From positions 1 through 64,000 of the forward strand of contig CANIBZ010000004.1 of assembly GCA_947466425.1 (NCBI GenBank): a stretch of DNA of 64,000 nt, read 5' to 3'. A model generated the notes under the pieces. It ran no database searches and was not told where the DNA came from. It saw only the letters and a list, made by a program, of their open reading frames with translations. The DNA is from Flavobacteriales bacterium (GTDB taxonomy: Bacteria; Bacteroidota; Bacteroidia; Flavobacteriales_D; Sanyastnellaceae). Below, in pieces: positions 1-64,000 of the stretch; position 1 is the stretch's first letter; every line of letters begins with the position of its first letter. The position numbers and the translations under genes were made by a program.

Positions 1-2
1 CC

Positions 3-101
3 TTACTGAATAGAAATTATAATACTCCTATTTATCAACTTGAACTCAAACCTAGAAATCCTTCACAACCAAGAAATAAAACTTTAAATTTGTCTAATTA
101 A
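3..101 (+). CDS. possible C-terminal tail of an unidentified protein (5'-truncated)
   Basis: The frame beginning at base 3 is open from the window edge to a TAA at 99-101, giving about 32 residues rich in Asn, Pro, Lys and Arg. No other frame in the first 100 bases stays open as long. It could be the tail of a rightward gene, but a short open stretch in AT-rich DNA can occur by chance. No domain can be recognised. Confidence 0.25.
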   Translation, partial: LLNRNYNTPIYQLELKPRNPSQPRNKTLNLSN

Positions 102-267
102 CAATGAGGATGATAGTAAAGGTGACAACCTAAATCAGGCAAGGACACTCCGTAATTCCTATTTCATAATTCCTACGGAGTAATTGGAACTACGTTGTTG
201 AATGACAGTCGAAGACATTCGCACGAAGTGCATTCGTTCATAGAACATTCGTTGCTCCGCAACATTC
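102..267. repeat. intergenic repeat region with hairpins, reaching the DUF1456 gene stop
   Basis: Bases 148-155 (ACTCCGTA) and 174-181 (TACGGAGT) form an 8-bp inverted repeat. The 21-mer at 151-171 recurs as an exact reverse complement at 5955-5975, just before the ddl stop. Further right are GAATG/CATTC-bounded mini-hairpins. The last (246-267) has the core GTTGC-TCC-GCAAC at 251-263 and ends directly at the stop codon of the leftward gene. Related copies occur around 3970, 5569 and 5600. Function unknown; a 3'-end hairpin role is an inference. Confidence 0.6.
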
Positions 268-750
268 TTACCCTTTTTTCCCTCGCTGTTCCTCCCTACC
301 TTCCTTCTTCTCCAACCCTTGAAAGAAATTCCGAATCACCTGATTGTTGCATTCAACATATTGTCGCTGTGAAGGGCTGCGGAAGAAGGCGCTGAGTTCG
401 TGCTTGCTCATTTTCATTTCCGCAAGCGCAAGGATTTGAATAATGTCTTCGTCAATTAAATTCAGCGCTATGCGCATCTTTCGGAAGATGAGGTTATTCG
501 TTAGGCGTTTCTCTGGAACCGGCAATGGGCCGTCTTTTCGTCCGCGCTTCAGAATGATGAATCCGTTTAGAAAAATGGAAAGCATTTCATCGTTAATGTC
601 GAGATACTCTTCGTGATCTTCCTTCTTCAACCAATCGCTAACATCAGAGCGTGTAACCATAACATCGGTCAGCGCGAAAATGTCTATCATCTGCTGATCA
701 GAGAAGTCATAAATAAATCGAATGCGGCGGAAGATGCTGTTGTTGGTCAT
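268..750 (-). CDS. yehS: DUF1456 family protein (YehS-like)
   Basis: The 160-residue product is a clear DUF1456 (YehS) match by pattern. Two similar halves of about 70 residues each begin with a TNN-[SL]IFR[RK][IM]R segment (residues 2-11 and about 84-94), followed by the acidic 'DxxxxxIxALxxxxxSxxxxxxxF' pattern. The family is widespread in Gammaproteobacteria and Bacteroidota, is short, cytosolic and has no proven function. The C-terminus is a charged tail rich in Lys and Glu that extends past the usual family end. A repeat hairpin abuts the stop codon. purQ lies upstream in the same direction, about 57 bp away, so co-transcription is possible but unproven. Confidence 0.85.
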   Translation of the reverse strand: MTNNSIFRRIRFIYDFSDQQMIDIFALTDVMVTRSDVSDWLKKEDHEEYLDINDEMLSIFLNGFIILKRGRKDGPLPVPEKRLTNNLIFRKMRIALNLIDEDIIQILALAEMKMSKHELSAFFRSPSQRQYVECNNQVIRNFFQGLEKKEGREEQRGKKG

Positions 751-806
751 TGTTTTTGCAATTGCTTCGCCGAAGGCGATTGTGGCAAAGCCACGAATGG
801 TTGGAA

Positions 807-1493
807 TTAAATTCTTTCGAGAAGTGCTTCAAAGATGTCTCTTCCGTCGGTATTCTCCAATTCGAAATCGGCAGCACGCTCCGGATGAGGCATCATTCCA
901 AATACATTTTTACCTGCATTGCAAATACCCGCGATGTTGTTCAGTGAACCATTCGGATTGAAGTCTTCATTTACCACACCGTCTGCAGAACAATAGCGGA
1001 ACAACACTTGATCGTTATCTTCAATTTGCTTCAACACATCGGCCGGAGCAAAGAAGTTTCCTTCACCATGAGCAATTGGAATTTGGAAGGCTTTTTCGCG
1101 ATCCAAACCTGCAGTTAAAACCGCGCTGGTTGAAGCCGCTTTCAAGTGAACATTCTTGCAAATGAATTTTCTAGAAGTGTTGTGCAAAAGGGCTCCTGGA
1201 AGCAATTTCGCTTCCGTTAAGATTTGGAAACCGTTGCAAATTCCCATCACATATCCTCCGCGATTCGCGTGTGCTACCACTTCATCCATAATCGGAGAAA
1301 AGCGCGCAATAGCGCCGCTGCGTAAGTAATCGCCGTAACTGAATCCGCCTGGAACAAATATGAAATCACAACCTTGAAGGTCGCGGTCTTTGTGCCAAAG
1401 TTTCACCACTTCTTGTCCCATGATGTGCGACATGGAATACACCAAATCTTCATCACAATTGCTACCAGGGAATACTACGACACCGAATTTCAT
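807..1493 (-). CDS. purQ: phosphoribosylformylglycinamidine synthase subunit I (glutaminase)
   Basis: Class I glutamine amidotransferase that supplies ammonia to PurL in step 4 of purine synthesis (FGAR to FGAM). With the start at 1493 the protein has 228 residues, normal for PurQ, and begins MKFGVVVFPGSNCDED, the family's usual N-terminus. The nucleophile is Cys86 (GICNGFQ) and the His/Glu pair is H203/E205 (MPHPERA). An in-frame upstream ATG at 1565 would overlap the neighbouring gene, so it is rejected. A TACTTTTG box at 1509-1516 (reverse strand) supports its own promoter. A free-standing PurQ implies the three-part PurS/PurQ/PurL enzyme rather than the single-chain PurL; the partners are not in this window. 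Confidence 0.96.
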   Translation of the reverse strand: MKFGVVVFPGSNCDEDLVYSMSHIMGQEVVKLWHKDRDLQGCDFIFVPGGFSYGDYLRSGAIARFSPIMDEVVAHANRGGYVMGICNGFQILTEAKLLPGALLHNTSRKFICKNVHLKAASTSAVLTAGLDREKAFQIPIAHGEGNFFAPADVLKQIEDNDQVLFRYCSADGVVNEDFNPNGSLNNIAGICNAGKNVFGMMPHPERAADFELENTDGRDIFEALLERI

Positions 1494-1508
1494 AGAAGAG
1501 AATTTTTG

Positions 1509-1516
1509 CAAAAGTA
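1509..1516 (-). promoter_or_regulatory. -7 promoter box of purQ
   Basis: Reverse-strand TACTTTTG fits the Bacteroidota -7 consensus TAnnTTTG. It lies 15 bases before the purQ ATG in the 34-bp gap behind the DUF6427 gene. No convincing -33 TTTG was identified. Confidence 0.45.
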
Positions 1517-1527
1517 AGCTAAACTTT

Positions 1528-2532
1528 TCACCACTGAAACACCGGAATGAGTTGTGTTTGCTCAATCAATATCCAAAGGCTTATGACCACTGAGATATAG
1601 AAGAATACGGGGGCGAAAAGCGAAACGCGATAATTCGAATACCAGTACGAGAGACAAAAGATGAGACCGAGTCCAACCCCTTCGATTATGAGGTGATTCA
1701 AGAATAGCCATCCGGCCGTTACCGAACCGAGCATGGCAATGCACATGAAGACAATGATCCATTTTGAGTTTCTGTTTTTGTTCGTGTTCAAGTCTCCAGA
1801 TGACACGAGCGATTGCATAGAGAACAGCAAAGACAAGGCACACAGGGCATAGAAAGACAATTTCGAATAGGAATGAATCATCCAATTGTCTTGTGTATTC
1901 AAGCTAATGATGCGTTTGAACAAGTAGAAATTCCAATTGTCCATGAGTAGATATTGCGCCGCGAAGCAATAACTGAATGGGAAAGCGAATCCGGCAAGAG
2001 GCATAATGTATTCACGAAAGTTAAATCCTCGCGTGAAGATGACCGCGACCAAAAGCATGGGCAGTAAAGTCAGGTAGAGCGGGAAGCACAAGGCGGCCAG
2101 ACCAAACCAGAATCCGGCGCGGAAGTAGGGGTCTAGCGCTGTTTTCTGTCGATAAACTTCCAACAAACGATTGGCTCCAACGGTGAGGAAGATCTGCGCG
2201 AGGAGAAACGTGATGCTGTGATTCAACAAGAAAATAACCGTGAATAAATTTGAAAAAATGAGTGCGGGAACATAGGTTGGCCCGTTGTGAAACTCGTGCC
2301 TGTTGTAAACCCAGTTAAACAAGATACCTCCAAGCGTAATGATGATCCAGGCAACGCTCGCTCCAAGCCAAGGTGAAAGCACACATTCGAAATTGATTAT
2401 ATCGAATGGAAACTGCAGCGGCGCCTCGGGAATGACATATCCGAAAAGGCAAGGCAGGAAAATCAGAAGGTTTGTAAAAGGCAACACAAACAAGAGGTAA
2501 GGTTGATTGCTTGAAAATTGCCGTAGGATCAT
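1528..2532 (-). CDS. DUF6427 family polytopic membrane protein
   Basis: A 334-residue, very hydrophobic protein with about nine or ten predicted membrane segments and few charged loops. The pattern and length fit DUF6427, a flavobacterial family of unknown function. I base the family call partly on context: a divergent 62-residue single-span protein of DUF6341 type starts 84 bp away, and these two families are often neighbours in Flavobacteriia. No catalytic motif is visible. A role in the cytoplasmic membrane is all that can be said. The gene ends 34 bp before purQ. Confidence 0.7.
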   Translation of the reverse strand: MILRQFSSNQPYLLFVLPFTNLLIFLPCLFGYVIPEAPLQFPFDIINFECVLSPWLGASVAWIIITLGGILFNWVYNRHEFHNGPTYVPALIFSNLFTVIFLLNHSITFLLAQIFLTVGANRLLEVYRQKTALDPYFRAGFWFGLAALCFPLYLTLLPMLLVAVIFTRGFNFREYIMPLAGFAFPFSYCFAAQYLLMDNWNFYLFKRIISLNTQDNWMIHSYSKLSFYALCALSLLFSMQSLVSSGDLNTNKNRNSKWIIVFMCIAMLGSVTAGWLFLNHLIIEGVGLGLIFCLSYWYSNYRVSLFAPVFFYISVVISLWILIEQTQLIPVFQW

Positions 2533-2588
2533 GTTATTTGAATTACAGCAAAATTGAGGAGAAATGTTCCACTTTCAAAAGGAATGCT

Positions 2589-2596
2589 TAAATTCG
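2589..2596 (+). promoter_or_regulatory. -7-like box of the DUF6341 gene
   Basis: TAAATTCG is a TAnnTTCG variant of the Bacteroidota -7 box, 19 bases before the ATG at 2616. Supported by pattern only. Confidence 0.35.
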
Positions 2597-2615
2597 CCAA
2601 GAAAATAATGCAATC

Positions 2616-2804
2616 ATGAACTTACAATCTATCCTTACGCCAATCGCAAACGGCTCACAATGGTTTTTCCGCAACGTTATGGAACCGCTTGGAAACACCT
2701 TTAGCATCATTTGTATTATTGGGGCTTTCTTTGGAATTTTCTTGTGGATTCGCATGCAAAAGCGTTTCACTGCCGAAGCAAAAAAGAACGGTACAATAAT
2801 CTAA
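2616..2804 (+). CDS. small single-span membrane protein, DUF6341-like
   Basis: This 62-residue protein has one hydrophobic segment (about residues 27-46) followed by a short basic tail, and a WFFRNVMEPLG stretch before the membrane segment. Size, topology and divergent placement next to the DUF6427 gene fit DUF6341, a flavobacterial family without known function. It starts with ATG at 2616 and is followed 33 bp later by a strong Rho-independent terminator, which supports it as a real, separately terminated gene. Confidence 0.65.
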   Translation: MNLQSILTPIANGSQWFFRNVMEPLGNTFSIICIIGAFFGIFLWIRMQKRFTAEAKKNGTII

Positions 2805-2809
2805 AGATA

Positions 2810-3808
2810 TTGGCTTCGGCCTTCCTAAACATATTCAAACCCCGACGATTCGAGTATTTCCGAAGCGTTGGGGTTTTTCTTTTTCTTTTTTTTCTAGTTG
2901 GAAGTAGATCGCTCGGTCAGTCGGAAAACCGTTTAGGTTATTTCGAAATGGAGCAATCGGTGCAAACACCAACAGGAGAATTATACGGAACGCTTACGGT
3001 TCCCATCTTGAAGGGAACTTTTCCGGTTGCCTTGATCATAGCGGGCTCCGGACCCACCGACCGCAACGGGAACAATGCGCAAATGAAAAACAATTCATTG
3101 CAAATGCTCGCTCACGAGTTAGCTGCGCAAGGAATTGCATCGATTCGTTATGATAAGCGAGGCATTGGCGCAAGTAAGGATGCGCTCGTTTCAGAAGAGA
3201 ATCTTCGATTTGAAAATTATGCTGAAGACGCGAAGGCTTGGGCGGCTCAACTGAAGGCTGATGCGCGTTTCAACAAGCTCATTATCATCGGACACAGCGA
3301 AGGCTCATTATTGGGGCTCTTAGCGTGCGAACAAGCCGATGCTTTTGTTTCCATCGCCGGACCGGGAAGACCCATTGATGTTATTTTGAAGGAACAGCTT
3401 GCGGTTCAGTTGAAAGGAAAAAAGAAATTGCTTCGCGCAGTAGATGACGGCATTTCTAAATTGAAGAAAGGTGAATTGGTTGGAGACGCACCTGAAGAAC
3501 TGTTCTCGCTGCTTCGCCCAAGCATTCAGCCGTATTTAATTTCTTGGATGAAATACGACCCGGCTGTTGAGATTTCAAAATTGAAAATTCCAGTGATTAT
3601 AATTCAAGGCACCACTGATCTTCAGGTTCAGGTGAAAGATGCAGAGCTACTTCACGCCGCTTCTCCAGGCTCTCGGTATATTATCATTGAAGGAATGAAT
3701 CACATCTTCAAACCCGCCCCTTCCGACCGAGAAAAAAATATTGAGACGTATTCGAATCCGGAACTGCCTTTAGCACCTGAGCTCGGCCGAATTCTTGGAA
3801 CGCTCTGA
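2810..3808 (+). CDS. exported alpha/beta hydrolase
   Basis: Alpha/beta-hydrolase-fold enzyme of the S9/DLH-like type, with an early strand and oxyanion region (ALIIAGSGPTDRNGNN), RYDKRGIGAS, the nucleophile elbow GHSEG, the acid in IIQGTTDLQV and the His in EGMNHIF. Substrate unknown; an esterase or peptidase acting in the periplasm is likely. The start is uncertain. Upstream of ATG 2948 the frame encodes FLFLFFLVGSRSLGQ, a plausible signal peptide, but the only start codon between the previous stop and this segment is TTG 2810. If translation starts at 2948 the protein is cytosolic. The extension to 2711 is rejected because it would overlap the previous gene by 94 bases. Confidence 0.85.
   Translation: MASAFLNIFKPRRFEYFRSVGVFLFLFFLVGSRSLGQSENRLGYFEMEQSVQTPTGELYGTLTVPILKGTFPVALIIAGSGPTDRNGNNAQMKNNSLQMLAHELAAQGIASIRYDKRGIGASKDALVSEENLRFENYAEDAKAWAAQLKADARFNKLIIIGHSEGSLLGLLACEQADAFVSIAGPGRPIDVILKEQLAVQLKGKKKLLRAVDDGISKLKKGELVGDAPEELFSLLRPSIQPYLISWMKYDPAVEISKLKIPVIIIQGTTDLQVQVKDAELLHAASPGSRYIIIEGMNHIFKPAPSDREKNIETYSNPELPLAPELGRILGTL
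2837..2890 (+). terminator. Rho-independent terminator after the DUF6341 gene, overlapping the hydrolase 5' end
   Basis: Left arm 2837-2852 pairs with right arm 2861-2876 (core AAACCCC/GGGGTTT, about 15 of 16 positions paired, 8-base loop), followed by a long T-rich tract to about 2890. It is a strong rightward terminator. It lies inside the open frame of the following hydrolase, and the T-tract encodes the Phe/Leu-rich core of what looks like its signal peptide. Confidence 0.8.
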
Positions 3809-4008
3809 ATAAAGTTAAGAGAAGGGAAGAGAGGTTAAGAGAGGGGAAGAATGTCTGAAGACGAATTTTCTCTGAACGAACGCCTGCGACTAATGTCTTC
3901 GACGATGTTGAATATGAATTCTTCCCTTTTCTTCCCCTCTCTTAACTTCTCTTACCATGTAGAAAGGGCATTCGTTGCTTCGCAACATTAGCCTCCGGCA
4001 TTCTGTCC
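3809..4008. repeat. spacer with 18-bp perfect inverted repeat and mini-hairpins
   Basis: 3834-3851 (GTTAAGAGAGGGGAAGAA) is perfectly complementary to 3929-3946, with a 77-base spacer that carries two GAATGTCTTCGA-like fragments. A purine-rich sequence similar to the left arm also precedes it at 3814-3830. At 3970-3989 is another CATTC-GTTGC-TTC-GCAAC-ATT hairpin of the type seen at 246-267. No gene is visible. The promoter of glyS follows. Confidence 0.7.
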
Positions 4009-4016
4009 TATCTTTG
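4009..4016 (+). promoter_or_regulatory. -7 promoter box of the glycyl-tRNA synthetase gene
   Basis: TATCTTTG is a perfect TAnnTTTG box ending 8 bases before the ATG at 4025. The predicted transcript would have a leader of only a few bases. Confidence 0.55.
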
Positions 4017-4024
4017 CCGCCGTT

Positions 4025-5557
4025 ATGGCAGCACAAGAAGACAAATTAAAAGCGGTAATCTCGCACGCAAAGGAATACGGATTTGTATTTCCTTCCTCTG
4101 AAATTTACGATGGCCTTTCGGCCGCCTACGACTACGGTCAGTTGGGCGTTGAATTGAAAAACAACATCAAGAACTACTGGTGGACAGCAATGACGCGCAT
4201 GCACCAAAACATTGTGGGAATAGACGCGTCTATTTTCATGCATCCGACCACCTGGAAAGCAAGCGGACACGTTGATGCGTTCAACGATCCGTTGATCGAC
4301 AACAAAGACAGCAAGAAGCGCTACCGCGCCGATGTTTTGTTGGAAGATTACATGGCGAAAAGCGAAGCGAAAATCACCAAAGAAATAGAGAAGGCGAAGA
4401 ACCGTTTCGGAGATGCGTTCGATGAAGAACAATTCCGCGCAACCAATCCGAATGTACTTCGTGCACAAGAGAAAATAGACGCGGTGAAAACGCGTATGAA
4501 AGTCGCTTTAGAAGAAAGCGATTTAGAGGGATTGAAGCAATTGATCGAAGACTGTGAAATCGCTGATCCAGAGACTGGATCGCGCAACTGGACAGATGTT
4601 CGTCAGTTTAACCTTATGTTCAAAACAGAGCTCGGCGCAGTAAGCGGCGATGCTGGAATTATTTATTTACGTCCGGAAACGGCGCAAGGAATTTTCGTTA
4701 ATTTCTTGAACGTTCAGAAGACAGGAAGAATGAAACTTCCATTCGGAATTGCACAGATTGGAAAGGCGTTCCGCAATGAAATTATTGCGCGTCAGTTTAT
4801 TTTCCGCATGCGTGAATTCGAGCAAATGGAAATGCAATATTTCGTGAAGCCGGGTACCGAAATGGAGTGGTACAACTACTGGAAGAACGAACGTATTAAG
4901 TGGCACAACGCTTTAGGATTGGGTGAAGGAAATTACAAGTTCCACGACCACTTGAAGCTAGCGCACTACGCCAATGCGGCTTGCGACATTGAGTTCAACT
5001 TCCCAATGGGATTCAAAGAGTTGGAAGGAATACATTCGCGTACCGATTTCGATTTGAAAAAACACGAAGAATTCAGTGGGAAGAAATTGCGTTATTTCGA
5101 TCCGGAAACGAACGAGAGTTTTGTTCCGTATGTGATTGAAACCTCTATCGGATTAGACCGCATGTTCTTGGCTGTTTTGTCGAGTTCATTTGTGGAAGAG
5201 AAGTTGGAAGATGGAAGCGAACGCACGGTGCTTCGCATTCCGGCGGCCTTGGCCCCTGTGAAAGTGGCAGTATTGCCGTTGGTGAAGAAAGATGGGCTTC
5301 CAGAAAAAGCAAAAGAAATTGTAGACCTATTGAAGTTAGACTTCAACTTACAATACGACGACAAAGACGCCATTGGCCGCAGATACAGAAGACAAGACGC
5401 TATTGGAACGCCTATTTGCGTTACAGTAGACAACGAAACCTTGGAAGACAATTGCGTAACCATTCGTCACCGCGACAGCATGCAACAAGAGCGCATTCCA
5501 ATTGCAGACCTGCATGAAGCGGTTAGGAAGGTGGTGGCGTTGAATAAGTATTTCTGA
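4025..5557 (+). CDS. glyS: glycyl-tRNA synthetase (dimeric, eukaryote/archaea-like type)
   Basis: Class II aminoacyl-tRNA synthetase that charges tRNA-Gly in the cytosol. The 510-residue single chain is the alpha-2 type (also called GlyQS). Visible parts are the N-terminal EYGFVFPSSEIYDGLSAAYD segment, motif 2 (AFRNEI followed by FRMREFEQMEMQYF), motif 3 (VIETSIGLDRMFL) and the C-terminal anticodon-binding domain starting near PVKVAVLPLVKKDGL. Residues about 100-190 hold a charged helical insertion, common in this subtype. ATG 4025 is preceded by TATCTTTG. Immediately after the TGA, bases 5558-5568 form a GCCC-TGC-GGGC hairpin. Confidence 0.98.
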   Translation: MAAQEDKLKAVISHAKEYGFVFPSSEIYDGLSAAYDYGQLGVELKNNIKNYWWTAMTRMHQNIVGIDASIFMHPTTWKASGHVDAFNDPLIDNKDSKKRYRADVLLEDYMAKSEAKITKEIEKAKNRFGDAFDEEQFRATNPNVLRAQEKIDAVKTRMKVALEESDLEGLKQLIEDCEIADPETGSRNWTDVRQFNLMFKTELGAVSGDAGIIYLRPETAQGIFVNFLNVQKTGRMKLPFGIAQIGKAFRNEIIARQFIFRMREFEQMEMQYFVKPGTEMEWYNYWKNERIKWHNALGLGEGNYKFHDHLKLAHYANAACDIEFNFPMGFKELEGIHSRTDFDLKKHEEFSGKKLRYFDPETNESFVPYVIETSIGLDRMFLAVLSSSFVEEKLEDGSERTVLRIPAALAPVKVAVLPLVKKDGLPEKAKEIVDLLKLDFNLQYDDKDAIGRRYRRQDAIGTPICVTVDNETLEDNCVTIRHRDSMQQERIPIADLHEAVRKVVALNKYF

Positions 5558-6004
5558 GCCCTGCGGGCGAATGTTGCGTAGCAACTAATGTGCAAGCACG
5601 AATGTTGCGTAGCAACGAATGTGAAAACACGAATGCCTTCGGCGAATGTCTTCGACTCGTTTAATTACGGAGTAGGCATAAAACCGAAGGTTTTCCAATA
5701 ATGAAATTCCAGAGCCCCTTAGGGCGACATCCGAACTGCCCCCAGCAAAGCTGGGGGATAAAGGTTGAGATGAGAGATAATTTCAAGCTATAAGGGCTAA
5801 CAAAAAAAGAGCTCCTACTTGTGTGTAAGAGCTCTCTTTAGATTTTTCTCCCCCAAATGTTAATATTGGGAAATTACTTTTGCAGGATTTTCTTATTTGA
5901 CATTTCTCCCCCAGCTATCGGGAGAAAGAAACGTAGTTCAAACAACGCAGTTCCAATTATGAAATAGGAATTACGAAGTAGGAATAAAACCGAAGGTTTT
6001 CCAA
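5558..6004. repeat. 447-bp hairpin- and repeat-rich spacer between convergent glyS and ddl
   Basis: No gene is visible. From left to right: GCCC-TGC-GGGC at 5558-5568; two direct copies, 31 bp apart, of GTTGC-GTA-GCAAC (5573-5585 and 5604-5616) flanked by GAATG; a GAATGCCTTCGGCGAATG fragment; a 36-bp repeat at 5663-5698 (34 of 36 bases identical to 5969-6004); hairpin GCCC/GGGC at 5714-5725; CCCCCAGC-AAA-GCTGGGGG at 5739-5757; the ddl terminator at 5802-5836; TTTCTCCC/GGGAGAAA at 5903-5927; and the reverse complement of 151-171 at 5955-5975. The last repeat ends exactly at the ddl stop codon. Confidence 0.75.
5802..5836 (-). terminator. probable terminator of ddl
   Basis: Arms AGAGCTC (5808-5814) and GAGCTCT (5829-5835) with a 14-base loop. 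On the reverse strand the stem is followed by seven T residues (A-run 5802-5808), typical of a Rho-independent terminator. It lies about 170 bp past the ddl stop codon. Confidence 0.55.
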
Positions 6005-6970
6005 CTACACGCAGTGTTCCAACACCGTGCTTATCAACTCCATCTTACTCATGCCAATAACCGCCGCTTGCTGAGGAATAATAGATGCCGCGCTGAATCC
6101 AGGGACGGTGTTCACTTCAATTACCGATGGCTCTTCGTCGGGTAACAAAAAGTCTACGCGAATCATGCCGCCGCAATTTAAATCGGTATATATACGAGCA
6201 GCTAATTCTTGAACGCGAGCGTAATGAAATTCACTAATCGGAGCTGGAGTAATCTCCTGACTCTTGCCTTCATACTTCGCTTGAAAATCGAAAAATTCAG
6301 TTTCACTTACAATCTCTGTAATCGGCAGTGCCGTTGGCTTTCCGTTCATGACAATCACCCCACACGTGACTTCCCTTCCAGAAATAAATTCTTCCACAAT
6401 AATATCTTCGTCTTCATTTCTTGCGCGGGAAATGGCTTCCATAATTCCACTCACTTCATTCACACGCGAAGTGCCAATGGAGCTTCCACCACAATTCGGT
6501 TTCACAAAACAAGGCAACCCCACTTTTGCAACCACTTCTTCCGCAGTAATAACCTCTTCCTTTCGAACAACAATCGAACGCGCAACGCGATAACCCATGG
6601 ACCCCAACGTGCGCGTAGTCGCTTTCTTATTGAACGTTAATGCCATGTTCAACACATCGCCCGTGGTGTACTTCATGCCTATGGTATCGAAATAACCTTG
6701 CAACAATCCATTCTCTCCCGGTGTACCGTGAACAATCATGAACACCGCATCAAACGTAGTTTTCATTCCATCTACTTCCACAGAAAAATCGTTGCGATCA
6801 ACTGCCACTTCCTCTTCATTCACCAACGCATACCAACGCTTTTCTTCAATTACAATCTGAGTCGGCTCGAACTTCGAACGGTCTATGTTCTCCATCACCA
6901 TCTTCGCGCTGCGCATAGACACAACCGATTCGCCACTGTACCCGCCACAGACCACTGCAATTTTTTTCAT
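6005..6970 (-). CDS. ddl: D-alanine--D-alanine ligase
   Basis: ATP-grasp ligase that makes the D-Ala-D-Ala dipeptide for peptidoglycan in the cytosol. The 321-residue protein begins MKKIAVVCGGYSGE. It shows the ATP-grasp glycine loop (CGGSSIGTSRV), the E-rich metal region (EEFISGREVTCG) and the C-terminal metal/substrate loop (IRVDFLLPDEEPSVIEVNTVPGFS). Length and motifs match the short Bacteroidota Ddl. The stop codon abuts a 36-bp dispersed repeat, and the terminator lies inside the spacer beyond it. The gene diverges from the cysteine peptidase gene. Confidence 0.97.
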   Translation of the reverse strand: MKKIAVVCGGYSGESVVSMRSAKMVMENIDRSKFEPTQIVIEEKRWYALVNEEEVAVDRNDFSVEVDGMKTTFDAVFMIVHGTPGENGLLQGYFDTIGMKYTTGDVLNMALTFNKKATTRTLGSMGYRVARSIVVRKEEVITAEEVVAKVGLPCFVKPNCGGSSIGTSRVNEVSGIMEAISRARNEDEDIIVEEFISGREVTCGVIVMNGKPTALPITEIVSETEFFDFQAKYEGKSQEITPAPISEFHYARVQELAARIYTDLNCGGMIRVDFLLPDEEPSVIEVNTVPGFSAASIIPQQAAVIGMSKMELISTVLEHCV

Positions 6971-7051
6971 GCGTTTTTGTTTTTACAAAGATGACAATCT
7001 CCTTAACTTTCCAAAAATTATTTGTCGTGAAAAAAATCAATTCTTTTTTCT

Positions 7052-8092
7052 TTGGTAGTTTTAGCAGCATCCATTACTGCTTCAGCACAACAATTCACCG
7101 TTGTTAAAGATAACGCACACGGTAGCATAGAAAACCAATGCAAGACAGGTACTTGCTGGAGTTTCGCTACTACTTCATTCATCGAATCTGAAATTATTCG
7201 CAAAGGAAACAAAGCTGTTGACCTTTCGGAAATGTACAACGTGCGCTTGACCTATCCGAAAAAAGCCGAGAGCTATGTGCGCTTTCAAGGCAAACAACAA
7301 TTCGGTCCAGGCGGATTAAGTCACGATGTTCTTTCAATCATTGAAGAATTCGGAATTGTTCCGGAAGAGGCTTATTCCGGATTTGTTTTCGGAAGTACAG
7401 AATACGATCACGGCACTTTAGACGAAAAACTAAACAATCTTGTAGTTGATGCTGTCAAAGCTCCAACCAACGGATACCAAGAGGGTGTAAATGGAATTTT
7501 GGATAATGAAATTGGAGCCCTTCCTACTGAATTCAAATACAACGGAACATCATACACACCTGCAACTTTTCGAGACGCAATGAAAATTAACGCGAAAGAA
7601 TATGTGTGCTTAACTTCTTTTTCTCACCATCCTTTCTATTCTTCTTTCGTGTTGGAAGTGCCAGACAACTGGGCTAAAAAATCTTACTACAACCTGCCAC
7701 TTGACGAGTTTCAAAACGTAGCTGACTTTGCATTAGGCAAGGGATACACCATTGCTTGGGATGCGGATGTCAGCGAAAAAACGTTCGATGCAAGAAAAGG
7801 ATTCGCGTATGTTGAATCGTTTCAAAAAGAACCGAAAGTGACACAAGAGACAAGACAAGAAGCGTTTGATAATTATGAGACTACTGATGATCATCTCATG
7901 CACATTACAGGAACTGCGAAAGACGATAAGGGAAATTCATACTACTTAGTGAAAAACTCTTGGGGAACTGAAGGCCTTGCCAATGGGGGATTTCAATACA
8001 TTTCTGTTCCTTACTTCCGTTACAAAACGGTGTGCATGATCGTTCACAAAGACGCTCTTCCGAAAGAAATTGCAGTGAAATTGGGAATGTAA
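7052..8092 (+). CDS. C1B-family cysteine peptidase (bleomycin hydrolase/aminopeptidase C-like), exported; start disrupted
   Basis: Papain-like peptidase with the full triad by pattern: Cys35 (GTCWSFATT), His284 (DDHLMHITG) and Asn302 (VKNSWGTEG). FGPGGLSHDV and the overall order resemble Bacteroidota aminopeptidase C/bleomycin hydrolase. Numbering is from TTG 7052, the first in-frame start. The natural N-terminus appears to be further left: in-frame codons from 7031 read KKSILFSLVVLAASITASAQ, a fine signal peptide, but the GTG at 7027 that should open it is one base out of frame. Bases 7030-7036 are A7 and 7044-7049 T6; losing one base from either run restores a full signal peptide. So this is a slippage variant, a sequencing error or a non-standard start. 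Confidence 0.88.
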   Translation: MVVLAASITASAQQFTVVKDNAHGSIENQCKTGTCWSFATTSFIESEIIRKGNKAVDLSEMYNVRLTYPKKAESYVRFQGKQQFGPGGLSHDVLSIIEEFGIVPEEAYSGFVFGSTEYDHGTLDEKLNNLVVDAVKAPTNGYQEGVNGILDNEIGALPTEFKYNGTSYTPATFRDAMKINAKEYVCLTSFSHHPFYSSFVLEVPDNWAKKSYYNLPLDEFQNVADFALGKGYTIAWDADVSEKTFDARKGFAYVESFQKEPKVTQETRQEAFDNYETTDDHLMHITGTAKDDKGNSYYLVKNSWGTEGLANGGFQYISVPYFRYKTVCMIVHKDALPKEIAVKLGM

Positions 8093-8671
8093 TTATTTCC
8101 TTGGTCCTAACGGGACAAGTATTCCTCCACGAATGACGAGCGGTCCATAAGGTGACCGCTCTTCTTCTGTAAAGTCGTACATGATTTGGAAATAAGTACC
8201 CAATCCGTGTCCTATTCCTTGCGATATTCCTCCGCCGGCTAAAACCAAAGGAAAGGTTTCTCTTTGCGTTCCTCCAAAGGAATAAGTAGGTGCATTCACT
8301 TGATTAATCTCGGCACATGCAAACAATCCATTGAACAACCCAAAGCGCGCCCAAGCAATGCCGGCGTATATCTGCTCTTCGTAAAGACGTGTTTTGTAAT
8401 ACGTAAAATTGAAGCCAACGCCAACTGAAAGCCTATCCGTTAGTCGATATCCGACAAGCGGCGTAATGGCTCCGTAGAACATTCCAGAACCATTCGAAGA
8501 GCTTAATCCTAATCCTAACGAACCTCCAACAACCGTTCGCTCTCTATGCGTTAAATCGTTTAGACTCTGTTTCGATTTATCATTCGAAGGAAGTGAGTTC
8601 ACGTAGTCATCGGGTTGCGCAAAAGCATTCAACACGAACAACAAAAAACTTCCGAGTAAAAACGCTTTCAT
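8093..8671 (-). CDS. exported protein, probable small outer-membrane beta-barrel
   Basis: The 192-residue product starts at ATG 8671 with a signal peptide (MKAFLLGSFLLFVLNAFAQ). The mature part is Gly- and Tyr-rich with alternating hydrophobic strands (GGSLGLGLSSSNG, VGYRLTDRLSVGVGFNFTYY) and ends in a strand-like segment with PLGPRK. This resembles small outer-membrane barrel proteins of Bacteroidota; no family is identified. The start overlaps the upstream gene's stop by one base (TAATG), so the two are translationally coupled. The longer frame up to 8713 is rejected because it would lack the signal peptide start and overlap the neighbour by 43 bases. Confidence 0.75.
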   Translation of the reverse strand: MKAFLLGSFLLFVLNAFAQPDDYVNSLPSNDKSKQSLNDLTHRERTVVGGSLGLGLSSSNGSGMFYGAITPLVGYRLTDRLSVGVGFNFTYYKTRLYEEQIYAGIAWARFGLFNGLFACAEINQVNAPTYSFGGTQRETFPLVLAGGGISQGIGHGLGTYFQIMYDFTEEERSPYGPLVIRGGILVPLGPRK

Positions 8672-9741
8672 TAACGAATAAATGAAACAACCGAAAGGTG
8701 CGTTCCGGCCCATACTTGAACAAAATAAATTCCGCTTTCAGAAGGGAGTTCAGTTAGTACCACCTGATTATTTCCTTGTGGAAACGTTCTGTTAATGACC
8801 TCATTCACCAATCTTCCATTCACATCAAATAAACGAATGTTTACATCAACAGCCTGAGGCAAATCGAATCCAACAGTGAACATGTCTTTCACCTCTGTTG
8901 GAAAACCGTAGGCCTTAAAATCAGAGGCAGATGTTTCTGTTACAAAAGATGGATTGAATCCCACAAATTTCACCACGTTGTTTCCTGTACATGGAATAGC
9001 CAAAGTATCTAGCTCTTCAGCGTAACAAATATCTGCAGCGCTAGAAACACCTCCGGTAACAGTTACTGTAGAGGTTGTGGTGAAGTCGTTTGAAAACTTG
9101 GTAATCGCATTCGGACTCCAAGAACTCACGTAATAATTTCCATAAGAATCGTGATCTATCCCGTCGCAGTTTCCAAGGTTTGTAGTTGTAAGAACCGTTA
9201 ACATGTAGGTTGAAAGGTCAATGGCTTTAATGGGTGCATTCGCGCCCCAACTTACCATAACCAATCTATTGTTCGCCGCATCGTAGGTTAATCCGTTCGG
9301 AGTGCTTGTGGTATTTGTCACAACAATTGAACTCGTTGGCGCTGATAGGTTTGCTACATTCACTTCATAAATCTTCTTATTCGAAAAATCAGACACCCAC
9401 AACTTGTCAGTTCCATTGCTTGCCATTCCGTTTAAGAACGCAGCGCCAGCCAACGTGTGCGTCATAACCTGAGCGCCAGTAGTCACATCGTATCCTTTCA
9501 CGGCGCTTCCAACAAGGGAAAACAAAACACCATTCATAACTTCCATTCCGTAATTCGCTTTCGCTACTCCCAATGTTCCTTGTGGCACAGCATCGCTGTG
9601 CATACGCACGACGTTGTTTCCATTTCCAACTAAAAAGATCTGATTGGTAGGATCGTATTCAACGCCTTCAATGGCGGTTAACGATTGAGCTTGAGATAAG
9701 CTAGCGCTTAGGGCTAAAACAAAAAATAAAATTTTTTTCAT
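8671..9741 (-). CDS. secreted beta-propeller (SMP-30/LRE-like) protein with T9SS type A sorting domain
   Basis: 356 residues: signal peptide (residues 1-18, ending SQAQ), then repeated segments of about 40-45 residues of the NHL/SMP-30 gluconolactonase-like propeller kind (VEYDPTNQIFLVGNG, LTYDAANNRLVMVSW, DGIDHDSYGNYYVSSW), and a C-terminal T9SS type A domain of about 75 residues (VNIRLFDVNGRLV, IYFVQV). T9SS cargo is secreted across the outer membrane and either anchored or released. The ligand or substrate is unknown; a catalytic role is not evident. It shares a 1-base overlap with the following barrel-like protein. Confidence 0.85.
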   Translation of the reverse strand: MKKILFFVLALSASLSQAQSLTAIEGVEYDPTNQIFLVGNGNNVVRMHSDAVPQGTLGVAKANYGMEVMNGVLFSLVGSAVKGYDVTTGAQVMTHTLAGAAFLNGMASNGTDKLWVSDFSNKKIYEVNVANLSAPTSSIVVTNTTSTPNGLTYDAANNRLVMVSWGANAPIKAIDLSTYMLTVLTTTNLGNCDGIDHDSYGNYYVSSWSPNAITKFSNDFTTTSTVTVTGGVSSAADICYAEELDTLAIPCTGNNVVKFVGFNPSFVTETSASDFKAYGFPTEVKDMFTVGFDLPQAVDVNIRLFDVNGRLVNEVINRTFPQGNNQVVLTELPSESGIYFVQVWAGTHLSVVSFIR

Positions 9742-9822
9742 ATTGAAGAAGTTATAGCCGGCAATTTACTACCAAATTGAATGCACCCTCTTCTAATTTT
9801 TCTTAAATTGCAAGGACATTCT

Positions 9823-10758
9823 ATGCCCCAATTGAAAATAATAATAGCGATTCTTCTCCTCTCCTCGAGCTGTGCAGCGTTTGGGCAAACTACCTCTATT
9901 GAAGAGTTTTTAGCGCGAAAGGCAAATAACGAAGTCATGGTAGCGGCACACAGAGGCGATTGGAAAAATTTTCCAGAAAACAGTTTGCCAGCAATACAGT
10001 CTTGTATAGACCATTTTATAGATATTGTTGAAATCGATGTTCAAGAAACATCGGATGGGAAGTTCATTTTAATGCACGACAATTCTGTGAATAGAACCAC
10101 CAATGGTAAAGGGGATGTTAGCTCACTAAGCGCGAAGAATATTTCAAAATTGAGATTGAAAGATCGAAATGGCCAGGTAACAGACGAACATGTTCCCACA
10201 CTTGAAGAGGCGTTAGGACTAGCCAAGGGGAAAGTACTCTTAAACCTAGACAAAAGTTCAGGTCGATTTGAAAAACTAATTCCGATAATAGATTCAATGG
10301 GGGTAAGAAATCAGGTGATACTGAAGGGAGCAAGTGGTTCGAGTTTCTTTTTCAATTATATGATACAGAATCCAGAAGGCCCCTTGTTTATGCCCATTCT
10401 GAAATACCAGCCAAAAACTCAACTCGACACTTTTCTTTTGGAGGCACGGGTTCCTCTTGCGGAATTATTACTATCGAACGATTCGAGCTACGTTACAAGT
10501 CCCGTTGGCATGTATTTATTTAGGAAACATAGAACGGGCATTTGGTACAACGCACTTTTCAAATCTATTAGCGCCGGAAAAAGCGAGAACAGCGATGCCT
10601 TAGGAACTTGGAATTGGTTTATTCAGCACGAGGCGCTCGTCATTCAAACCGATTTCCCCATGGAGTTGCTTCAGCATTTGATAGACACAGGAAAACACAA
10701 ACGTCCTTATGATTACAAAGACATCTCGCTAGTTAAACTTCCCAAACCTAAAAATTAG
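9823..10758 (+). CDS. glycerophosphodiester phosphodiesterase family protein, exported
   Basis: TIM-barrel GDPD enzyme expected to cleave glycerophosphodiesters to glycerol-3-phosphate and an alcohol. Seen: signal peptide from ATG 9823 (MPQLKIIIAILLLSSSCAAFGQ; a Cys at 16 leaves lipoprotein processing possible), AHRGDWKNFPENS, EIDVQETSDGKFILMHD and NRTTNGKGDV, matching the family's HRG, E-x-D and H-D metal and acid-base motifs. The in-frame ATG at 9781 would add 14 residues before the signal peptide and is not used. It converges with the NAGPA-domain gene, and the two stop codons overlap by four bases. Periplasmic phospholipid headgroup or teichoic-like polymer scavenging is inferred. Confidence 0.92.
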   Translation: MPQLKIIIAILLLSSSCAAFGQTTSIEEFLARKANNEVMVAAHRGDWKNFPENSLPAIQSCIDHFIDIVEIDVQETSDGKFILMHDNSVNRTTNGKGDVSSLSAKNISKLRLKDRNGQVTDEHVPTLEEALGLAKGKVLLNLDKSSGRFEKLIPIIDSMGVRNQVILKGASGSSFFFNYMIQNPEGPLFMPILKYQPKTQLDTFLLEARVPLAELLLSNDSSYVTSPVGMYLFRKHRTGIWYNALFKSISAGKSENSDALGTWNWFIQHEALVIQTDFPMELLQHLIDTGKHKRPYDYKDISLVKLPKPKN

Positions 10759-11855
10759 TTTCTACGAAGTCCAAAGTGCGTATATACCTTACGCTCACCA
10801 CCGTCTGCCGGACGGTTTACGATGCCGAATTTTTCTACATACATACAAGAACTTCCGCCTTGGTCACAGGCCATTGCATTGTAACACCCATAAGGCATAA
10901 GTATAGCTGCGCATTCCTTTAAAGTCAAGCCTCTGCTGTGCTGAGGTTTGCGTCCGTCTGCTACAAGTAAAAATATTTTCGTTCCACTTTCATCAATACC
11001 CATTACCGTTCTCGGGTAAGGTTTCTCTTTCGTGTGATCACGTTCGTCTATCGACTCTATTCCATTCAAAATAATATCAAACCTCCCCCAAATGACATTG
11101 TACATATCCGCGGTCAACTCTTTAACAACATCTAAGTCCTTTGAATAAAATCCCTTCCCTTGCTCAGAAAAATACAGAAACGGACGCTTATCGGAATCTT
11201 CCATTTTCAAAGCTTGTCCTTTTACAACGTAATTCCCAGTCCAATGTCCAAGAGGTGCTTCAAGTCCGGGTGTTGAACCTGCTTCGCCATTCACAGCAAC
11301 TTCACAATTGAAACGTTTAGCAAATTCAGAGGTCAACTCTTTTTTCAAAATAGCCGTATCAAGTTCAACAGTGAATGCATTCAAATCAGCTATTGCCATG
11401 ACCACAAAAGCATTTGGATCTTGAAAAGTCAAATTAAAAACCTCAATGCCCTTTTTAGCCCAAATAGTTTTAACCACAGGAGTTCCTAATTCTCCAATCT
11501 GAAGGTTTTCCAAGGAAACTGCTGAAGAATATAAGCTGTCTTTAACAACCTCTACTACAGGAACAATATTCGTAGAAAGCAATTGTGATTCTTCCTTTTG
11601 AAGTTCTGAACGCGCATCTAAAATAACCGCGAACACAACTGGAATTCCTGTTAAAACAAAACTAATCCACCAGAGTGTCATCGTTCTCTCAGTGCTATTT
11701 CTAAAAAAAACTTTTTTGAAGAAAAATAAAAACCCTACCCAAATCAATCCAGAAGCAACAATCCAAATCAATAACTGAAACGCGATTGGAAATTGAGAGA
11801 TTCTCCAAAAAAGTGCGCTTAAATCGTCAAGAAAAACGTTAATCTGATCCCCCAT
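10755..11855 (-). CDS. phosphodiester glycosidase (NAGPA/DUF2233) family membrane protein
   Basis: 366 residues with two N-terminal membrane segments (about 27-47 and 62-80), then a periplasmic domain of the NAGPA type (PF09992). The diagnostic C-terminal part is present: RTVMGIDESGTKIFLLVADGR, GLTLKECAAILMPYGCYNAMACDQGGSSCMYV and the closing FGLRRN. The family uncovers phosphodiester-linked sugars, as in the human mannose-6-phosphate uncovering enzyme; the bacterial substrate is uncertain. Convergent placement against a GDPD, with overlapping stops, suggests but does not prove related phosphodiester chemistry. A TATATTTG box lies 8 bases before the ATG. Confidence 0.88.
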   Translation of the reverse strand: MGDQINVFLDDLSALFWRISQFPIAFQLLIWIVASGLIWVGFLFFFKKVFFRNSTERTMTLWWISFVLTGIPVVFAVILDARSELQKEESQLLSTNIVPVVEVVKDSLYSSAVSLENLQIGELGTPVVKTIWAKKGIEVFNLTFQDPNAFVVMAIADLNAFTVELDTAILKKELTSEFAKRFNCEVAVNGEAGSTPGLEAPLGHWTGNYVVKGQALKMEDSDKRPFLYFSEQGKGFYSKDLDVVKELTADMYNVIWGRFDIILNGIESIDERDHTKEKPYPRTVMGIDESGTKIFLLVADGRKPQHSRGLTLKECAAILMPYGCYNAMACDQGGSSCMYVEKFGIVNRPADGGERKVYTHFGLRRN

Positions 11856-11863
11856 AATAATTG

Positions 11864-11871
11864 CAAATATA
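11864..11871 (-). promoter_or_regulatory. -7 promoter box of the NAGPA-family gene
   Basis: Reverse-strand TATATTTG, 8 bases before the ATG at 11855. It lies back to back with the purK box, 18 bp away, inside a 46-bp divergent spacer. Confidence 0.45.
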
Positions 11872-11889
11872 TATCCGCAGAAGAAATTC

Positions 11890-11897
11890 TATCTTTG
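11890..11897 (+). promoter_or_regulatory. -7 promoter box of purK (leaderless geometry)
   Basis: TATCTTTG ends exactly four bases before the purK ATG at 11902, so transcription is expected to start at or next to the A of ATG. Confidence 0.55.
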
Positions 11898-11901
11898 AAA
11901 A

Positions 11902-13044
11902 ATGAATCACAAAGTAGATCTCACCACCAAGCTTGGAATTTTAGGAGGCGGACAATTAGGAAGAATGCTCATTCAAGAAGCCGTTAACTTCAACATTCAC
12001 ATCTCTGTATTAGACCCTTCGGTTAACGCGCCCTGCGCAGACCTCGCAAATAATTTCGTTGTAGGAAATTTCAGCGACTATCAAACGGTACTCGATTTTG
12101 GAAAAACAGTAGATGTTCTGACCATCGAAATTGAACACGTAAACATTGACGCACTTGAAGAATTGGAACGTCTTGGAAAGAAAGTATTTCCAAGACCACA
12201 GGCTCTTCGAACCATTCAAGACAAAGGACTTCAAAAACAATTTTATAAAGCGAACAACATTCCAACCGCTCCATTCCATTTAATCGATAACGCCGAAGAT
12301 GCGTTGTTGTTTAAAGAAAAAGGACCGTTCATGCAGAAGCTTCGCAAAGGCGGATACGATGGAAAAGGCGTAACTCCCTTGCGCACTGAAGCGGAATTCA
12401 AATCGGCATTCAATGCGCCTAGCGTGCTGGAAGAATTCGTTCCTTTCGTGAAAGAACTTGCAGTGATTGTGGCTCGAAATGAACGTGGAGAAATTGCTAC
12501 CTTCCCTTTGGTGGAAATGGAATTCAACCCGGAAGCGAATCTGGTAGAATTCATTTTCTCTCCAGCCAACGTGAACGTTGAAATTGAAAACAACGCGAAG
12601 AAAATCGCAATCGACATCGCCAATAAACTCGAACACGTTGGTTTATTAGCCATAGAATTATTCCTCACTGCAGAAGGGAATTTATTGGTGAATGAAATCG
12701 CTCCTCGTCCCCACAACAGCGGTCACCACACCATTGAAGCGTGCTTCGTTTCACAATACGGCATGCACCTTCGCGCAATCTTGAATATGCCGCTAGGCAG
12801 CACAGGACTTCGCACTCCAGCGGTTATGATTAACCTCTTGGGTGAAAAAGGATTCGAAGGAAAAGCCCGTTACGAAAACATAGAAGAAGTCCTTGACACC
12901 GAAGGTGCATACATTCATTTATATGGAAAGGAAGACACCAAACCCTTCCGGAAAATGGGACACATAACAGTGTGTAATTCAAATCTGGAAGAAGCGAAGG
13001 ATATTGCCAGACGGTTCTTGAAAGAGGTAAGGATTGTATCCTAG
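11902..13044 (+). CDS. purK: 5-(carboxyamino)imidazole ribonucleotide synthase
   Basis: ATP-grasp enzyme that carboxylates AIR to N5-CAIR in purine synthesis. The 380-residue length is normal. Seen: LGGGQLGRM near the N-terminus, the ATP-grasp glycine region KGGYDGKGV, the acidic metal segment EFVPFVKELAVIVARN, and the family signature NEIAPRPHNSGHHTIEAC. PurE is not adjacent. The gene has its own promoter box and converges with ispG across an 8-bp gap. Confidence 0.98.
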   Translation: MNHKVDLTTKLGILGGGQLGRMLIQEAVNFNIHISVLDPSVNAPCADLANNFVVGNFSDYQTVLDFGKTVDVLTIEIEHVNIDALEELERLGKKVFPRPQALRTIQDKGLQKQFYKANNIPTAPFHLIDNAEDALLFKEKGPFMQKLRKGGYDGKGVTPLRTEAEFKSAFNAPSVLEEFVPFVKELAVIVARNERGEIATFPLVEMEFNPEANLVEFIFSPANVNVEIENNAKKIAIDIANKLEHVGLLAIELFLTAEGNLLVNEIAPRPHNSGHHTIEACFVSQYGMHLRAILNMPLGSTGLRTPAVMINLLGEKGFEGKARYENIEEVLDTEGAYIHLYGKEDTKPFRKMGHITVCNSNLEEAKDIARRFLKEVRIVS

Positions 13045-13052
13045 CCTCTGCG

Positions 13053-14966
13053 TCAGGGTTCCACCCAATCGCCATATTCCTTAATGAGTGAGATAAGCTC
13101 ATCAACAGCTTGCGCTTCGTCAATATTCTTCTTCACCACATTCTTCTCTTTGTAAAGCGTAATCTTACCAACGCCTGTTCCAACGTAACCGTAATCGGCA
13201 TCGGCCATTTCACCTGGACCGTTTACAATGCATCCCATGATTCCGATCTTCACACCCTTCAAATGCGAAGTGCGTGAGCGAATCTTAGCCGTAGTTTCTT
13301 GAAGATCGAAAAGCGTTCTTCCGCAACTCGGACAAGAGATATATTCAGTTCTTGAAATTCGCGTGCGAGTTGCCTGAAGAATTCCAAATGCAATAGCATT
13401 CGATTTCGCTAACGACGAATGTGTATTCGAAATAAGAACGCCGTCTCCCAATCCGTCTAACAACAAGGCTCCTACATCCGTCGACGAATAAAGCGTGTAC
13501 GCTTCTTCATCTAAATCATATTTCGAAGAAAGCACAACCGGACAAGTCACACCGTGATTCATCAATCTGAAAATCGCTGCTCTTCTGTGTTGAACAGCGC
13601 ATTGATGTGAAGTCTTCAACAACAAGACAACAGTCGCGTCTGACTTCAACACAGAAAGAAAGGACTCCGTTAAATCTTCCAATTCTACTTCAACAAAATT
13701 CAACTCACCCGAACGTTCGTTCGGTTGAAGGTATTCATTGCATGAAAGAACCGGAAAATGACGCTCTTTGTTTTTATTCTGAAGCCATGCTTCATATTCC
13801 ATAACCACAGCAAGGGTTCCAGGAATTTCAAAATTCACCGGGTTCTTTCCAACAAACAAATAATCGCAAGCCGAATCAGACAAATTCCATTTGTCCATAT
13901 CTATTGAATACGCATATCCAACAGCAAAAAGAGAAGCCGCAGTAATCGACTCGCGATTCGAATAATCTGCGAAGACACGCGGAACATTCTTTCCGCCTAA
14001 ATTCAAAACTTCGTGCGTATGTCTTCTTGAATAAGCGAAAAAATCAATTGGAATTTCTTCCTTCGGAATGTGAGATTCTGAATTTCTATTCGCATAACGA
14101 TCGACCAACAATTTCGCTACAGGCATTTCTGCTTCAGGTGCTTCAGTCAATGAAACCCGAACGGTGTCGCCAATGCCGTCTTCCAGCAATGCACCAATTC
14201 CGATGGCCGATTTAATTCTTCCATCTTCTCCATCTCCAGCTTCTGTAACACCCAGATGAAGCGGAAAAACTTCTCCGGTTTCCAAAAGCGTTTGCACCAA
14301 CAAACGATAGGCTTGCACCATCACTTGCGGATTAGATGCCTTCATGGAAATAACCAAATTCTTGTAGTTGCAATCAATGCAAATACGAATGAACTCCATG
14401 GCCGATTCCACCATGCCTTCAGGGGTGTCTCCGTAACGACTAAGAATTCGATCGGAGAGTGAACCGTGATTGGTTCCAATACGCATCGCCGTTCCGTGTT
14501 CTTTACAAATTTCAACAAGCGGAATGAATCGTTCGCGAATGCGTTTCAATTCAGTCAAATAAGATTCGTCGGTATAAACAATCTCTTCAAATTTCTTTTT
14601 ATCGGCGTAATTGCCCGGATTCACACGAACCTTCTCTACAATGCGAGCCGCTATTTCCGCGGCATTCGGAGTGAAGTGAATGTCGGCCACAAGCGGTGTA
14701 TTATACCCCAACTTGTGAAGGTCTTCGCGAATGTTTCGCAAATTCTCTGCTTCGTTTTTACTAGGGGCAGTAATTCGCACCAACTCACAACCCGCTTCTA
14801 TCATGCGAATACTCTCAGCAACGGTTGCTTCAGTATTCATCGTATCCGCTGTGGTCATCGATTGCACACGAATAGGCGCATCGCCCCCCATGGTTAATTC
14901 ACCAATAGTAACGGAAAGCGTCTTGATGCGCTTGTAGCCAAACAAATCTTCGCAGAACGGTTTCAT
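13053..14966 (-). CDS. ispG: 4-hydroxy-3-methylbut-2-enyl diphosphate synthase, long three-domain form
   Basis: Radical-type [4Fe-4S] enzyme of the MEP isoprenoid pathway (MEcPP to HMBPP). At 637 residues it is far longer than the E. coli enzyme (about 370). It matches the three-domain form found in plants, Chlamydiae and Bacteroidota, where a middle domain of about 250 residues sits between the TIM barrel and the cluster domain. Seen: the N-terminal GGDAPIRVQSMTTADT segment, VNPGNYAD, and cluster cysteines C545, C548 (CPSCGRT) and C579 (GCIVNGPGE). The start codon directly follows the stop of the upstream lipoprotein gene, so the two are co-transcribed. Confidence 0.97.
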   Translation of the reverse strand: MKPFCEDLFGYKRIKTLSVTIGELTMGGDAPIRVQSMTTADTMNTEATVAESIRMIEAGCELVRITAPSKNEAENLRNIREDLHKLGYNTPLVADIHFTPNAAEIAARIVEKVRVNPGNYADKKKFEEIVYTDESYLTELKRIRERFIPLVEICKEHGTAMRIGTNHGSLSDRILSRYGDTPEGMVESAMEFIRICIDCNYKNLVISMKASNPQVMVQAYRLLVQTLLETGEVFPLHLGVTEAGDGEDGRIKSAIGIGALLEDGIGDTVRVSLTEAPEAEMPVAKLLVDRYANRNSESHIPKEEIPIDFFAYSRRHTHEVLNLGGKNVPRVFADYSNRESITAASLFAVGYAYSIDMDKWNLSDSACDYLFVGKNPVNFEIPGTLAVVMEYEAWLQNKNKERHFPVLSCNEYLQPNERSGELNFVEVELEDLTESFLSVLKSDATVVLLLKTSHQCAVQHRRAAIFRLMNHGVTCPVVLSSKYDLDEEAYTLYSSTDVGALLLDGLGDGVLISNTHSSLAKSNAIAFGILQATRTRISRTEYISCPSCGRTLFDLQETTAKIRSRTSHLKGVKIGIMGCIVNGPGEMADADYGYVGTGVGKITLYKEKNVVKKNIDEAQAVDELISLIKEYGDWVEP

Positions 14967-15335
14967 TTACTTTGGAAGCTTACTCATTTCCTCAGTCAAC
15001 TGAGCATCCAACGCTTTCGCTAAAGAATCAGCAGAGATGTCTACTTGATTATACGACTCCTCCAACTCCTTAGTTAGAATGTCAATATATTTTCCGTCCT
15101 TAACGCACTCGTTCTTTTGATCATTAATATCGCTCGGCTTGAAATCAGCTTTCGGAAACTTCTCATTGATCTTAGTCGATACACAATCGCAAATTTTCGC
15201 AGCGTCTTCCTTCGTATAAAGATTACCCACGGTCTTCGCACATTCAGATTTCACTTCTGCGCGCTTTTCATCGTTCCATCCACCACATGCAGCTAGGCTT
15301 GTTGCAATCACTGCTAAAAAGAATAATTTTTTCAT
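14967..15335 (-). CDS. small lipoprotein of unknown function
   Basis: 122 residues from ATG 15335. A signal peptide ending in a lipobox (ATSLAACGG, Cys at 19) indicates an acylated lipoprotein. The mature part is helical and charged, with Cys residues in ECAKTVG and ICDCVSTKINEKFPKADF that could form disulfides, and ends in an acidic helix. No family is recognised. The longer frame back to 15458 runs into rlmN and is rejected. It sits between rlmN (31 bp upstream) and ispG (0 bp downstream), reading in the same direction. Confidence 0.8.
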   Translation of the reverse strand: MKKLFFLAVIATSLAACGGWNDEKRAEVKSECAKTVGNLYTKEDAAKICDCVSTKINEKFPKADFKPSDINDQKNECVKDGKYIDILTKELEESYNQVDISADSLAKALDAQLTEEMSKLPK

Positions 15336-15366
15336 GTTGAAATATTTAGTTAAAAAGTTTACTCTA

Positions 15367-16431
15367 CTATTTGAAAACACGTTCACTGGCAGATTTGTTC
15401 TTGTTCGCCAATTGTCCGCATGCTGCATCAATATCTTTTCCTCTTGAACGACGCACATTCACAATCATATTCTTGCTTTCCAGGAACTTGGCAAAAGCAT
15501 CTACACGCTCAGGGCTAGCCTGTTGAAACTCCCCGTCGTCTATGGGGTTGTATTCAATAATATTTATTTTAACTGGAAGCTGCTTCGAAAATTCAGCCAA
15601 CTCCTTTGCGTCTTGAATCGTATCGTTGAAGTCTTTGAAGATGATGTACTCAAATGTTATCCGTGTTCCTGTTGCTTCGTGGAAATACTTCAACGCCTCA
15701 GACAATGCAGCCAAATTATTCGAATCGTTAATTTCCATAATCTTGCTACGCTTCACATCATTCGCTGCGTGCAGCGAAAGCGCTAGGTTAAACTTAACCT
15801 TATCGTCGCCAAGCTTTTTAATCATCTTCGCAATACCCGCTGTGCTTACGGTAATGCGCTGTGGCGACATGCCCAATCCTTCCGGACTGGTGATCCATTG
15901 AATGGATCGCATCATGTTATTGTAGTTGAGCAACGGCTCGCCCATGCCCATATACACAATGTTTGTAAGCGGAGTCTTGTATCGAGTAATCGCCTCATTG
16001 CGCAAATAATTGACTTGGTCGAAAATCTCTCCGCCTGTTAAATTGCGCATCATCTTCAACCTTCCCGTAGCGCAGAATTTACACGCCAAGCTGCAACCCA
16101 CTTGCGAAGAAATACAAGCCGTCATGCGTTTTGTTGAAGGAATTAACACCCCTTCAACTACCTTATCTCCATCTACTTTGAAGGCGCATTTAATGGTCTT
16201 GTCTGCACTAATTTGCTGCTCGTGCAGGACTGCTTTCGATAAGTAGTATTTCCCATCGAGAACTTCACGTAACTCCTTCGGTAAATTCTGCATTTCAGGA
16301 ATGCTCGTCGCACCCCGCTGCCACATCCATTCTCGAATCTGTTTCGCACGAAAAGAAGGTGCGCCCAGTTCTTTCAACTCGGACATTAGTTCTTCCGAAC
16401 TCAATTCTCGCAAATCCTTTTTTGTATTCAT
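15367..16431 (-). CDS. rlmN: dual-specificity rRNA/tRNA adenine-C2 methyltransferase RlmN
   Basis: Radical SAM enzyme that methylates C2 of A2503 in 23S rRNA and A37 in some tRNAs. The 354-residue chain from ATG 16431 contains the CxxxCxxC cluster motif (CSLACKFCATG), the GMGEPLLNY motif, and near the C-terminus the methyl-carrying Cys in DIDAACGQLA. The ATG at 16431 is preferred to 16479 because TATCTTTG lies 6 bases before it; the upstream start would overlap the divergent gene's start. The lipoprotein and ispG follow. Confidence 0.97.
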   Translation of the reverse strand: MNTKKDLRELSSEELMSELKELGAPSFRAKQIREWMWQRGATSIPEMQNLPKELREVLDGKYYLSKAVLHEQQISADKTIKCAFKVDGDKVVEGVLIPSTKRMTACISSQVGCSLACKFCATGRLKMMRNLTGGEIFDQVNYLRNEAITRYKTPLTNIVYMGMGEPLLNYNNMMRSIQWITSPEGLGMSPQRITVSTAGIAKMIKKLGDDKVKFNLALSLHAANDVKRSKIMEINDSNNLAALSEALKYFHEATGTRITFEYIIFKDFNDTIQDAKELAEFSKQLPVKINIIEYNPIDDGEFQQASPERVDAFAKFLESKNMIVNVRRSRGKDIDAACGQLANKNKSASERVFK

Positions 16432-16437
16432 GCCGTG

Positions 16438-16445
16438 CAAAGATA
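16438..16445 (-). promoter_or_regulatory. -7 promoter box of rlmN
   Basis: Reverse-strand TATCTTTG, 6 bases before the rlmN ATG. It decides the start codon and lies 7 bp from the divergent box at 16453-16460. Confidence 0.55.
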
Positions 16446-16452
16446 GATAGCT

Positions 16453-16460
16453 TACATTTG
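16453..16460 (+). promoter_or_regulatory. -7 promoter box of the barrel protein-kinase pair
   Basis: TACATTTG, 17 bases before the ATG at 16478. It is back to back with the rlmN box. Confidence 0.45.
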
Positions 16461-16477
16461 AATCACATTGTCTTTTC

Positions 16478-17293
16478 ATGAAGCGACTGATTTTTATATT
16501 CTTCTTTTTCCCTGCGATAATCTGTTTCGGGCAAACGAATAGTCCTGGCTTTGTTCAAAGCCCAGACACGATAATGCCTTTTCCCGAAATGAATATCGAG
16601 GACTTCGAAATGGCGCCTTTGCAAATTCTTGAAGAAGATTACAACTCCAAGGATTACATTCGATACATGTGCTTCTTCGCGGGGGTTGATTTCGGAATGG
16701 TCTCTTTACAGAGTGAAAAATTACCCTTAAAATCAAAACAATCCTTTTCTATTCGTTTGAATTTAATAGAATACAAAAAGCAACTGATGGAAAATAGATT
16801 TGGCTTTTTCTCTGGAATTTCCCTTGGGTATCAACAAATCGGATTTCAAGATAATTTCTCATTTATCAATCGCGACAACCAAGCCATTGTGCAATTAGAC
16901 AGTATTGATTATCTGAAGAACCAACTGCGTTCCTTTTCGGTTTCTGTTCCGATTATGTTCGAAATAAATAGCAAAAACACGTTTGAAAAAAACATGCATT
17001 TCTCCTTCGGAGTTCAGGCCGGATATCGCTATGCCAATAGCACCTATCACAAGCACAAAACGAATGAAGCAACCATCATTCGGAAGAACAGTGAAAATAT
17101 TTATGTCAACCCCTACCAAATAGAAGCGTGCGTCAGAGTTGGGTTTCAGAATTTGACTTTCTTCGCTTCACGATCCTTAACACCCCTTTTCAGCCCAAAT
17201 AAATTTCAAACCGAATATTATCCAATTGTAGTTGGACTTTGTATTATTCCAACCAACACGAAACCAAACCAAACTGACGATTTCGATTTTTAA
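16478..17293 (+). CDS. exported outer-membrane beta-barrel-like protein
   Basis: 271 residues with a signal peptide (MKRLIFIFFFFPAIICFGQ). The mature protein has alternating amphipathic strands (FGFFSGISLGYQQIGF, MHFSFGVQAGYRYANS, QIEACVRVGFQNLTFFASRSL), typical of Bacteroidota outer-membrane barrels. The general PorT-like barrel class is possible, but I cannot assign a specific family. It is followed after 3 bp by a sensor kinase, so the two are very probably one transcript; a surface-sensing link is an inference. Confidence 0.72.
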   Translation: MKRLIFIFFFFPAIICFGQTNSPGFVQSPDTIMPFPEMNIEDFEMAPLQILEEDYNSKDYIRYMCFFAGVDFGMVSLQSEKLPLKSKQSFSIRLNLIEYKKQLMENRFGFFSGISLGYQQIGFQDNFSFINRDNQAIVQLDSIDYLKNQLRSFSVSVPIMFEINSKNTFEKNMHFSFGVQAGYRYANSTYHKHKTNEATIIRKNSENIYVNPYQIEACVRVGFQNLTFFASRSLTPLFSPNKFQTEYYPIVVGLCIIPTNTKPNQTDDFDF

Positions 17294-17296
17294 AAC

Positions 17297-18748
17297 ATGA
17301 CTCTACGCTCTCGCATATACGTATCACTTTTTTCAATCATTGTAATCTCTTTCATTGCAACGGGAATTGTAGCCGCGTTCGATCATTACGAACACGACAT
17401 TACTTTCAACGAAGAGCGGATTGCGGAAAAAGAAAAATCCATTCGCGAATCTCTCAATTATTTGCTTCTTCAAAACGGAGGTTATATCCACGCCGATTCC
17501 ATTTCAATGCTTTTGGGCGATAAGGTCTGTGAGCTTTCTGAGGTCAACAATCTTTTTATTACAATCTATGATTTGAATGGAAGGTATCTCGTTTCCATGA
17601 ATTCAGACACGGCAGATTACAAAAAAATTCCAATGCAGTTGAACGGTGATCTTACCAAACAAATTACATCTTCAACAAAAGAGAAAGCCATCATTCTTCC
17701 GTCAGAAACAAATCCCACTCAAAATTTGGCCTATTGGTGTTTCAGCGACTTTCACGGAAGACCGCTTGCTTTGGTGGGAATGCTATATGAGAAAAAAGAA
17801 GTCGAAAAAGCGAAACTTTGGAACTTCATGAAAGAGATTGGAAAAACATACATCCTAATTTTTATTGTAGCAGGAGCCATTGCGTTTTTAATTACCCGCG
17901 ATTTCACTAGATCGCTCAAGAAACTTAGCGACAGCATCAATCATTTGAAACTTGGAAAAAAGAATGAGACGTTAGAGTGGAAGAGCAACGATGAAATTGG
18001 ACAACTTATTCAAGAGTACAACAGCATGCTGTTTCAGTTGGAAGCCAGCGCCGACAAGCTTGCGCAGCAAGAACGGGAAACAGCTTGGCGCGAAATGGCA
18101 CAGCAGGTTGCACATGAAATAAAAAATCCGCTTACGCCCATGAAGCTTCGCTTGCAACATTTGCAGCGTTCGTGGCAAGACAATCCGGAAGAATTTCAAA
18201 CCCGACTCAACGATTTCGTGCAAAGCATGACCGATCAAATAGACACGCTTTCTCACATTGCGCAAGAGTTTTCCAACTTCGCAAAAATGCCGCAGTCGAA
18301 AAATGAAAGATTGAATCTTCAAGACATAGTGAAGTCGGTAATCACCACTTTTGAAAATGAGAATCAGACCATTTCATTCTTTCAAAATAAATCTGAAACA
18401 GCGTTTATTCATGGAGACAAATCACAAGTCATTCGCGTGCTGAACAACCTTATCACCAACGCTATTCAATCCATTCCAACCGACCGCACGAAAAAAATAT
18501 CGCTCGGTTTACGCTTTTCGATAAATCATGTGACTATAAAAATCACCGATAACGGAAACGGAATTTCGCCCGAAATTTCGAAGCGTATTTTCATGCCGAA
18601 TTTCACTACACGCAGCACCGGCAGTGGACTTGGTTTGGCCATGGTAAAGAGTATTGTGACTCAGATGAATGGAAAAGTTGCGTTCAGAACACGTGTCAAC
18701 GAAGGAAGTTCCTTCTTCGTTATTCTTCCATTAGATCAAAAAGCATAG
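17297..18748 (+). CDS. membrane sensor histidine kinase, NtrY-like architecture
   Basis: 483 residues: membrane segment 1 (about 9-28), a periplasmic sensor domain of about 160 residues, membrane segment 2 (about 186-202), a HAMP linker (RSLKKLSDSINHLKLG), a dimerisation/phosphoacceptor helix (QQVAHEIKNPLTPMKL, His in HEIKNP) and a GHKL ATPase domain with N box (LNNLITNAIQSI), G1 (ITDNGNGIS) and G2 (STGSGLGLAMVKSI). No response regulator is adjacent, so its partner is unknown. It follows the barrel gene by 3 bp and its 3' end overlaps the convergent cyclase gene by 29 bp. Confidence 0.93.
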   Translation: MTLRSRIYVSLFSIIVISFIATGIVAAFDHYEHDITFNEERIAEKEKSIRESLNYLLLQNGGYIHADSISMLLGDKVCELSEVNNLFITIYDLNGRYLVSMNSDTADYKKIPMQLNGDLTKQITSSTKEKAIILPSETNPTQNLAYWCFSDFHGRPLALVGMLYEKKEVEKAKLWNFMKEIGKTYILIFIVAGAIAFLITRDFTRSLKKLSDSINHLKLGKKNETLEWKSNDEIGQLIQEYNSMLFQLEASADKLAQQERETAWREMAQQVAHEIKNPLTPMKLRLQHLQRSWQDNPEEFQTRLNDFVQSMTDQIDTLSHIAQEFSNFAKMPQSKNERLNLQDIVKSVITTFENENQTISFFQNKSETAFIHGDKSQVIRVLNNLITNAIQSIPTDRTKKISLGLRFSINHVTIKITDNGNGISPEISKRIFMPNFTTRSTGSGLGLAMVKSIVTQMNGKVAFRTRVNEGSSFFVILPLDQKA

Positions 18749-19649
18749 GTCTGCTCGGAGCCGCATCGTTCGCGAAATTCGAAACCTGCAGATTCAAAAT
18801 ATAATCCCCGTCTGAAATTTCATTCGGAACGTAAATCAACTCTGTAATCGTTTTCTGAAAGTTCGGCTCTGCCGGAACATTCCAAAACAAATGATGCGCA
18901 GCCAACGCTCCGCCGTCTTCCTCGCGATCTACACTTGGAAGATCTACCAACAAATGCTGAACACCCGCATCAACAATACGCTGCATAGCACCCAATGTTA
19001 AATACGGAAAATTCGTTCCGGAATATTGTCTATTCGTTTTCGAATGATCATTCGGTTTTGTGCGAATAATAAGCGCTTCAACATTCAAATCAAACCCCTC
19101 TAAACTATCTTCATCAACCACCCAATCCCCTTGCGAAGCAACGGTTTCAAGATTCTGCGAAAGGTCCTGCGGAAGGTCTTGCGAAGCAACGGTTTCAAGA
19201 TTCTGCGAAAGGTCCTGCGGAAGGTCTTGCGAAGCACCTGTTTCAAGATTCTGCGAAAGGTCCTGCGGAAGGTCTTGCGAAGCACCTTTCGCAGAACCTT
19301 GCAAAGCACCTTGCATAGCATCTTTTCTTCTCAACTCCAATGTTATCACCTTCGCAAAAAAATGAGAAGAAGAAATACTGTTCACCACGGGAACATCCGT
19401 ATCAATGATATGTCCCACATTCTCGGTATGCGTGCCATGTCCATGCGGATTGAAATACACGTCGCGAAAATTCACTGCCCCGCCTTCCGCCACAGAACCC
19501 AAGAACTGTTCGGTGCGAACCGGCTCTATACGCATGGGTTCTACATACCAAGCTCGCGGACCTTTTGGATTCATAGAGATGCTCAAATCCATTCCTTTTT
19601 CGGTTTGAAATGAATAGCGTCGCCCGTCTTTTTCCAGCGTTAGTTTCAT
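18720..19649 (-). CDS. cyclase family metal hydrolase (KynB-like) with an internal tandem-repeat insertion
   Basis: The fold and the signature HGTHTENVGH (residues 71-80) match the cyclase/kynurenine-formamidase family (PF04199), whose metal site is HxGTHxDxPxH; here Glu-Asn replaces the Asp region. The later parts (ALIIRTKPND, VQHLLVDLPSVDR, HHLFWNVP) also fit. Unlike the usual chain of about 210-260 residues, it has 309, because residues about 111-173 are a low-complexity insertion containing three 16-residue copies built from [SP]Q[DN]L. The insertion comes from a 48-bp DNA repeat (19131-19274). Substrate unknown. The gene overlaps the sensor kinase 3' end. Confidence 0.85.
   Translation of the reverse strand: MKLTLEKDGRRYSFQTEKGMDLSISMNPKGPRAWYVEPMRIEPVRTEQFLGSVAEGGAVNFRDVYFNPHGHGTHTENVGHIIDTDVPVVNSISSSHFFAKVITLELRRKDAMQGALQGSAKGASQDLPQDLSQNLETGASQDLPQDLSQNLETVASQDLPQDLSQNLETVASQGDWVVDEDSLEGFDLNVEALIIRTKPNDHSKTNRQYSGTNFPYLTLGAMQRIVDAGVQHLLVDLPSVDREEDGGALAAHHLFWNVPAEPNFQKTITELIYVPNEISDGDYILNLQVSNFANDAAPSRPMLFDLMEE
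19131..19320. repeat. 48-bp tandem repeat inside the cyclase gene
   Basis: Three 48-bp units start at 19131, 19179 and 19227. A degenerate fourth runs from 19275 to about 19320. Each unit is itself mostly three 12-bp subunits of the form GxTxCTGCGxAA (GATTCTGCGAAA, GGTCCTGCGGAA, GGTCTTGCGAAG) plus CAACGGTTTCAA. The length is a multiple of three, so the reading frame is kept. The 13-mer GATTCTGCGAAAG also occurs in the intergenic repeat at 23579-23591. Confidence 0.92.
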
Positions 19650-19658
19650 GTTACAAGA

Positions 19659-20765
19659 TTAAATAAATAATGTTGAAATAATGTGGTCGGAAATGAGCCA
19701 TCCCTTCGGCGTAAGTCGAAATCCAGTTTCATCCACTTCTGCATTTCCTCCTTCCACAAATTTGAAAAAATTCCGCTCGTTATCTTTTCTCCAATCATCT
19801 GGAAAGTCTTTCCAATCTATTCCATCACAGGTTCGAAGTCCAACCATAATACGTTCGTTCCAACGGTCCACTTCCGTCAATTCTTCAACTTCAAAAAAAT
19901 CTTTTTTCAATTCAATTAAGCGAATGTATTGCGCATTGTTCGAAATGTTCCAGCGACGTTTTCCTTCCGAAAAAGAATGGGCGGAAGGCCCAATTCCAAC
20001 ATACGGAATGCCTTTCCAATAATTGCTGTTATGCGCAGAGCGGTGGCCCGGCTTCGCGTAATTGGAGAGCTCGTAATGCTCGTATCCCAAAAGCTTCGCG
20101 GTTTCATCCAAATACAAAAAACTCTTTTCGACCTCTTCGTCTTTCTGAGGCTCTAATATTCCTTTCTTTTGTCGTGCACCAAAAACTGTTTTCTCTTCAA
20201 CCGTTAGCGCATACGCACTGAAGTGCGGAATTTCCAATTGAAGCAATTGCTCCACATTCGACTGCCACTGGGAAAAAGTTGCAATGGGAATTCCAAAAAT
20301 AAGATCCGCAGTGATGTTGGTGATTCCCGAGTCTTGCGCGCGTTTAATCGCGGCTTCCGCTTGAGCCCCGGTGTGCTTGCGGTTCATGTATTCCAAATGC
20401 TCATCGTAAAAAGATTGCACCCCAATGCTCAGTCGGTTTATTCCAAGTCGCTGAAGCATGCGCAAATATTCGGAAGTCAAATCTTCCGGATTGGCTTCCA
20501 ACGTAATTTCTTTCGCCGAAGACATTCCTTCGCCCAAGCTTTCTAACATTCTTCCGAGCTGCGATTCAGTAAGCAGCGAAGGAGTTCCTCCTCCGAAATA
20601 GATCGTATTTATTTCATGTTGAACAATCTCTTCCTTGCGACGCTCAATTTCCTTCAACATAGCAAGAACCAAATCTTCTTGCGCATCAAGCTTCGTAGAA
20701 AAATGAAAATCGCAATAGTGACAGGCATGCCTGCAGAACGGAATATGAAAATAGACACCCATCAT
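19659..20765 (-). CDS. hemW: heme chaperone HemW (radical SAM, CPO-III-like)
   Basis: 368 residues from ATG 20765 (or 20762, one codon later). It has the radical SAM triad with a fourth Cys of HemW (CRHACHYCDF), GGGTPSLL, the EANPED strand, GVQSF, and a C-terminal extension of the coproporphyrinogen oxidase-like family ending in a winged-helix-like segment (FRLTPKGWLISDHI). HemW members bind heme and insert it into respiratory enzymes rather than oxidising coproporphyrinogen. The frame back to 20840 overlaps the divergent biotin carrier gene and is rejected. Confidence 0.93.
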   Translation of the reverse strand: MMGVYFHIPFCRHACHYCDFHFSTKLDAQEDLVLAMLKEIERRKEEIVQHEINTIYFGGGTPSLLTESQLGRMLESLGEGMSSAKEITLEANPEDLTSEYLRMLQRLGINRLSIGVQSFYDEHLEYMNRKHTGAQAEAAIKRAQDSGITNITADLIFGIPIATFSQWQSNVEQLLQLEIPHFSAYALTVEEKTVFGARQKKGILEPQKDEEVEKSFLYLDETAKLLGYEHYELSNYAKPGHRSAHNSNYWKGIPYVGIGPSAHSFSEGKRRWNISNNAQYIRLIELKKDFFEVEELTEVDRWNERIMVGLRTCDGIDWKDFPDDWRKDNERNFFKFVEGGNAEVDETGFRLTPKGWLISDHIISTLFI

Positions 20766-20770
20766 CTGCG

Positions 20771-20778
20771 CGAATTTA
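20771..20778 (-). promoter_or_regulatory. -7-like box of hemW
   Basis: Reverse-strand TAAATTCG (TAnnTTCG variant), 5 bases before ATG 20765. It is separated by only 2 bp from the divergent box at 20781. Confidence 0.4.
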
Positions 20779-20780
20779 GT

Positions 20781-20788
20781 TAGCTTCG
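20781..20788 (+). promoter_or_regulatory. -7-like box of the biotin carrier gene
   Basis: TAGCTTCG (TAnnTTCG variant), 21 bases before the ATG at 20810. Confidence 0.35.
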
Positions 20789-20809
20789 CGTACGTAAGAC
20801 GAATAAGAA

Positions 20810-21310
20810 ATGAAGGCCACTGTAAATAACGCCACCGCATTCGAAGTTTCTTCGAACATAAACAGTAAAACCGTTGTGTTAAACGACCAGTCGTTACCGC
20901 TAGACCTACTGCAAAATGGGGCTCATCTGCATTTTGTGTGGAAGGGGAAAAGTGTAAACGTAGAAGTTCTTTCTCTTTCCAAGGAAGAGAAAAAAGTTAT
21001 CTTGAAGGTGAACAATAAAACAACGGAGGTTCGGTTAGAAGAGCCGTTGGACGCTTTGTTGAATTCGCTTGGATTCTCTTCTGCCAACAGCGCGAAAATT
21101 AAACAGGTTAAATCTCCAATGCCCGGACTTGTGCTTTCTATAAGTGCTGAAGTTGGAAAAGAAATAAAAAAAGACGAGCCTCTATTAATTTTAGAAGCTA
21201 TGAAAATGGAAAACGTAATCAAAAGCCCAACAGACGGGGTAGTCAAAAGCATTTCAGTGAATGCTGGTCAAGCCGTTGAAAAAGGATCGGTCATGATTAC
21301 TTTTGAATAG
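20810..21310 (+). CDS. biotin carboxyl carrier protein (biotin/lipoyl-attachment domain)
   Basis: 166 residues. The last 70 or so form a biotinyl domain with the attachment motif EAMKMEN (Lys accepts biotin) and flanking SPMPGLVLSISAEVGKEIKK and SPTDGVVKSISVNAGQAV strands. The N-terminal 90 residues form a beta-rich domain like the carrier subunits of propionyl/methylmalonyl- or acyl-CoA carboxylases in Bacteroidota. It carries CO2 on biotin between carboxylase and carboxyltransferase subunits, neither of which is nearby. It diverges from hemW across 44 bp and is followed 6 bp later by a T9SS substrate gene. Confidence 0.92.
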   Translation: MKATVNNATAFEVSSNINSKTVVLNDQSLPLDLLQNGAHLHFVWKGKSVNVEVLSLSKEEKKVILKVNNKTTEVRLEEPLDALLNSLGFSSANSAKIKQVKSPMPGLVLSISAEVGKEIKKDEPLLILEAMKMENVIKSPTDGVVKSISVNAGQAVEKGSVMITFE

Positions 21311-21316
21311 TCAAAA

Positions 21317-22318
21317 ATGAAACAACTGTTTTTAGCCATATCACTCTTTTTCTTTGTTGCTGAAGCATTGGCACAGCCGTGTGCATCTGTGGCCAACAAC
21401 GTTCTTTGTGCAGATGCACCCACGGCTACGGACCAATTGTCTTCAAGCCCATTCAGCACCGGGTGTTTCAGTTATTCAATGACAAATTTTTACAGCTTTC
21501 ATACTGGAACCACTCCAAATGGTGTCCTTGAAGCGGCATTACTGCTTCAGGATTGCGATGATTTCTCTGGGAACAACACCATGGGTCTTGTGGTTGCTGA
21601 ACTAATTCCTTCCTCAGACCCTTGCTTACCGGCGTCATACAATATTATTAGTCCGTGTTTCACCACTGATTCAAGTGAAGTTTTTTTTGTGGGTGGATTG
21701 CTTCCTGATCACGATTATGTGATTCTAGTTGGTTCAGATCACGACCCTCTTTTCGGAATTTGTTCATACGATTTATTCATTGGAGGAACCGCGGTAGATA
21801 TTATAGCAGGAACTTTCCCTTATGAAATTGTCTTAGGCGAATCTACTTCTGCAATGGCACAAGGGGGTAGCCCTGGGACAACATACACGTGGGATCCCAT
21901 GCCTGAATTCAGTGAAATAACGAGTGATTCAACCATGACTTTTTATCCAACTGAAGAAGGACAAACCATCTCAATTTCCGCCGTTGGAACCATTGGCGAC
22001 TGCACAGTGAATGCGCCCATATTCGTCAACATTCTTTCTCCGATTTCAATATACAATGCTCTTACCCCCAATGACGACAACATTGACGACAACTGGACCA
22101 TCACCGGAATAGATAGACCGGTATTCGAAGCTGCGGTGGTAAGCGTATTCGACCGTTGGGGACAACAAGTTTTTAAATCACTTGGCTATCGCACACCGTG
22201 GGACGGCACAAACAACGGAAAGTTTTTACCAACTGGGGCCTACTACTACGTGATTGAATTGAATACTTACAACTTGTACATACCACCGTATGTCGGAATT
22301 GTTTCAATAATAAGATGA
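21317..22318 (+). CDS. secreted surface protein with T9SS type B (CHU_C-like) sorting domain
   Basis: 333 residues: signal peptide (residues 1-19, ending EALAQ), a Cys-rich N-terminal part of about 150 residues, an Ig-like stretch (about 170-250), and a type B gliding-motility-associated C-terminal domain (NALTPNDDNIDDNWTI, SVFDRWGQQVF, WDGTNNGKFLPTGAYYYVIE). Type B cargo needs T9SS plus a PorP/SprF-type partner, and such a gene follows with a 4-bp overlap (ATGA). Adhesion or gliding functions are known for some relatives; the role here is unknown. Confidence 0.9.
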   Translation: MKQLFLAISLFFFVAEALAQPCASVANNVLCADAPTATDQLSSSPFSTGCFSYSMTNFYSFHTGTTPNGVLEAALLLQDCDDFSGNNTMGLVVAELIPSSDPCLPASYNIISPCFTTDSSEVFFVGGLLPDHDYVILVGSDHDPLFGICSYDLFIGGTAVDIIAGTFPYEIVLGESTSAMAQGGSPGTTYTWDPMPEFSEITSDSTMTFYPTEEGQTISISAVGTIGDCTVNAPIFVNILSPISIYNALTPNDDNIDDNWTITGIDRPVFEAAVVSVFDRWGQQVFKSLGYRTPWDGTNNGKFLPTGAYYYVIELNTYNLYIPPYVGIVSIIR

Positions 22319-23241
22319 AAAAAGGACTGGCAATCATAGCTGTATTGTGGATGATCGGTTCCAATGTGAAAGCACAACAGCTTACCCATTATACAAATTT
22401 CACTTACAATTATTTAAACTACAATCCCGCTGTAACCGGCAGTACGCCTTGCCTAGAAGCTAGAGTAGGGTATCGCAAGCAATGGGCAGGATTTCAAGGC
22501 GCGCCAACAACAGGGTATGTAAACGTTCACAACAAGTTTGGGCAACGCCGATACAATTTCCACGGGTTGGGCTTTATGGTGGAAAACGATACCTATGGAC
22601 CATTCGGCAGCACCTCTTTGGTTGCGAATTACGCCTACCACATGAAGTTGACTAAGGGCTATTCGTTGTCTGCTGGAATTGGCGTGGGCTTCACCCAATA
22701 TCGCCTTGGCTTAGGTGGAATTACAATGCCTGATATTGAAATAGATCCAGTAATTGGAAATTCATTGGGCACCATTGTGGCGCCTACGGTCAACTGCGGA
22801 TTGTGGCTTTACCGAAAAGACAGGTTCTATGGACTATCCATTCGTCAACTTACCCAACCAAAAGTAAAAGGACTTCCAGATACCCAATTGAGAAGGCATT
22901 ACACACTCGCGTATGGAAGGTCAATACAAATGAGTAAAAAAGTAAACTTTAAGCCTGCTATGTTATTGAATTATGTTGGGAAAAGTAAGCCTTCATTAGA
23001 GGGACAAGCCATGCTAGAATTTAATAAATTAATTTCAATCGGTATTGCAGGAAGAACCGGTCACGGAGGGTCTGCACTTGTGAAATTAGATGCGCTTCCA
23101 TACTTAACCATTGCATACGCCTACGACATTACCGCAAATCGCTTGCGCTACGCCGCTACCAACACGCATGAGATAACCCTTGGGTTCAGAGCATGTGGAC
23201 TAAAAGAACGCAATCACGTTCCCTGTGCAGCTTACGACTAA
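22315..23241 (+). CDS. PorP/SprF family outer-membrane protein, partner of the type B substrate
   Basis: 308 residues with a signal peptide (MKKGLAIIAVLWMIGSNVKAQ) and the PorP/SprF hallmarks: QLTHYTNFTYNYLNYNPAVTG, VGYRKQWAGFQGAPTT and a barrel ending near THEITLGFRACGL. Family members form outer-membrane barrels that attach or help secrete type B T9SS proteins such as SprB. The 4-bp overlap with the upstream type B substrate suggests a dedicated pair. The stop overlaps the next gene's start by one base (TAATG), giving a three-gene coupled run. Confidence 0.9.
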   Translation: MKKGLAIIAVLWMIGSNVKAQQLTHYTNFTYNYLNYNPAVTGSTPCLEARVGYRKQWAGFQGAPTTGYVNVHNKFGQRRYNFHGLGFMVENDTYGPFGSTSLVANYAYHMKLTKGYSLSAGIGVGFTQYRLGLGGITMPDIEIDPVIGNSLGTIVAPTVNCGLWLYRKDRFYGLSIRQLTQPKVKGLPDTQLRRHYTLAYGRSIQMSKKVNFKPAMLLNYVGKSKPSLEGQAMLEFNKLISIGIAGRTGHGGSALVKLDALPYLTIAYAYDITANRLRYAATNTHEITLGFRACGLKERNHVPCAAYD

Positions 23242-23579
23242 TGAACATAGAAGATTTTTTCGAAACATGTCAAGCCATTAGTGAAGAGGTAACGTCTGAT
23301 TTACCCTTCAGCGAAAGCGCGTTGGTTTTTCGAATTGAAAATAAAATCTTCGCCATGGTAGATTTAGATGATTTCGAAAAAGGAATCAATCTAAAATGCG
23401 ATCCTGAGCGCGCCATTGAACTTCGTGAAGAATACAACGGCATTCAACCCGGCTATCACACCAACAAAAAGCACTGGAACCTCGTCATTCCAAACAGCGA
23501 CGTTCCCGATAAATTATTGAAAGAACTTGTTCAACACAGCTTCAACCTGGTTAAACCGAAATCAAAGAAGAATAAATAG
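23241..23579 (+). CDS. MmcQ/YjbR family protein
   Basis: 112 residues from ATG 23241. The pattern matches MmcQ/YjbR (PF04237): MNIEDFFETCQAI, ESALVFRIENKIFAMVDLD, INLKCDPERAIELREEY, IQPGYHTNKKHWNLVI and a C-terminal helix. These are small cytosolic, cyaY/YjbR-fold proteins, possibly DNA-binding, of uncertain role. The start overlaps the upstream PorP/SprF stop by one base, so its expression is coupled although function need not be shared. The frame back to 23193 lies inside the upstream gene and is rejected. Confidence 0.9.
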   Translation: MNIEDFFETCQAISEEVTSDLPFSESALVFRIENKIFAMVDLDDFEKGINLKCDPERAIELREEYNGIQPGYHTNKKHWNLVIPNSDVPDKLLKELVQHSFNLVKPKSKKNK

Positions 23580-23735
23580 ATTCTGCGAAAGATGCTTCGC
23601 AAGAACGCTTCGCGTAAATTTCTTCCAACGGATCTTGTAATTACATCTTTCGAAGAATCTTGCGGAGCATCTTGTGAATACATCTTTCGAAGAATCTTGC
23701 GGAGCATCTTGTAATTACATCTTTCGAAGAATCTT
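23579..23735. repeat. intergenic repeat array, 37-bp units, between yjbR-like gene and folA
   Basis: 23579-23591 (GATTCTGCGAAAG) matches the coding repeat in the cyclase gene. From 23643 a 37-bp unit (ACATCTTTCGAAGAATCTTG at its start) is repeated at 23680 and, partly, at 23717; the copies are nearly identical and contiguous, with no unique spacers, so this is not a CRISPR. The third copy runs into the folA stop codon (23734-23736). A degenerate related stretch (CTTCGCAAGAACGCTTCGCG) precedes the array. Confidence 0.9.
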
Positions 23736-24243
23736 ACACTAAAGTGTATTTGTACGTCTTAAACCCAAACGCATGCCTCTCATCAACTCCCTGTTCCAAG
23801 ATTAATTCTCTCGAATATAAACTCGCATCGAATTCAGGGAAGTGCGCATGAGCGCCTGGGAATTCACCTTCAATATGCGTCAAATAAATATGCTGAACAA
23901 AGCCCTCACGAAGCGCCCAAGCATAGATTTGCTCGCCACCAATAATAAACACTTCTGTTTCGCCTCCTTCGCGAGAAAAACCCAATGCCCGACTTAGTTC
24001 GTCGAAGACCACACAACCTGGAGCGTCGTAATTTTTATCGCGCGATAAAACAATATTCACGCGATTTTTAAACGGACGAAACGCAAGCGGAATGCTTTCA
24101 TAGTTTTTCCTCCCCATGATAATGTGATGGCCCTTCGTAGTATCCTTGAAGAACTTCATGTCATTTGGAAGGTGCCACATTAAATCGTTGTCTTTCCCAA
24201 TCTCACGATTCATGCCCATGGCGGCGATTACTGAAATTTCCAT
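23734..24243 (-). CDS. folA: dihydrofolate reductase
   Basis: 169 residues with the DHFR order: SVIAAMGMNREIGKDNDLMWHLPNDMKFFKDTT (catalytic acid Asp in LPND), the NADPH-binding segment MGRKNYESIP, NIVLSRDKNY, VFIIGGEQIYAWAL and the C-terminal FKTYKYTL strand. It regenerates tetrahydrofolate consumed by the adjacent thymidylate synthase. The ATG overlaps the thyA stop by one base (TAATG), so both are made from one transcript. The 37-bp repeats begin at its stop codon. Confidence 0.98.
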   Translation of the reverse strand: MEISVIAAMGMNREIGKDNDLMWHLPNDMKFFKDTTKGHHIIMGRKNYESIPLAFRPFKNRVNIVLSRDKNYDAPGCVVFDELSRALGFSREGGETEVFIIGGEQIYAWALREGFVQHIYLTHIEGEFPGAHAHFPEFDASLYSRELILEQGVDERHAFGFKTYKYTLV

Positions 24244-25037
24244 TAGATAGCAACTGCGGCTTTAATGTGTGGATGCGGATCGTAGTTTTCAATTGAAATA
24301 TCGTCCATGGTGAATGCAAAAAGATCTTTCACGTTCGGATTTAATTTCAAGGTTGGAAGCGCGCGGTGTTCGCGTGTGAGTTGCAAGTTCGCTTGATCTA
24401 CGTGGTTTGAATACAAGTGAACATCTCCGCCTGTCCAAACAAAATCTCCCACTTCCAAATCGCACACTTGCGCTATCATATGCACCAACAAGGCGTATGA
24501 AGCTATGTTGAAAGGAACTCCTAAAAATGTATCGCAACTTCTTTGGTACAACTGACAACTCAATTTTCCTTCCGCCACATAAAACTGAAACAAACAGTGG
24601 CAGGGCGGAAGCGCCATATCTTCAATGAATGAAGGGTTCCAAGCAGAAACAATGTGTCTGCGACTGTTCGGATTGTTTTTCAATCCGTTTACCAAATTCA
24701 CAATCTGATCGGTTGAAGTTCCGTCTGGATTCGGCCATGAACGCCATTGGTAGCCGTATACAGGGCCCAAGTTTCCATTTTCATCGGCCCATTCGTCCCA
24801 AATAGAAACGCCGTTTTCTTTTAAATATGAAATGTTCGTGTCGCCTTTCAGAAACCACAAAAGCTCTATGAAAATACTACGTGTGTGCAGCTTCTTCGTT
24901 GTCATAAGCGGAAATCCCTCCGCCAAATTAAATCGCATTTGATGTCCGAAAACACTGTAGGTTCCTGTTCCAGTGCGGTCTTCTTTTTTTACACCATTGT
25001 CTAAAAGGTGTTGCAACAAATCGTGATACTGCTTCAT
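24243..25037 (-). CDS. thyA: thymidylate synthase
   Basis: 264 residues, the usual length. It makes dTMP from dUMP with methylene-THF. Seen: N-terminal [20 protein letters not shown], active-site Cys in [33 protein letters not shown] and the nucleotide loop [21 protein letters not shown] box lies exactly four bases before the ATG at 25037, suggesting a leaderless mRNA. folA follows with a 1-base overlap. Confidence 0.99.
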
Positions 25038-25041
25038 GCTT

Positions 25042-25049
25042 CAAAAGTA
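25042..25049 (-). promoter_or_regulatory. -7 promoter box of thyA-folA (leaderless geometry)
   Basis: Reverse-strand TACTTTTG ends four bases before the thyA start codon. Confidence 0.55.
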
Positions 25050-25137
25050 ATCGGTTAACTGAGGATTTAAGGTCCATGTTGAAAATCATTTTAAACCTTT
25101 TCATAAATCGCATATCTTAACTTCAGCATAACAAACT

Positions 25138-27420
25138 ATGAAAAATTATATCCTGTCCTTTTTTCTATTTGCCGGAATCTCTGCAACAGCACAAACTAAC
25201 TTTTACGACCCTTATGTAATTGAAGACATTCGAATCTATTTTCCAACCGCAGGGTGGGATGCGATACTCGATGCTGCAGTTGCAAATGAGACGTATACGG
25301 TTGCAGATAGTGTTGTAATTAATGGTCAAGCGTTTCTGCAAGTAGGTGTGAAATACAAAGGGAACAGTTCCTACAATGCGACACGCGCGAAGAATCCATT
25401 TCACATTAAGCTTGACTATTTGCTCGATCAAAATTATCAGGGGTACGAAGACTTAAAACTGAATAACGGATTTTCAGACCCGAGTATGATGCGCGAAATT
25501 TCGTCTTATAAAATTTTGCGTCAGTATATGGATGGTCCAAAAGCGAACCTTGCCAAAGTATACGTAAACGGGAATTACCACGGTATTTATACCAATGCGC
25601 AAGACATTGGTAATCGATTCAATTTTGATCATTACTACACCTCCTACGGTACGTTTGTGAAGTGTAATCCTCAGAATGTTCAAACCGGAGGAGGTAGTGG
25701 ATTGTTGTATTCAACAGCAGATTCTACGGGATATCTAACACAGTATGAAGTTCAATCTGATTTCGGATGGAACAAATTGCAAGACTTCATTGACACGTTG
25801 AATAATTTCTCGGCAGATATTGCGAATGCACTCGATGTCGATCGTGCGCTTTGGATGCTTGCATACAATGATGTGCTGGTGAACTTAGACAGTTACTCTG
25901 GAAGTTTCCGCCAGAATTATTATTTATACCGAAATCACCAGCACCGCTGGATTCCAACGGTGTGGGATGTAAACATGTCATATGGAAGTTACACCATGCT
26001 CGGAACAAATACAGGCGGCGGGGGACCTGGGGGTCAGGGGAACCTCGGCCTTACAGGAATGCAACAAATGGACCCTTACATTCACATCAACGATTCGGGA
26101 TGGCCGCTCATTAATAAGCTACTTGCGAACCCCGTTTACAAAAGAATGTATACGGCGCATCTTCGAACCATTAACCGCGAAAATTTCGTCAACGCAGATT
26201 ACAAAGTATATATCGACGCGATGCATGCCGCTGCAGACAATGCTGTTAGCACGGATCCCAATTATCTCTATACCTATCAGAACTACTTAAGCAACCTTAC
26301 AACAACCATTACCGGCGGTGGTGGCCCTCCTGGAGCAGGAACAGCAGGTGTTTATGAATTGATGGATTCACGCGCAACTTATTTAGAAGGCACTTCGGCA
26401 TTCGCTGCTGTTCCTCCAACCATCACCAACGTTGTTCCTTCAAACAGTTCTCCCTATTACCTCGAAACCGTTTCCATTAACGCAACCGTATCGAATGCAT
26501 CAGAGGTGTATTTAGGGTATCGCTATAAAAAATCTGACGTCTTTACAAGAACTCTTATGTTCGACGACGGAGCGCATAACGATGGAGGCGCCAATGACGG
26601 GGTTTACGGAGTATCTATTCCAGTAAACACGCTTCGCATTCAATATTACATCTACGCAGATAACTCAACGGCTGGAATGTTCTCTCCGGAAAGAGCAGAA
26701 CATGAATTCTATGAAATTGATGCGCTCATTCAAATGGCAACCGCCAATGATATTGTGTTGAATGAAGTTGTTGCAAGCAATTCGAGTGTGATTAGTAACG
26801 AGCAAGGCAAATTCAAAGATTACATTGAAGTAGTAAATACGGCATCCGTTCCACTTGGATTGAACACTGTTTGTGTAAGCGATGACGCTGCAGTTCCAAC
26901 GAAATGGAAATTCCCAGGTTCGGTATTCATCTTACCTGGACAACATCTGTTAATCTGGTCAGATGATAACGACAATGTTTATTTAGATCCTCACACAAAC
27001 TTCAACTTGTCTTCAAGTGGAGGGTTTTTAAGTCTGTCCGACACTTTAGGAAATGTCTTCCAAACGACAACTGTTCCGAGCCAGAATCCAGACGCTGCCT
27101 GGGGAAGATGTGAAGACGCTGTAGGAGATTTCATTGTAAATACCAGCGCAACGCCAAGAGCTATAAACAACTGTATTGTATCCATTTCCGAAACCGAACA
27201 TACGTTCGGTATGTATCCGAATCCCGCTTCAACATATCTAACCATTGAATACAGCAATGCTATTACCCGATTAGAAATTTTAGATATTACAGGAAGAACA
27301 ATTTATGTTGAAAATCCGAACGCGACTGTTTCTAGACTAACAGTGAAAGACTTTTCGAAAGGAATTTATTTCGTGAAGGTAAACGGAAAGTTCGCTGGCA
27401 GATTCGAGAAGATAGATTAA
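25138..27420 (+). CDS. secreted CotH-kinase-family protein with lamin-tail domain and T9SS type A signal
   Basis: 760 residues. Signal peptide (residues 1-18, ending ATAQ), then a CotH-type domain (about 25-420) with IRIYFPTAGWDAI, VGVKYKGNSSYNATRAKNPFHIKLD, the DLKLNNGFSDPSMMRE catalytic-loop-like segment and ANLAKVYVNGNYHGIY. A glycine-rich loop (GGGGPGGQGN) follows, then an Ig-like part, a lamin-tail domain (NDIVLNEVVASNSS to about residue 650) and a type A sorting domain (GMYPNPASTYLTIEY, GIYFVKVNGK). CotH proteins are atypical protein kinases, best known from Bacillus spore coats; exported Bacteroidota forms are common and uncharacterised. The 3' end overlaps the convergent phosphatase gene by four bases. 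Confidence 0.9.
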   Translation: MKNYILSFFLFAGISATAQTNFYDPYVIEDIRIYFPTAGWDAILDAAVANETYTVADSVVINGQAFLQVGVKYKGNSSYNATRAKNPFHIKLDYLLDQNYQGYEDLKLNNGFSDPSMMREISSYKILRQYMDGPKANLAKVYVNGNYHGIYTNAQDIGNRFNFDHYYTSYGTFVKCNPQNVQTGGGSGLLYSTADSTGYLTQYEVQSDFGWNKLQDFIDTLNNFSADIANALDVDRALWMLAYNDVLVNLDSYSGSFRQNYYLYRNHQHRWIPTVWDVNMSYGSYTMLGTNTGGGGPGGQGNLGLTGMQQMDPYIHINDSGWPLINKLLANPVYKRMYTAHLRTINRENFVNADYKVYIDAMHAAADNAVSTDPNYLYTYQNYLSNLTTTITGGGGPPGAGTAGVYELMDSRATYLEGTSAFAAVPPTITNVVPSNSSPYYLETVSINATVSNASEVYLGYRYKKSDVFTRTLMFDDGAHNDGGANDGVYGVSIPVNTLRIQYYIYADNSTAGMFSPERAEHEFYEIDALIQMATANDIVLNEVVASNSSVISNEQGKFKDYIEVVNTASVPLGLNTVCVSDDAAVPTKWKFPGSVFILPGQHLLIWSDDNDNVYLDPHTNFNLSSSGGFLSLSDTLGNVFQTTTVPSQNPDAAWGRCEDAVGDFIVNTSATPRAINNCIVSISETEHTFGMYPNPASTYLTIEYSNAITRLEILDITGRTIYVENPNATVSRLTVKDFSKGIYFVKVNGKFAGRFEKID

Positions 27421-28676
27421 TTAGAAAGCTGAAAACTCACCCATGTGGCATCGTCGGTTTGATCTTGTGATCCCTTCCAGGTAGCAAACAAATCATCGAT
27501 GCCGCATTTGTTGTCCAAGAAGACCTCTCCGCTTTCAATCCATTGAATAAGACCGCTCAGGCGCAGCCGCTTGTTCGACACTTCACCTATCTGATCGTAA
27601 AGCCCGTCTGAACACATGACAACGCGCTTTCCTTTAATATTGACTTGGCCACAGGCAACATCTGTTTGCTCAAGATCTAAATGAAGAAATCCCTTCGACT
27701 TTGAAATTATTTCAACCTCATTGCTTTCATTCACCAGCATAAGATTCGAATTCAAACTACCCCACTCAGCATCGCCCGTTTTCAAATTAACGTGCATGAG
27801 TGCAAGATCAAAACCTGCAACCATATCTGAATATTGAACATCGCGGCGCAACCGCTTCTTCAAATCATAAACAGTCCCGCTCACAATCTCCTTCACATCA
27901 ACTCCTCCTACAAGATGACTTGTTTTTTCAGAAAGAAAATCACTTACCAAGACGGTAAGCAACGCGCCTGCTAAGCCGTGACCGGTACAATCTCCTTGAG
28001 CAATAAGAACAGAATCTCCTAAATTTTTATACCAGTAAAAGTCTCCTGAAACGGCTTCAGCCGAAGTGCTAAATACATGTAACTTGGGCAAAACATCCCA
28101 CGCGTCTGTATGATTAGGTAAGAAACATTCCTGAACAAATCGAGCATATTGAAGCCCTTGACGAAGCTCTTCGTTTTTTTGATTTAATTCAGCTGTTCTA
28201 TCAATGACCTTCTGCTCCAATTCCTTATGCAGAATTTCAAGCTCTTGTGTTCGCTTGGCCAGTTCCGTTTCATTGTCATACATGTGAATGGCCTCAAGCA
28301 CAGTAAGCTCCAAGTCCTTCGGCTCCCAGGGTTTTTCAATGTATCGAAACAATCTTGCTTTATTCAACACTTCTGAAACTGCTTGTAAATCTGCTTGACC
28401 CGTAAGCATAATCTTTTTACTCGCGGGGGAGAGTATTTCCAAATGACCCAACAATTCGCTACCCCGCATGGGAGACATCATGTAGTCGCTAATGACACAC
28501 AAAAGTTCTCCGCCTTCTTGCACCAAGGGGGTTAATTTTTCTAATGCACTTTCCCCTGAATTGGCGGTTATCAATTCAATTCCTTCCGGCAAAAAACTTT
28601 TTACATGTAGCGATAAGACACTAAGAATAATAGCCTCGTCATCTACAAGAATAATGTATCGTTTACCTCTTCTCAA
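27417..28676 (-). CDS. response regulator with SpoIIE/PP2C-type phosphatase output
   Basis: 419 residues: receiver domain (about 6-125) with the acidic DDEA pair, phosphoacceptor Asp in VISDYMMSPMRG and Lys in YIEKPWEP; a coiled coil (about 130-175); and a PP2C/SpoIIE phosphatase domain (about 180-419) with metal aspartates in SGDFYWYKNLG, QGDCTGHGLAG, CSDGLYDQIG and DDATWVSF. It is a Ser/Thr phosphatase of the RsbU class, usually acting on an anti-anti-sigma-like protein. It starts with TTG (no ATG in frame). The hybrid kinase gene lies just upstream in the same direction (73 bp), and phosphotransfer between them is plausible. Confidence 0.92.
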   Translation of the reverse strand: MRRGKRYIILVDDEAIILSVLSLHVKSFLPEGIELITANSGESALEKLTPLVQEGGELLCVISDYMMSPMRGSELLGHLEILSPASKKIMLTGQADLQAVSEVLNKARLFRYIEKPWEPKDLELTVLEAIHMYDNETELAKRTQELEILHKELEQKVIDRTAELNQKNEELRQGLQYARFVQECFLPNHTDAWDVLPKLHVFSTSAEAVSGDFYWYKNLGDSVLIAQGDCTGHGLAGALLTVLVSDFLSEKTSHLVGGVDVKEIVSGTVYDLKKRLRRDVQYSDMVAGFDLALMHVNLKTGDAEWGSLNSNLMLVNESNEVEIISKSKGFLHLDLEQTDVACGQVNIKGKRVVMCSDGLYDQIGEVSNKRLRLSGLIQWIESGEVFLDNKCGIDDLFATWKGSQDQTDDATWVSFQLSN

Positions 28677-28749
28677 TTGGGGTGGATTTACGATGCAAGA
28701 TTAAACTATTATTCGCTATAAAGCCTTGTTTAAGCTTGAAATTATGCGT

Positions 28750-30732
28750 TTATTCAATCACCTTACGCAGACTAATAATGGCGCTCTTTCCTTTTGTAAT
28801 AACCGAGTTAATGGCACTTTTTGCGAGGTCAGATAACCCATCGGTTTTCAATTCATTTGAAATTCCTGCAAAGGACAGCCCATCTGGGCGAACGCCAATT
28901 ATTTCCATGCTAGCTTTTAATTGATGAAGCTCATGGCGAAGAGCTAAAATATCTGCACCAACCAAAGCCAATTCTAAGCGGTCCAATTGTGGTGGAAGGT
29001 GGGTTAAATATCCGCTAACAACATCTTTCAACACATGAATATCATTGCCCACGTATTGCTTCAACATGGAAAGATCCAATTCTTTTTCACTCGTAAATTC
29101 TACTTGCGGTAAAGCCGTTGTTTTCTCTTCAGAGCTCCATTTCTTCATCACTTCAACCAGTGCTCTTTCTGAATAGGGTTTCACCAAATAATCATTCATA
29201 CCGGCCTGCTTACAAATTTCAACTTCTTCACGCATAGCGTTAGCGCTAAGGCCAATAATAGGGGTCGTAAGTTTCAGCTCGTCGCGGATGTATTTAGTGG
29301 CCTCTAACCCATCAACTATGGGCATCTGAACATCCATTAACACCAAATCAAATTCTTGTTCTTGAATTAGATTAATCGCCTCTTGGCCGTTATGCGCAAT
29401 TGTTACAACAACTTCACACTTTTTCAATATAACTTGAAGAACCATGCGATTCAGCTCATTGTCTTCTACCGCTAGAATGCGAAGCGCTTTAAGCGACTTT
29501 TGTAAATCTGTCATTTCTACTATGTCCTGTTTCGTTTTTTCATTCGATATTCTCATAGGAATGCGAATGTTCACCCGCGTACCTTTTCCTTTTTCGCTTT
29601 CTATTTGAATGGTTCCACCCATAATTTGTACAATGCTTCGCGCAATACTTAAGCCTAACCCGCTTCCTCCAAACTTCCTTGTAATACTTGCGTCTTCCTG
29701 TGAAAATGCTTCAAACACCTTGGCCAAATAAACCATGTCCATTCCAACTCCCGTGTCTTCAATTGAAAAAGAAACGAAGCAAATATCGTTTTCCCCACGA
29801 GCGAGGTGTGAGGTCACTCGCACGTAACCTGCTTGCGTGAATTTGATCGCATTCCCAACAATATTGAACAACACCTGACTCAGTCGGTGAGGGTCTCCGA
29901 GATGCATAATTCCCCGGTCATCCATGAGTTCTATATCCAACGAGACGTTGGTTTGCTTGGCCTTCTCTCCAAAAATACTTAGCGTTCTTCGAATGGTTTC
30001 GTTCAAATTGAAAGGGGTGGTTTCAATACTAAATTTCCCTGATTCAATTTTTGAAATATCTAAAACATCGTTGATTATCGACAATAAGGTGGAAGATGCC
30101 GAACGCATGATGTCTATGAAATAGCGTTGGTCAGCATCCAATTGAGATTGGGCCAGCTGCTCTGCCATCCCCACAATTCCGTTTAATGGAGTCCTAATTT
30201 CATGGCTCATGTTCGCTAAAAACATGGCCTTAGCTTTTGTCGATTCTTCTGCTTTATTGCGCGCGCCCTTCAACTCGAATTCCAATTGTTTCATCTCGGT
30301 AATGTCCCAATGAATACCAATAGAACCGTGTATATTTCCATCATCGCCTAACAACGGCGCAGCACTCACCAGCCAGTAACGCGTTTCTTTCTGTTTATTT
30401 AAAACGCGAAGTTCATACACGTCTGTTTCCCCTTCAATACGTGAAGCATTGCGCTCCTTCATACGTTCCTTCTCAAACTCATCTAACAACATCTCACCAC
30501 CGTCCTTTCCAAACAGCTCATCAATACTAAAACCACTCATTTCACAAAACGATTCATTTGCGTCAATAATGACACCGTTGGGCTCTACCTCCAATAAACC
30601 TAAACGAAAATTATCTATAATACCCTTGAACTTCGCTTCACGATTAACCAATAGCTTTTCGGCTATTCGACAAGATTCCTCCAAATCGGCGACGCGTTGA
30701 CGTAAATAATCTATTTCTTCTTCCTGAGTCAT
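28750..30732 (-). CDS. cytosolic hybrid sensor kinase: PAS, HisKA-HATPase, receiver and Hpt
   Basis: 660 residues with no membrane segment. Order: N-terminal coiled coil, PAS/PAC (about 30-150), HisKA (NMSHEIRTPLNGIVGMAEQL), HATPase (N box LFNIVGNAIKFT, GVGMDMVY, GGSGLGLSIARSI), receiver (about 405-525; VEDNELNR, phosphoacceptor in LVLMDVQMPIVDG, Lys in LVKPYSE) and a C-terminal Hpt-like domain with candidate His in LHQLKASMEIIG. That gives a full multistep phosphorelay in one chain. Signal unknown; PAS suggests a redox or small-molecule cue. The response regulator-phosphatase follows. Two 12-bp direct repeats 21 bp apart lie just upstream of the start. Confidence 0.95.
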   Translation of the reverse strand: MTQEEEIDYLRQRVADLEESCRIAEKLLVNREAKFKGIIDNFRLGLLEVEPNGVIIDANESFCEMSGFSIDELFGKDGGEMLLDEFEKERMKERNASRIEGETDVYELRVLNKQKETRYWLVSAAPLLGDDGNIHGSIGIHWDITEMKQLEFELKGARNKAEESTKAKAMFLANMSHEIRTPLNGIVGMAEQLAQSQLDADQRYFIDIMRSASSTLLSIINDVLDISKIESGKFSIETTPFNLNETIRRTLSIFGEKAKQTNVSLDIELMDDRGIMHLGDPHRLSQVLFNIVGNAIKFTQAGYVRVTSHLARGENDICFVSFSIEDTGVGMDMVYLAKVFEAFSQEDASITRKFGGSGLGLSIARSIVQIMGGTIQIESEKGKGTRVNIRIPMRISNEKTKQDIVEMTDLQKSLKALRILAVEDNELNRMVLQVILKKCEVVVTIAHNGQEAINLIQEQEFDLVLMDVQMPIVDGLEATKYIRDELKLTTPIIGLSANAMREEVEICKQAGMNDYLVKPYSERALVEVMKKWSSEEKTTALPQVEFTSEKELDLSMLKQYVGNDIHVLKDVVSGYLTHLPPQLDRLELALVGADILALRHELHQLKASMEIIGVRPDGLSFAGISNELKTDGLSDLAKSAINSVITKGKSAIISLRKVIE

Positions 30733-30747
30733 GGGCTTGCTAATTTA

Positions 30748-30780
30748 TACACAAACTGCTTATATAGGTACACAAACTGC
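30748..30780 (-). promoter_or_regulatory. 12-bp direct repeats upstream of the hybrid kinase gene
   Basis: The reverse-strand sequence GCAGTTTGTGTA occurs twice, at 30769-30780 and 30748-30759, exactly 21 bp apart (two helical turns), and ends 15 bases before the start codon. This is typical spacing for a dimeric or tandem regulator site. No regulator can be named. Confidence 0.45.
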
Positions 30781-30794
30781 ATTAATTATTTCAC

Positions 30795-30821
30795 GAAAAA
30801 ACCCCTTCGTGGGAAGGGGTT
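30795..30821 (-). terminator. Rho-independent terminator of the lipoprotein gene
   Basis: AACCCCTTC (30800-30808) pairs perfectly with GAAGGGGTT (30813-30821) across a 4-base loop. On the reverse strand a T-run (A-run 30796-30801) follows. It lies 25 bp past the stop of the leftward lipoprotein gene. Confidence 0.88.
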
Positions 30822-30845
30822 GTCTCATACCTAACTAACCTAAAC

Positions 30846-31343
30846 TTATATTTCTGATGCCTTTTCCCAAGTCAATTGAAGGAAAAACTTCGCTCCGTCT
30901 ACTTGATGAATGTATTCGTCTTGTTGGAAAGCGTCTGCAACATTCAGCGTAGATACACTTAAAACGTTGCCAGATGCAGATTTCATTGTGAAAGTATATT
31001 CGTCTGCTTGAAGAATAATTCCAGGATACCACTGAAACATATTGTCTCCAGCTGTCATTACATCTATCGCTGAAAACACTACTTCACCGCTCTTATCTGC
31101 AATTTCAATCTTCACCCCTTGAAGGTTAGCGTTTGCTCCTTCTGGTTGAAGCCAAACGAAATTCAATTTCGCTACGTCTTCCCCTAAAACAACTGTTGGT
31201 GCTGTCTCATCTGTGTTAGAAACACTAGAAGTGGTGTCGGCTATAGATACTGATGCGGTTGGCATGTAGAATTCTTTCTGACAAGACACAAGGCTAAGAG
31301 AAAGAACTGCTGCGAAGATGGAGATTGTGATTGAGTTTTTCAT
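30846..31343 (-). CDS. lipoprotein of unknown function
   Basis: 165 residues. Signal peptide with lipobox (SLSLVSCQK, Cys at 21), then an acidic, low-complexity spacer and a beta-rich domain (LNFVWLQPEGANANLQGVKIEIADKSG, MFQWYPGIILQADEYTF) reminiscent of an Ig-like or jelly-roll fold. No family is recognised. It has its own strong terminator. The large SBBP-repeat gene lies upstream in the same direction, 78 bp away. Confidence 0.75.
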   Translation of the reverse strand: MKNSITISIFAAVLSLSLVSCQKEFYMPTASVSIADTTSSVSNTDETAPTVVLGEDVAKLNFVWLQPEGANANLQGVKIEIADKSGEVVFSAIDVMTAGDNMFQWYPGIILQADEYTFTMKSASGNVLSVSTLNVADAFQQDEYIHQVDGAKFFLQLTWEKASEI

Positions 31344-31421
31344 AAGTCAAATAGGTTATGCTTCTTTTACCCCTATCGACCTAAAAAGGTTACACTTTTC
31401 TCAAAAAAACTTTATTTTTTT

Positions 31422-34400
31422 TTATTTCGAAACAGAAAACGGAATCGGAATAAAGACTCCATCGCCTTCAAACCTCAGTAAATACTGACCATTCGCTAAA
31501 TTCGTAACGTTAAGAGAACTTTGCTCTAAAAATAACTTTTCTTGTTGAACCACTCTTCCCGAAAGATCATATATGCGATATGCCTGGGCTGAATGGGTTC
31601 CTAAAGTGAAATTCAACAACCCTTCCGTAGGATTCGGATACAACTTCGGTTCTACCGATGCAGATTCGTCTATTCCAACACAACACACATAAATAACCTG
31701 TGTGTCTCTATTGGTACAGCCATTATCGTCTACATAGTTATAGGTCACCTGATAAAATCCTGGGGCTACTAATTCAGGATAAAATAGATTTCCGCTTACC
31801 CCGAAGCCAGTATAATAACCCCCCGTTGGAATACCCGTCATTTCAACCGGAGGATCTCCAGCCATTACCGTGTCTTGCGAAAGGAAAAGAACGGTTGGCT
31901 CGAATAACACGAAATAGTCGAAAACATCAGACGAATTCGAGCAACCGTTCGCATCTGTAAATGTGTAATAAACTTGGTGCGCGCCGCCGCCAGCCAAACC
32001 TGGGTCAATTGAGCTTCCAACTATTCCATCTCCTACATAAGTGCCGCCCAATGGCAGTCCTACAATTCCTACAGGATCGGCAGAAATACAAATACTGTCG
32101 GTAGATAGTCCCATAGCCACTTCAGGAATATCATTCACATGAATGGTCAACTGATTGCTGCTGCCTTGACAACCGAACTCGTTGAGACCGGTGCAAGCGT
32201 AATTCCCTGATTCAGTAACGTTAATGGTTTCAGTAAGCGGACCGTTATTCCATTCATAACTCACACCTCCAGATGCTGTAAGGTTAACCGAGGCGTTGCC
32301 GCAAAATGTTAAAGGGCCGTCTGCCGAAATTGTAATCGTTGGTTGCGGCAATACGGTAAAGGTGTAGTCATCAGAGCGCGTGCTGCAGCCAGGGGTAGTT
32401 GTTCCAATAAGGTAAACAACCATGGGAGCATCTACTTCCAACGCTGCCGTTGTATCGCCCGTAGACCAAAGAAAATGATCGGCACCTCCTGCGCACAGAA
32501 TAGCAGATTTGCCATCGCAGAAAATGGTGTCTCCCGTAATGTGAACCGTTAAATACGGGTAGTCGCAATTTTTTAATTTCCCGAAGAAGGCCTCTCCACC
32601 ACCGTTGTTCGTGGCTTCGTAGCCACCCACAGCAAGATTTGAGGAAGCAGAACTTCCGGCAAAATACATTTCCTGATTAGCATTGATGACGAGATCGCTC
32701 ACCGATTCATCGGCAGTTCCTCCTAAATAAGAACTCCAATAGCGCAAACCATCAATGGAATATCCCGCAAAGACAATATCGTTCAGCCCACCATTCGTAT
32801 TCTGAAAACCATTATCTCCCAAGTTGGAAGAGGTGGAATTTCCTGTAATGAAAACACTTCCTGCAGCGTCTGTTGTAACTCCCCAAAGCGATTCGTTTCC
32901 AGAACCGCCGTAATAGGTTTTCCAATTCACAGCTCCATCAACCGTATAGGAGGCTAAATATCCGTCAAAACTTCCGCCCCCATTGAACACTTGCGCAGCG
33001 CCGGGGGTAGATATTCCGTTTATAGATCCTGATTTTCCAACTACATAGAAACGATCTCCGGCAACATGAATAGCTTCAGCGCGGTCTTCACTTGGACCAC
33101 CAATGTAAGAGGCCCAAGCAATTGCGTTGCTGGAATTTATTTTCGCGAAAAAACCATCGTAAGCACCACCGCCAAAGGTGTTCTGCGCTCCACCAACCGC
33201 CATGCCTGAAGAAGAACTGGTTGTTCCTGTAAAATATAAATTGAAATCGCTAGTAGCTACGAGATCACCAGCCAATTCTGCACCGCTTCCTCCAAAATAA
33301 GTGTAACGTAGAAGGAATCCACCAGGGTCAATCATGCCTAAATAAAAATCACTTGCGCCACCACCATATGTTCCTTGAAGAGCATCCATGGTAACCAAAT
33401 CGGTTGAGCTGGTTTCACCAATGAAATACACTTCGCCTTGAAATCCAACAGACAATGAAGTCAACTGTTCGTCTCCACTGCCACCGTAATACGAGCACCA
33501 TTCCAATGTTCCATCAGGAAATAACTTCAAGATGAAGCCGTCTTTTGGTCCCCCACCATAAACAATTTGCTGACTTGAAGAGGCGAATCCAGACATCGAG
33601 CTCGTGCTTCCCGCAATGTAAACTCCTCCGAAGGTGTCAACGACAATATCATTGCCGACGTCGTTCCCAGTTCTTCCATAATAGGTCGCCCACAAACGTT
33701 GGTTAAGGTTATTGAACTTCACAACATACACATCGTTACTTCCACCCAAAAATCCTTGATAACCCAAATAAGAAATTAATGTGGTTGAATTGGTTGCGCC
33801 CGTTAGATAGTAATCGCCATTCGCATCTGTATAAATTCCACGTGAATCATCTAAGCCCGTTCCGCCGTAATAAGAGGTCCAGATAACCGATGGATCCAAT
33901 ACAATTTCTCCAGTGGTGTTCGAAGGAATTTCGAATTGAATAGTATTTCCATTTACAATGAAATTTCCATCAATACTTTTTTCTTGATTGAAATAAACGG
34001 GCTTAGCGTCGCTCACTTCACCCAACTCACCTTTAACGATAAGCGCCCCATTATCTAGTTTTTCCAATTTTTCCGCGCCTTCAACATACATACTAATTTG
34101 CTTCGCGGCTTCGGCATCTTTGGCGATGAATTCGTATTTCATTCCCTTTTCAGTAACGAATATTCTCCAATCCACTCCCGGATAAATATTCGAAACACGC
34201 ACTTCTTGAAACGCGTTCACTGAATTTGATTTCCCATCTACAAAAAAATTCTCAGTGTAATTCGACTGTTGTAATCCCTTCGCCACAGCACCTGCAGAAC
34301 ATCCCTTCCAATTCACATCTACGCGCTCAGCGTAAACTCCTTCGTTATTGTAACGCTTGAACTGATAGGTTAATCCAGTTTTACGAACGAACACATCCAT

Positions 34401-34559
34401 TTCAGAAGTCGAGTACGTAAACAAAACCGAGTGGTCTTGAAGTCCGTTTTCGTTCTTTACTTGCCCTTTATTTTCAATGAAAAAAGAATTGTTAGCTAAA
34501 GCGAAATTGCTTGTGAACAAAACAATGGCAGAAAGGAGTAGTGTGTATAACGTTTTCAT
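31422..34559 (-). CDS. large secreted SBBP-repeat protein with Ig-like domains and T9SS type A signal
   Basis: 1045 residues. A signal peptide (residues 1-22, ending FALA) is followed by a conserved N-terminal domain of about 200 residues (FFIENKGQVKNENG) typical of proteins with SBBP repeats (DUF7948-like). Then come about seven beta-propeller-like repeats of roughly 60 residues around the motif WxSYYGGSGxE-x-GDxxxTGxTSS (residues about 225-670), Ig/PKD-like segments (about 680-960), and a type A sorting domain (LYPNPTEGLLNF, YRIYDLSGRVVQQ, GQYLLRFEGDG). Probably a surface or released adhesin-like protein; function unproven. A TACTTTCG box lies one base before the ATG. Confidence 0.9.
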   Translation of the reverse strand: MKTLYTLLLSAIVLFTSNFALANNSFFIENKGQVKNENGLQDHSVLFTYSTSEMDVFVRKTGLTYQFKRYNNEGVYAERVDVNWKGCSAGAVAKGLQQSNYTENFFVDGKSNSVNAFQEVRVSNIYPGVDWRIFVTEKGMKYEFIAKDAEAAKQISMYVEGAEKLEKLDNGALIVKGELGEVSDAKPVYFNQEKSIDGNFIVNGNTIQFEIPSNTTGEIVLDPSVIWTSYYGGTGLDDSRGIYTDANGDYYLTGATNSTTLISYLGYQGFLGGSNDVYVVKFNNLNQRLWATYYGRTGNDVGNDIVVDTFGGVYIAGSTSSMSGFASSSQQIVYGGGPKDGFILKLFPDGTLEWCSYYGGSGDEQLTSLSVGFQGEVYFIGETSSTDLVTMDALQGTYGGGASDFYLGMIDPGGFLLRYTYFGGSGAELAGDLVATSDFNLYFTGTTSSSSGMAVGGAQNTFGGGAYDGFFAKINSSNAIAWASYIGGPSEDRAEAIHVAGDRFYVVGKSGSINGISTPGAAQVFNGGGSFDGYLASYTVDGAVNWKTYYGGSGNESLWGVTTDAAGSVFITGNSTSSNLGDNGFQNTNGGLNDIVFAGYSIDGLRYWSSYLGGTADESVSDLVINANQEMYFAGSSASSNLAVGGYEATNNGGGEAFFGKLKNCDYPYLTVHITGDTIFCDGKSAILCAGGADHFLWSTGDTTAALEVDAPMVVYLIGTTTPGCSTRSDDYTFTVLPQPTITISADGPLTFCGNASVNLTASGGVSYEWNNGPLTETINVTESGNYACTGLNEFGCQGSSNQLTIHVNDIPEVAMGLSTDSICISADPVGIVGLPLGGTYVGDGIVGSSIDPGLAGGGAHQVYYTFTDANGCSNSSDVFDYFVLFEPTVLFLSQDTVMAGDPPVEMTGIPTGGYYTGFGVSGNLFYPELVAPGFYQVTYNYVDDNGCTNRDTQVIYVCCVGIDESASVEPKLYPNPTEGLLNFTLGTHSAQAYRIYDLSGRVVQQEKLFLEQSSLNVTNLANGQYLLRFEGDGVFIPIPFSVSK

Positions 34560-34670
34560 GCGAAAGTATATTCGTTGTTACGCTAAAGTAGAAATTAGGT
34601 TACACCAAAACCGAACGCTCATTCGAACCTTACAAACGTTGCAATGTTAACTCTGCCTTATTCGCGCAGC

Positions 34671-34700
34671 GTCATCCCGAAGGGTCATCCCGAAGGGTCA
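34671..34700. repeat. 13-bp tandem repeat at the rodA stop codon
   Basis: GTCATCCCGAAGG is repeated exactly at 34671 and 34684. A third partial copy (GTCATC, from 34697) runs into the rodA stop codon (34701-34703, reverse TGA). The 111 bp to its left up to the SBBP gene's start hold that gene's putative promoter and nothing else recognisable. Confidence 0.8.
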
Positions 34701-36023
34701 TCATCTAAAGATGCTGAGTCGCTCCGCGTCCAATCGGATCATAATGAAAAGTAGAATCGTAAACGCCATAAGCGAAGATCCGCCGTAGCTGAAGAAGGGA
34801 AGAGGAATACCTATGATTGGAGCCAAGCCGAGAACCATTCCAATATTAATGAGCAAGTGCATGAATAAAATGGCCGCCACGCAATATCCGTATACACGAG
34901 AGAATTGTGAGCGCTGTCGTTCAGCCAATGCCACTAATCTATATATAAGAGCAAAGAACAAGAGTATTACAGCAACACTTCCAACAAACCCCCATTCTTC
35001 GGCAACTGCACTAAAAATAAAGTCGGTCCATTGCTCCGGAACATAGTTATTCTGAGTCATTGGACCTTGGTGGAAACCTCTTCCGAAAAAACCACCCGAG
35101 CCTACCGTAATCTTGGCCATCTCCGAATTGTAGGTTGCGTCTTCGCGCTCAACAGGCAACGAAAGCATAACATAAATTCGTTCTTTGTGGTGCTTTTCAA
35201 GCACGTTGTCTACAATGTAATTAATGGAAAACGCAAGAGTCGAAGCTAAGATTAACGATATAACGGTAACCGAATAAAGCATTCTTCTCGATCGCGGAAC
35301 AACAAAATTCCGAACGAAAATCAAAGCAAGTATGGCCAATCCAAAAAGCGAAATAATAAACGTCCAAATAGAACTCATCTCTCCGAAATAAGGATAGGTC
35401 GTTCGCCCTGCACCAATAACAATACTCAGTGTTCCAATAACCACACTTGCGAATCCGGCAATAAGCACATTGCCAGACATGCCTTCACGATACATGACCA
35501 AGATGAATGCAAGGAACGTTAACAATGATCCCACATCGGGTTGAAGTAAAATTAAAAAGGCGGGAAGTCCAATAATCGCAAACGCTTGAATACGCATGCG
35601 CAAGTTTTTTAACTGCAATCCAGAGCTGGAAATAAATTTCGATAGAAAGAGTCCAACTCCAATCTTAGAAAATTCACTCGGTTGAATACCAAAATCACCA
35701 ATACCAAACCACGCCTTTGCCCCGTTCACTTCCTTTCCAATTACCAATACCAACATCAATAAAAGAACAAAGAAGAGGTATATGTAAACTGCTAACTTGT
35801 TAAAGACTTCAGCGTCGAGATAAAGAATTACCACAATTAAAAATATACATGCACCTATCCAAACCAGCTGCTTTCCATACTCTTCGGAAAAGGCAAACGG
35901 ACTGGGAAGAAGGGGGTTGTATGCCGCGCTGTAAATAGTCATCCAGCCGAACAGAACCAACGTGCCATAGAGCGCAATCGTGCCCCAATCGAGTTGTAGA
36001 TTCTGTTTCCCCGTCGCTACCAT
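34701..36023 (-). CDS. rodA: peptidoglycan polymerase RodA (SEDS family)
   Basis: 440 residues, about ten membrane segments. SEDS glycosyltransferase that polymerises lipid II for cell elongation together with PBP2. Family features include the FGIQPSEFSKIG segment (SEDS Glu/Ser motif), LILLQPDVGSLLTFLA (catalytic Asp region, QPDxG) and the C-terminal IGIPLPFFSYGGSS. The start at 36023 overlaps the mrdA stop by one base (TAATG). The longer frame to 36128 lies inside mrdA and is rejected. It is the last gene of the mre operon. Confidence 0.97.
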   Translation of the reverse strand: MVATGKQNLQLDWGTIALYGTLVLFGWMTIYSAAYNPLLPSPFAFSEEYGKQLVWIGACIFLIVVILYLDAEVFNKLAVYIYLFFVLLLMLVLVIGKEVNGAKAWFGIGDFGIQPSEFSKIGVGLFLSKFISSSGLQLKNLRMRIQAFAIIGLPAFLILLQPDVGSLLTFLAFILVMYREGMSGNVLIAGFASVVIGTLSIVIGAGRTTYPYFGEMSSIWTFIISLFGLAILALIFVRNFVVPRSRRMLYSVTVISLILASTLAFSINYIVDNVLEKHHKERIYVMLSLPVEREDATYNSEMAKITVGSGGFFGRGFHQGPMTQNNYVPEQWTDFIFSAVAEEWGFVGSVAVILLFFALIYRLVALAERQRSQFSRVYGYCVAAILFMHLLINIGMVLGLAPIIGIPLPFFSYGGSSLMAFTILLFIMIRLDAERLSIFR

Positions 36024-37831
36024 TAATTTAAAATTTTCGCGTTCATCATTTGCTCCTCTCTTGCAGTATTGGTCGTACCTCCTTTCAAGAATTTCTCTAT
36101 CATCAGACTTGAAATAGGTGCCGCCCAAGTGCCCCCAAAACCAGCGTATTCAACATAAACCGCCAAGGCAATTTTCGGATTTTCTTTTGGAGCAAAACAA
36201 ACAAATACACTGTGATCCTCGCGGGGTTCATTCTGAACGGTACCGGTCTTCCCACAAATAACAATATCCGAAAGTTTTATACTGTTCGCTGTTCCGCCTG
36301 GTCCAACCACTTTCTCCATAGCGTTTACGACCGTCTCGAAATAATCAGGTTTCACGCCTACATCAATACGAGTAACATATTCGGTACGTGCAGAGCCGCC
36401 TCTTCCTATTTGTCTTACAGTGTGGGGTGGGACGTAGAATCCTCTGTTCGCAATAATGCAAGCCAAGTTGCACATTTGAACGGGATTAATGAGTAGCTCT
36501 CCTTCACCAATAGCAATGGAATAAATGGTAGAAAAATTCCAGCCACCAACGCCGTACTTCTTGTTGTAATATTCAGGGCTTGGGACATTTCCCTTTTTCA
36601 TGCCGGGCAAATCACTTCCTAGATTGGATCCGAATCCCAATTTTCGTATTTGCTCGTTCCAAATAGCTAGACCCATTGCCGCGTCGTTTGCCCTGTTGTT
36701 CGGATCTCTATTCGCTTCAACTACACGCTGAAGGACACCTCTGAAATAAGGATTGCAAGAGTGAACAATTGCCATCTCCAGATCATCCATACTATGTGGT
36801 CCGTGGCAACCAATTATACTTCTGTTACAAGCAATTCTAGTCTCTTTAGTAATTGCGCCCAATTGCAGTGCGGTAAGAGACTGGGCTAATTTGAATATTG
36901 AGCCAGGTCTATATTGCGCCTGAGTGGCTCTGTTAAACAATGGCTTCAAAGGGTCTTTCGCAAGAGCCGCGAAATTTTGTCCACGAGCCCTTCCTACCAA
37001 CAAGTTGGGGTCAAAAGTTGGGGCAGAAACCAACGCTAATATTTCTCCTGTTGAAGGTTCTATGGCCACAATACATCCGCGCTTATTCTGCATTAATTTC
37101 TCCCCGTACTTCTGCAGTTCCGCATCCAACGTGGAGTACAAATCAACACCTTCTTGCGCCGCACTATCAAGTTGTCCATTTTCAACACTATGCTCAACAC
37201 CAAGATTATCGCGATAAACATATTTAATCCCGCGCTTTCCGCGTAGCTCTTTCTCGTAGGATTTTTCAATCCCGTTCAAACCAATGTAATCTCCCTTTCG
37301 GTAATCAGGATGCTTCTCTAGTATGTCTTTATTCACCTCTCCAACATCGCCTAGCACAAGAGAGCCCAGGTTTTCAGGATATGTGCGTAAGGTTCTGGCC
37401 TGAACAAAAAATCCCGGAAATTTATACAACCGCTCCGCGAAAAGGGCGTATTCTTCAGGAAGCATTTGCTTGATAACCGGAGAGGGTTTGTACTTAACGT
37501 TGGGATATGTAACTGATTTTTTTAAGATTTCTTTCAGCTCATCATAAGGTAAATTAACAAGTTTGCAAAACTCGAGTGTGTCAAACGCAACAACCTCTTT
37601 GGGTAGGACCATTAGATCATATACCGTTTGGTTTGTTACTAAGACCTTTCCATTTCGATCAAAGATATTTCCCCTAGAAGGATAAACAATGACCTCTCGC
37701 TCTGTAAGTCGAGAACCCCTATTCTTCCATTCGCTTGTGGCAACCTGAAGCGCAAAAAGTCGCACTATGTATATTACACAGATGGTTCCAACTATAAACA
37801 AGAAAGTGTACCGGCGATTGTCGTTGTTCAA
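36023..37831 (-). CDS. mrdA: penicillin-binding protein 2 (elongation transpeptidase)
   Basis: 602 residues, one N-terminal membrane segment (about 10-28), a PBP dimerisation domain (VYPSRGNIFDRNGKVL) and the transpeptidase domain with active-site SxxK (GSIFK), SCN (HSCNPYF) and KTG (CGKTGTVQN). It cross-links new side-wall peptidoglycan with RodA in the periplasm. It lies between mreD (5 bp) and rodA (1-bp overlap). Confidence 0.97.
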   Translation of the reverse strand: MNNDNRRYTFLFIVGTICVIYIVRLFALQVATSEWKNRGSRLTEREVIVYPSRGNIFDRNGKVLVTNQTVYDLMVLPKEVVAFDTLEFCKLVNLPYDELKEILKKSVTYPNVKYKPSPVIKQMLPEEYALFAERLYKFPGFFVQARTLRTYPENLGSLVLGDVGEVNKDILEKHPDYRKGDYIGLNGIEKSYEKELRGKRGIKYVYRDNLGVEHSVENGQLDSAAQEGVDLYSTLDAELQKYGEKLMQNKRGCIVAIEPSTGEILALVSAPTFDPNLLVGRARGQNFAALAKDPLKPLFNRATQAQYRPGSIFKLAQSLTALQLGAITKETRIACNRSIIGCHGPHSMDDLEMAIVHSCNPYFRGVLQRVVEANRDPNNRANDAAMGLAIWNEQIRKLGFGSNLGSDLPGMKKGNVPSPEYYNKKYGVGGWNFSTIYSIAIGEGELLINPVQMCNLACIIANRGFYVPPHTVRQIGRGGSARTEYVTRIDVGVKPDYFETVVNAMEKVVGPGGTANSIKLSDIVICGKTGTVQNEPREDHSVFVCFAPKENPKIALAVYVEYAGFGGTWAAPISSLMIEKFLKGGTTNTAREEQMMNAKILN

Positions 37832-37836
37832 GGTAA

Positions 37837-38343
37837 TTAACTGCTTTTCTTATTTGGCGAAATTAAGAGTTGCGCCAAAATCATCAGCAATAAAGTTGCA
37901 ATAGAACTTAACAAAATATGAAACAACTGAAAGAAGAATTTATCCCAGCGTAAAAACTCGAAGAAGATTAACCACGTATGGTGCGCCAATGTTAGTAACC
38001 CAGCGTATGTCGTATACCAGGCCAATCCCATTTTATGAATAGTGGGCTTTAGATTAGAGTCATATCCCTCACGTGGGGCAAGCATATTTTGAACTACCGG
38101 CTGTAAAAAAGCAAGCAGTAAACAGGCCGACGTGTGCAATCCGGGAGGGCCCGTGAACAAATCCATGAATATTCCCGTGAAAAAGCCAACCAACAACAAC
38201 AACCATCGCGGGGTGTCGAATGGAAACATTAACAAACTGAAAATATATATAAAGGGAAGAACCAACCCATCGAAAAGCTGAATTCTACTCACCACCAAAG
38301 CTTGCAGTAACACGAATAAGAATATGCGCAAATAATTCATCAT
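37837..38343 (-). CDS. mreD: rod shape-determining protein MreD
   Basis: 168 residues with about five membrane segments, the size and hydrophobicity of MreD. Little sequence is conserved in this family, so the call rests on topology (GIFMDLFTGPPGLHTSAC is a typical MreD loop) and on its position between mreC and mrdA. It overlaps mreC by four bases. Confidence 0.92.
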   Translation of the reverse strand: MMNYLRIFLFVLLQALVVSRIQLFDGLVLPFIYIFSLLMFPFDTPRWLLLLVGFFTGIFMDLFTGPPGLHTSACLLLAFLQPVVQNMLAPREGYDSNLKPTIHKMGLAWYTTYAGLLTLAHHTWLIFFEFLRWDKFFFQLFHILLSSIATLLLMILAQLLISPNKKSS

Positions 38344-39179
38344 TCTTCTCCTCCGTCTGCGTTAATTTGTTGTTGTTGAAGAGAATCTATCTCAATCTTT
38401 TCTAGGTTCTTCACAACCTGAACCCATGCAACTTTTCTATAATCTGTAGCGAGTTTAACCTTAATACGATGAAAATTTTCTTCTGGTTTGTCTTCAAGAG
38501 CTTCCACATTTCCGATTAACATTCCTTCGGGAAAATGACTTGAGAATCCCGTCGTAACCACTGTATCTCCAACATTGATATAGACATGTTTTGGAATCTC
38601 CTTTACAAATGCGAATAGAGGGTCACCACCGGGCCATTCTAAAATTCCAAAATCCCCCGAGCCTTTCATCTTTACCGAACCTTGGAACTTTGTGTGAAGG
38701 ACGGGCATAACTATAGAGTAATTCTCGCTTACGCTGCTCACAATTCCAACAATACTTCCGTTCGCTATTACACCCATCTCAATGCCGATTCCTTCGGCAT
38801 AACCTTTATTAAGTGTTAAGTAATTTCTTTTTCTGCTCACTGTAGCATTCACAACCCGTGCCGGTGTATACGTGAACTGTTGTCTTGCGCCTTGAGATTT
38901 GTAGACCGCAGTGTCAGATTCCAAATAATTATTTGGAAGCAAACTTCGCAATGAGGCGTTCTCAATTGCAAGCTGATCGTTTATTTCCGCAAGTCTTAGA
39001 TAACTTGTGAACTCATCTCGTTTTTCATAGATGTATCCGGCAAAATCCGAACTGTGTCTAATAAATTCTTTGCGATGAAAATTGTTTTCAGAGAATAAAA
39101 CGGCGAGTGAAAACCCTTGAAGCACAAGGAACAACAAAAGCACGTGAAATCGTTGCAACAGTGCTAAAAGATTACCCAT
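38340..39179 (-). CDS. mreC: rod shape-determining protein MreC
   Basis: 279 residues: one N-terminal membrane segment (about 10-30), a coiled coil (about 60-85) and the beta-rich periplasmic MreC core (ARVVNATVSRKRNYLTLNKG, EGIGIEMGVIANGSIVGIVS, DTVVTTGFSSHFPEGMLIG). It links MreB inside the cell to PBP2/RodA outside. It ends with an acidic Gln-rich tail and overlaps mreD by 4 bp. Confidence 0.96.
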   Translation of the reverse strand: MGNLLALLQRFHVLLLFLVLQGFSLAVLFSENNFHRKEFIRHSSDFAGYIYEKRDEFTSYLRLAEINDQLAIENASLRSLLPNNYLESDTAVYKSQGARQQFTYTPARVVNATVSRKRNYLTLNKGYAEGIGIEMGVIANGSIVGIVSSVSENYSIVMPVLHTKFQGSVKMKGSGDFGILEWPGGDPLFAFVKEIPKHVYINVGDTVVTTGFSSHFPEGMLIGNVEALEDKPEENFHRIKVKLATDYRKVAWVQVVKNLEKIEIDSLQQQQINADGGEE

Positions 39180-39199
39180 TCTGCTTTCGTTTTAACGAA

Positions 39200-40225
39200 T
39201 TACTCGCGCATTAAGAATTGGAAGCGGTTGATATTCTTCAACGCAATTCCCGTACCTCTTGCAACAGCGCGCAAAGGATCGTCTGCAACGTGCACGGGTA
39301 ATTTTGTTTTACGATTAATTCGAACATCTAATCCGCGAAGCAATGCGCCACCGCCTGCCAAATAAATACCTGTCTTGAAAATATCTGCAGACAACTCGGG
39401 TGGTGTATTTTCCAAACAACTCATGATTGCCTCTTCAATTTTCGAAATTGATTTATTCAATGCATGAGCAATCTCTTTGTAAGAAACCATAATCTCTTTC
39501 GGAATACCCGTAACTAAGTCACGGCCGCGAACGCTATAGTCCAAAGGAGGATTCTCTAAATCGTCAATGGCAGCGCCCACTTCAATTTTAATTTGCTCAG
39601 CTGTGCGCTCACCAATTAAGATGTTGTGGTGACGACGCATATAGTCTTCAATGTCCTGTGTAAGCTCGTCTCCAGCTACACGAATGTTTTTGTCTGTTAC
39701 AATTCCGCCCAATGCGATAACTGCAATTTCAGAAGTACCACCCCCAATATCGATAATCATGTTACCCATTGGCTCTTCCACGTCTACACCAATACCAATA
39801 GCCGCAGCCATGGGTTCGTGAATCAAATAAACTTCCTTTGCGCCTGCGTGCTCGGCAGAATCTTTTACCGCACGCTTTTCAACCTCAGTAATTCCAGATG
39901 GAATACAAATAACCATTCGCAAAGAAGGTTGAAACATTTTTCCGCCTTTGTTAATCATTTTGATTAACCCTTTGATCATATCCTCAGCCGCGTGGAAATC
40001 GGCAATTACACCGTCTTTCAACGGACGAATTGTCTTAATGTTCTCGTGAGTTTTACCATGCATTTGTTGCGCTAAACGCCCAACAGCAACAGTTCTACCT
40101 GAAACTCGGTCGCGAGCAATGATAGATGGTTCATCTACAACAACCTTATCATTCATGATAATGATTGTATTTGCCGTACCTAAGTCAATGGCAATTTCTT
40201 GTGTTAGGAAACTAAAAAGTCCCAT
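39200..40225 (-). CDS. mreB: rod shape-determining actin homologue MreB
   Basis: 341 residues with the actin-fold phosphate and adenosine motifs (IAIDLGTANTIIIM, IIDIGGGTSEIAVIALGG, LAGGGALLRGLD). It polymerises on the cytoplasmic membrane to guide cell elongation. First gene of the five-gene operon mreB-mreC-mreD-mrdA-rodA; the gap to mreC is 20 bp. A TATCTTTG box lies 48 bases before the ATG. Confidence 0.98.
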   Translation of the reverse strand: MGLFSFLTQEIAIDLGTANTIIIMNDKVVVDEPSIIARDRVSGRTVAVGRLAQQMHGKTHENIKTIRPLKDGVIADFHAAEDMIKGLIKMINKGGKMFQPSLRMVICIPSGITEVEKRAVKDSAEHAGAKEVYLIHEPMAAAIGIGVDVEEPMGNMIIDIGGGTSEIAVIALGGIVTDKNIRVAGDELTQDIEDYMRRHHNILIGERTAEQIKIEVGAAIDDLENPPLDYSVRGRDLVTGIPKEIMVSYKEIAHALNKSISKIEEAIMSCLENTPPELSADIFKTGIYLAGGGALLRGLDVRINRKTKLPVHVADDPLRAVARGTGIALKNINRFQFLMRE

Positions 40226-40273
40226 GCTTTTCCTTCTTTAAAATCGGTTAATTGAAAACGCTTCGATAAGCTA

Positions 40274-40281
40274 CAAAGATA
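40274..40281 (-). promoter_or_regulatory. -7 promoter box of the mre operon
   Basis: Reverse-strand TATCTTTG, 48 bases before the mreB ATG, so unlike purK or thyA the transcript has a normal leader. A TTGG about 21 bp further upstream is a weak -33 candidate. Confidence 0.5.
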
Positions 40282-40341
40282 AGCGCGCAACAAGCTTTCT
40301 AACCAATTGACAAGAATTTTTTTATGGTGTTCGTTTTGGGT

Positions 40342-40349
40342 TAATTTCG
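40342..40349 (+). promoter_or_regulatory. -7-like box of sodA
   Basis: TAATTTCG (TAnnTTCG variant), 13 bases before the sodA ATG at 40363. Confidence 0.4.
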
Positions 40350-40362
40350 CAAAAAAATAACT

Positions 40363-40962
40363 ATGTCATTCGAACTACCAAACCTCCCTTATTCGTACGA
40401 TGCGCTTGAGCCACATATCGACGCTCGCACTATGGAAATTCATCACGGTAAGCATCACGCTGCCTACACCACAAACTTAAACAACGCTATTGCTGGAACC
40501 GATTTAGAAAATCTTTCTATCGAAGAAGTAATGGTGAACGGTTTCGAGAACAATGCCGTTAGAAATAACGGTGGTGGGTTCTACAATCACAACCTATTTT
40601 GGGAACTCCTTTCACCAACTGGTGGAACGGTAACACCAACAATGGAAGCCGCTATTAACGAGGCTTTCGGATCATTCGACGCATTCAAAGAATTGTTCGT
40701 GAAAGCAGCAATGACTCGCTTCGGTTCAGGATGGGCTTGGTTGTGCGTGAAAGACGGAAAACTTGAAGTTTGCTCAACACCAAATCAAGACAATCCATTG
40801 ATGCCAGGAGTTGGTTGCTCTGGATTTCCAATTTTAGGTTTAGACGTTTGGGAACACGCGTATTATCTGAATTATCAGAACAGACGACCAGATTACGTTC
40901 AAGCTTTTTTCAATGTAATCAATTGGGAAGTAGTTGAAGCGCGTTATAACAGCGCGAAGTAA
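40363..40962 (+). CDS. sodA: superoxide dismutase, Mn type
   Basis: 199 residues; converts superoxide to O2 and H2O2. Metal ligands lie in [15 protein letters not shown] (first two His) and [15 protein letters not shown] (Asp, His). Manganese preference is suggested by NNGGGFYNH in place of the Ala-Gln of Fe enzymes, and by Gln in [10 protein letters not shown]. There is no signal peptide, so it is cytosolic. It converges with lptB across a bidirectional terminator. Confidence 0.97.
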
Positions 40963-40984
40963 TTCTTCTCAACAAAAAATAATA

Positions 40985-41009
40985 AAGCCCTCGAAACTCT
41001 CGGGGGCTT
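40985..41009. terminator. bidirectional terminator between sodA and lptB
   Basis: AAGCCCTCGA (40985-40994) pairs with TCGGGGGCTT (41000-41009) with one G-T pair and a 5-base loop. T-rich sequence follows on both strands. The lptB stop codon (41008-41010) lies inside the right arm. Confidence 0.82.
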
Positions 41010-41742
41010 ATTCTTTTCGGGCTCTTAAAACAAAGTTTTGACCCAAATAAACTCGACGCACTTGCTCGTCGGAAGCCAATTCTTCCGCACTTCCCGACTT
41101 CAATATATTTCCGTCGTACAACAAATAAGCGCGATCTGTAATCGAAAGTGTTTCTTGCACATTGTGGTCGGTAATGAGAATTCCAATGTTCCTCTCCTTC
41201 AGCTTCCAAACAATGCGTTGAATGTCTTCAACAGCAATGGGATCAACTCCTGCAAAGGGTTCGTCTAACAAAATAAACTTCGGATCCGTGGCTAATGCTC
41301 GAGCAATTTCTGTTCGTCTTCTTTCTCCGCCGCTTAGGTGATGACCAATGTATTTTCTTCTTTCCGTTAGGCCAAATTCTTCTAACAACGCTTCTAATTT
41401 CTCGGCCTGCTCCTTCTTGGAAAGACCCGTTAATTCAAGCACAGCTTTAATATTATTTTCCACAGAAAGTGAACGGAAAATGGAAGCTTCCTGTGGCAAA
41501 TAACCCACGCCCATTTTCGCACGTTGGAACATAGGCATATGCGTGATCTCTTTATCGTCTAAAACAACTCTTCCTTGGTTTGGTTGAATTAACCCGGTGA
41601 CCATATAGAAGCTGGTCGTTTTCCCTGCTCCATTAGGACCGAGCAACCCCACAATTTCGCCTTGTTCAACGTGAAACGAAACGTCTTTAACAACGGTGCG
41701 CTTTCCGTAAATCTTCTGTATGTTTTCTGCCTTTAACTGCAT
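41008..41742 (-). CDS. lptB: LPS export ABC transporter ATP-binding protein LptB
   Basis: 244 residues. Walker [10 protein letters not shown], signature [15 protein letters not shown], Walker [18 protein letters not shown] loop DHNVQETL, and the LptB-typical [18 protein letters not shown] stretch. It powers lipopolysaccharide extraction from the inner membrane with LptF/LptG, which are not in this window. A TATTTTCG box lies exactly four bases before the ATG. rnhB lies 16 bp upstream in the same direction. Confidence 0.97.
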
Positions 41743-41746
41743 AGTG

Positions 41747-41754
41747 CGAAAATA
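41747..41754 (-). promoter_or_regulatory. -7-like box of lptB (leaderless geometry)
   Basis: Reverse-strand TATTTTCG, four bases before the lptB ATG, in the 16-bp gap after rnhB. Confidence 0.4.
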
Positions 41755-41758
41755 GGCA

Positions 41759-42355
41759 TCAATGCGCTTCTATTTGCAACTCACGTGGCAAAAGAGCGAA
41801 GGTCATGCGATGGTGCTCGCAAGAACCAAATTCTGTAATTGCTGCACGGTGCAACTTTGTAGGATAACCCATGTTTCGATCCCATGCGTAATGCGGGAAA
41901 ATTTCGTGCAGGTTCAGCATAAATTCATCGCGATGTGTCTTAGCTAAAACAGATGCTGCCGCAATGTTCAGAAAGCGCGCATCGCCTTTAATCATGCAGG
42001 TGTGGGAATATCCTTCCAAGGGATAAAACCGGTTACCATCTACTAAAAGATGAGAAGGTTTTTTCTTCAATTTCAGCGTAGCCCGCTGCATCGCCGTTAT
42101 TGAAGCGCGCAGAATATTCAGCTCGTCTATTTCTTGTGGAGAAACAAACTGCACGTTCCATGCTACCGCATCTTTTTCAATGATAACACGAAGCTCATCT
42201 CGATGTTTCTTGCTCATTTGCTTCGAGTCGTTCAACCAAGGATGTGAAAATCCTTTTGGAAGAATGACTGCAGCAGCGACCACCGGGCCTGCGAGGCATC
42301 CTCGTCCGGCTTCATCTAAGCCCGCTTCGTTGCTATCTGTATGAAAGGGGAACAT
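41759..42355 (-). CDS. rnhB: ribonuclease HII
   Basis: 198 residues from ATG 42355. It cleaves RNA in RNA-DNA hybrids and single ribonucleotides in DNA. Active-site acids lie in [19 protein letters not shown] (Asp, Glu), HLLVDGN and [17 protein letters not shown] (Asp). The frame back to 42400 crosses the tonB terminator and is rejected. Confidence 0.97.
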
Positions 42356-42361
42356 ATATTC

Positions 42362-42397
42362 AAAAATAAAAAAGGGTCGGCCGAAGCCAACCCTTTT
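42362..42397 (-). terminator. Rho-independent terminator of the exbB-exbD-exbD-tonB operon
   Basis: AAAAGGGT-C-GGC (42370-42381) pairs with GCC-A-ACCCTTTT (42386-42397), loop CGAA. The reverse strand continues with a T-run at 42373-42362. It sits 17 bp past the tonB stop codon. Confidence 0.9.
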
Positions 42398-42414
42398 CAC
42401 AAAGTATTTATCGA

Positions 42415-43323
42415 TTAGTTATCTGCAAGCGTGAATTTGATCGGAATGGTCAAGAATACACGTTGAGAAACGCCGTTTTGTTTTCCAGGATTGAACTTGC
42501 CTAATTTCTTACAAGCCGCTAATGCTTCTCTGTCTAATCCTTTTCCACCATCGACGCCACGTGTAACAGTGAAGTTGGTTGGCGTTCCGTCTTTTTCTAC
42601 AACGAAGTTTACGAATACGGTTCCTTCAATGTTCTGAGATTTTTCTTGCTCAGGGTAAGAGATATTATCATATAAGAAACTATACAATGCTCCATCTCCA
42701 CCTGGATAAGCTGGCATTTCTTGAACGAACGTCAAAGGCGCATCAACTTTATCTTTTTTATCATCAACGGGTGTGTATACCGCAATCGCATCTGATGGAC
42801 CCATTGGACCGTCGTCACCTTCCGTTGTTTCATCTGCAATTTTCTCATCTTTCAACTTATCTTGAGAAGGTGGAGGATTCTCTACATTCTCTTCAATAAC
42901 AATAGACGTAAATTGAATCTGACGCACCGTTGGTGGTGGTGGTGGCGGTGGTGGTGGCGGTGGCGGTGGTGGTGGTGGCTCATTTGGATCCGTTGGTGGC
43001 GGCGCAATCATTTCTGCGTTCATTTCCACCTTCACATCTTTTTCCTTCTTTTCGCCTTTGGCTAAAATGACTGGCGTGATTAACGCACCAGATACTAAGA
43101 AAATACCCGAAAACACTGCAATAGCCAATACGCTTCCGTACATAGAGCGAATTCTATACGCTCCATAAGCCTTGTTTTTGTTTTCAAATACCTGCTCATT
43201 ACGATCCGATGCCATAATGCTATTCCAGCCCGCTTCAAAACCAAGGAATGTAACCACAGCTGCTGCTGTAGCTACAGCCACCAAGTCTGAGTGGTTGCTA
43301 AGAAAATCAGTTACTGCTGACAT
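42415..43323 (-). CDS. tonB: energy transducer TonB family protein with a 16-proline linker
   Basis: 302 residues. An N-terminal cytosolic part of about 60 residues (with [18 protein letters not shown], typical of Bacteroidota TonB), one membrane segment (about 65-87), then a periplasmic linker with APPPTDPNE and sixteen consecutive prolines. The C-terminal TonB domain (about 210-302) has [20 protein letters not shown] and [11 protein letters not shown]. It passes proton-motive energy from ExbB/ExbD to outer-membrane receptors. The proline run is encoded by near-pure GGT/GGC triplets (42931-42978), open to slippage. It is the last gene of the operon. Confidence 0.93.
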
Positions 43324-43370
43324 AATGGTTTACTTTTATAATGTGCAGTACAGGACTACACACCAATCGT

Positions 43371-44042
43371 TCATTTCAATTTTAATTCCGCTACTTTTTC
43401 TGGACTAAGGAACAGCAAAGCCTCACGTGCTTCCATATCCATAATCGCCCGCTTCTTTACGTTAGTAATGTTCAACTCGTCAATGGCGTTAACAACATTC
43501 TTCCACTTTGTGGTTCCAATTGTTTTCACAATAACGAATGGGGCAAGAGAATCGTTTGACGCTTCTGCAATAAGATCTTTGAATCGTAGGTTTATTTTCT
43601 CGTCTTCGTCGTGCGAATTGCTCTTCTTTAACTCCTCTCTTTGTTGATCCTTTAATTTATTTACTTGCTCAACGACTCTGCTGTTTCTTTCAAGTAGCAT
43701 TACACGCAGGCCATCCTTGGAAAAATCTGATTTTTCCAATTTAGTGGTATCCTTTCTGAATTTTCCATGATAGTAGAAAATTTCATCATCGGTTTCACCC
43801 ACAATAATGGTTGTTGCTAAATCGTCGTCGAGTTTCGTTTGATCTTCTGGATTTTCTACCTCTTTCGGATAGACAATCTCTAGTGTTTTTGGTTTGCTCA
43901 GTGAGGTTGCCAAAATGAAAAAGGTTAAAAGAAGGAACGCCAAGTCAACCATGGGCGTCATGTCCATGCGAACCGGGTTCTTTTTGGGTCTCTTTTTCCC
44001 GCCTTTTTCGTGGCCTCCACCACCTTCTATTATTTCTGCCAT
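43371..44042 (-). CDS. exbD: ExbD/TolR family biopolymer transport protein (second copy)
   Basis: 223 residues: a Gly/Lys-rich N-terminus, then MDMTPMVDLAFLLLTFFIL, the ExbD signature with the proton-translocating Asp, one membrane segment and a periplasmic domain ending in LSPEKVAELKLK. Longer than the E. coli protein (141 residues) because of a charged middle region (about 110-160). With exbB it forms the proton channel that drives TonB. It lies between the other exbD and tonB. Confidence 0.93.
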   Translation of the reverse strand: MAEIIEGGGGHEKGGKKRPKKNPVRMDMTPMVDLAFLLLTFFILATSLSKPKTLEIVYPKEVENPEDQTKLDDDLATTIIVGETDDEIFYYHGKFRKDTTKLEKSDFSKDGLRVMLLERNSRVVEQVNKLKDQQREELKKSNSHDEDEKINLRFKDLIAEASNDSLAPFVIVKTIGTTKWKNVVNAIDELNITNVKKRAIMDMEAREALLFLSPEKVAELKLK

Positions 44043-44067
44043 AACATGTTTATTCTATGCGGTTGCA

Positions 44068-44724
44068 TTATTTGGAACCAGATTCCAAAGTAGTCACCAT
44101 ATTAAATTGGAAAATACTCTTTTCGCGGAACACGTCAATAACTTCCTCTACCTTCTCGTATTCCGTGGTTCCGTCAGCTTTAATGGCATAACGCAACGCT
44201 TTATCACCTTTAATGTCTTTCGGCTCTAAACCATGTTTAGCGGCATCGTCCATAAAGGCTTCGTAACCACTCTGGATCCAATCTCCCAATTCTCCATTTA
44301 TGGAATCGGTAGGGATGCCTTTGGTTTGCTCGTCAAATGCTGCTCTTGTCTTTTCGTCGGCACTTAAGTATTGACTTAGGTTGTTCAATGGCATTCCGCA
44401 CATACCTAGTAAAGCGAATTTACGCGCTTCGTCTTCGGTAAGTTTTAATTCAGGATGTCTTTGAACCATTCGTGATAACATTTCTCTGCGAATGTCCTTT
44501 CCGGCAAGGTCGAAGAAAACTCTTCCCTTGTCATCAACCGTAATCTGCATCACTTTTTCAGGCAACAACAATTCAGATGTTGCACTAGGAACGTCAACGA
44601 TTACAGGTTCGTTCGGACGGAATTTCGCAGTGAGAATAAAGAACGTTACCAACAAGAAACCAAGGTCAACCATAGGCGTCATATCCAAGCTAGGAGCGCT
44701 TTTGGGTATCTTGAGTTTCGGCAT
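44068..44724 (-). CDS. exbD: ExbD/TolR family biopolymer transport protein (first copy)
   Basis: 218 residues. SLDMTPMVDLGFLLVTFFIL holds the membrane segment with its conserved Asp; a periplasmic domain of about 180 residues follows. The two exbD copies share the N-terminal signature but differ strongly after it, so they are old paralogues and may form a mixed channel. A 25-bp gap separates it from the second copy. Confidence 0.93.
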   Translation of the reverse strand: MPKLKIPKSAPSLDMTPMVDLGFLLVTFFILTAKFRPNEPVIVDVPSATSELLLPEKVMQITVDDKGRVFFDLAGKDIRREMLSRMVQRHPELKLTEDEARKFALLGMCGMPLNNLSQYLSADEKTRAAFDEQTKGIPTDSINGELGDWIQSGYEAFMDDAAKHGLEPKDIKGDKALRYAIKADGTTEYEKVEEVIDVFREKSIFQFNMVTTLESGSK

Positions 44725-44759
44725 ATTTTTAAATTTTTATAATTAAGTAAAAACTTGAA

Positions 44760-45581
44760 TTAGTGCTTCGAAGCAAATGTTTGAGTAACTGTGAAGTTAG
44801 CCTCGTCCATTGCGAATGTCATGCTATCAATACGCGTATTGAAGAAGTTGTAAAGGATAATTGCAATCGCAGATGCCATGATACCCAAGAAGGTATTGAT
44901 CAAGGCCTCAGAGATACCCAATGAAAGTGCCGTTGCGTCAGGAGCTCCAGCAGTTGCCATGGCTTCGAACGAAGAAATCATACCTTTTACAGTTCCTAAA
45001 AGACCTACAAGTACCCCTAAAGATCCACAAGTAGATAGGATAACTAGGTTCTTAGAAAGCATTGGTAACTCTAAAGCTGTCGCCTCTTCTAGCTCTTGCT
45101 TAATAGCTGTTACTTTCGCTTCTTTATCTAACGTTGTGTCTTCAGACATATCGCGATACTTCAATAAACCTGCACGCAATACAGCAGCTACAGAACCTCT
45201 TTGCTTGTCGCAAGCAGCGAGTGCTCCGTTAACATCTCCGTTAGCCAACATCTTACGAACGTTGTGAACAAACGAAGAAACACTTCCTTTTCCTTTAGCC
45301 ATCATAATGCTAATGAAACGCTCAATGAAGAATATAATAACAATGATATTTACTGCAATAAGAATCGGAACGATGAATCCTCCTTTGTGAACAGTTCCTA
45401 AAACGTTTAATGGATGACCTTTTACTGGATCTCCGCCTTCAAAGTTTGCTGCATCACCCAATACAAAGGTGTATAATGCCCATCCGGCTAACAAAGCAAT
45501 TGGAATTGCGATGTATGGAAAAATTGAACTGAAGTTGAAGCCGTTTTCTTGCTTAACTGTAGGACTTGCTTTTTTGTTCAT
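44760..45581 (-). CDS. exbB: MotA/TolQ/ExbB proton channel family protein
   Basis: 273 residues with an N-terminal hydrophobic segment (about 20-40) and the three-helix ExbB core: about 75-95 (VPILIAVNIIVIIFFIERFI), 180-200 (LVILSTCGSLGVLVGLLGTVKGMI, with the family's GLLGTV motif) and 222-245. First gene of the exbB-exbD-exbD-tonB cluster; a TATTTTCG box lies 38 bases before the ATG. Confidence 0.95.
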   Translation of the reverse strand: MNKKASPTVKQENGFNFSSIFPYIAIPIALLAGWALYTFVLGDAANFEGGDPVKGHPLNVLGTVHKGGFIVPILIAVNIIVIIFFIERFISIMMAKGKGSVSSFVHNVRKMLANGDVNGALAACDKQRGSVAAVLRAGLLKYRDMSEDTTLDKEAKVTAIKQELEEATALELPMLSKNLVILSTCGSLGVLVGLLGTVKGMISSFEAMATAGAPDATALSLGISEALINTFLGIMASAIAIILYNFFNTRIDSMTFAMDEANFTVTQTFASKH

Positions 45582-45619
45582 GACTGTTAAATTAATTTTC
45601 TGTTGTTTTATTCGGGCAA

Positions 45620-45627
45620 CGAAAATA
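45620..45627 (-). promoter_or_regulatory. -7-like box of the exbB operon
   Basis: Reverse-strand TATTTTCG (TAnnTTCG variant), 38 bases before the exbB ATG. Confidence 0.35.
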
Positions 45628-45711
45628 AGGAAGTTTGATCAATTTTGAACACCTCACTTAAATCTTCATCTTTCGTTAACGTTAAACAAGAATAACGATT
45701 CCCTCTTTCAA

Positions 45712-45780
45712 TTATTTAGAAGGTTCTGTTTTCGGTTGATATTCGAAAGGTTTAGGCCATCTTTCTTGAAGGAACGGCAT
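45712..45780 (-). CDS. possible 22-residue small protein coupled to ftsX
   Basis: ATG 45778-45780 overlaps the ftsX stop by one base (TAATG), the same coupling used elsewhere in this window. The frame encodes MPFLQERWPKPFEYQPKTEPSK and stops at 45712. It is Pro- and charge-rich with no membrane segment. In many Bacteroidota a DUF3098 membrane protein follows ftsX; this is not that protein. It may be a real microprotein, a remnant, or chance. Confidence 0.3.
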   Translation of the reverse strand: MPFLQERWPKPFEYQPKTEPSK

Positions 45781-46646
45781 TAATACATTTGATGCAGTTT
45801 CGCTCGAACGAAGCGGCTTACGGTTATGTAGGTGCTAAAAACACCAACAACTACACTTAATGAAATGAGCAAGACACCCAATTTCCAAAACCCACCCCCG
45901 TCAAGCAAAATCTGAATAATGTCTGCGAGCGATTGCTGATTGAAATACAATATTACTGAAATGGAAAGCCAAGCGATGGAAGAAGAAAGCAATGCGTTCT
46001 TTAAGCTTTGCCATAAAAACGGGCGCTTAATAAACCAAGGGGTAGCGCCCACCAACTGCATGCTTCGGATGATTAGGCGTTGAGAAGAGATGGCCAACTC
46101 AACGGTATTCATAATAATGAAGGCGGAAATAATCAAAAACAGAATAACAATTCCGCCAATGATGGCGCCCCATTTCGAGATGTTTTCATTGACTGATTGA
46201 AGAAGGGTTTTTTCGTACCCCACGTCTTTTATAATTGGATTCAGTTTGCACGATTCAACAAAGGCGTCTACCGTTAGGCCATCTGCCTTTTCCGGGTTTA
46301 TCTGAACGTCTATAGACGCTGGAAGCGGATTGTATCCAAGCACCTGAACGAAATCTTCACCAATTTCTTTGCTGTATTCAGCTTCCGCTTGCTCACTTGA
46401 GGTGTAAGAAACCTGGGAGGCGATGCCGCCTCCCTCGATTTCCTTTTTAAAACTTAATATTTGTTCTTCGTTTGCATCTTCATTCAGCAACAATTGCACG
46501 GTAAACTGTGATCGAATATGATCTGAAACCTGCAACGCCACCAAATAGAACACTAAGAAAATTCCAACCATAAGTAACACCAACGTTGATCCTGCAAATG
46601 CAGAGATGCGCGATATGCTACTGGCCGAAGTGCGTACGAATTGCAT
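45780..46646 (-). CDS. ftsX: cell division ABC transporter permease FtsX
   Basis: 288 residues from ATG 46646: one N-terminal membrane segment (about 20-45), a periplasmic domain of about 120 residues and three C-terminal membrane segments (about 155-180, 210-235, 250-275), the FtsX topology. It acts with FtsE, absent here, to activate septal peptidoglycan hydrolases. The frame back to 46718 would overlap slyD and is rejected. The gap to slyD is 4 bp, so the two are co-transcribed. Confidence 0.94.
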   Translation of the reverse strand: MQFVRTSASSISRISAFAGSTLVLLMVGIFLVFYLVALQVSDHIRSQFTVQLLLNEDANEEQILSFKKEIEGGGIASQVSYTSSEQAEAEYSKEIGEDFVQVLGYNPLPASIDVQINPEKADGLTVDAFVESCKLNPIIKDVGYEKTLLQSVNENISKWGAIIGGIVILFLIISAFIIMNTVELAISSQRLIIRSMQLVGATPWFIKRPFLWQSLKNALLSSSIAWLSISVILYFNQQSLADIIQILLDGGGFWKLGVLLISLSVVVGVFSTYITVSRFVRAKLHQMY

Positions 46647-46650
46647 CTGC

Positions 46651-47097
46651 TTATGATACAGAAACCACGTGACCTTTGAAGAATAAATTCTCACCAGCCA
46701 ACGGATGGTTAAAGTCAATAACCACAGAATTCAATTTAACTTCTTCAACAACACCTTGAACTTGGTGTCCTTCTGGAGTTTCCATGGGAATAACTTCGCC
46801 AACCGCGAATAACTCTTCATCGAACTCTCCGTCTTCCTCCATGAAATCACTTTTCGGAAACTCCATGTAATACTCTTCCTGCTCTTCTCCATAAGCTTCT
46901 GCGCATGGAATGCTAATGCTAAACGCATCGCCTGCTTTCAATCCTTCTAGCCCCTTTTCGAAGCCTTCAATCATTGGATCAACTTTAAACGTGAACTTCA
47001 TTGGCCCTTGCTCTTTGGTTGCTTCTACCAATTCTCCATTTTCATCGTCGATGAATAACTCATAATTCACCTCAACGGTGGCACCCTCTTTTATCAT
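46651..47097 (-). CDS. slyD: FKBP-type peptidyl-prolyl isomerase, SlyD-like
   Basis: 148 residues. FKBP domain with an inserted flap as in SlyD: N-terminal MIKEGATVEVNYELFIDDENGE, GFEKGLEGLKAGD, AYGEEQEEYYMEFPKSDF, PMETPEGHQVQGVVEEV and FNHPLAGENLFFKGHVVSV, the usual SlyD ending. The His-rich metal-binding tail of E. coli SlyD is missing, as in many non-enteric forms. It is a cytosolic folding catalyst. It overlaps mltD by 4 bp and is followed by ftsX. Confidence 0.94.
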   Translation of the reverse strand: MIKEGATVEVNYELFIDDENGELVEATKEQGPMKFTFKVDPMIEGFEKGLEGLKAGDAFSISIPCAEAYGEEQEEYYMEFPKSDFMEEDGEFDEELFAVGEVIPMETPEGHQVQGVVEEVKLNSVVIDFNHPLAGENLFFKGHVVSVS

Positions 47098-48698
47098 TTC
47101 TTTTTGATTTTTAGTTTTTGTCCTATTAATATTTTGTTTGGATTTATTCCCTTATTCAACTTAACAATAGAATCTACTGAGACCTTGTTTTTATTGGCAA
47201 TAGTAGAGAGACTCTCGCCCGATTTAACTGTATAATAAATGTACTCTTCCTTAGGGGTGGTTTTTGGTGTTTCGGTCTTTGGTGGGGTGGTTTTTGTAGG
47301 CGTTACTTCAACCTTCGGGTCCTTTGGTTCCTCGCTTTTCTCTGGCTCCGGAGTCTCTTCAACCTTGGGAACCGTAATCGTCTTTTTTACTTTAGTTTTT
47401 ATCTTTAAGCTTTGGCCAGACTTTACGGTAGATGAATTTAACTTATTCCATTTCTTTATATCTGATGAAGAAACACCGTATTTACTAGCAACGCTCTTAA
47501 GTGTTTCTCCCTTTTTAACCTTATGTGTTTTCCATTGATCTTCCCAAATCACTTTCGTCGTTTGCGGAACAACAGGTGTTACCGCAGACGTATCTGCGGG
47601 AGCGGGAGCTGGGGCAGGTTCTGGTTTTCTAATTTCACTTGCTGCATAGATTTCTTTTTCATGTGCCAAAAAATCACCAATTTTCTCAACTGGCAACATT
47701 AAATAATGTTTTTTTCCATTGTCCGGAATTTCCTTGAGCTTGTACGTCCCGTTCAAATAAGTTATTTCCTCAATCGGCAAATTAAGACTCTTTGAAACTA
47801 CATTAAAATCCACACGAGCTGTAACATTAATCGTGTCTGTTTCAAAATAAGAAACCGATGCCTTCTTTGGGAAAATATTATGTTCTGTGGAATAACTCAT
47901 TATGTAGTTCACTGCTATAAAAGCAGGAACATATCCTTGCGTTTCTTTTGGTAGAAATTGCTTTATAGCCCAAAAATCTTTCTTTCCACCGGCTCTACGA
48001 ATGGCCTTGTTCACGTTACCTGGCCCACTGTTATAGGCAGCAAGGGCTAGATTCCAATCTCCAAACGTGTTATATAAAAAACGCAGGTATTTACAAGCCG
48101 CTTCGGTTTCTTTAATTGGATCAAAGCGCTCGTCTTGGTAGCTAGTAATGTCTAATCCATACATTTTTCCAGTGCCTGGCATAAACTGCCAAAGTCCGGC
48201 TGCTCCCGCACGAGAAATGGCCGTTGGATTCAAAGCCGACTCTACAATAGCTAAATATTTAAGCTCAAGAGGAATGTTGTACTTCGCTAAGGCATCTTCT
48301 ATAAGCGGAAAGTAAAGCTGCGCTAGGCCCAACACTTTCGAGGTAACATCTCTTCTGCGTAATGAATATAAGGCAATGAAATCGCGGACATTGTCGTTGT
48401 AAACCAAATCAAACGGACTCTCTCTGTCGAGTATTTTAAGTCGCTCGCGAGTTAGCTCTTCTGGAAATGATGGCACGTGATCCGGATCGTAATTAAACGC
48501 GTTCTGAATATTTGGGTCTGAAGAAAAACAAAAGTGATTCAAATAGCTCGCCACCAACATTCTGTCGATTTCATCTATTTCTTCTTTCTTCAATGCCGCA
48601 ACTTGTCTATCTTGGAGGGTGTCCTTCGGAAATTCCAACGCCTTCGCGTTGCAAAACATAAGCACGCCCAGTAATACTGTAACTAATTTTTTCATCAT
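47094..48698 (-). CDS. mltD: membrane-bound lytic murein transglycosylase MltD-like with two LysM domains
   Basis: 534 residues: signal peptide (residues 1-21), an SLT lytic transglycosylase domain (about 125-250) with catalytic Glu in LAIVESALNPTAISRAGAAGLWQFMPGTG and AYNSGPGNV, a Pro/Ala linker, then LysM 1 (about 388-432, VKKGETLKSVASKYGVSSSD) and LysM 2 (about 485-532, VKSGESLSTIANKNKVSVDS) separated by a Pro/Thr/Lys-rich linker. It cleaves peptidoglycan glycan strands. It starts at one of two adjacent ATG codons (48698 or 48695), preceded by AAAGGGAAA. The slyD start overlaps its end by 4 bp. Confidence 0.95.
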   Translation of the reverse strand: MMKKLVTVLLGVLMFCNAKALEFPKDTLQDRQVAALKKEEIDEIDRMLVASYLNHFCFSSDPNIQNAFNYDPDHVPSFPEELTRERLKILDRESPFDLVYNDNVRDFIALYSLRRRDVTSKVLGLAQLYFPLIEDALAKYNIPLELKYLAIVESALNPTAISRAGAAGLWQFMPGTGKMYGLDITSYQDERFDPIKETEAACKYLRFLYNTFGDWNLALAAYNSGPGNVNKAIRRAGGKKDFWAIKQFLPKETQGYVPAFIAVNYIMSYSTEHNIFPKKASVSYFETDTINVTARVDFNVVSKSLNLPIEEITYLNGTYKLKEIPDNGKKHYLMLPVEKIGDFLAHEKEIYAASEIRKPEPAPAPAPADTSAVTPVVPQTTKVIWEDQWKTHKVKKGETLKSVASKYGVSSSDIKKWNKLNSSTVKSGQSLKIKTKVKKTITVPKVEETPEPEKSEEPKDPKVEVTPTKTTPPKTETPKTTPKEEYIYYTVKSGESLSTIANKNKVSVDSIVKLNKGINPNKILIGQKLKIKKK

Positions 48699-48842
48699 GA
48701 TTTCCCTTTAATTAAAGAGCAACTCCATTTATAGGAATATATTGCCCTATCATTTCGGATACAATTTCCGAAAAAATTGATTTATTTCCAATGTTGGCAA
48801 AACACAATTGTGAACAATCCTGTAGGGAAAAAATCGTAAAGC

Positions 48843-50261
48843 CTAAGAAACCAGGGCTTCTAGCGATTTTGAAAAAGCAAACAAATCGCTATCTTCTTTG
48901 TGACGAGCAGTCACTTGAAGGCCAAATGGCAAGCCTGTTGTTGATTCTTTTCCACATGGAATAGATATCGCAGGATTCCCGGTAAGGTTTGCATGTACCG
49001 TGAAAATATCTTGCATGTACATCGAAATCGGATCCTTCGATTTCGCACCAAATTCAAATGCTACATCTGTGCAAGTGGGTGAAAGTAAGAAGTCGTATTG
49101 ATCGAAAATGGCTTTCGTCTTTTCTTGCAACACCCGTCTCACACGCTGTCCAGTCCCATAGTAAGCATCTATATATCCTGAACTCAACACAAACGAACCC
49201 AATAAAATTCTTCGCTTCACTTCGCGACCAAATCCTTCCGTTCTACTTTTTCTATAAGTCTCATCAATGCCTTTGGCATCTTTACTTCTGTAACCGTAGT
49301 TAATTCCATCGAATCGAGCTAAGTTGGAAGAGGCTTCAGCCGTAGTTAACACGTAATAAGCGGGAACCATGTAATCTAAATACGGAAATGATATCGATTC
49401 AACCGTGTATCCTTCCGACTTTAATTTATCTAAGATTGAATTGATGCGATCGCGAATTTCTGGATGCACCGCTTCGCTTTCAACCGCTTCTTTCAAATAT
49501 GCGATTTTAGGCTTGCTTGCTCGAACTGCCGCTGCTGGTAATGCTTCCAACAACGTAGTGCTGTCGTAGGCATCAGGACCGCCAATAACTTGAAGCAAAA
49601 CTTCTGCGTCTTCCACACACTTAGTCATTGGACCAATCTGATCGAAGCTCGAAGCGTAAGCAATAAGGCCATATCTAGAAACCGCACCATACGTAGGTTT
49701 CATACCCACAATACCGGTGAATGAAGCGGGTTGACGAATAGAACCGCCCGTATCACTTCCCAATGCTGCTAAACAAAAATCTGCCGCTACCGCTGCAGAT
49801 GCGCCACCCGAAGATCCCCCGGGTACACAGTTTTCATTCAAAGGATTTTTAACCGCGCCGTAATAAGATGTTTCGTTGGAAGAACCCATCGCGAACTCGT
49901 CGCAATTCAGTCTTCCAATTATAATTGCATCTTCTGCCAAAATACGTTCTACAACGGTTGCGCTGTACAACGATTCAAATCCTTCGAGGATTTTAGATGA
50001 TGCAGAAACTTTATGATTTTTATAACAGATGTTATCTTTAATGGCAATGACCATTCCCGCAAGTTTACCCGCGGTTCCATTGTCTATTTTTTGTTGAATT
50101 AGCTCTGCTTGCGCGAGCGCCTCATCTCCCCAAACCTCGATGAACGCATTCAAATTCATGCGCGCTTCAATGTTCTGAAGGTATTGAGAAACAACGTTTT
50201 TTAACGAAAGGGATTTTGAGGAAAGTTCGGACTGAACTTCCTTCAACGAATGAAACACCAT
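48843..50261 (-). CDS. gatA: Asp-tRNA(Asn)/Glu-tRNA(Gln) amidotransferase subunit A
   Basis: 472 residues of the amidase signature family: catalytic Lys in IAIKDNICYKNHKVSASS, Ser-Ser in PGGSSGGASAAVAADFCLAALGSDTGGSIRQPASF, and GMKPTYGAVSRYGL. It makes ammonia from glutamine for tRNA-dependent Asn/Gln formation in a complex with GatB/GatC, neither of which is adjacent. tatA lies 12 bp upstream in the same direction. Confidence 0.97.
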   Translation of the reverse strand: MVFHSLKEVQSELSSKSLSLKNVVSQYLQNIEARMNLNAFIEVWGDEALAQAELIQQKIDNGTAGKLAGMVIAIKDNICYKNHKVSASSKILEGFESLYSATVVERILAEDAIIIGRLNCDEFAMGSSNETSYYGAVKNPLNENCVPGGSSGGASAAVAADFCLAALGSDTGGSIRQPASFTGIVGMKPTYGAVSRYGLIAYASSFDQIGPMTKCVEDAEVLLQVIGGPDAYDSTTLLEALPAAAVRASKPKIAYLKEAVESEAVHPEIRDRINSILDKLKSEGYTVESISFPYLDYMVPAYYVLTTAEASSNLARFDGINYGYRSKDAKGIDETYRKSRTEGFGREVKRRILLGSFVLSSGYIDAYYGTGQRVRRVLQEKTKAIFDQYDFLLSPTCTDVAFEFGAKSKDPISMYMQDIFTVHANLTGNPAISIPCGKESTTGLPFGLQVTARHKEDSDLFAFSKSLEALVS

Positions 50262-50273
50262 TGGAACTCGATG

Positions 50274-50462
50274 TTATTTATTCTCAATCTTGTCTGAATC
50301 CGAAGAAGAGTCTGCAGAAGAACCTTCGCCTTTGCTAGCGTCTTTGAATTCCTTCATTCCTTTTCCTAGACCACGCATCATTTCTGGAATTTTCTTTCCA
50401 CCAAACAACAACATTACTACTGCTAGAATTAAAAGAATCTCTGGCCAACCTAATTTTCCCAT
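50274..50462 (-). CDS. tatA: twin-arginine translocase subunit TatA/TatE
   Basis: 62 residues: short periplasmic N-terminus (MGKLGWPE), one membrane segment (about 9-22), the [21 protein letters not shown] amphipathic helix and an acidic Ser-rich tail. It forms the pore of the Tat pathway for folded proteins; TatC is not in this window. A TATATTTG box lies 19 bases before the ATG. Confidence 0.95.
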
Positions 50463-50481
50463 GACTTAATTTTTAGATGCA

Positions 50482-50489
50482 CAAATATA
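50482..50489 (-). promoter_or_regulatory. -7 promoter box of tatA-gatA
   Basis: Reverse-strand TATATTTG, 19 bases before the tatA ATG. Confidence 0.45.
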
Positions 50490-50503
50490 CGACAAACCAA
50501 AGG

Positions 50504-51910
50504 TTATAGCGTACTTGGACAAACGAAATTGGTTTTCGGTAAAGAGGTCTTCGAAATAGCGTTGTATCCACCGGCAATGTCAATGACATTGTGTATTCCG
50601 CGGCTTTTCAAAATGCTCGCCGCTATCATACTGCGGTATCCGCCTGCGCAATGAATGTAATTGTTCTCTCCCGTTTTGAAGGCGCTCATGTGCTGATTCA
50701 ATTCGTGAAGAGGCGCGCTGATGGCGGTTTCCAAATGTTCCGCTTCAAATTCTGTTGGCTTGCGAACGTCTATGGTGTTCACTTTTTTGTCTGAAGCCAA
50801 CTCAGCAAAAACATCGGCTGTGATGCTTTCAATCTGATCAATTTCGTTCTCCGATTTATCCCACGACTGGAATCCGCCTTCCAAATATCCTACAACACCG
50901 TCGTAACCCACACGAGCCAAACGCGTAATCGCTTCTTCTTCTTGACCCGGCTCTGTAACCAAAGCAACGCGTTGCTTCATGTCTGTAATTAATGTCCCCA
51001 CCCACGGAGCGAAATCACCCTTCAATCCAATGTTCACAGAACCTGGAATGAACCCTTTGCAAAATACTTGCGGACCGCGAACGTCCAGCAACAGAACACT
51101 TTCATCTTCCATCAACACCGTGAACGCCTCTACAGACAAGGGTTTCATTGAATGTTGAACGACACCTTCCAACGAAGAAACACCCTTCTTGTTCATAGCC
51201 ACGTTCTCTGGGAAATAAAACGGCGGAGGCAATAGACCCGCAGTAACTTCCTGAATAAACGCCTCTTTTGTCATGTCTTGCAACGCGTAATTCACTTCCT
51301 TCTGATGACCCAAGGTGTCGAAAGTCTCTTTACTCATGTTCTTTCCGCACGCAGAACCAGCGCCGTGTGCAGGATAAACGGTAATGTCGTTTTCCAACGG
51401 CATGAGTTTGTTTCGCAAGCTGTCGTATAAATATCCCGCTAAATCTTCTTTCGTTAATTCACCCGACTTCTGCGCCAAATCTGGTCTTCCCACATCACCA
51501 ATGAAAAGCGTGTCTCCCGTAAATACCGCAACTTGCTTTCCATTCTCATCGCGAAGCAAATAACACGAGCTCTCCATGGTGTGACCTGGGGTATGCAACA
51601 CCTCAATGGTGCAGTTTCCAACCTGAAGAATTTCTCCGTCGGTAGCAATATGTGAAATGAATTCAGTCTTCGCATTCGGACCGAAAACAATGGTTGCTCC
51701 GGTATAAAGCTGAAGATCTAAATGTCCGCTTACAAAATCTGCATGGAAATGCGTTTCTAAAATGTATTTGATCTTAGCGCCTGAGGCGTTTGCTCTATCT
51801 GTGTAGGATTTTGTATCGCGAAGCGGATCAATAATAACCGCCTCACCATTGCTTTCAATGTAGTACGCACCTTGCGCTAAACATCCGGTGTAAATCTGTT
51901 CAATTTTCAT
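50504..51910 (-). CDS. MBL-fold persulfide dioxygenase-like enzyme fused to two rhodanese domains
   Basis: 468 residues. Metallo-beta-lactamase domain (about 1-245) of the ETHE1/Blh type: YILETHFHADFVSGH, VLHTPGHTMESSCYLL, FTGDTLFIGDVGRPDL and TVYPAHGAGSACG. Then rhodanese 1 (about 265-355, LLLDVRGPQVFCKGF), which lacks the active-site Cys in its loop and looks inactive, and rhodanese 2 (about 365-468, TIDVRKPTEFEAEHL) with active Cys in IHCAGGYRSM. By family knowledge the enzyme oxidises glutathione persulfide to sulfite and swaps sulfur with thiosulfate or GSH. It overlaps the TSUP transporter gene by four bases. Confidence 0.93.
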   Translation of the reverse strand: MKIEQIYTGCLAQGAYYIESNGEAVIIDPLRDTKSYTDRANASGAKIKYILETHFHADFVSGHLDLQLYTGATIVFGPNAKTEFISHIATDGEILQVGNCTIEVLHTPGHTMESSCYLLRDENGKQVAVFTGDTLFIGDVGRPDLAQKSGELTKEDLAGYLYDSLRNKLMPLENDITVYPAHGAGSACGKNMSKETFDTLGHQKEVNYALQDMTKEAFIQEVTAGLLPPPFYFPENVAMNKKGVSSLEGVVQHSMKPLSVEAFTVLMEDESVLLLDVRGPQVFCKGFIPGSVNIGLKGDFAPWVGTLITDMKQRVALVTEPGQEEEAITRLARVGYDGVVGYLEGGFQSWDKSENEIDQIESITADVFAELASDKKVNTIDVRKPTEFEAEHLETAISAPLHELNQHMSAFKTGENNYIHCAGGYRSMIAASILKSRGIHNVIDIAGGYNAISKTSLPKTNFVCPSTL

Positions 51911-52686
51911 AGTATCTCAATCATTTCTTTCGTTAACATATACGTTCCCACGGCCAGCAAAAGTACAACGAAGGACTTTCGCAAAATCGCATCGGACCAT
52001 TTTTTAGAGAGTATTGTTCCAACCACAACACCCACAACTGCCAGACCTAAAAAGGGAAGTAGAATGGAAAAATTCAAGGCGCTTAATTCTGAATAAGAAA
52101 CCGCTAATCCCGATGCCGAGTTCAAGGTAATAACGACAAACGTTGAAGCAATGGCCGCAGACATGGTGGTGTTGCGGTAAGCATAAATAGCAGGAACAAT
52201 TAAGAATCCTCCTCCCACGCCAATGAGCGATCCCAACACCCCTACAACAGCGGCATTCAGGGCCAATGAAACAAGACCCTTGCCTTTCGCTTTTTTCGGA
52301 TTAAGCAATTTGTAGGCAACAATGTACATGATGGTTACAAACATTAAAAGCAAGATGCTTTGCGTTGAAACCTTCCAACCGAAAACAAAAAAATCTTTGG
52401 GTAAACTCGGAAGGACAAAGAATTTGGTTAATGCTATGAATAGCGCGGAAATCGCAGCAAACATTAAAGCCAAGCGCCATTCAATTTCTTTCCGGCTTTG
52501 AATTCCGCCAACAATGGAGCTGAAAAACAAGATAGCGTAGGAAGAAACGACTGCCGATCGCAAATCGAATCCAAACAAATAAACTAAAATAGGAATGGTA
52601 AGAATGGCGCCGCCACCGCCAAGCACGCCCAAAACAAAGCCCATGAGCAGTGCTCCGAAAAATCCAAGGGCCATTGTTAGTTCCAT
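51907..52686 (-). CDS. TauE/SafE (TSUP) family sulfite/anion exporter
   Basis: 259 residues with about eight membrane segments in two related halves; GxGGG-type motifs begin each half (GVLGGGGAILTIPIL and GSLIGVGGGFLIVPAI), as in the family. Given the 4-bp overlap with a persulfide dioxygenase-rhodanese gene, export of sulfite or thiosulfate is the likely job. A TATCTTTG box lies exactly four bases before the ATG, so the two-gene operon may start as a leaderless mRNA. Confidence 0.93.
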   Translation of the reverse strand: MELTMALGFFGALLMGFVLGVLGGGGAILTIPILVYLFGFDLRSAVVSSYAILFFSSIVGGIQSRKEIEWRLALMFAAISALFIALTKFFVLPSLPKDFFVFGWKVSTQSILLLMFVTIMYIVAYKLLNPKKAKGKGLVSLALNAAVVGVLGSLIGVGGGFLIVPAIYAYRNTTMSAAIASTFVVITLNSASGLAVSYSELSALNFSILLPFLGLAVVGVVVGTILSKKWSDAILRKSFVVLLLAVGTYMLTKEMIEIL

Positions 52687-52690
52687 AGTG

Positions 52691-52698
52691 CAAAGATA
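52691..52698 (-). promoter_or_regulatory. -7 promoter box of the sulfur operon (leaderless geometry)
   Basis: Reverse-strand TATCTTTG ends four bases before the TSUP ATG at 52686. Confidence 0.55.
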
Positions 52699-52729
52699 GT
52701 TCTTCGAGAAAGCAGTGCCGTGACGATTA

Positions 52730-54388
52730 TCACGTAAGACTGGCTATGCTCATTAGTCGCTGTGTGTATTCGTTTTCAGGTCGAAGGAAAACCGCTTCCG
52801 TGCTGCCTTTTTCAACCAACTCACCCTTCCGCATAACCATAACATTGCTGCTCATGTGATAGACCACCGGCATGTCGTGAGAAATAAATAAATAGGTCAG
52901 ACCGAATTCTTCCTTCAGATCATTCAACAAATTCAACACCTGCGCTTGAACGGAAACATCGAGGGCCGCAACGGCTTCATCGCAGATAATTAACTTCGGA
53001 TTGGTTGCCAATGCGCGAGCAATAACAATACGCTGACGCTGCCCGCCCGAGAAGTTGTGCGCATACCGCTGAGCACTATCGGCGGGCATTCCAACGGCAT
53101 TCAATAAATATTCAACGCGCTTTTTTCTTTCCGAATTTGAACTTCCTATTTTATGAATGTGCAAGGGCTCGAGGAGCATGTCTTCAATTTTCAACTTCGG
53201 ATTCAACGAAGCGAACGGATCTTGAAACACCATTTGAATGTCTCTTCGAAATTTATTCGGAAATGAATTATCACTGCCAATAAGTTGCTCTGCTTCGAAC
53301 CAAACCTTTCCGCTTGTTGGCGCAAGAAGTCCCATGAGCATGCGGCTCAACGAAGTCTTTCCACATCCGCTTTCACCTATTAAACCAAGGGTTTCACCCT
53401 GTTTTATTTCGAAGTAAACATTGTTCACGGCAGGGATAGTTTGACCGGGATAAATTTTCGTCAACCCTTCAACCCGCAATAAAATATTTTCATTGGTGGA
53501 AAACGAATATTGCTTTTCAGCAAGATCATTTCCCAACGTAATCAAACTCTTTCCCTTAGAGGATTTCGAAGGTCGACAAGCGAGTAGTCCTCTTGTATAA
53601 TCATGCTGAGGATGATTCAAGACTTCCTCTGCATTGCCTTGTTCAACGGCACTTCCAGACTTCATGACCACTATGAAATCTGCGATTTCTTTCACCACGT
53701 GTAAGTCGTGTGAAATGAAAAGCACCGACATGTTGCGTTGTGCTTTGAGCTTTTTAATCAACTCTAAAATGGAAGCTTGAACCGATGGGTCCAAAGCCGT
53801 CGTAGGCTCATCTGCTATAAGCAGCATGGGCTCTGAAGCCAAGGCCATGGCTATCATGATCCGCTGACGCTGTCCGCCTGAAAATTCATGCGGATACTTT
53901 TTTAGAGCGCCCGTGGGATCGGGCATTTCAACCTCTTCTAACAAAGACAACACTTTGCTTTTTCGAATTTCTTTTTTTTCATGTTGAAGGCATTCCTCCA
54001 TTTGCTGCTGACACGTCATTGCTGGATTCAGCGCCGTCATGGGTTCTTGGAAAATCACTGCGATTTTCTTTCCACGCAATGAAGAAAGAATTTCATCGGT
54101 AGGCTTAACTGTTCGATTTTCCTTACCGATTAATTCACTCGAAAGAAAAATTTCTCCGGAAGGAAAAGTTAAATTTTTTGTTGGAAGTAAACCGAGCAAC
54201 GACATGGCGGTTACCGATTTTCCGCTACCAGATTCACCCACAACGGCCGTTATCTTTCCTGGAAAAAGCGCATAGGACAAGGCGTTCACAACTATTCTGT
54301 TGTTGAAGGCCACGCTTAGATTTTGTATTTCCAACAGAGGTTTCACTACCTGCAAGATGATTATTATTTCTTTTGGAAAGACATTCAT
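52730..54388 (-). CDS. oligopeptide-type ABC transporter, two fused ATPase domains (YejF/GsiA-like)
   Basis: About 552 residues from ATG 54388 (GTG 54346, giving MKPLLEIQNL, is equally likely; TTG 54418 is less so). Two ABC domains in one chain: Walker A GESGSGKS and GESGCGKT, signature FSGGQRQRI in both, Walker B LLIADEPTTALD and LIICDEAVAALD. This is the fused DppD-DppF arrangement for peptide, glutathione or opine importers. The permeases and binding protein are not in the window, so the substrate is unknown. No promoter box is evident. Confidence 0.94.
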   Translation of the reverse strand: MNVFPKEIIIILQVVKPLLEIQNLSVAFNNRIVVNALSYALFPGKITAVVGESGSGKSVTAMSLLGLLPTKNLTFPSGEIFLSSELIGKENRTVKPTDEILSSLRGKKIAVIFQEPMTALNPAMTCQQQMEECLQHEKKEIRKSKVLSLLEEVEMPDPTGALKKYPHEFSGGQRQRIMIAMALASEPMLLIADEPTTALDPSVQASILELIKKLKAQRNMSVLFISHDLHVVKEIADFIVVMKSGSAVEQGNAEEVLNHPQHDYTRGLLACRPSKSSKGKSLITLGNDLAEKQYSFSTNENILLRVEGLTKIYPGQTIPAVNNVYFEIKQGETLGLIGESGCGKTSLSRMLMGLLAPTSGKVWFEAEQLIGSDNSFPNKFRRDIQMVFQDPFASLNPKLKIEDMLLEPLHIHKIGSSNSERKKRVEYLLNAVGMPADSAQRYAHNFSGGQRQRIVIARALATNPKLIICDEAVAALDVSVQAQVLNLLNDLKEEFGLTYLFISHDMPVVYHMSSNVMVMRKGELVEKGSTEAVFLRPENEYTQRLMSIASLT

Positions 54389-54489
54389 ACTTTGAAGAAA
54401 TAAACATTGCATTTGCAATAAACCTTCCCCTCATATACTCTTCCTAATTAAAATTTGATTAGCTTTATTCCACCTTAAATACACCCATC

Positions 54490-56034
54490 GTGAAAAAACT
54501 TGTATTTCTTTTTGCCATTCTTTTTGCAACCCACAGCTCTTTCGCACAAGGAACTTGGAGTGAAAATGTAGCTCCTGTCTTGTTTGAACATTGCACCACG
54601 TGTCACCACGAGGGCGGCATTGGACCTTCTTCATTCATGACTTACGACGATGCATACAACAGTCAAGCAGGAATACTAGGCGCAATAACTTCAGGCATAA
54701 TGCCACCTTGGCCTGCCGACCCGAACTACAGACACTTCGTTGGAGAAAACGTCTTAACGGTGGCTGAAAAGCAAGCCATTCAAGATTGGATTGTTGGAGG
54801 CGCGCCCAGTGGCGATTTAGCGCTTGCACCTGCCACTCCTGTTTACACGAACAGTTCTCAATTGATTTCAGTTGACCAAACGTATACAACACCGAACTAC
54901 ACTTCACCTGCAACCAATAGCGACTACTACAGAACTTTTGTTATTCCAAGCGGACTGGCGCAAGACGGTTGGATAGATGGAATTGAAATTATTCCTGGAA
55001 ACGCTGATATTGTTCACCACGTTGTAATCTCTTACGATCCAACAGGGGCTGGGGCTACACTTGATGCGAACGATCCTGGAGATGGATTTCAATCGAGTGG
55101 TGGAAGCATTGTTAACGGAGCGAAATTCCTTTCTGCCTGGGCGCCAGGAGGCGGACCTTTGTGGGTGCCATTTGGCTTTGCGCAGCGCTTAGAAGCTGGT
55201 GGCGATTTTCTTGTTGAATTTCACTATCCAGCCGGAACATTAGGCCTTTCAGACCAAACCACGATTAACCTTCATTATTCAGACGACCCAACTCCGCGAG
55301 AAGTTTGGTACAACCCTATCTTAAATCATGGTCCGGGCATACTCGATCAAAACTTCCTTTATGTCTTGGCCAATCAAACGGCTACTTTCACAGAAACCTA
55401 TACCGTGCCTGCGGATGTTACTTTAATTGGAACTTTCCCCCACATGCACTTAATTGGAAGAAGCATTAGCAGTTGGGCTGAACTTCCAGATGGCTCCACA
55501 GAACCCTTGATTAGCGTGCCTTCATGGGATTTCCGCTGGCAGTTAACCTACAATTATCCGCAGTTGATTCACATTCCTCAAAACACGAACCTTCGCGCGC
55601 AAGCCTTCTACGACAACACTTCCGCGAATCCATTCAATCCGAACAGCCCACCGCAATTGGTGACGGCGGGGGAACAAACAGGTGATGAAATGATGATTGT
55701 ATTCTTCGCTTACACGTACTACTTGCCAGGCGATGAGAACATTGTTGTTCAGCCTATCGTAAGCACGGAAGAGCAGCAATTTGTGCAGCAGCAATTCGAT
55801 ATTTTCCCGAATCCGAACAACGGAACATTCAACCTGCAAACATTTAATCAGCGCTTCGATAAAGCGGTTGTAACCGTTACAGACATTAGCGGAAAAGTGG
55901 TGTACGAATCGAAATTGAACATCCCTGGAGGAATGCATACGCAGTCATTAGAACTGAATCTTCCAAAAGGAATGTATGTTCTCCATGCTGAAGGAACAAC
56001 CACTCACGAAAGCGAGCGATTCATTGTTGAATAA
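54490..56034 (+). CDS. secreted cytochrome c-copper type II monooxygenase (PHM-like) fusion with T9SS signal
   Basis: 514 residues. Signal peptide (residues 1-20, ending SFAQ). A small c-type heme domain follows: CTTCH at 35-39 and IMPPWP at 70-75 with a candidate axial Met71. Then comes a domain with the ligand order of peptidylglycine/dopamine monooxygenases: H176-H177 (IVHHVV), H245 (EFHYP), H318-x-H320 (FPHMH) and M401/M402 (GDEMM). Those enzymes use two copper ions and ascorbate. The tail (about 437-514, IFPNPNNGTFNL) is a type A sorting domain. The heme might feed electrons to copper; the substrate is unknown. It converges with the PorV-like gene with no gap. Confidence 0.85.
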   Translation: MKKLVFLFAILFATHSSFAQGTWSENVAPVLFEHCTTCHHEGGIGPSSFMTYDDAYNSQAGILGAITSGIMPPWPADPNYRHFVGENVLTVAEKQAIQDWIVGGAPSGDLALAPATPVYTNSSQLISVDQTYTTPNYTSPATNSDYYRTFVIPSGLAQDGWIDGIEIIPGNADIVHHVVISYDPTGAGATLDANDPGDGFQSSGGSIVNGAKFLSAWAPGGGPLWVPFGFAQRLEAGGDFLVEFHYPAGTLGLSDQTTINLHYSDDPTPREVWYNPILNHGPGILDQNFLYVLANQTATFTETYTVPADVTLIGTFPHMHLIGRSISSWAELPDGSTEPLISVPSWDFRWQLTYNYPQLIHIPQNTNLRAQAFYDNTSANPFNPNSPPQLVTAGEQTGDEMMIVFFAYTYYLPGDENIVVQPIVSTEEQQFVQQQFDIFPNPNNGTFNLQTFNQRFDKAVVTVTDISGKVVYESKLNIPGGMHTQSLELNLPKGMYVLHAEGTTTHESERFIVE

Positions 56035-57126
56035 CTAAAGCGAAAACTTTAGCGAAAACACGTTGCTGTAAAGAACGTCGGAAGAATTTCCGACATCAGA
56101 TAGCGCGTAGTCGATAAACATTTTTCGAAGGCGAATGCCAATTCCAATGTTTGGTTGATACGTGATGTACTCTTCTTCGAAATCCTTTACACGCTGAGCG
56201 TTTCCAACACCTGCGCGGAAAAATATCGTGTTTGAATAGCCCACTTCCAATCCAACATTAGGATCAATGCTGAACGTGTTTCCAGACACCAACGCATTAC
56301 GCTGTCCGTCTGTGGTGAAGGTCGCATTTCCTTCCACCAAAAATGAAATTTTCTCTTTGTTGAATTTGTAACCTGCGCCTAAAATGGCACGTGGTAAGGC
56401 AATCTCCAATCCGTTTTTCGGCAACGTGTTTCCTGTTTGTTGAAAGACTGAAGTGGCGGTTGAACCCAAACTGAAAGACCACGCGTTGAAGGTTGAGCTC
56501 GCATCGCGAACCACAGCGCCGAAACACACATGCTTCCCTTGGTATTGCGCTCCTAGGTCAAATCCAAAGCCGAATGAACGCGCAAAATCTCCAATCTGTC
56601 TATAGATGATTTTCGCTGTTCCACCAATATTTACGCGACTTGCCCAAGGCTTATGAATGAAGGGAACGCCCTTCTTCGCATAAGAAAACAAGAACGCATA
56701 ATCTGCAGCATTGAATGTTGTAACCCTTGAATAATCTATGTTTCCGTTCGGATCGTACAAGTCTAGCGTATTCGGAATGTCGTCGATTCCAAAACGAATA
56801 AGCGAGAACGATGCTGCAGAAGTTGAATCAAGTCTTTTGCCCACAGCCGCGTAATCGTACTTCGCAATTCCCGCATAAGACTCGCTGTGCATAACCGCCG
56901 CGTCTAGTTTGTTTCCAAGGCCCATTAATCCTGCAGGATTCCAGTAGCCTGATGTCGCGTCGTTCACGCTGCTCACCTGCGCTTGCGACATACCCATCGC
57001 ACGCGCACCAACACCAATTTGCAAGAATTCGTTCACATAGACACGCGCTACTTGAGCTTGCGCTACTTGAACGGAGCAAAAGAGCAAGGCAAAAACTGTA
57101 ATTTTCAAAATGAAACTTTTCTTCAT
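56035..57126 (-). CDS. PorV/PorQ-family outer-membrane barrel protein
   Basis: 363 residues with a signal peptide (MKKSFILKITVFALLFCSVQVAQAQ) and the family start LQIGVGARAMGMSQAQVSSVNDATSGYWNPAGL, then a barrel ending with SDVLYSNVFSLKFSL. PorV is the T9SS shuttle that passes cargo to the sortase; this is a PorV-like paralogue and may not be PorV itself. Its position beside a T9SS substrate gene fits the secretion theme, but the two genes converge, so they are not in one operon. Confidence 0.87.
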   Translation of the reverse strand: MKKSFILKITVFALLFCSVQVAQAQVARVYVNEFLQIGVGARAMGMSQAQVSSVNDATSGYWNPAGLMGLGNKLDAAVMHSESYAGIAKYDYAAVGKRLDSTSAASFSLIRFGIDDIPNTLDLYDPNGNIDYSRVTTFNAADYAFLFSYAKKGVPFIHKPWASRVNIGGTAKIIYRQIGDFARSFGFGFDLGAQYQGKHVCFGAVVRDASSTFNAWSFSLGSTATSVFQQTGNTLPKNGLEIALPRAILGAGYKFNKEKISFLVEGNATFTTDGQRNALVSGNTFSIDPNVGLEVGYSNTIFFRAGVGNAQRVKDFEEEYITYQPNIGIGIRLRKMFIDYALSDVGNSSDVLYSNVFSLKFSL

Positions 57127-57164
57127 GAGCGTGGGTGAAACGATAGTCTTAGCAGATTATTTTC

Positions 57165-57809
57165 TTAAACCGAAATTACCTCTTCCACCACACTCGGAAG
57201 CTTCGCCTTCAGAAGGTTTTCAATTCCACCTTTGAGGGTTGCCGTTGATGAAGGACAGCCGGCGCATGATCCTTTCATTTCAACAAAAACTTTCTTCTCA
57301 TCATAACCTACGAAATCAATGGCACCGCCGTCGGCTTCAACCGCTGGTCTTACAAACTCTTCCAACAAAGCCATAATGGCGTCGTCGTATTCCGAAGGCT
57401 TGAAGTTCGATCTATCTACTGATGATGGTGTTGATCCGCCTGCTTTCGCTTCTTCAATCATGCTTGCGCTTCTGCTCATGAGTTCAGCAGGTACCGTAGA
57501 AACAGCAATCTCATTGTCCATGAGCCACTCGCGAACATATTCGCGTAACTGCATCACAATCATGTCCCAATCGATGGTACCGTCTTTCGTTACCGTAACG
57601 AAATTATGCGCAACAAAAACATTGGTTACAAATGGAAAATTGAAAAGCTCTTCCGCCAATGGCGATGAGCCCGCTGCTTCGGCCTTTGATTTATATTCAA
57701 CTTGAAGTCCGCCGGTTAATAGCAAACGATCCGCAACGAACTTCATTGACGAAGGATTCGGAGTCATTTCAGCATATACAGAGGTCGGAATTTTTTTTCT
57801 TTCGTTCAT
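57165..57809 (-). CDS. Nfu-type iron-sulfur cluster carrier (NifU family)
   Basis: 214 residues from ATG 57809. An N-terminal Nfu_N domain (about 5-90, TPNPSSMKFVADRLLL) and a C-terminal NifU-like domain with the cluster-binding CxxC in GSCAGCPSSTATLKGG. Nfu proteins carry [4Fe-4S] clusters to target enzymes; IspG, RlmN and HemW in this window are such consumers, although that link is general. A TACATTTG box lies exactly four bases before the ATG. It diverges from the amidohydrolase gene. Confidence 0.94.
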   Translation of the reverse strand: MNERKKIPTSVYAEMTPNPSSMKFVADRLLLTGGLQVEYKSKAEAAGSSPLAEELFNFPFVTNVFVAHNFVTVTKDGTIDWDMIVMQLREYVREWLMDNEIAVSTVPAELMSRSASMIEEAKAGGSTPSSVDRSNFKPSEYDDAIMALLEEFVRPAVEADGGAIDFVGYDEKKVFVEMKGSCAGCPSSTATLKGGIENLLKAKLPSVVEEVISV

Positions 57810-57813
57810 GTCA

Positions 57814-57821
57814 CAAATGTA
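57814..57821 (-). promoter_or_regulatory. -7 promoter box of the Nfu gene (leaderless geometry)
   Basis: Reverse-strand TACATTTG ends four bases before the ATG at 57809. Confidence 0.55.
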
Positions 57822-57869
57822 ATTCCATTCAAGGAAAACATTTACAACCAATGTTCATTTGAATCCCAC

Positions 57870-57877
57870 TATTTTTG
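57870..57877 (+). promoter_or_regulatory. -7 promoter box of the amidohydrolase pair
   Basis: TATTTTTG fits TAnnTTTG, 38 bases before the ATG at 57916. Confidence 0.35.
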
Positions 57878-57915
57878 TTTGAATCGTTCGTGAATTTTTC
57901 ACTTCAACAAACAAC

Positions 57916-60900
57916 ATGAGAAAACTCTTGGTCTTCATTTTACTTGTATCGAATGGCATTGTTGCATTCGCGCAAGAAACCTTTCCGTTCAACGGCGTTC
58001 GCCCGAAAGACGTGAGTGCTTATGCGCTTACCAACGCAACGGTCTATTCCACTCCAGAAAATAAAATGGAAGGAGCAACCGTCATTATAGAAAAAGGAAA
58101 AATCAAAGCGGTTGGAAAGAACATTCCGATTCCTGCCAATTGTGTAATCATTGACGCCACAGGCAAATTCATTTATGCGGGATTCGTTGATGCGTTTTCC
58201 ACATACGGCATCTCTCAAAAGCAAAACGGCAATCATGGCGAAGAAACGGAAGATTCAGGAAAAAATGTTCTCGGTTGGAACGCCGCCGTTCATCCGGAAT
58301 ACAACGCTTCTATGCAACTTCAACACAACGAAGAAGAGGCTGAAAGCTATCGCAATGCGGGAATAACCGCGGTGTGTTCGCACAAGGCCGACGGTATTTC
58401 ACGCGGAACAGGAGCACTTGTTTCTTTGGGAAATGAAATTCATGCCGATGTGATTAGCGCTGAAGCAGCCGCTTACTTCTCTTTCAACAAAGGAAGCAGT
58501 CCGCAACAATATCCTTCTTCCATTATGGGTAGCATTGCGCTGCTTAAGCAAACGTACTGCGATGCCAATTGGTATGCGAATTTGAAAGGAAGCGGAGAAA
58601 CAAATTTGACGCTTCGTGCACTCAATTCAACTAGCAGTCTTCCTCAAATTTTCGAAGCCAACGACAAATGGAATATTCTTCGTGCAGACGCCGTGGGAGA
58701 TGAGTTCGGTGTGCAATACCTATTCAAAACCGGAGGAAATGAATATCAACGTTTGGAAGAAATGAAGGGCACCAAAGGGAAATTCATTGTGCCCGTGAAC
58801 TACCCGCAGGCCTTTGATGTGAGCGACCCAGCAAGCAACCGATATATCTCAACAGCAGAATTGAAACATTGGGAATTGGCGCCATATAACCTCGCTTATT
58901 TGCACAACGCAGGAATAGAATTTTGCATCACTGCAAGTGGACTTGAAGACAAAAGTCAGTTGCTCGAAAACATAAAGACCGCCGTTGAAAACGGACTTCC
59001 TGCAAACATTGCATTGGCCGCTTTAACAACAAGACCGGCACAATACCTAAACGCTCAAACCCGCGTAGGTTCTATACTTGCGGGATACGACGCAAACTTG
59101 GTGATTACCAACAAAGAGCTTTTCACCAACGATTCAAAGGTGCTTGAAACATGGGTGAATGGTAAGCCATATTTCGTTTCGAATGCAGAGTATCTCTCAC
59201 TTGAGGGGACTTACACTTTCTCCGTTTTAGGAACAACGGTTCAAGCCGAAAGCATTAAAGGCAAAGGAGAGGAAGTGATTGTTTCTTCAAAATTGAAAAC
59301 AACAGACGCCCTGAAAAAATTACACGAAGCACTTGGGTCAACCGCACAAGATTCAACTTTATTTCAGTTGAAATTACAATTGAAAGATGGATTTCCAGTT
59401 GGAGAGTTAACACTCGATAGCACAGCATTCGTGCGTGTTTCAGGAAACATTCATTCGAAAGAAAAAGAGTTGTCGTTAGACCTAACGTCGTTTGAAAAGT
59501 CATCCATTTCAATAAACGCCACAGTTGTCGCTATTCCGAAAAAAGAAGAAAAGAAAGAAGAAAAAACACAAACGATTCCTGGAGAAATTATTTATCCATT
59601 CACCGCGTATGGCAAGACTTCACTTCCGAAAAAAGAGAATGTTGTGTTTCGAAATGCAACACTTTGGACGTGTGAAAACGGAACCATTCAAGAAGGTGAC
59701 TTGTGGGTGAAGAACGGAAAGATCGCAGGAATAGGCGTAGACATTAGCATTCCGAAAGGAGAGGCGGTTCAGGAAATTGATGCCAAGGGCAAACACATTT
59801 CTCCGGGTATCATAGACGAACACAGTCACATTGCGCTTTCAAGTGTAAACGAAGGAACACAAGCGAGCAGCGCAGAAGTTGAAGAGGGAAGCGTTATTTA
59901 TCCGGAAGACATTGACATTTACCGTCAGCTTTCGGGCGGAACAACAGCTTCTCAATTGCTTCACGGAAGTGCCAATCCGATTGGCGGACAGAGCGCATTG
60001 GTGAAGTTGCGTTGGGGCGTAAATGCGGAAGGAATGAAGATTGAGAACGCTCCAGGATTCATCAAATTCGCGTTAGGCGAAAACGTGAAACAAAGCAATT
60101 GGGGAGATCAGTCTGTTTCACGTTTTCCGCAAACCCGTATGGGAGTAGAACAGGTTTACTACGATCATTTCTATCGTGCTCTGGAATACGGCAAGGCTTG
60201 GGACAACTACAACGCGGCTTGCAAAAAAGTAAAGAAAGGTTTACCCATGCCCCTTGCGCCGCGTAGAGATCTAGAATTGGAAACCATTCTAGAAATTCTT
60301 CGCAAAGAGAGATTCATTTCTTGTCACAGCTATGTGCAAAGCGAAATAAACATGCTCATGCATGTAGCAGATAGCTTCAACTTCAAAATAAATACATTCA
60401 CTCATATTCTTGAAGGCTATAAAGTCGCTGACAAAATGAAAGCCCACGGAGCGGGTGCTTCTACCTTCAGCGACTGGTGGGCCTACAAGGCCGAAGTGAA
60501 AGACGCCATTCCATACAACGCTGCGCTCATGTATGAGCAAGGAATTGTGGTGGCCATCAATTCCGACGATGCGGAAATGGGCGCGCGTCTAAATCAAGAA
60601 GCAGGAAAAATTGTGAAATACGGAAGCGTGCCTGCGGAAGAAGCATTGAAAATGGTGACGTTGAATCCAGCGAAGCTTCTTCACCTAGACGATCGCATGG
60701 GGTCTTTGAAAGTGGGGAAAGACGCAGATTTTGTGATTTGGAACAACGAGCCGCTAAGCATTTACGCTCGTGCCGAAAAGACTTACATCGACGGCACTTG
60801 TTACTTCAGTTTGGAAGAAGATGAAAAAGCAAGAGAGGCCTTTGCTGCTGAACGCGAACGCATCATTCAGAAAATGGAAGTCGCTAAAAACAATGGAGTG

Positions 60901-60990
60901 TCTACCAGAAAGCCACAGCCGAAGACGCCGCATCACTTCCATTGCAACAGCATGGACGAGACATCAAAAGGTATTTTCATAAAAGAATAA
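57916..60990 (+). CDS. large exported amidohydrolase with duplicated, half-degenerate architecture
   Basis: 1024 residues. Signal peptide (residues 1-19, ending AFAQ), then two amidohydrolase-like halves. In the first (about 30-430) the place of the HxH motif reads GFVDAFSTYG, so the metal site is lost. The second (about 600-985) keeps H636-x-H638 (DEHSHIALS), later His candidates (ISCHSYVQSE, FTHILEG) and the acid in INSDDAEMG, so it is probably active. Imidazolonepropionase or dipeptidase-like; substrate unknown. A 439-residue, fully degenerate relative follows after 4 bp. Confidence 0.88.
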   Translation: MRKLLVFILLVSNGIVAFAQETFPFNGVRPKDVSAYALTNATVYSTPENKMEGATVIIEKGKIKAVGKNIPIPANCVIIDATGKFIYAGFVDAFSTYGISQKQNGNHGEETEDSGKNVLGWNAAVHPEYNASMQLQHNEEEAESYRNAGITAVCSHKADGISRGTGALVSLGNEIHADVISAEAAAYFSFNKGSSPQQYPSSIMGSIALLKQTYCDANWYANLKGSGETNLTLRALNSTSSLPQIFEANDKWNILRADAVGDEFGVQYLFKTGGNEYQRLEEMKGTKGKFIVPVNYPQAFDVSDPASNRYISTAELKHWELAPYNLAYLHNAGIEFCITASGLEDKSQLLENIKTAVENGLPANIALAALTTRPAQYLNAQTRVGSILAGYDANLVITNKELFTNDSKVLETWVNGKPYFVSNAEYLSLEGTYTFSVLGTTVQAESIKGKGEEVIVSSKLKTTDALKKLHEALGSTAQDSTLFQLKLQLKDGFPVGELTLDSTAFVRVSGNIHSKEKELSLDLTSFEKSSISINATVVAIPKKEEKKEEKTQTIPGEIIYPFTAYGKTSLPKKENVVFRNATLWTCENGTIQEGDLWVKNGKIAGIGVDISIPKGEAVQEIDAKGKHISPGIIDEHSHIALSSVNEGTQASSAEVEEGSVIYPEDIDIYRQLSGGTTASQLLHGSANPIGGQSALVKLRWGVNAEGMKIENAPGFIKFALGENVKQSNWGDQSVSRFPQTRMGVEQVYYDHFYRALEYGKAWDNYNAACKKVKKGLPMPLAPRRDLELETILEILRKERFISCHSYVQSEINMLMHVADSFNFKINTFTHILEGYKVADKMKAHGAGASTFSDWWAYKAEVKDAIPYNAALMYEQGIVVAINSDDAEMGARLNQEAGKIVKYGSVPAEEALKMVTLNPAKLLHLDDRMGSLKVGKDADFVIWNNEPLSIYARAEKTYIDGTCYFSLEEDEKAREAFAAERERIIQKMEVAKNNGVSTRKPQPKTPHHFHCNSMDETSKGIFIKE

Positions 60991-60994
60991 GAAC

Positions 60995-62314
60995 ATGATT
61001 ATGAGAAAAATATTTTTATCACTTGCGCTTATTGCCGGTATTGCAGCTCAAGCCCAACACCGCCCAACACCTGCGCCAGCGCAGAGTAATTCCATTATTC
61101 TAACGAACTGCTACGCGCATTTGGGGAACGGAAAAGTGATTGAGAACGCATACATCGCTTTTGAAAAAGGTGTACTTACCCTTGTGGTCGACGCTACTGT
61201 TTCCCGCATAGATATCACCAAATTCGATAAGGTCATTCCTCTAGAAGGTCAGCATGTTTATCCAGGATTTATTGCACCGAACTCTTCATTGGGATTGGTT
61301 GAAATAGATGCGATTCGTGCGCAGAATGATTTGTATGAGGTTGGCACATTCAAACCGAGCGTTCGTTCGGTTATTGCGTACAACGCTGACTCGGAAATTA
61401 TTCCCACCGTTCGTTCGAACGGTGTGTTACTTGGACAAGTAACACCACGAGGTGGAATAATTTCAGGTTCTTCTTCAATCATGCAATTCGATGCGTGGAA
61501 CTGGGAAGACGCTGTGGTACGCGCAGACGATGGCCTGCACCTCAATTGGCCGCAAGTCATTCACAGACACTATGACAAAGGCAGAATCCTTGTGTCTAAG
61601 GTGAAAAGTTACGATCAACAAAAGCGCGAAATTGAATTGTTCTTTGGCGATGCGAAAGCTTACGCTAAAGCACCAAAGGGGGATTTAACAGAGCTTCGCT
61701 TCGAAGCCATGAAAGGATTATTCGATGGCAGCAAAACACTTTACGTTCATGCAGATGAATTGAAATCTATTCACGAAGCGGTGCAATTCAAACGCGACAT
61801 GGGCATTGTGAAGATGGTTATTGTCGGTGGTTACGACGCTCCGCTTGCAGCGACTATTCTGAAAGAAGAAAACATCTCAGTTCTTCTTCGTCGTGTTCAC
61901 GACTTGGCTTCATTGGATGAAGACGATCCACACGCATCTTTCGCTTTAGCGAAAAAATTATACGACGCTGGTATTCTTTTCGCCTTCCAAAACGAAGGAG
62001 ACATGGAGCGCATGGGCACGCGAAACCTGCCATTCATGGCGGGAACAGCCGTTGCACACGGACTTCCATACGAAGAAGCAGTGAAAGCACTAACATTAAA
62101 TGCCGCACAAATCTTGGGCGTCGATAAAAAATACGGAAGTCTTGAAGTGGGGAAAAGCGCTACGCTTTTCGTTTCATACGGAGATGCGTTGAACATGACC
62201 ACTAATCTATTGCGCTTGGCCTACATCGACGGAAGAAGCATTGAGCTTAGCAACATGCAAACCGAAATGTACTTGTTGTACAAGAACAAATACGATAAAG
62301 AACGAAGCAAATAA
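60995..62314 (+). CDS. exported amidohydrolase-like protein without the metal-binding HxH
   Basis: 439 residues, signal peptide (about residues 1-21, ending AQAQ), with the amidohydrolase beta-sandwich (IILTNCYAHLGNGKVIENAYI) and barrel (VYPGFIAPNSSLGLVEID, LTLNAAQILGVDKKYGSLEVGKSA). The place of HxH reads APNSSLG, and no other metal ligands line up, so it is probably not catalytic on its own. It starts 4 bp after the larger amidohydrolase, suggesting a two-protein complex with an active and an inactive subunit. Confidence 0.85.
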   Translation: MIMRKIFLSLALIAGIAAQAQHRPTPAPAQSNSIILTNCYAHLGNGKVIENAYIAFEKGVLTLVVDATVSRIDITKFDKVIPLEGQHVYPGFIAPNSSLGLVEIDAIRAQNDLYEVGTFKPSVRSVIAYNADSEIIPTVRSNGVLLGQVTPRGGIISGSSSIMQFDAWNWEDAVVRADDGLHLNWPQVIHRHYDKGRILVSKVKSYDQQKREIELFFGDAKAYAKAPKGDLTELRFEAMKGLFDGSKTLYVHADELKSIHEAVQFKRDMGIVKMVIVGGYDAPLAATILKEENISVLLRRVHDLASLDEDDPHASFALAKKLYDAGILFAFQNEGDMERMGTRNLPFMAGTAVAHGLPYEEAVKALTLNAAQILGVDKKYGSLEVGKSATLFVSYGDALNMTTNLLRLAYIDGRSIELSNMQTEMYLLYKNKYDKERSK

Positions 62315-62344
62315 AGCTGTTTCTTTGCAGCGAATTTAACCACT

Positions 62345-63322
62345 ATGGCACGCGTATTAACAGGCATTCAAAGTACAGGAACACCGCATTTGGGTAATGT
62401 GTTGGGCGCAATTGCTCCGGCAATTGAAATGAGTAACCACCCTTCCAACGAAGCGTATTTATTCATTGCGAATTTCCACACCTTAACTCAAATTAAAAAC
62501 GCTGAGGAAATTCGCAACAACACGTACAGCGTCGCTGCTACTTGGTTAGCGTGCGGCTTCAACACAGATAAAAACGTGTTCTATCGTCAGAGCGATGTTC
62601 CTGAAGTTACCGAGCTCGCTTGGTATTTGAACTGCTTCACGCCGTTCCCGATGTTGGCGAATGCGCACAGTTTTAAAGATCGTCAAGACCGTTTGAAAGA
62701 AGTTAACGCAGGGTTGTTTACCTATCCAGTTTTAATGGCTGCAGATATTTTGTTGTACGACGCGAACGTTGTTCCTGTAGGGAAAGATCAACTTCAACAT
62801 TTAGAAATCACACGCGACATTGCTTCCGCTTTCAATCATCAAATGGGAGAAACGTTTGTTTTGCCCGATTCAAAGGTGAACGAAGCAACCATGTATGTTC
62901 CGGGAACGGACGGACAAAAAATGAGTAAGAGCTACGGCAATTACATCAACATTTTTCTTCCTGAAAAAGAATTGAAAGACGTAATCAATAAGAACATTGT
63001 TACCGACGCTACGAAGCTGGAAGATCCGAAAGATCCGAATGCAAACAGCATTACCGCTTTGTATGAACTTATTGTTGGAGCTAGCGAAGCGGCGGTTCTT
63101 CGTGAAAAACTTCTAGCGGGAAATTTCGGATGGGGACACGCCAAAAAAGAATTGCTTGAAGCCATTCTTTCTCGTTTCGAAACAGAAAGAAAAAAATATT
63201 TCGAATACATTTCAGACTATTCTTCGCTTGAAAATATTTTAAAACAAGGCGGAGAGAAAGCAAGAGTGACTGCATCAAATACTCTTGATCGCGTTCGTAA
63301 GAATTTAGGTTATTCGGTATAG
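62345..63322 (+). CDS. trpS: tryptophanyl-tRNA synthetase
   Basis: 325 residues, normal for bacterial TrpRS. Class I motifs: the HIGH variant PHLGN (TGTPHLGNVLG) and KMSKS (DGQKMSKSYGNYI); also the tryptophan-binding VLMAADILLYDANVVPVGKDQ stretch, split here as AADILLYD and VPVGKDQLQHLE. It charges tRNA-Trp. The 30-bp gap after the amidohydrolase shows no terminator, so readthrough is possible. Confidence 0.98.
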   Translation: MARVLTGIQSTGTPHLGNVLGAIAPAIEMSNHPSNEAYLFIANFHTLTQIKNAEEIRNNTYSVAATWLACGFNTDKNVFYRQSDVPEVTELAWYLNCFTPFPMLANAHSFKDRQDRLKEVNAGLFTYPVLMAADILLYDANVVPVGKDQLQHLEITRDIASAFNHQMGETFVLPDSKVNEATMYVPGTDGQKMSKSYGNYINIFLPEKELKDVINKNIVTDATKLEDPKDPNANSITALYELIVGASEAAVLREKLLAGNFGWGHAKKELLEAILSRFETERKKYFEYISDYSSLENILKQGGEKARVTASNTLDRVRKNLGYSV

Positions 63323-63361
63323 CTATTCATTCGTATCTTTCAATTCTAAACCAACCCAACC

Positions 63362-64000
63362 TTGCACTACATCCTAGCGCCCATATATTTCATCTATAAA
63401 CTTTGGATTGGTTTAGTGTTTTGGATTACCCTTATTTTTCTTTACATTCCTTTCGTTTGGGTGTATAGAAAAAGAGAGCGTCATCTTAAGGCATTCGTCT
63501 TAAAACGTTTTTGGGGCAAACTCATTCGCAAATGCATTTTCTGTCCTATTGAAATCACATTTGAAGCGCCACTTCCCGAAGGCTCTTTCATTATTGCCTC
63601 GAACCACAGTAGCTATTTAGACACTGTATTTATGTACGAGGCCATCGGTCGAGATTTTCTTTTTGTTGGAAAAGGTGAGTTGTTAAGTTGGCCCTTGTTC
63701 TCCTTGTTTTTTCGAAAGCAAGACATTCCTATCAGAAGAGGACAAAGCAAAGCAGCGCTGGTGGCTTTGGATCGTGTGGCGAAAAGTTTACGGAACGACA
63801 TGAGCGTGGCTATCTACCCGGAAGGCACAATTCCAGACGACGCACCGAAATTACTTCCGTTTAAAAACGGGGCATTCAAAGTTGCTATTGAACAGCAAAG
63901 GCCCGTTGTTCCTGTTACTTGGCACTCAAACTATAAAGTTCTTTTAGACCCTGCGAAGTTCTTTCAATACTCTCTTCCTCAAAAAATAAGAGTTACTGTT
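63362..64000 (+). CDS. plsC: 1-acyl-glycerol-3-phosphate acyltransferase (3'-truncated by the window edge)
   Basis: The frame opens after a stop at 63347; the only usual start codon before the first membrane segment is TTG 63362. The product begins with an N-terminal hydrophobic segment (about residues 12-32, IGLVFWITLIFLYIPFVWV), then acyltransferase motif I NHSSYLD (NHx4D), motif II region IPIRRGQSKAALVALD, motif III YPEGTIPDD and FKNGAFKVAI. It makes phosphatidic acid from lysophosphatidic acid at the inner membrane. At least 213 residues are present; the C-terminus lies beyond the window. Confidence 0.9.
   Translation, partial: MHYILAPIYFIYKLWIGLVFWITLIFLYIPFVWVYRKRERHLKAFVLKRFWGKLIRKCIFCPIEITFEAPLPEGSFIIASNHSSYLDTVFMYEAIGRDFLFVGKGELLSWPLFSLFFRKQDIPIRRGQSKAALVALDRVAKSLRNDMSVAIYPEGTIPDDAPKLLPFKNGAFKVAIEQQRPVVPVTWHSNYKVLLDPAKFFQYSLPQKIRVTV

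Follow-up and report, generated by a model that had tools for sequence, protein, structure and literature searches.

Tandem arrays of covarying 12-bp mini-hairpins between and within genes of one Flavobacteriales genus

Introduction

What is a translated tandem repeat doing in the middle of a recognizable enzyme, and how did it come to be there? The question is raised by a KynB-like gene in the window, i.e., the whole 64,000-nucleotide stretch of Flavobacteriales DNA analyzed here (contig CANIBZ010000004.1). The initial annotation of this DNA, made from its letters alone, described a 12-bp-based tandem repeat inside the gene and related intergenic sequence, and suggested one expanding repeat that had landed in a tolerated loop.

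Results and Discussion

The Array in the kynB-like Gene

The host gene (18720-19649, minus strand) encodes a 309-aa KynB-like cyclase/metal-dependent hydrolase, recognized from its ORF, the Pfam Cyclase family (PF04199, E-value 2e-10) and an AlphaFold2 model. Between core segments of the protein lies the tandem array (19130-19324, minus strand; approximately residues 111-176), delimited by TRF, an element search and AlphaFold2 pLDDT and read in frame as the peptide KDAMQGALQGSAKGASQ[DLPQDLSQNLETGASQ]n. TRF reports a 48-bp period at 19130-19284 (3.2 copies, 98% matches, score 296), along with sub-periods of 12 and 24 bp and an extra 12-bp array at 19274-19324, so the repeat inside the cyclase gene is real. 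The three 48-bp higher-order repeats of the initial annotation (19131-19178, 19179-19226 and 19227-19274, minus strand) were recovered, and on the plus strand they include the elements AGATTCTGCGAAAGG and AGGTCCTGCGGAAGG, with three copies each (19150-19272). What had been called a decayed fourth copy is rather a series of four different 12-bp units (19273-19323, minus strand), all of them intact mini-hairpins (TGC-TTC-GCA, TTC-TGC-GAA, TGC-TTT-GCA and TGC-TAT-GCA); on the coding strand they read GATGCTATGCAA, GGTGCTTTGCAA, GGTTCTGCGAAA and GGTGCTTCGCAA, each with a perfect 3-bp stem. The sequence TTGCGAAGCA was counted six times in the window (0.25 expected), and the exact 11-mer CTTGCGAAGCA has 51 genomic occurrences, compared with 2 when the control is its reversed form.

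The KynB-like host has a conserved metal-site region, HxGTH, of which HGHGTH is invariant across 27 sequences, and the best Foldseek matches of its AlphaFold2 model are the kynurenine formamidases 4co9, 4cog and 4cob. By fold and metal-site motif, the host gene is thus a kynurenine formamidase-like cyclase, with the hydrolysis of N-formylkynurenine as its candidate activity. The modeling proposed in the initial annotation placed the insert in a loop: the core is confident, and residues 114-160, located between the strands 96-105 and 176-178, have pLDDT values below 50. The array is therefore predicted to form a disordered, surface-exposed loop insert in KynB, and the inserts of the other enzymes described below would presumably be exposed as well.

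A Covarying 12-bp Unit

The unit has 12 bp and is composed of a 3-nt spacer, AGR, and a 9-nt mini-hairpin with a 3-bp stem and a 3-nt loop, following the pattern AGR, stem TNN, loop and complementary stem N'N'A. Examples of the stems include TGC-TTC-GCA, TGT-TTC-ACA, TTC-TTC-GAA, TCG-TTC-CGA and TCC-TGC-GGA. Units were collected as runs of 12-mers defined by the linker and end bases only (GRT.......AR), which gave 806 units of 158 types and fixes the T-A pair at positions 3-11 by definition. When all 66 position pairs were tested, pairs 4-10 (82% vs. 35%) and 5-9 (75% vs. 44%) were the most complementary beyond permutation (0/5000 each). For the 40 commonest unit types, an independent pair counter found 97.5% of cells paired, and the covariation score was 0.625, compared with 0.185 ± 0.035 for shuffled sets (0/500) and at most 0.226 for slid controls. 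The arms are kept complementary through compensating changes, one of the marks by which template-switch hairpins are recognized.

An unbiased scan of all 3-nt spacers singled out AGA (424 vs. 4 in the control) and AGG (249 vs. 4), the next best having 42 vs. 10. Loop inversion, which template switching can also leave behind, was looked at in TGC-stem loops, 12 of 25 of which have their reverse complement present, a count read without a control. Inside coding sequence, codon 3 ends in a base that tracks the second base of codon 2, also within synonymous choices (29/32 vs. 15.3 expected, 0/5000); serine, for instance, is encoded by TCG after GCT (Ala) but by TCA after GTT (Val). Such synonymous covariation is not predicted by protein selection alone and points to DNA-level causes.

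Restriction of the Family to One Genus

A 190-bp array query matched the draft genome (2.59 Mb) at 47 places, and the family was likewise recovered from the relatives that were screened. A 485-kb genus sample, picked around array matches, contains 812 elements with 3-nt loops, compared with 5 with scrambled arms; 200 kb of other genera had 2 elements against 5 in the control, which is background. Among 61 genomes sampled from the family, the same query matched the five members of the genus, together with one marginal match in another genus, and across 150 genomes from the order, a query composed of common units matched four members of the genus, together with one 26-bp match elsewhere. The mini-hairpin family is genus-specific. 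Another genus (genome G019) has an array of the 14-bp repeat ATTCGCAAAACCTG at one locus, whose likeness is superficial, with no obvious mini-hairpin.

Two ideas were set aside. The tandem pattern was not found in viral contigs, and a viral vector was rejected on this ground. The heptamer GCGAAGC has a raw count of 31 in the window against 9; however, once both window arrays are taken out, an order-3 Markov model does not rank it with the top 7-mers, so genome-wide enrichment of the isolated heptamer beyond the arrays is not claimed.

The same distribution bears on the view of the initial annotation in its simplest form, namely that the kynB array is an ordinary minisatellite grown by local slippage and that the other loci are of independent origin. 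The clean 48-bp higher-order repeats and a copy number that varies among relatives agree with it; however, a single family of units fills dozens of loci in this genus and is confined to it within the order as sampled, and compensating arms are not a product of plain slippage, which leaves this explanation quite improbable. A single expanding repeat landing by chance in kynB is an incomplete account, its place being taken by a genus-wide mini-hairpin family found in approximately 18 gene groups.

Arrays Inside Other Genes

The arrays sit between genes, some of them upstream of genes, and also within genes, including at least ten recognizable enzymes. The hosts supported by Pfam are Cyclase, GT2, acetyl-CoA synthetase (acs, AMP-binding plus _C), the shikimate dehydrogenase N-domain (aroE), CoaE, Peripla_BP_2, PGM/PMM, DUF4846, Por_Secre_tail, AA_kinase (probably aspartokinase-like, judging by its sequence context), Ppx/GppA, GH3 and an Alg9-like mannosyltransferase. 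With several lipoproteins and unnamed proteins, the hosts total approximately 18 gene groups, a grouping that is our own reading. At one locus (L031:2049-2978), a 336-bp tandem repeat lies downstream of a mini-hairpin array, and the ORF that holds the array encodes a protein with a Por_Secre_tail domain.

In our count over the 18 gene groups, codon position 1 holds the palindrome center in 17, position 2 does so in 3 and position 3 in none. The position-1 peptides (DASQ, DSAK, GRSE, DLPQ) have four residues per unit and no Trp, and nearly all the peptides from in-gene arrays are hydrophilic. Arrays in position 3 would read basic or hydrophobic (MLRK, LRSI), and the ORFs with such arrays seem to represent extensions that are upstream or non-coding. 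The use of a single codon phase throughout was refuted by the position-2 arrays in GH3, mannosyltransferase-like and periplasmic-binding-like proteins. The hydrophilic phase and the frame kept in genes, together with the 13-nt units of the intergenic window array, argue that protein selection filters in-gene arrays, which are apparently tolerated because their in-frame reading gives floppy surface loops.

Turnover between Species

Core proteins are 89-96% identical among genomes G000, G001, G003-G006 and G008, and only approximately 62% identical in G007. The same loops of kynB, GT2, acs and aroE range across these species from zero or one unit up to approximately 22, with differing content, keeping in mind that all the genus genomes are draft assemblies and that copy numbers may be mis-assembled. 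In kynB there is no unit in G006 and G007, one in G005, approximately 6-8 in G003 and G008, and 48-bp repeats in G000, G001 and G004, the unit of G001 and G004 being that of the window array. Copy number therefore varies among relatives, and the fixed number that would mark an old conserved domain was not found. The GT2 gene has one unit in G001 and approximately 22 in G000, and the unit types differ between species; the GT2 match in G007 is shorter, without a reported array. No array is present in acs of G004, G006 and G007, and it is filled in G000, G005 and G008, while aroE has none in G004 and G007 and is filled in the others read. For G007, the lack of an insert in kynB, acs and aroE comes from direct reading.

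Because these patterns of presence conflict between loci, gains, losses or exchanges must recur, and turnover is rapid: G001 and G005 form a sister pair (support 1.0), yet one has the 48-bp array in kynB and the other a single unit. The kynB and GT2 series also show what defines an intragenic VNTR, i.e., in-frame tandem units with a copy number differing among relatives. Unrelated loci have more ordered multi-unit blocks in common than shuffling yields in G004 (37 vs. 7.3, 0/500) and G000 (21 vs. 10.1, 2/500), and in G003 block sharing between unrelated loci is not above chance. In the G003 assembly, kynB is found at the ends of two contigs (C118 and C90) with unit-level differences, which suggests strain variation within the sample.

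Small hairpins are the substrate of Y1/RAYT-type enzymes, and a transposase of this sort, such as the REP-associated Y1 (RAYT/TnpA), could in principle mobilize the arrays as non-autonomous elements. Genes for Y1_Tnp are present in four of the nine genomes, including the source genome; however, they are lacking in the array-rich G003 (96% complete), no array adjoins the transposase loci examined, and the kynB, GT2, acs and aroE orthologues have neither target-site duplications nor a fixed element end. The terminal inverted repeats and target-site duplications that define MITEs were likewise not found when near-empty and filled sites of these four genes were compared by eye. A Y1/RAYT transposase was rejected as the driver on account of its presence in only four of nine genomes and away from the arrays, and transposition of this kind is very unlikely.

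Could the peptides themselves be what is selected, expansion being driven by loop tuning, oligomerization or partner binding? Such adaptive inserts would account for the repeated occupation of the same loops and for the nearly constant use of the hydrophilic phase. However, neither content nor length is conserved, one peptide is common to unrelated enzymes, and the synonymous covariation lies at the level of DNA, so that an adaptive origin is highly improbable.

The Intergenic Array and Folding

The related intergenic sequence reported in the initial annotation is present at 23578-23735 (minus strand), in addition to the many other places in the genome. By TRF, its sequence and its elements, it is a second array of the mini-hairpin family with a 37-bp higher-order repeat. 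It includes 13-nt units with 4-nt loops (TGT-ATTC-ACA and TGT-AATT-ACA), which would disrupt a reading frame. One alternative for the genes, that the inserts never reach the protein, either skipped by the ribosome, as in the byps of mitochondria, or removed from the mRNA, finds a precedent in the palindromic elements of Magnusiomyces capitatus mitochondria, which are bypassed in translation (as cited in PMC6649704), and in the very presence of hairpin elements within genes. However, bypassing needs neither a kept frame nor a preferred hydrophilic phase, both of which are observed in genes, with 13-nt units in the intergenic array, and this alternative is scarcely credible.

Of the arrays folded as DNA, only the intergenic one does better than shuffles (z of -3.5); the others, including coding ones, show no such advantage when taken whole (z of 0.1, 0.8 and 0.0), so the hairpins would act singly or weakly, if at all. 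A search of the window for known RNA families returned none.

The main rival to the origin proposed below is that a host protein binds the mini-hairpins, in DNA or RNA form, and that selection acts on them as binding sites, with expansion in genes as a side effect. The strong stem covariation and constant AGR spacer would be expected under selection on structure, and arrays are found upstream of genes as well. However, the presence, number and order of units shift fast at the same sites between close species, both orientations occur in genes, and 3-bp stems are only marginally stable; bound sites are thus possible, though fairly unlikely.

Other small palindromes were noted in the window. Between genes at 5562-5660, varied small hairpins (GTTGC-GTA-GCAAC, GTGC-AA-GCAC, GTG-AAAA-CAC, GCC-TTC-GGC and GTC-TTC-GAC) are separated by GAAT; the string looks like a second spacer family, and the whole stretch does not fold above shuffles. 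At 34671-34745, CCC-GAA-GGG and CATC-TAAA-GATG have TCAT between them, a 4-nt spacer with 11 occurrences vs. 0 in the control of the genus sample. Also, 72 bp starting at window position 31 recur as an exact inverted copy in a distant part of the genome (L087, from 11883), unrelated to the mini-hairpins.

Proposed Origin of the Arrays

Here, the arrays are considered, as the somewhat favored explanation, to be genus-specific selfish or neutral tandem mini-hairpins, presumably with no function for the host. Units would multiply locally by slippage or unequal recombination, giving the 24-, 36-, 48- and 60-bp higher-order repeats. During replication, one stem arm would serve as the template for the other (quasipalindrome template switching), which would keep the two complementary; selection on the hairpin may or may not contribute. 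The formation and upkeep of complementary arms have been ascribed to template switching (PMC8794818), which has been reported in the coding DNA of yeast too (PMC8604942). Multi-unit segments may sometimes be copied from one locus to unrelated loci, the probable route of spread. Protein selection would then remove in-gene arrays that disrupt the frame, read basic or hydrophobic, or hit structured parts, and the survivors in genes would be hydrophilic, disordered surface-loop inserts such as that of the KynB-like enzyme.

A bolder and unlikely version is that 9-nt, AGR-spaced DNA mini-hairpins are recognized by their structure and actively copied to new sites by a putative dedicated enzyme, even into the interior of essential metabolic genes, which would give core enzymes new disordered loops throughout the genus and would represent an undescribed system.

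The arrays offer a minimal unit, a 9-nt hairpin, together with sites that can be compared in a near-empty, a single-unit and an expanded state. With these, and with synonymous codons that betray a DNA-level force, it becomes possible to test if template switching suffices to maintain compensating stems, and by what route conserved enzymes acquire new disordered loops. A caution also follows, since covariation within genes need not imply a functional RNA.

Comparison with Known Systems

No prior description of such repeats in Bacteroidota was found in the open-access literature searched. Rickettsia and Wolbachia provide the best-known cases of selfish palindromes inside coding genes. Their palindromic elements lie in unrelated metabolic genes with the frame intact, are solvent-exposed in modeled proteins and occupy the same sites in relatives (PMC3767692; PMC10969869). 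The present arrays resemble them in frame-keeping insertion in approximately 18 unrelated gene groups, with exposure modeled for KynB alone; judged by description, they differ in being 12-bp tandem mini-hairpins of variable number and order, with covarying 3-bp stems, in Flavobacteriales, whereas Rickettsia elements have 100-150 bp (or approximately 150 bp).

To our knowledge, stem covariation is not a feature of ordinary VNTRs, each of which belongs to a single locus. Bacterial intragenic VNTRs are similar in their unit length, a multiple of three, and in-frame changes of copy number, and the mini-hairpins differ in that one unit family extends across dozens of loci.

The PARCEL repeats are also tandem, dyad-symmetric coding repeats of variable number that are dispersed within genomes (PMC2996958), as the mini-hairpin arrays are. 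According to their description, however, their motif spans 25 residues, includes a highly conserved Trp and occurs in ORFs without assigned functions, often membrane proteins, of distant taxa (PMC2996958), while the units here have four residues, no Trp, named enzymes as hosts and a single genus. Similarly, REP/REPIN-RAYT systems have small hairpins scattered in a bacterial genome, REPs being, by description, palindromes of 20-40 bp, most with a GTAG or CGTC tag (PMC3733652); those of the present family have 9 nt, AGA/AGG spacers and a tandem arrangement, occur also in genes and have no link to a Y1 transposase.

Finally, nematomorph mitochondria keep inverted repeats within coding sequence, as single coding palindromes of up to 284 bp (PMC6649704), and template-switch hairpins have stems for which creation and maintenance by template switching is proposed (PMC8794818), as it is here. 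The former are single mitochondrial repeats and the latter stems of RNA genes, whereas the arrays of this genus are tandem, bacterial and built from 12-bp units.
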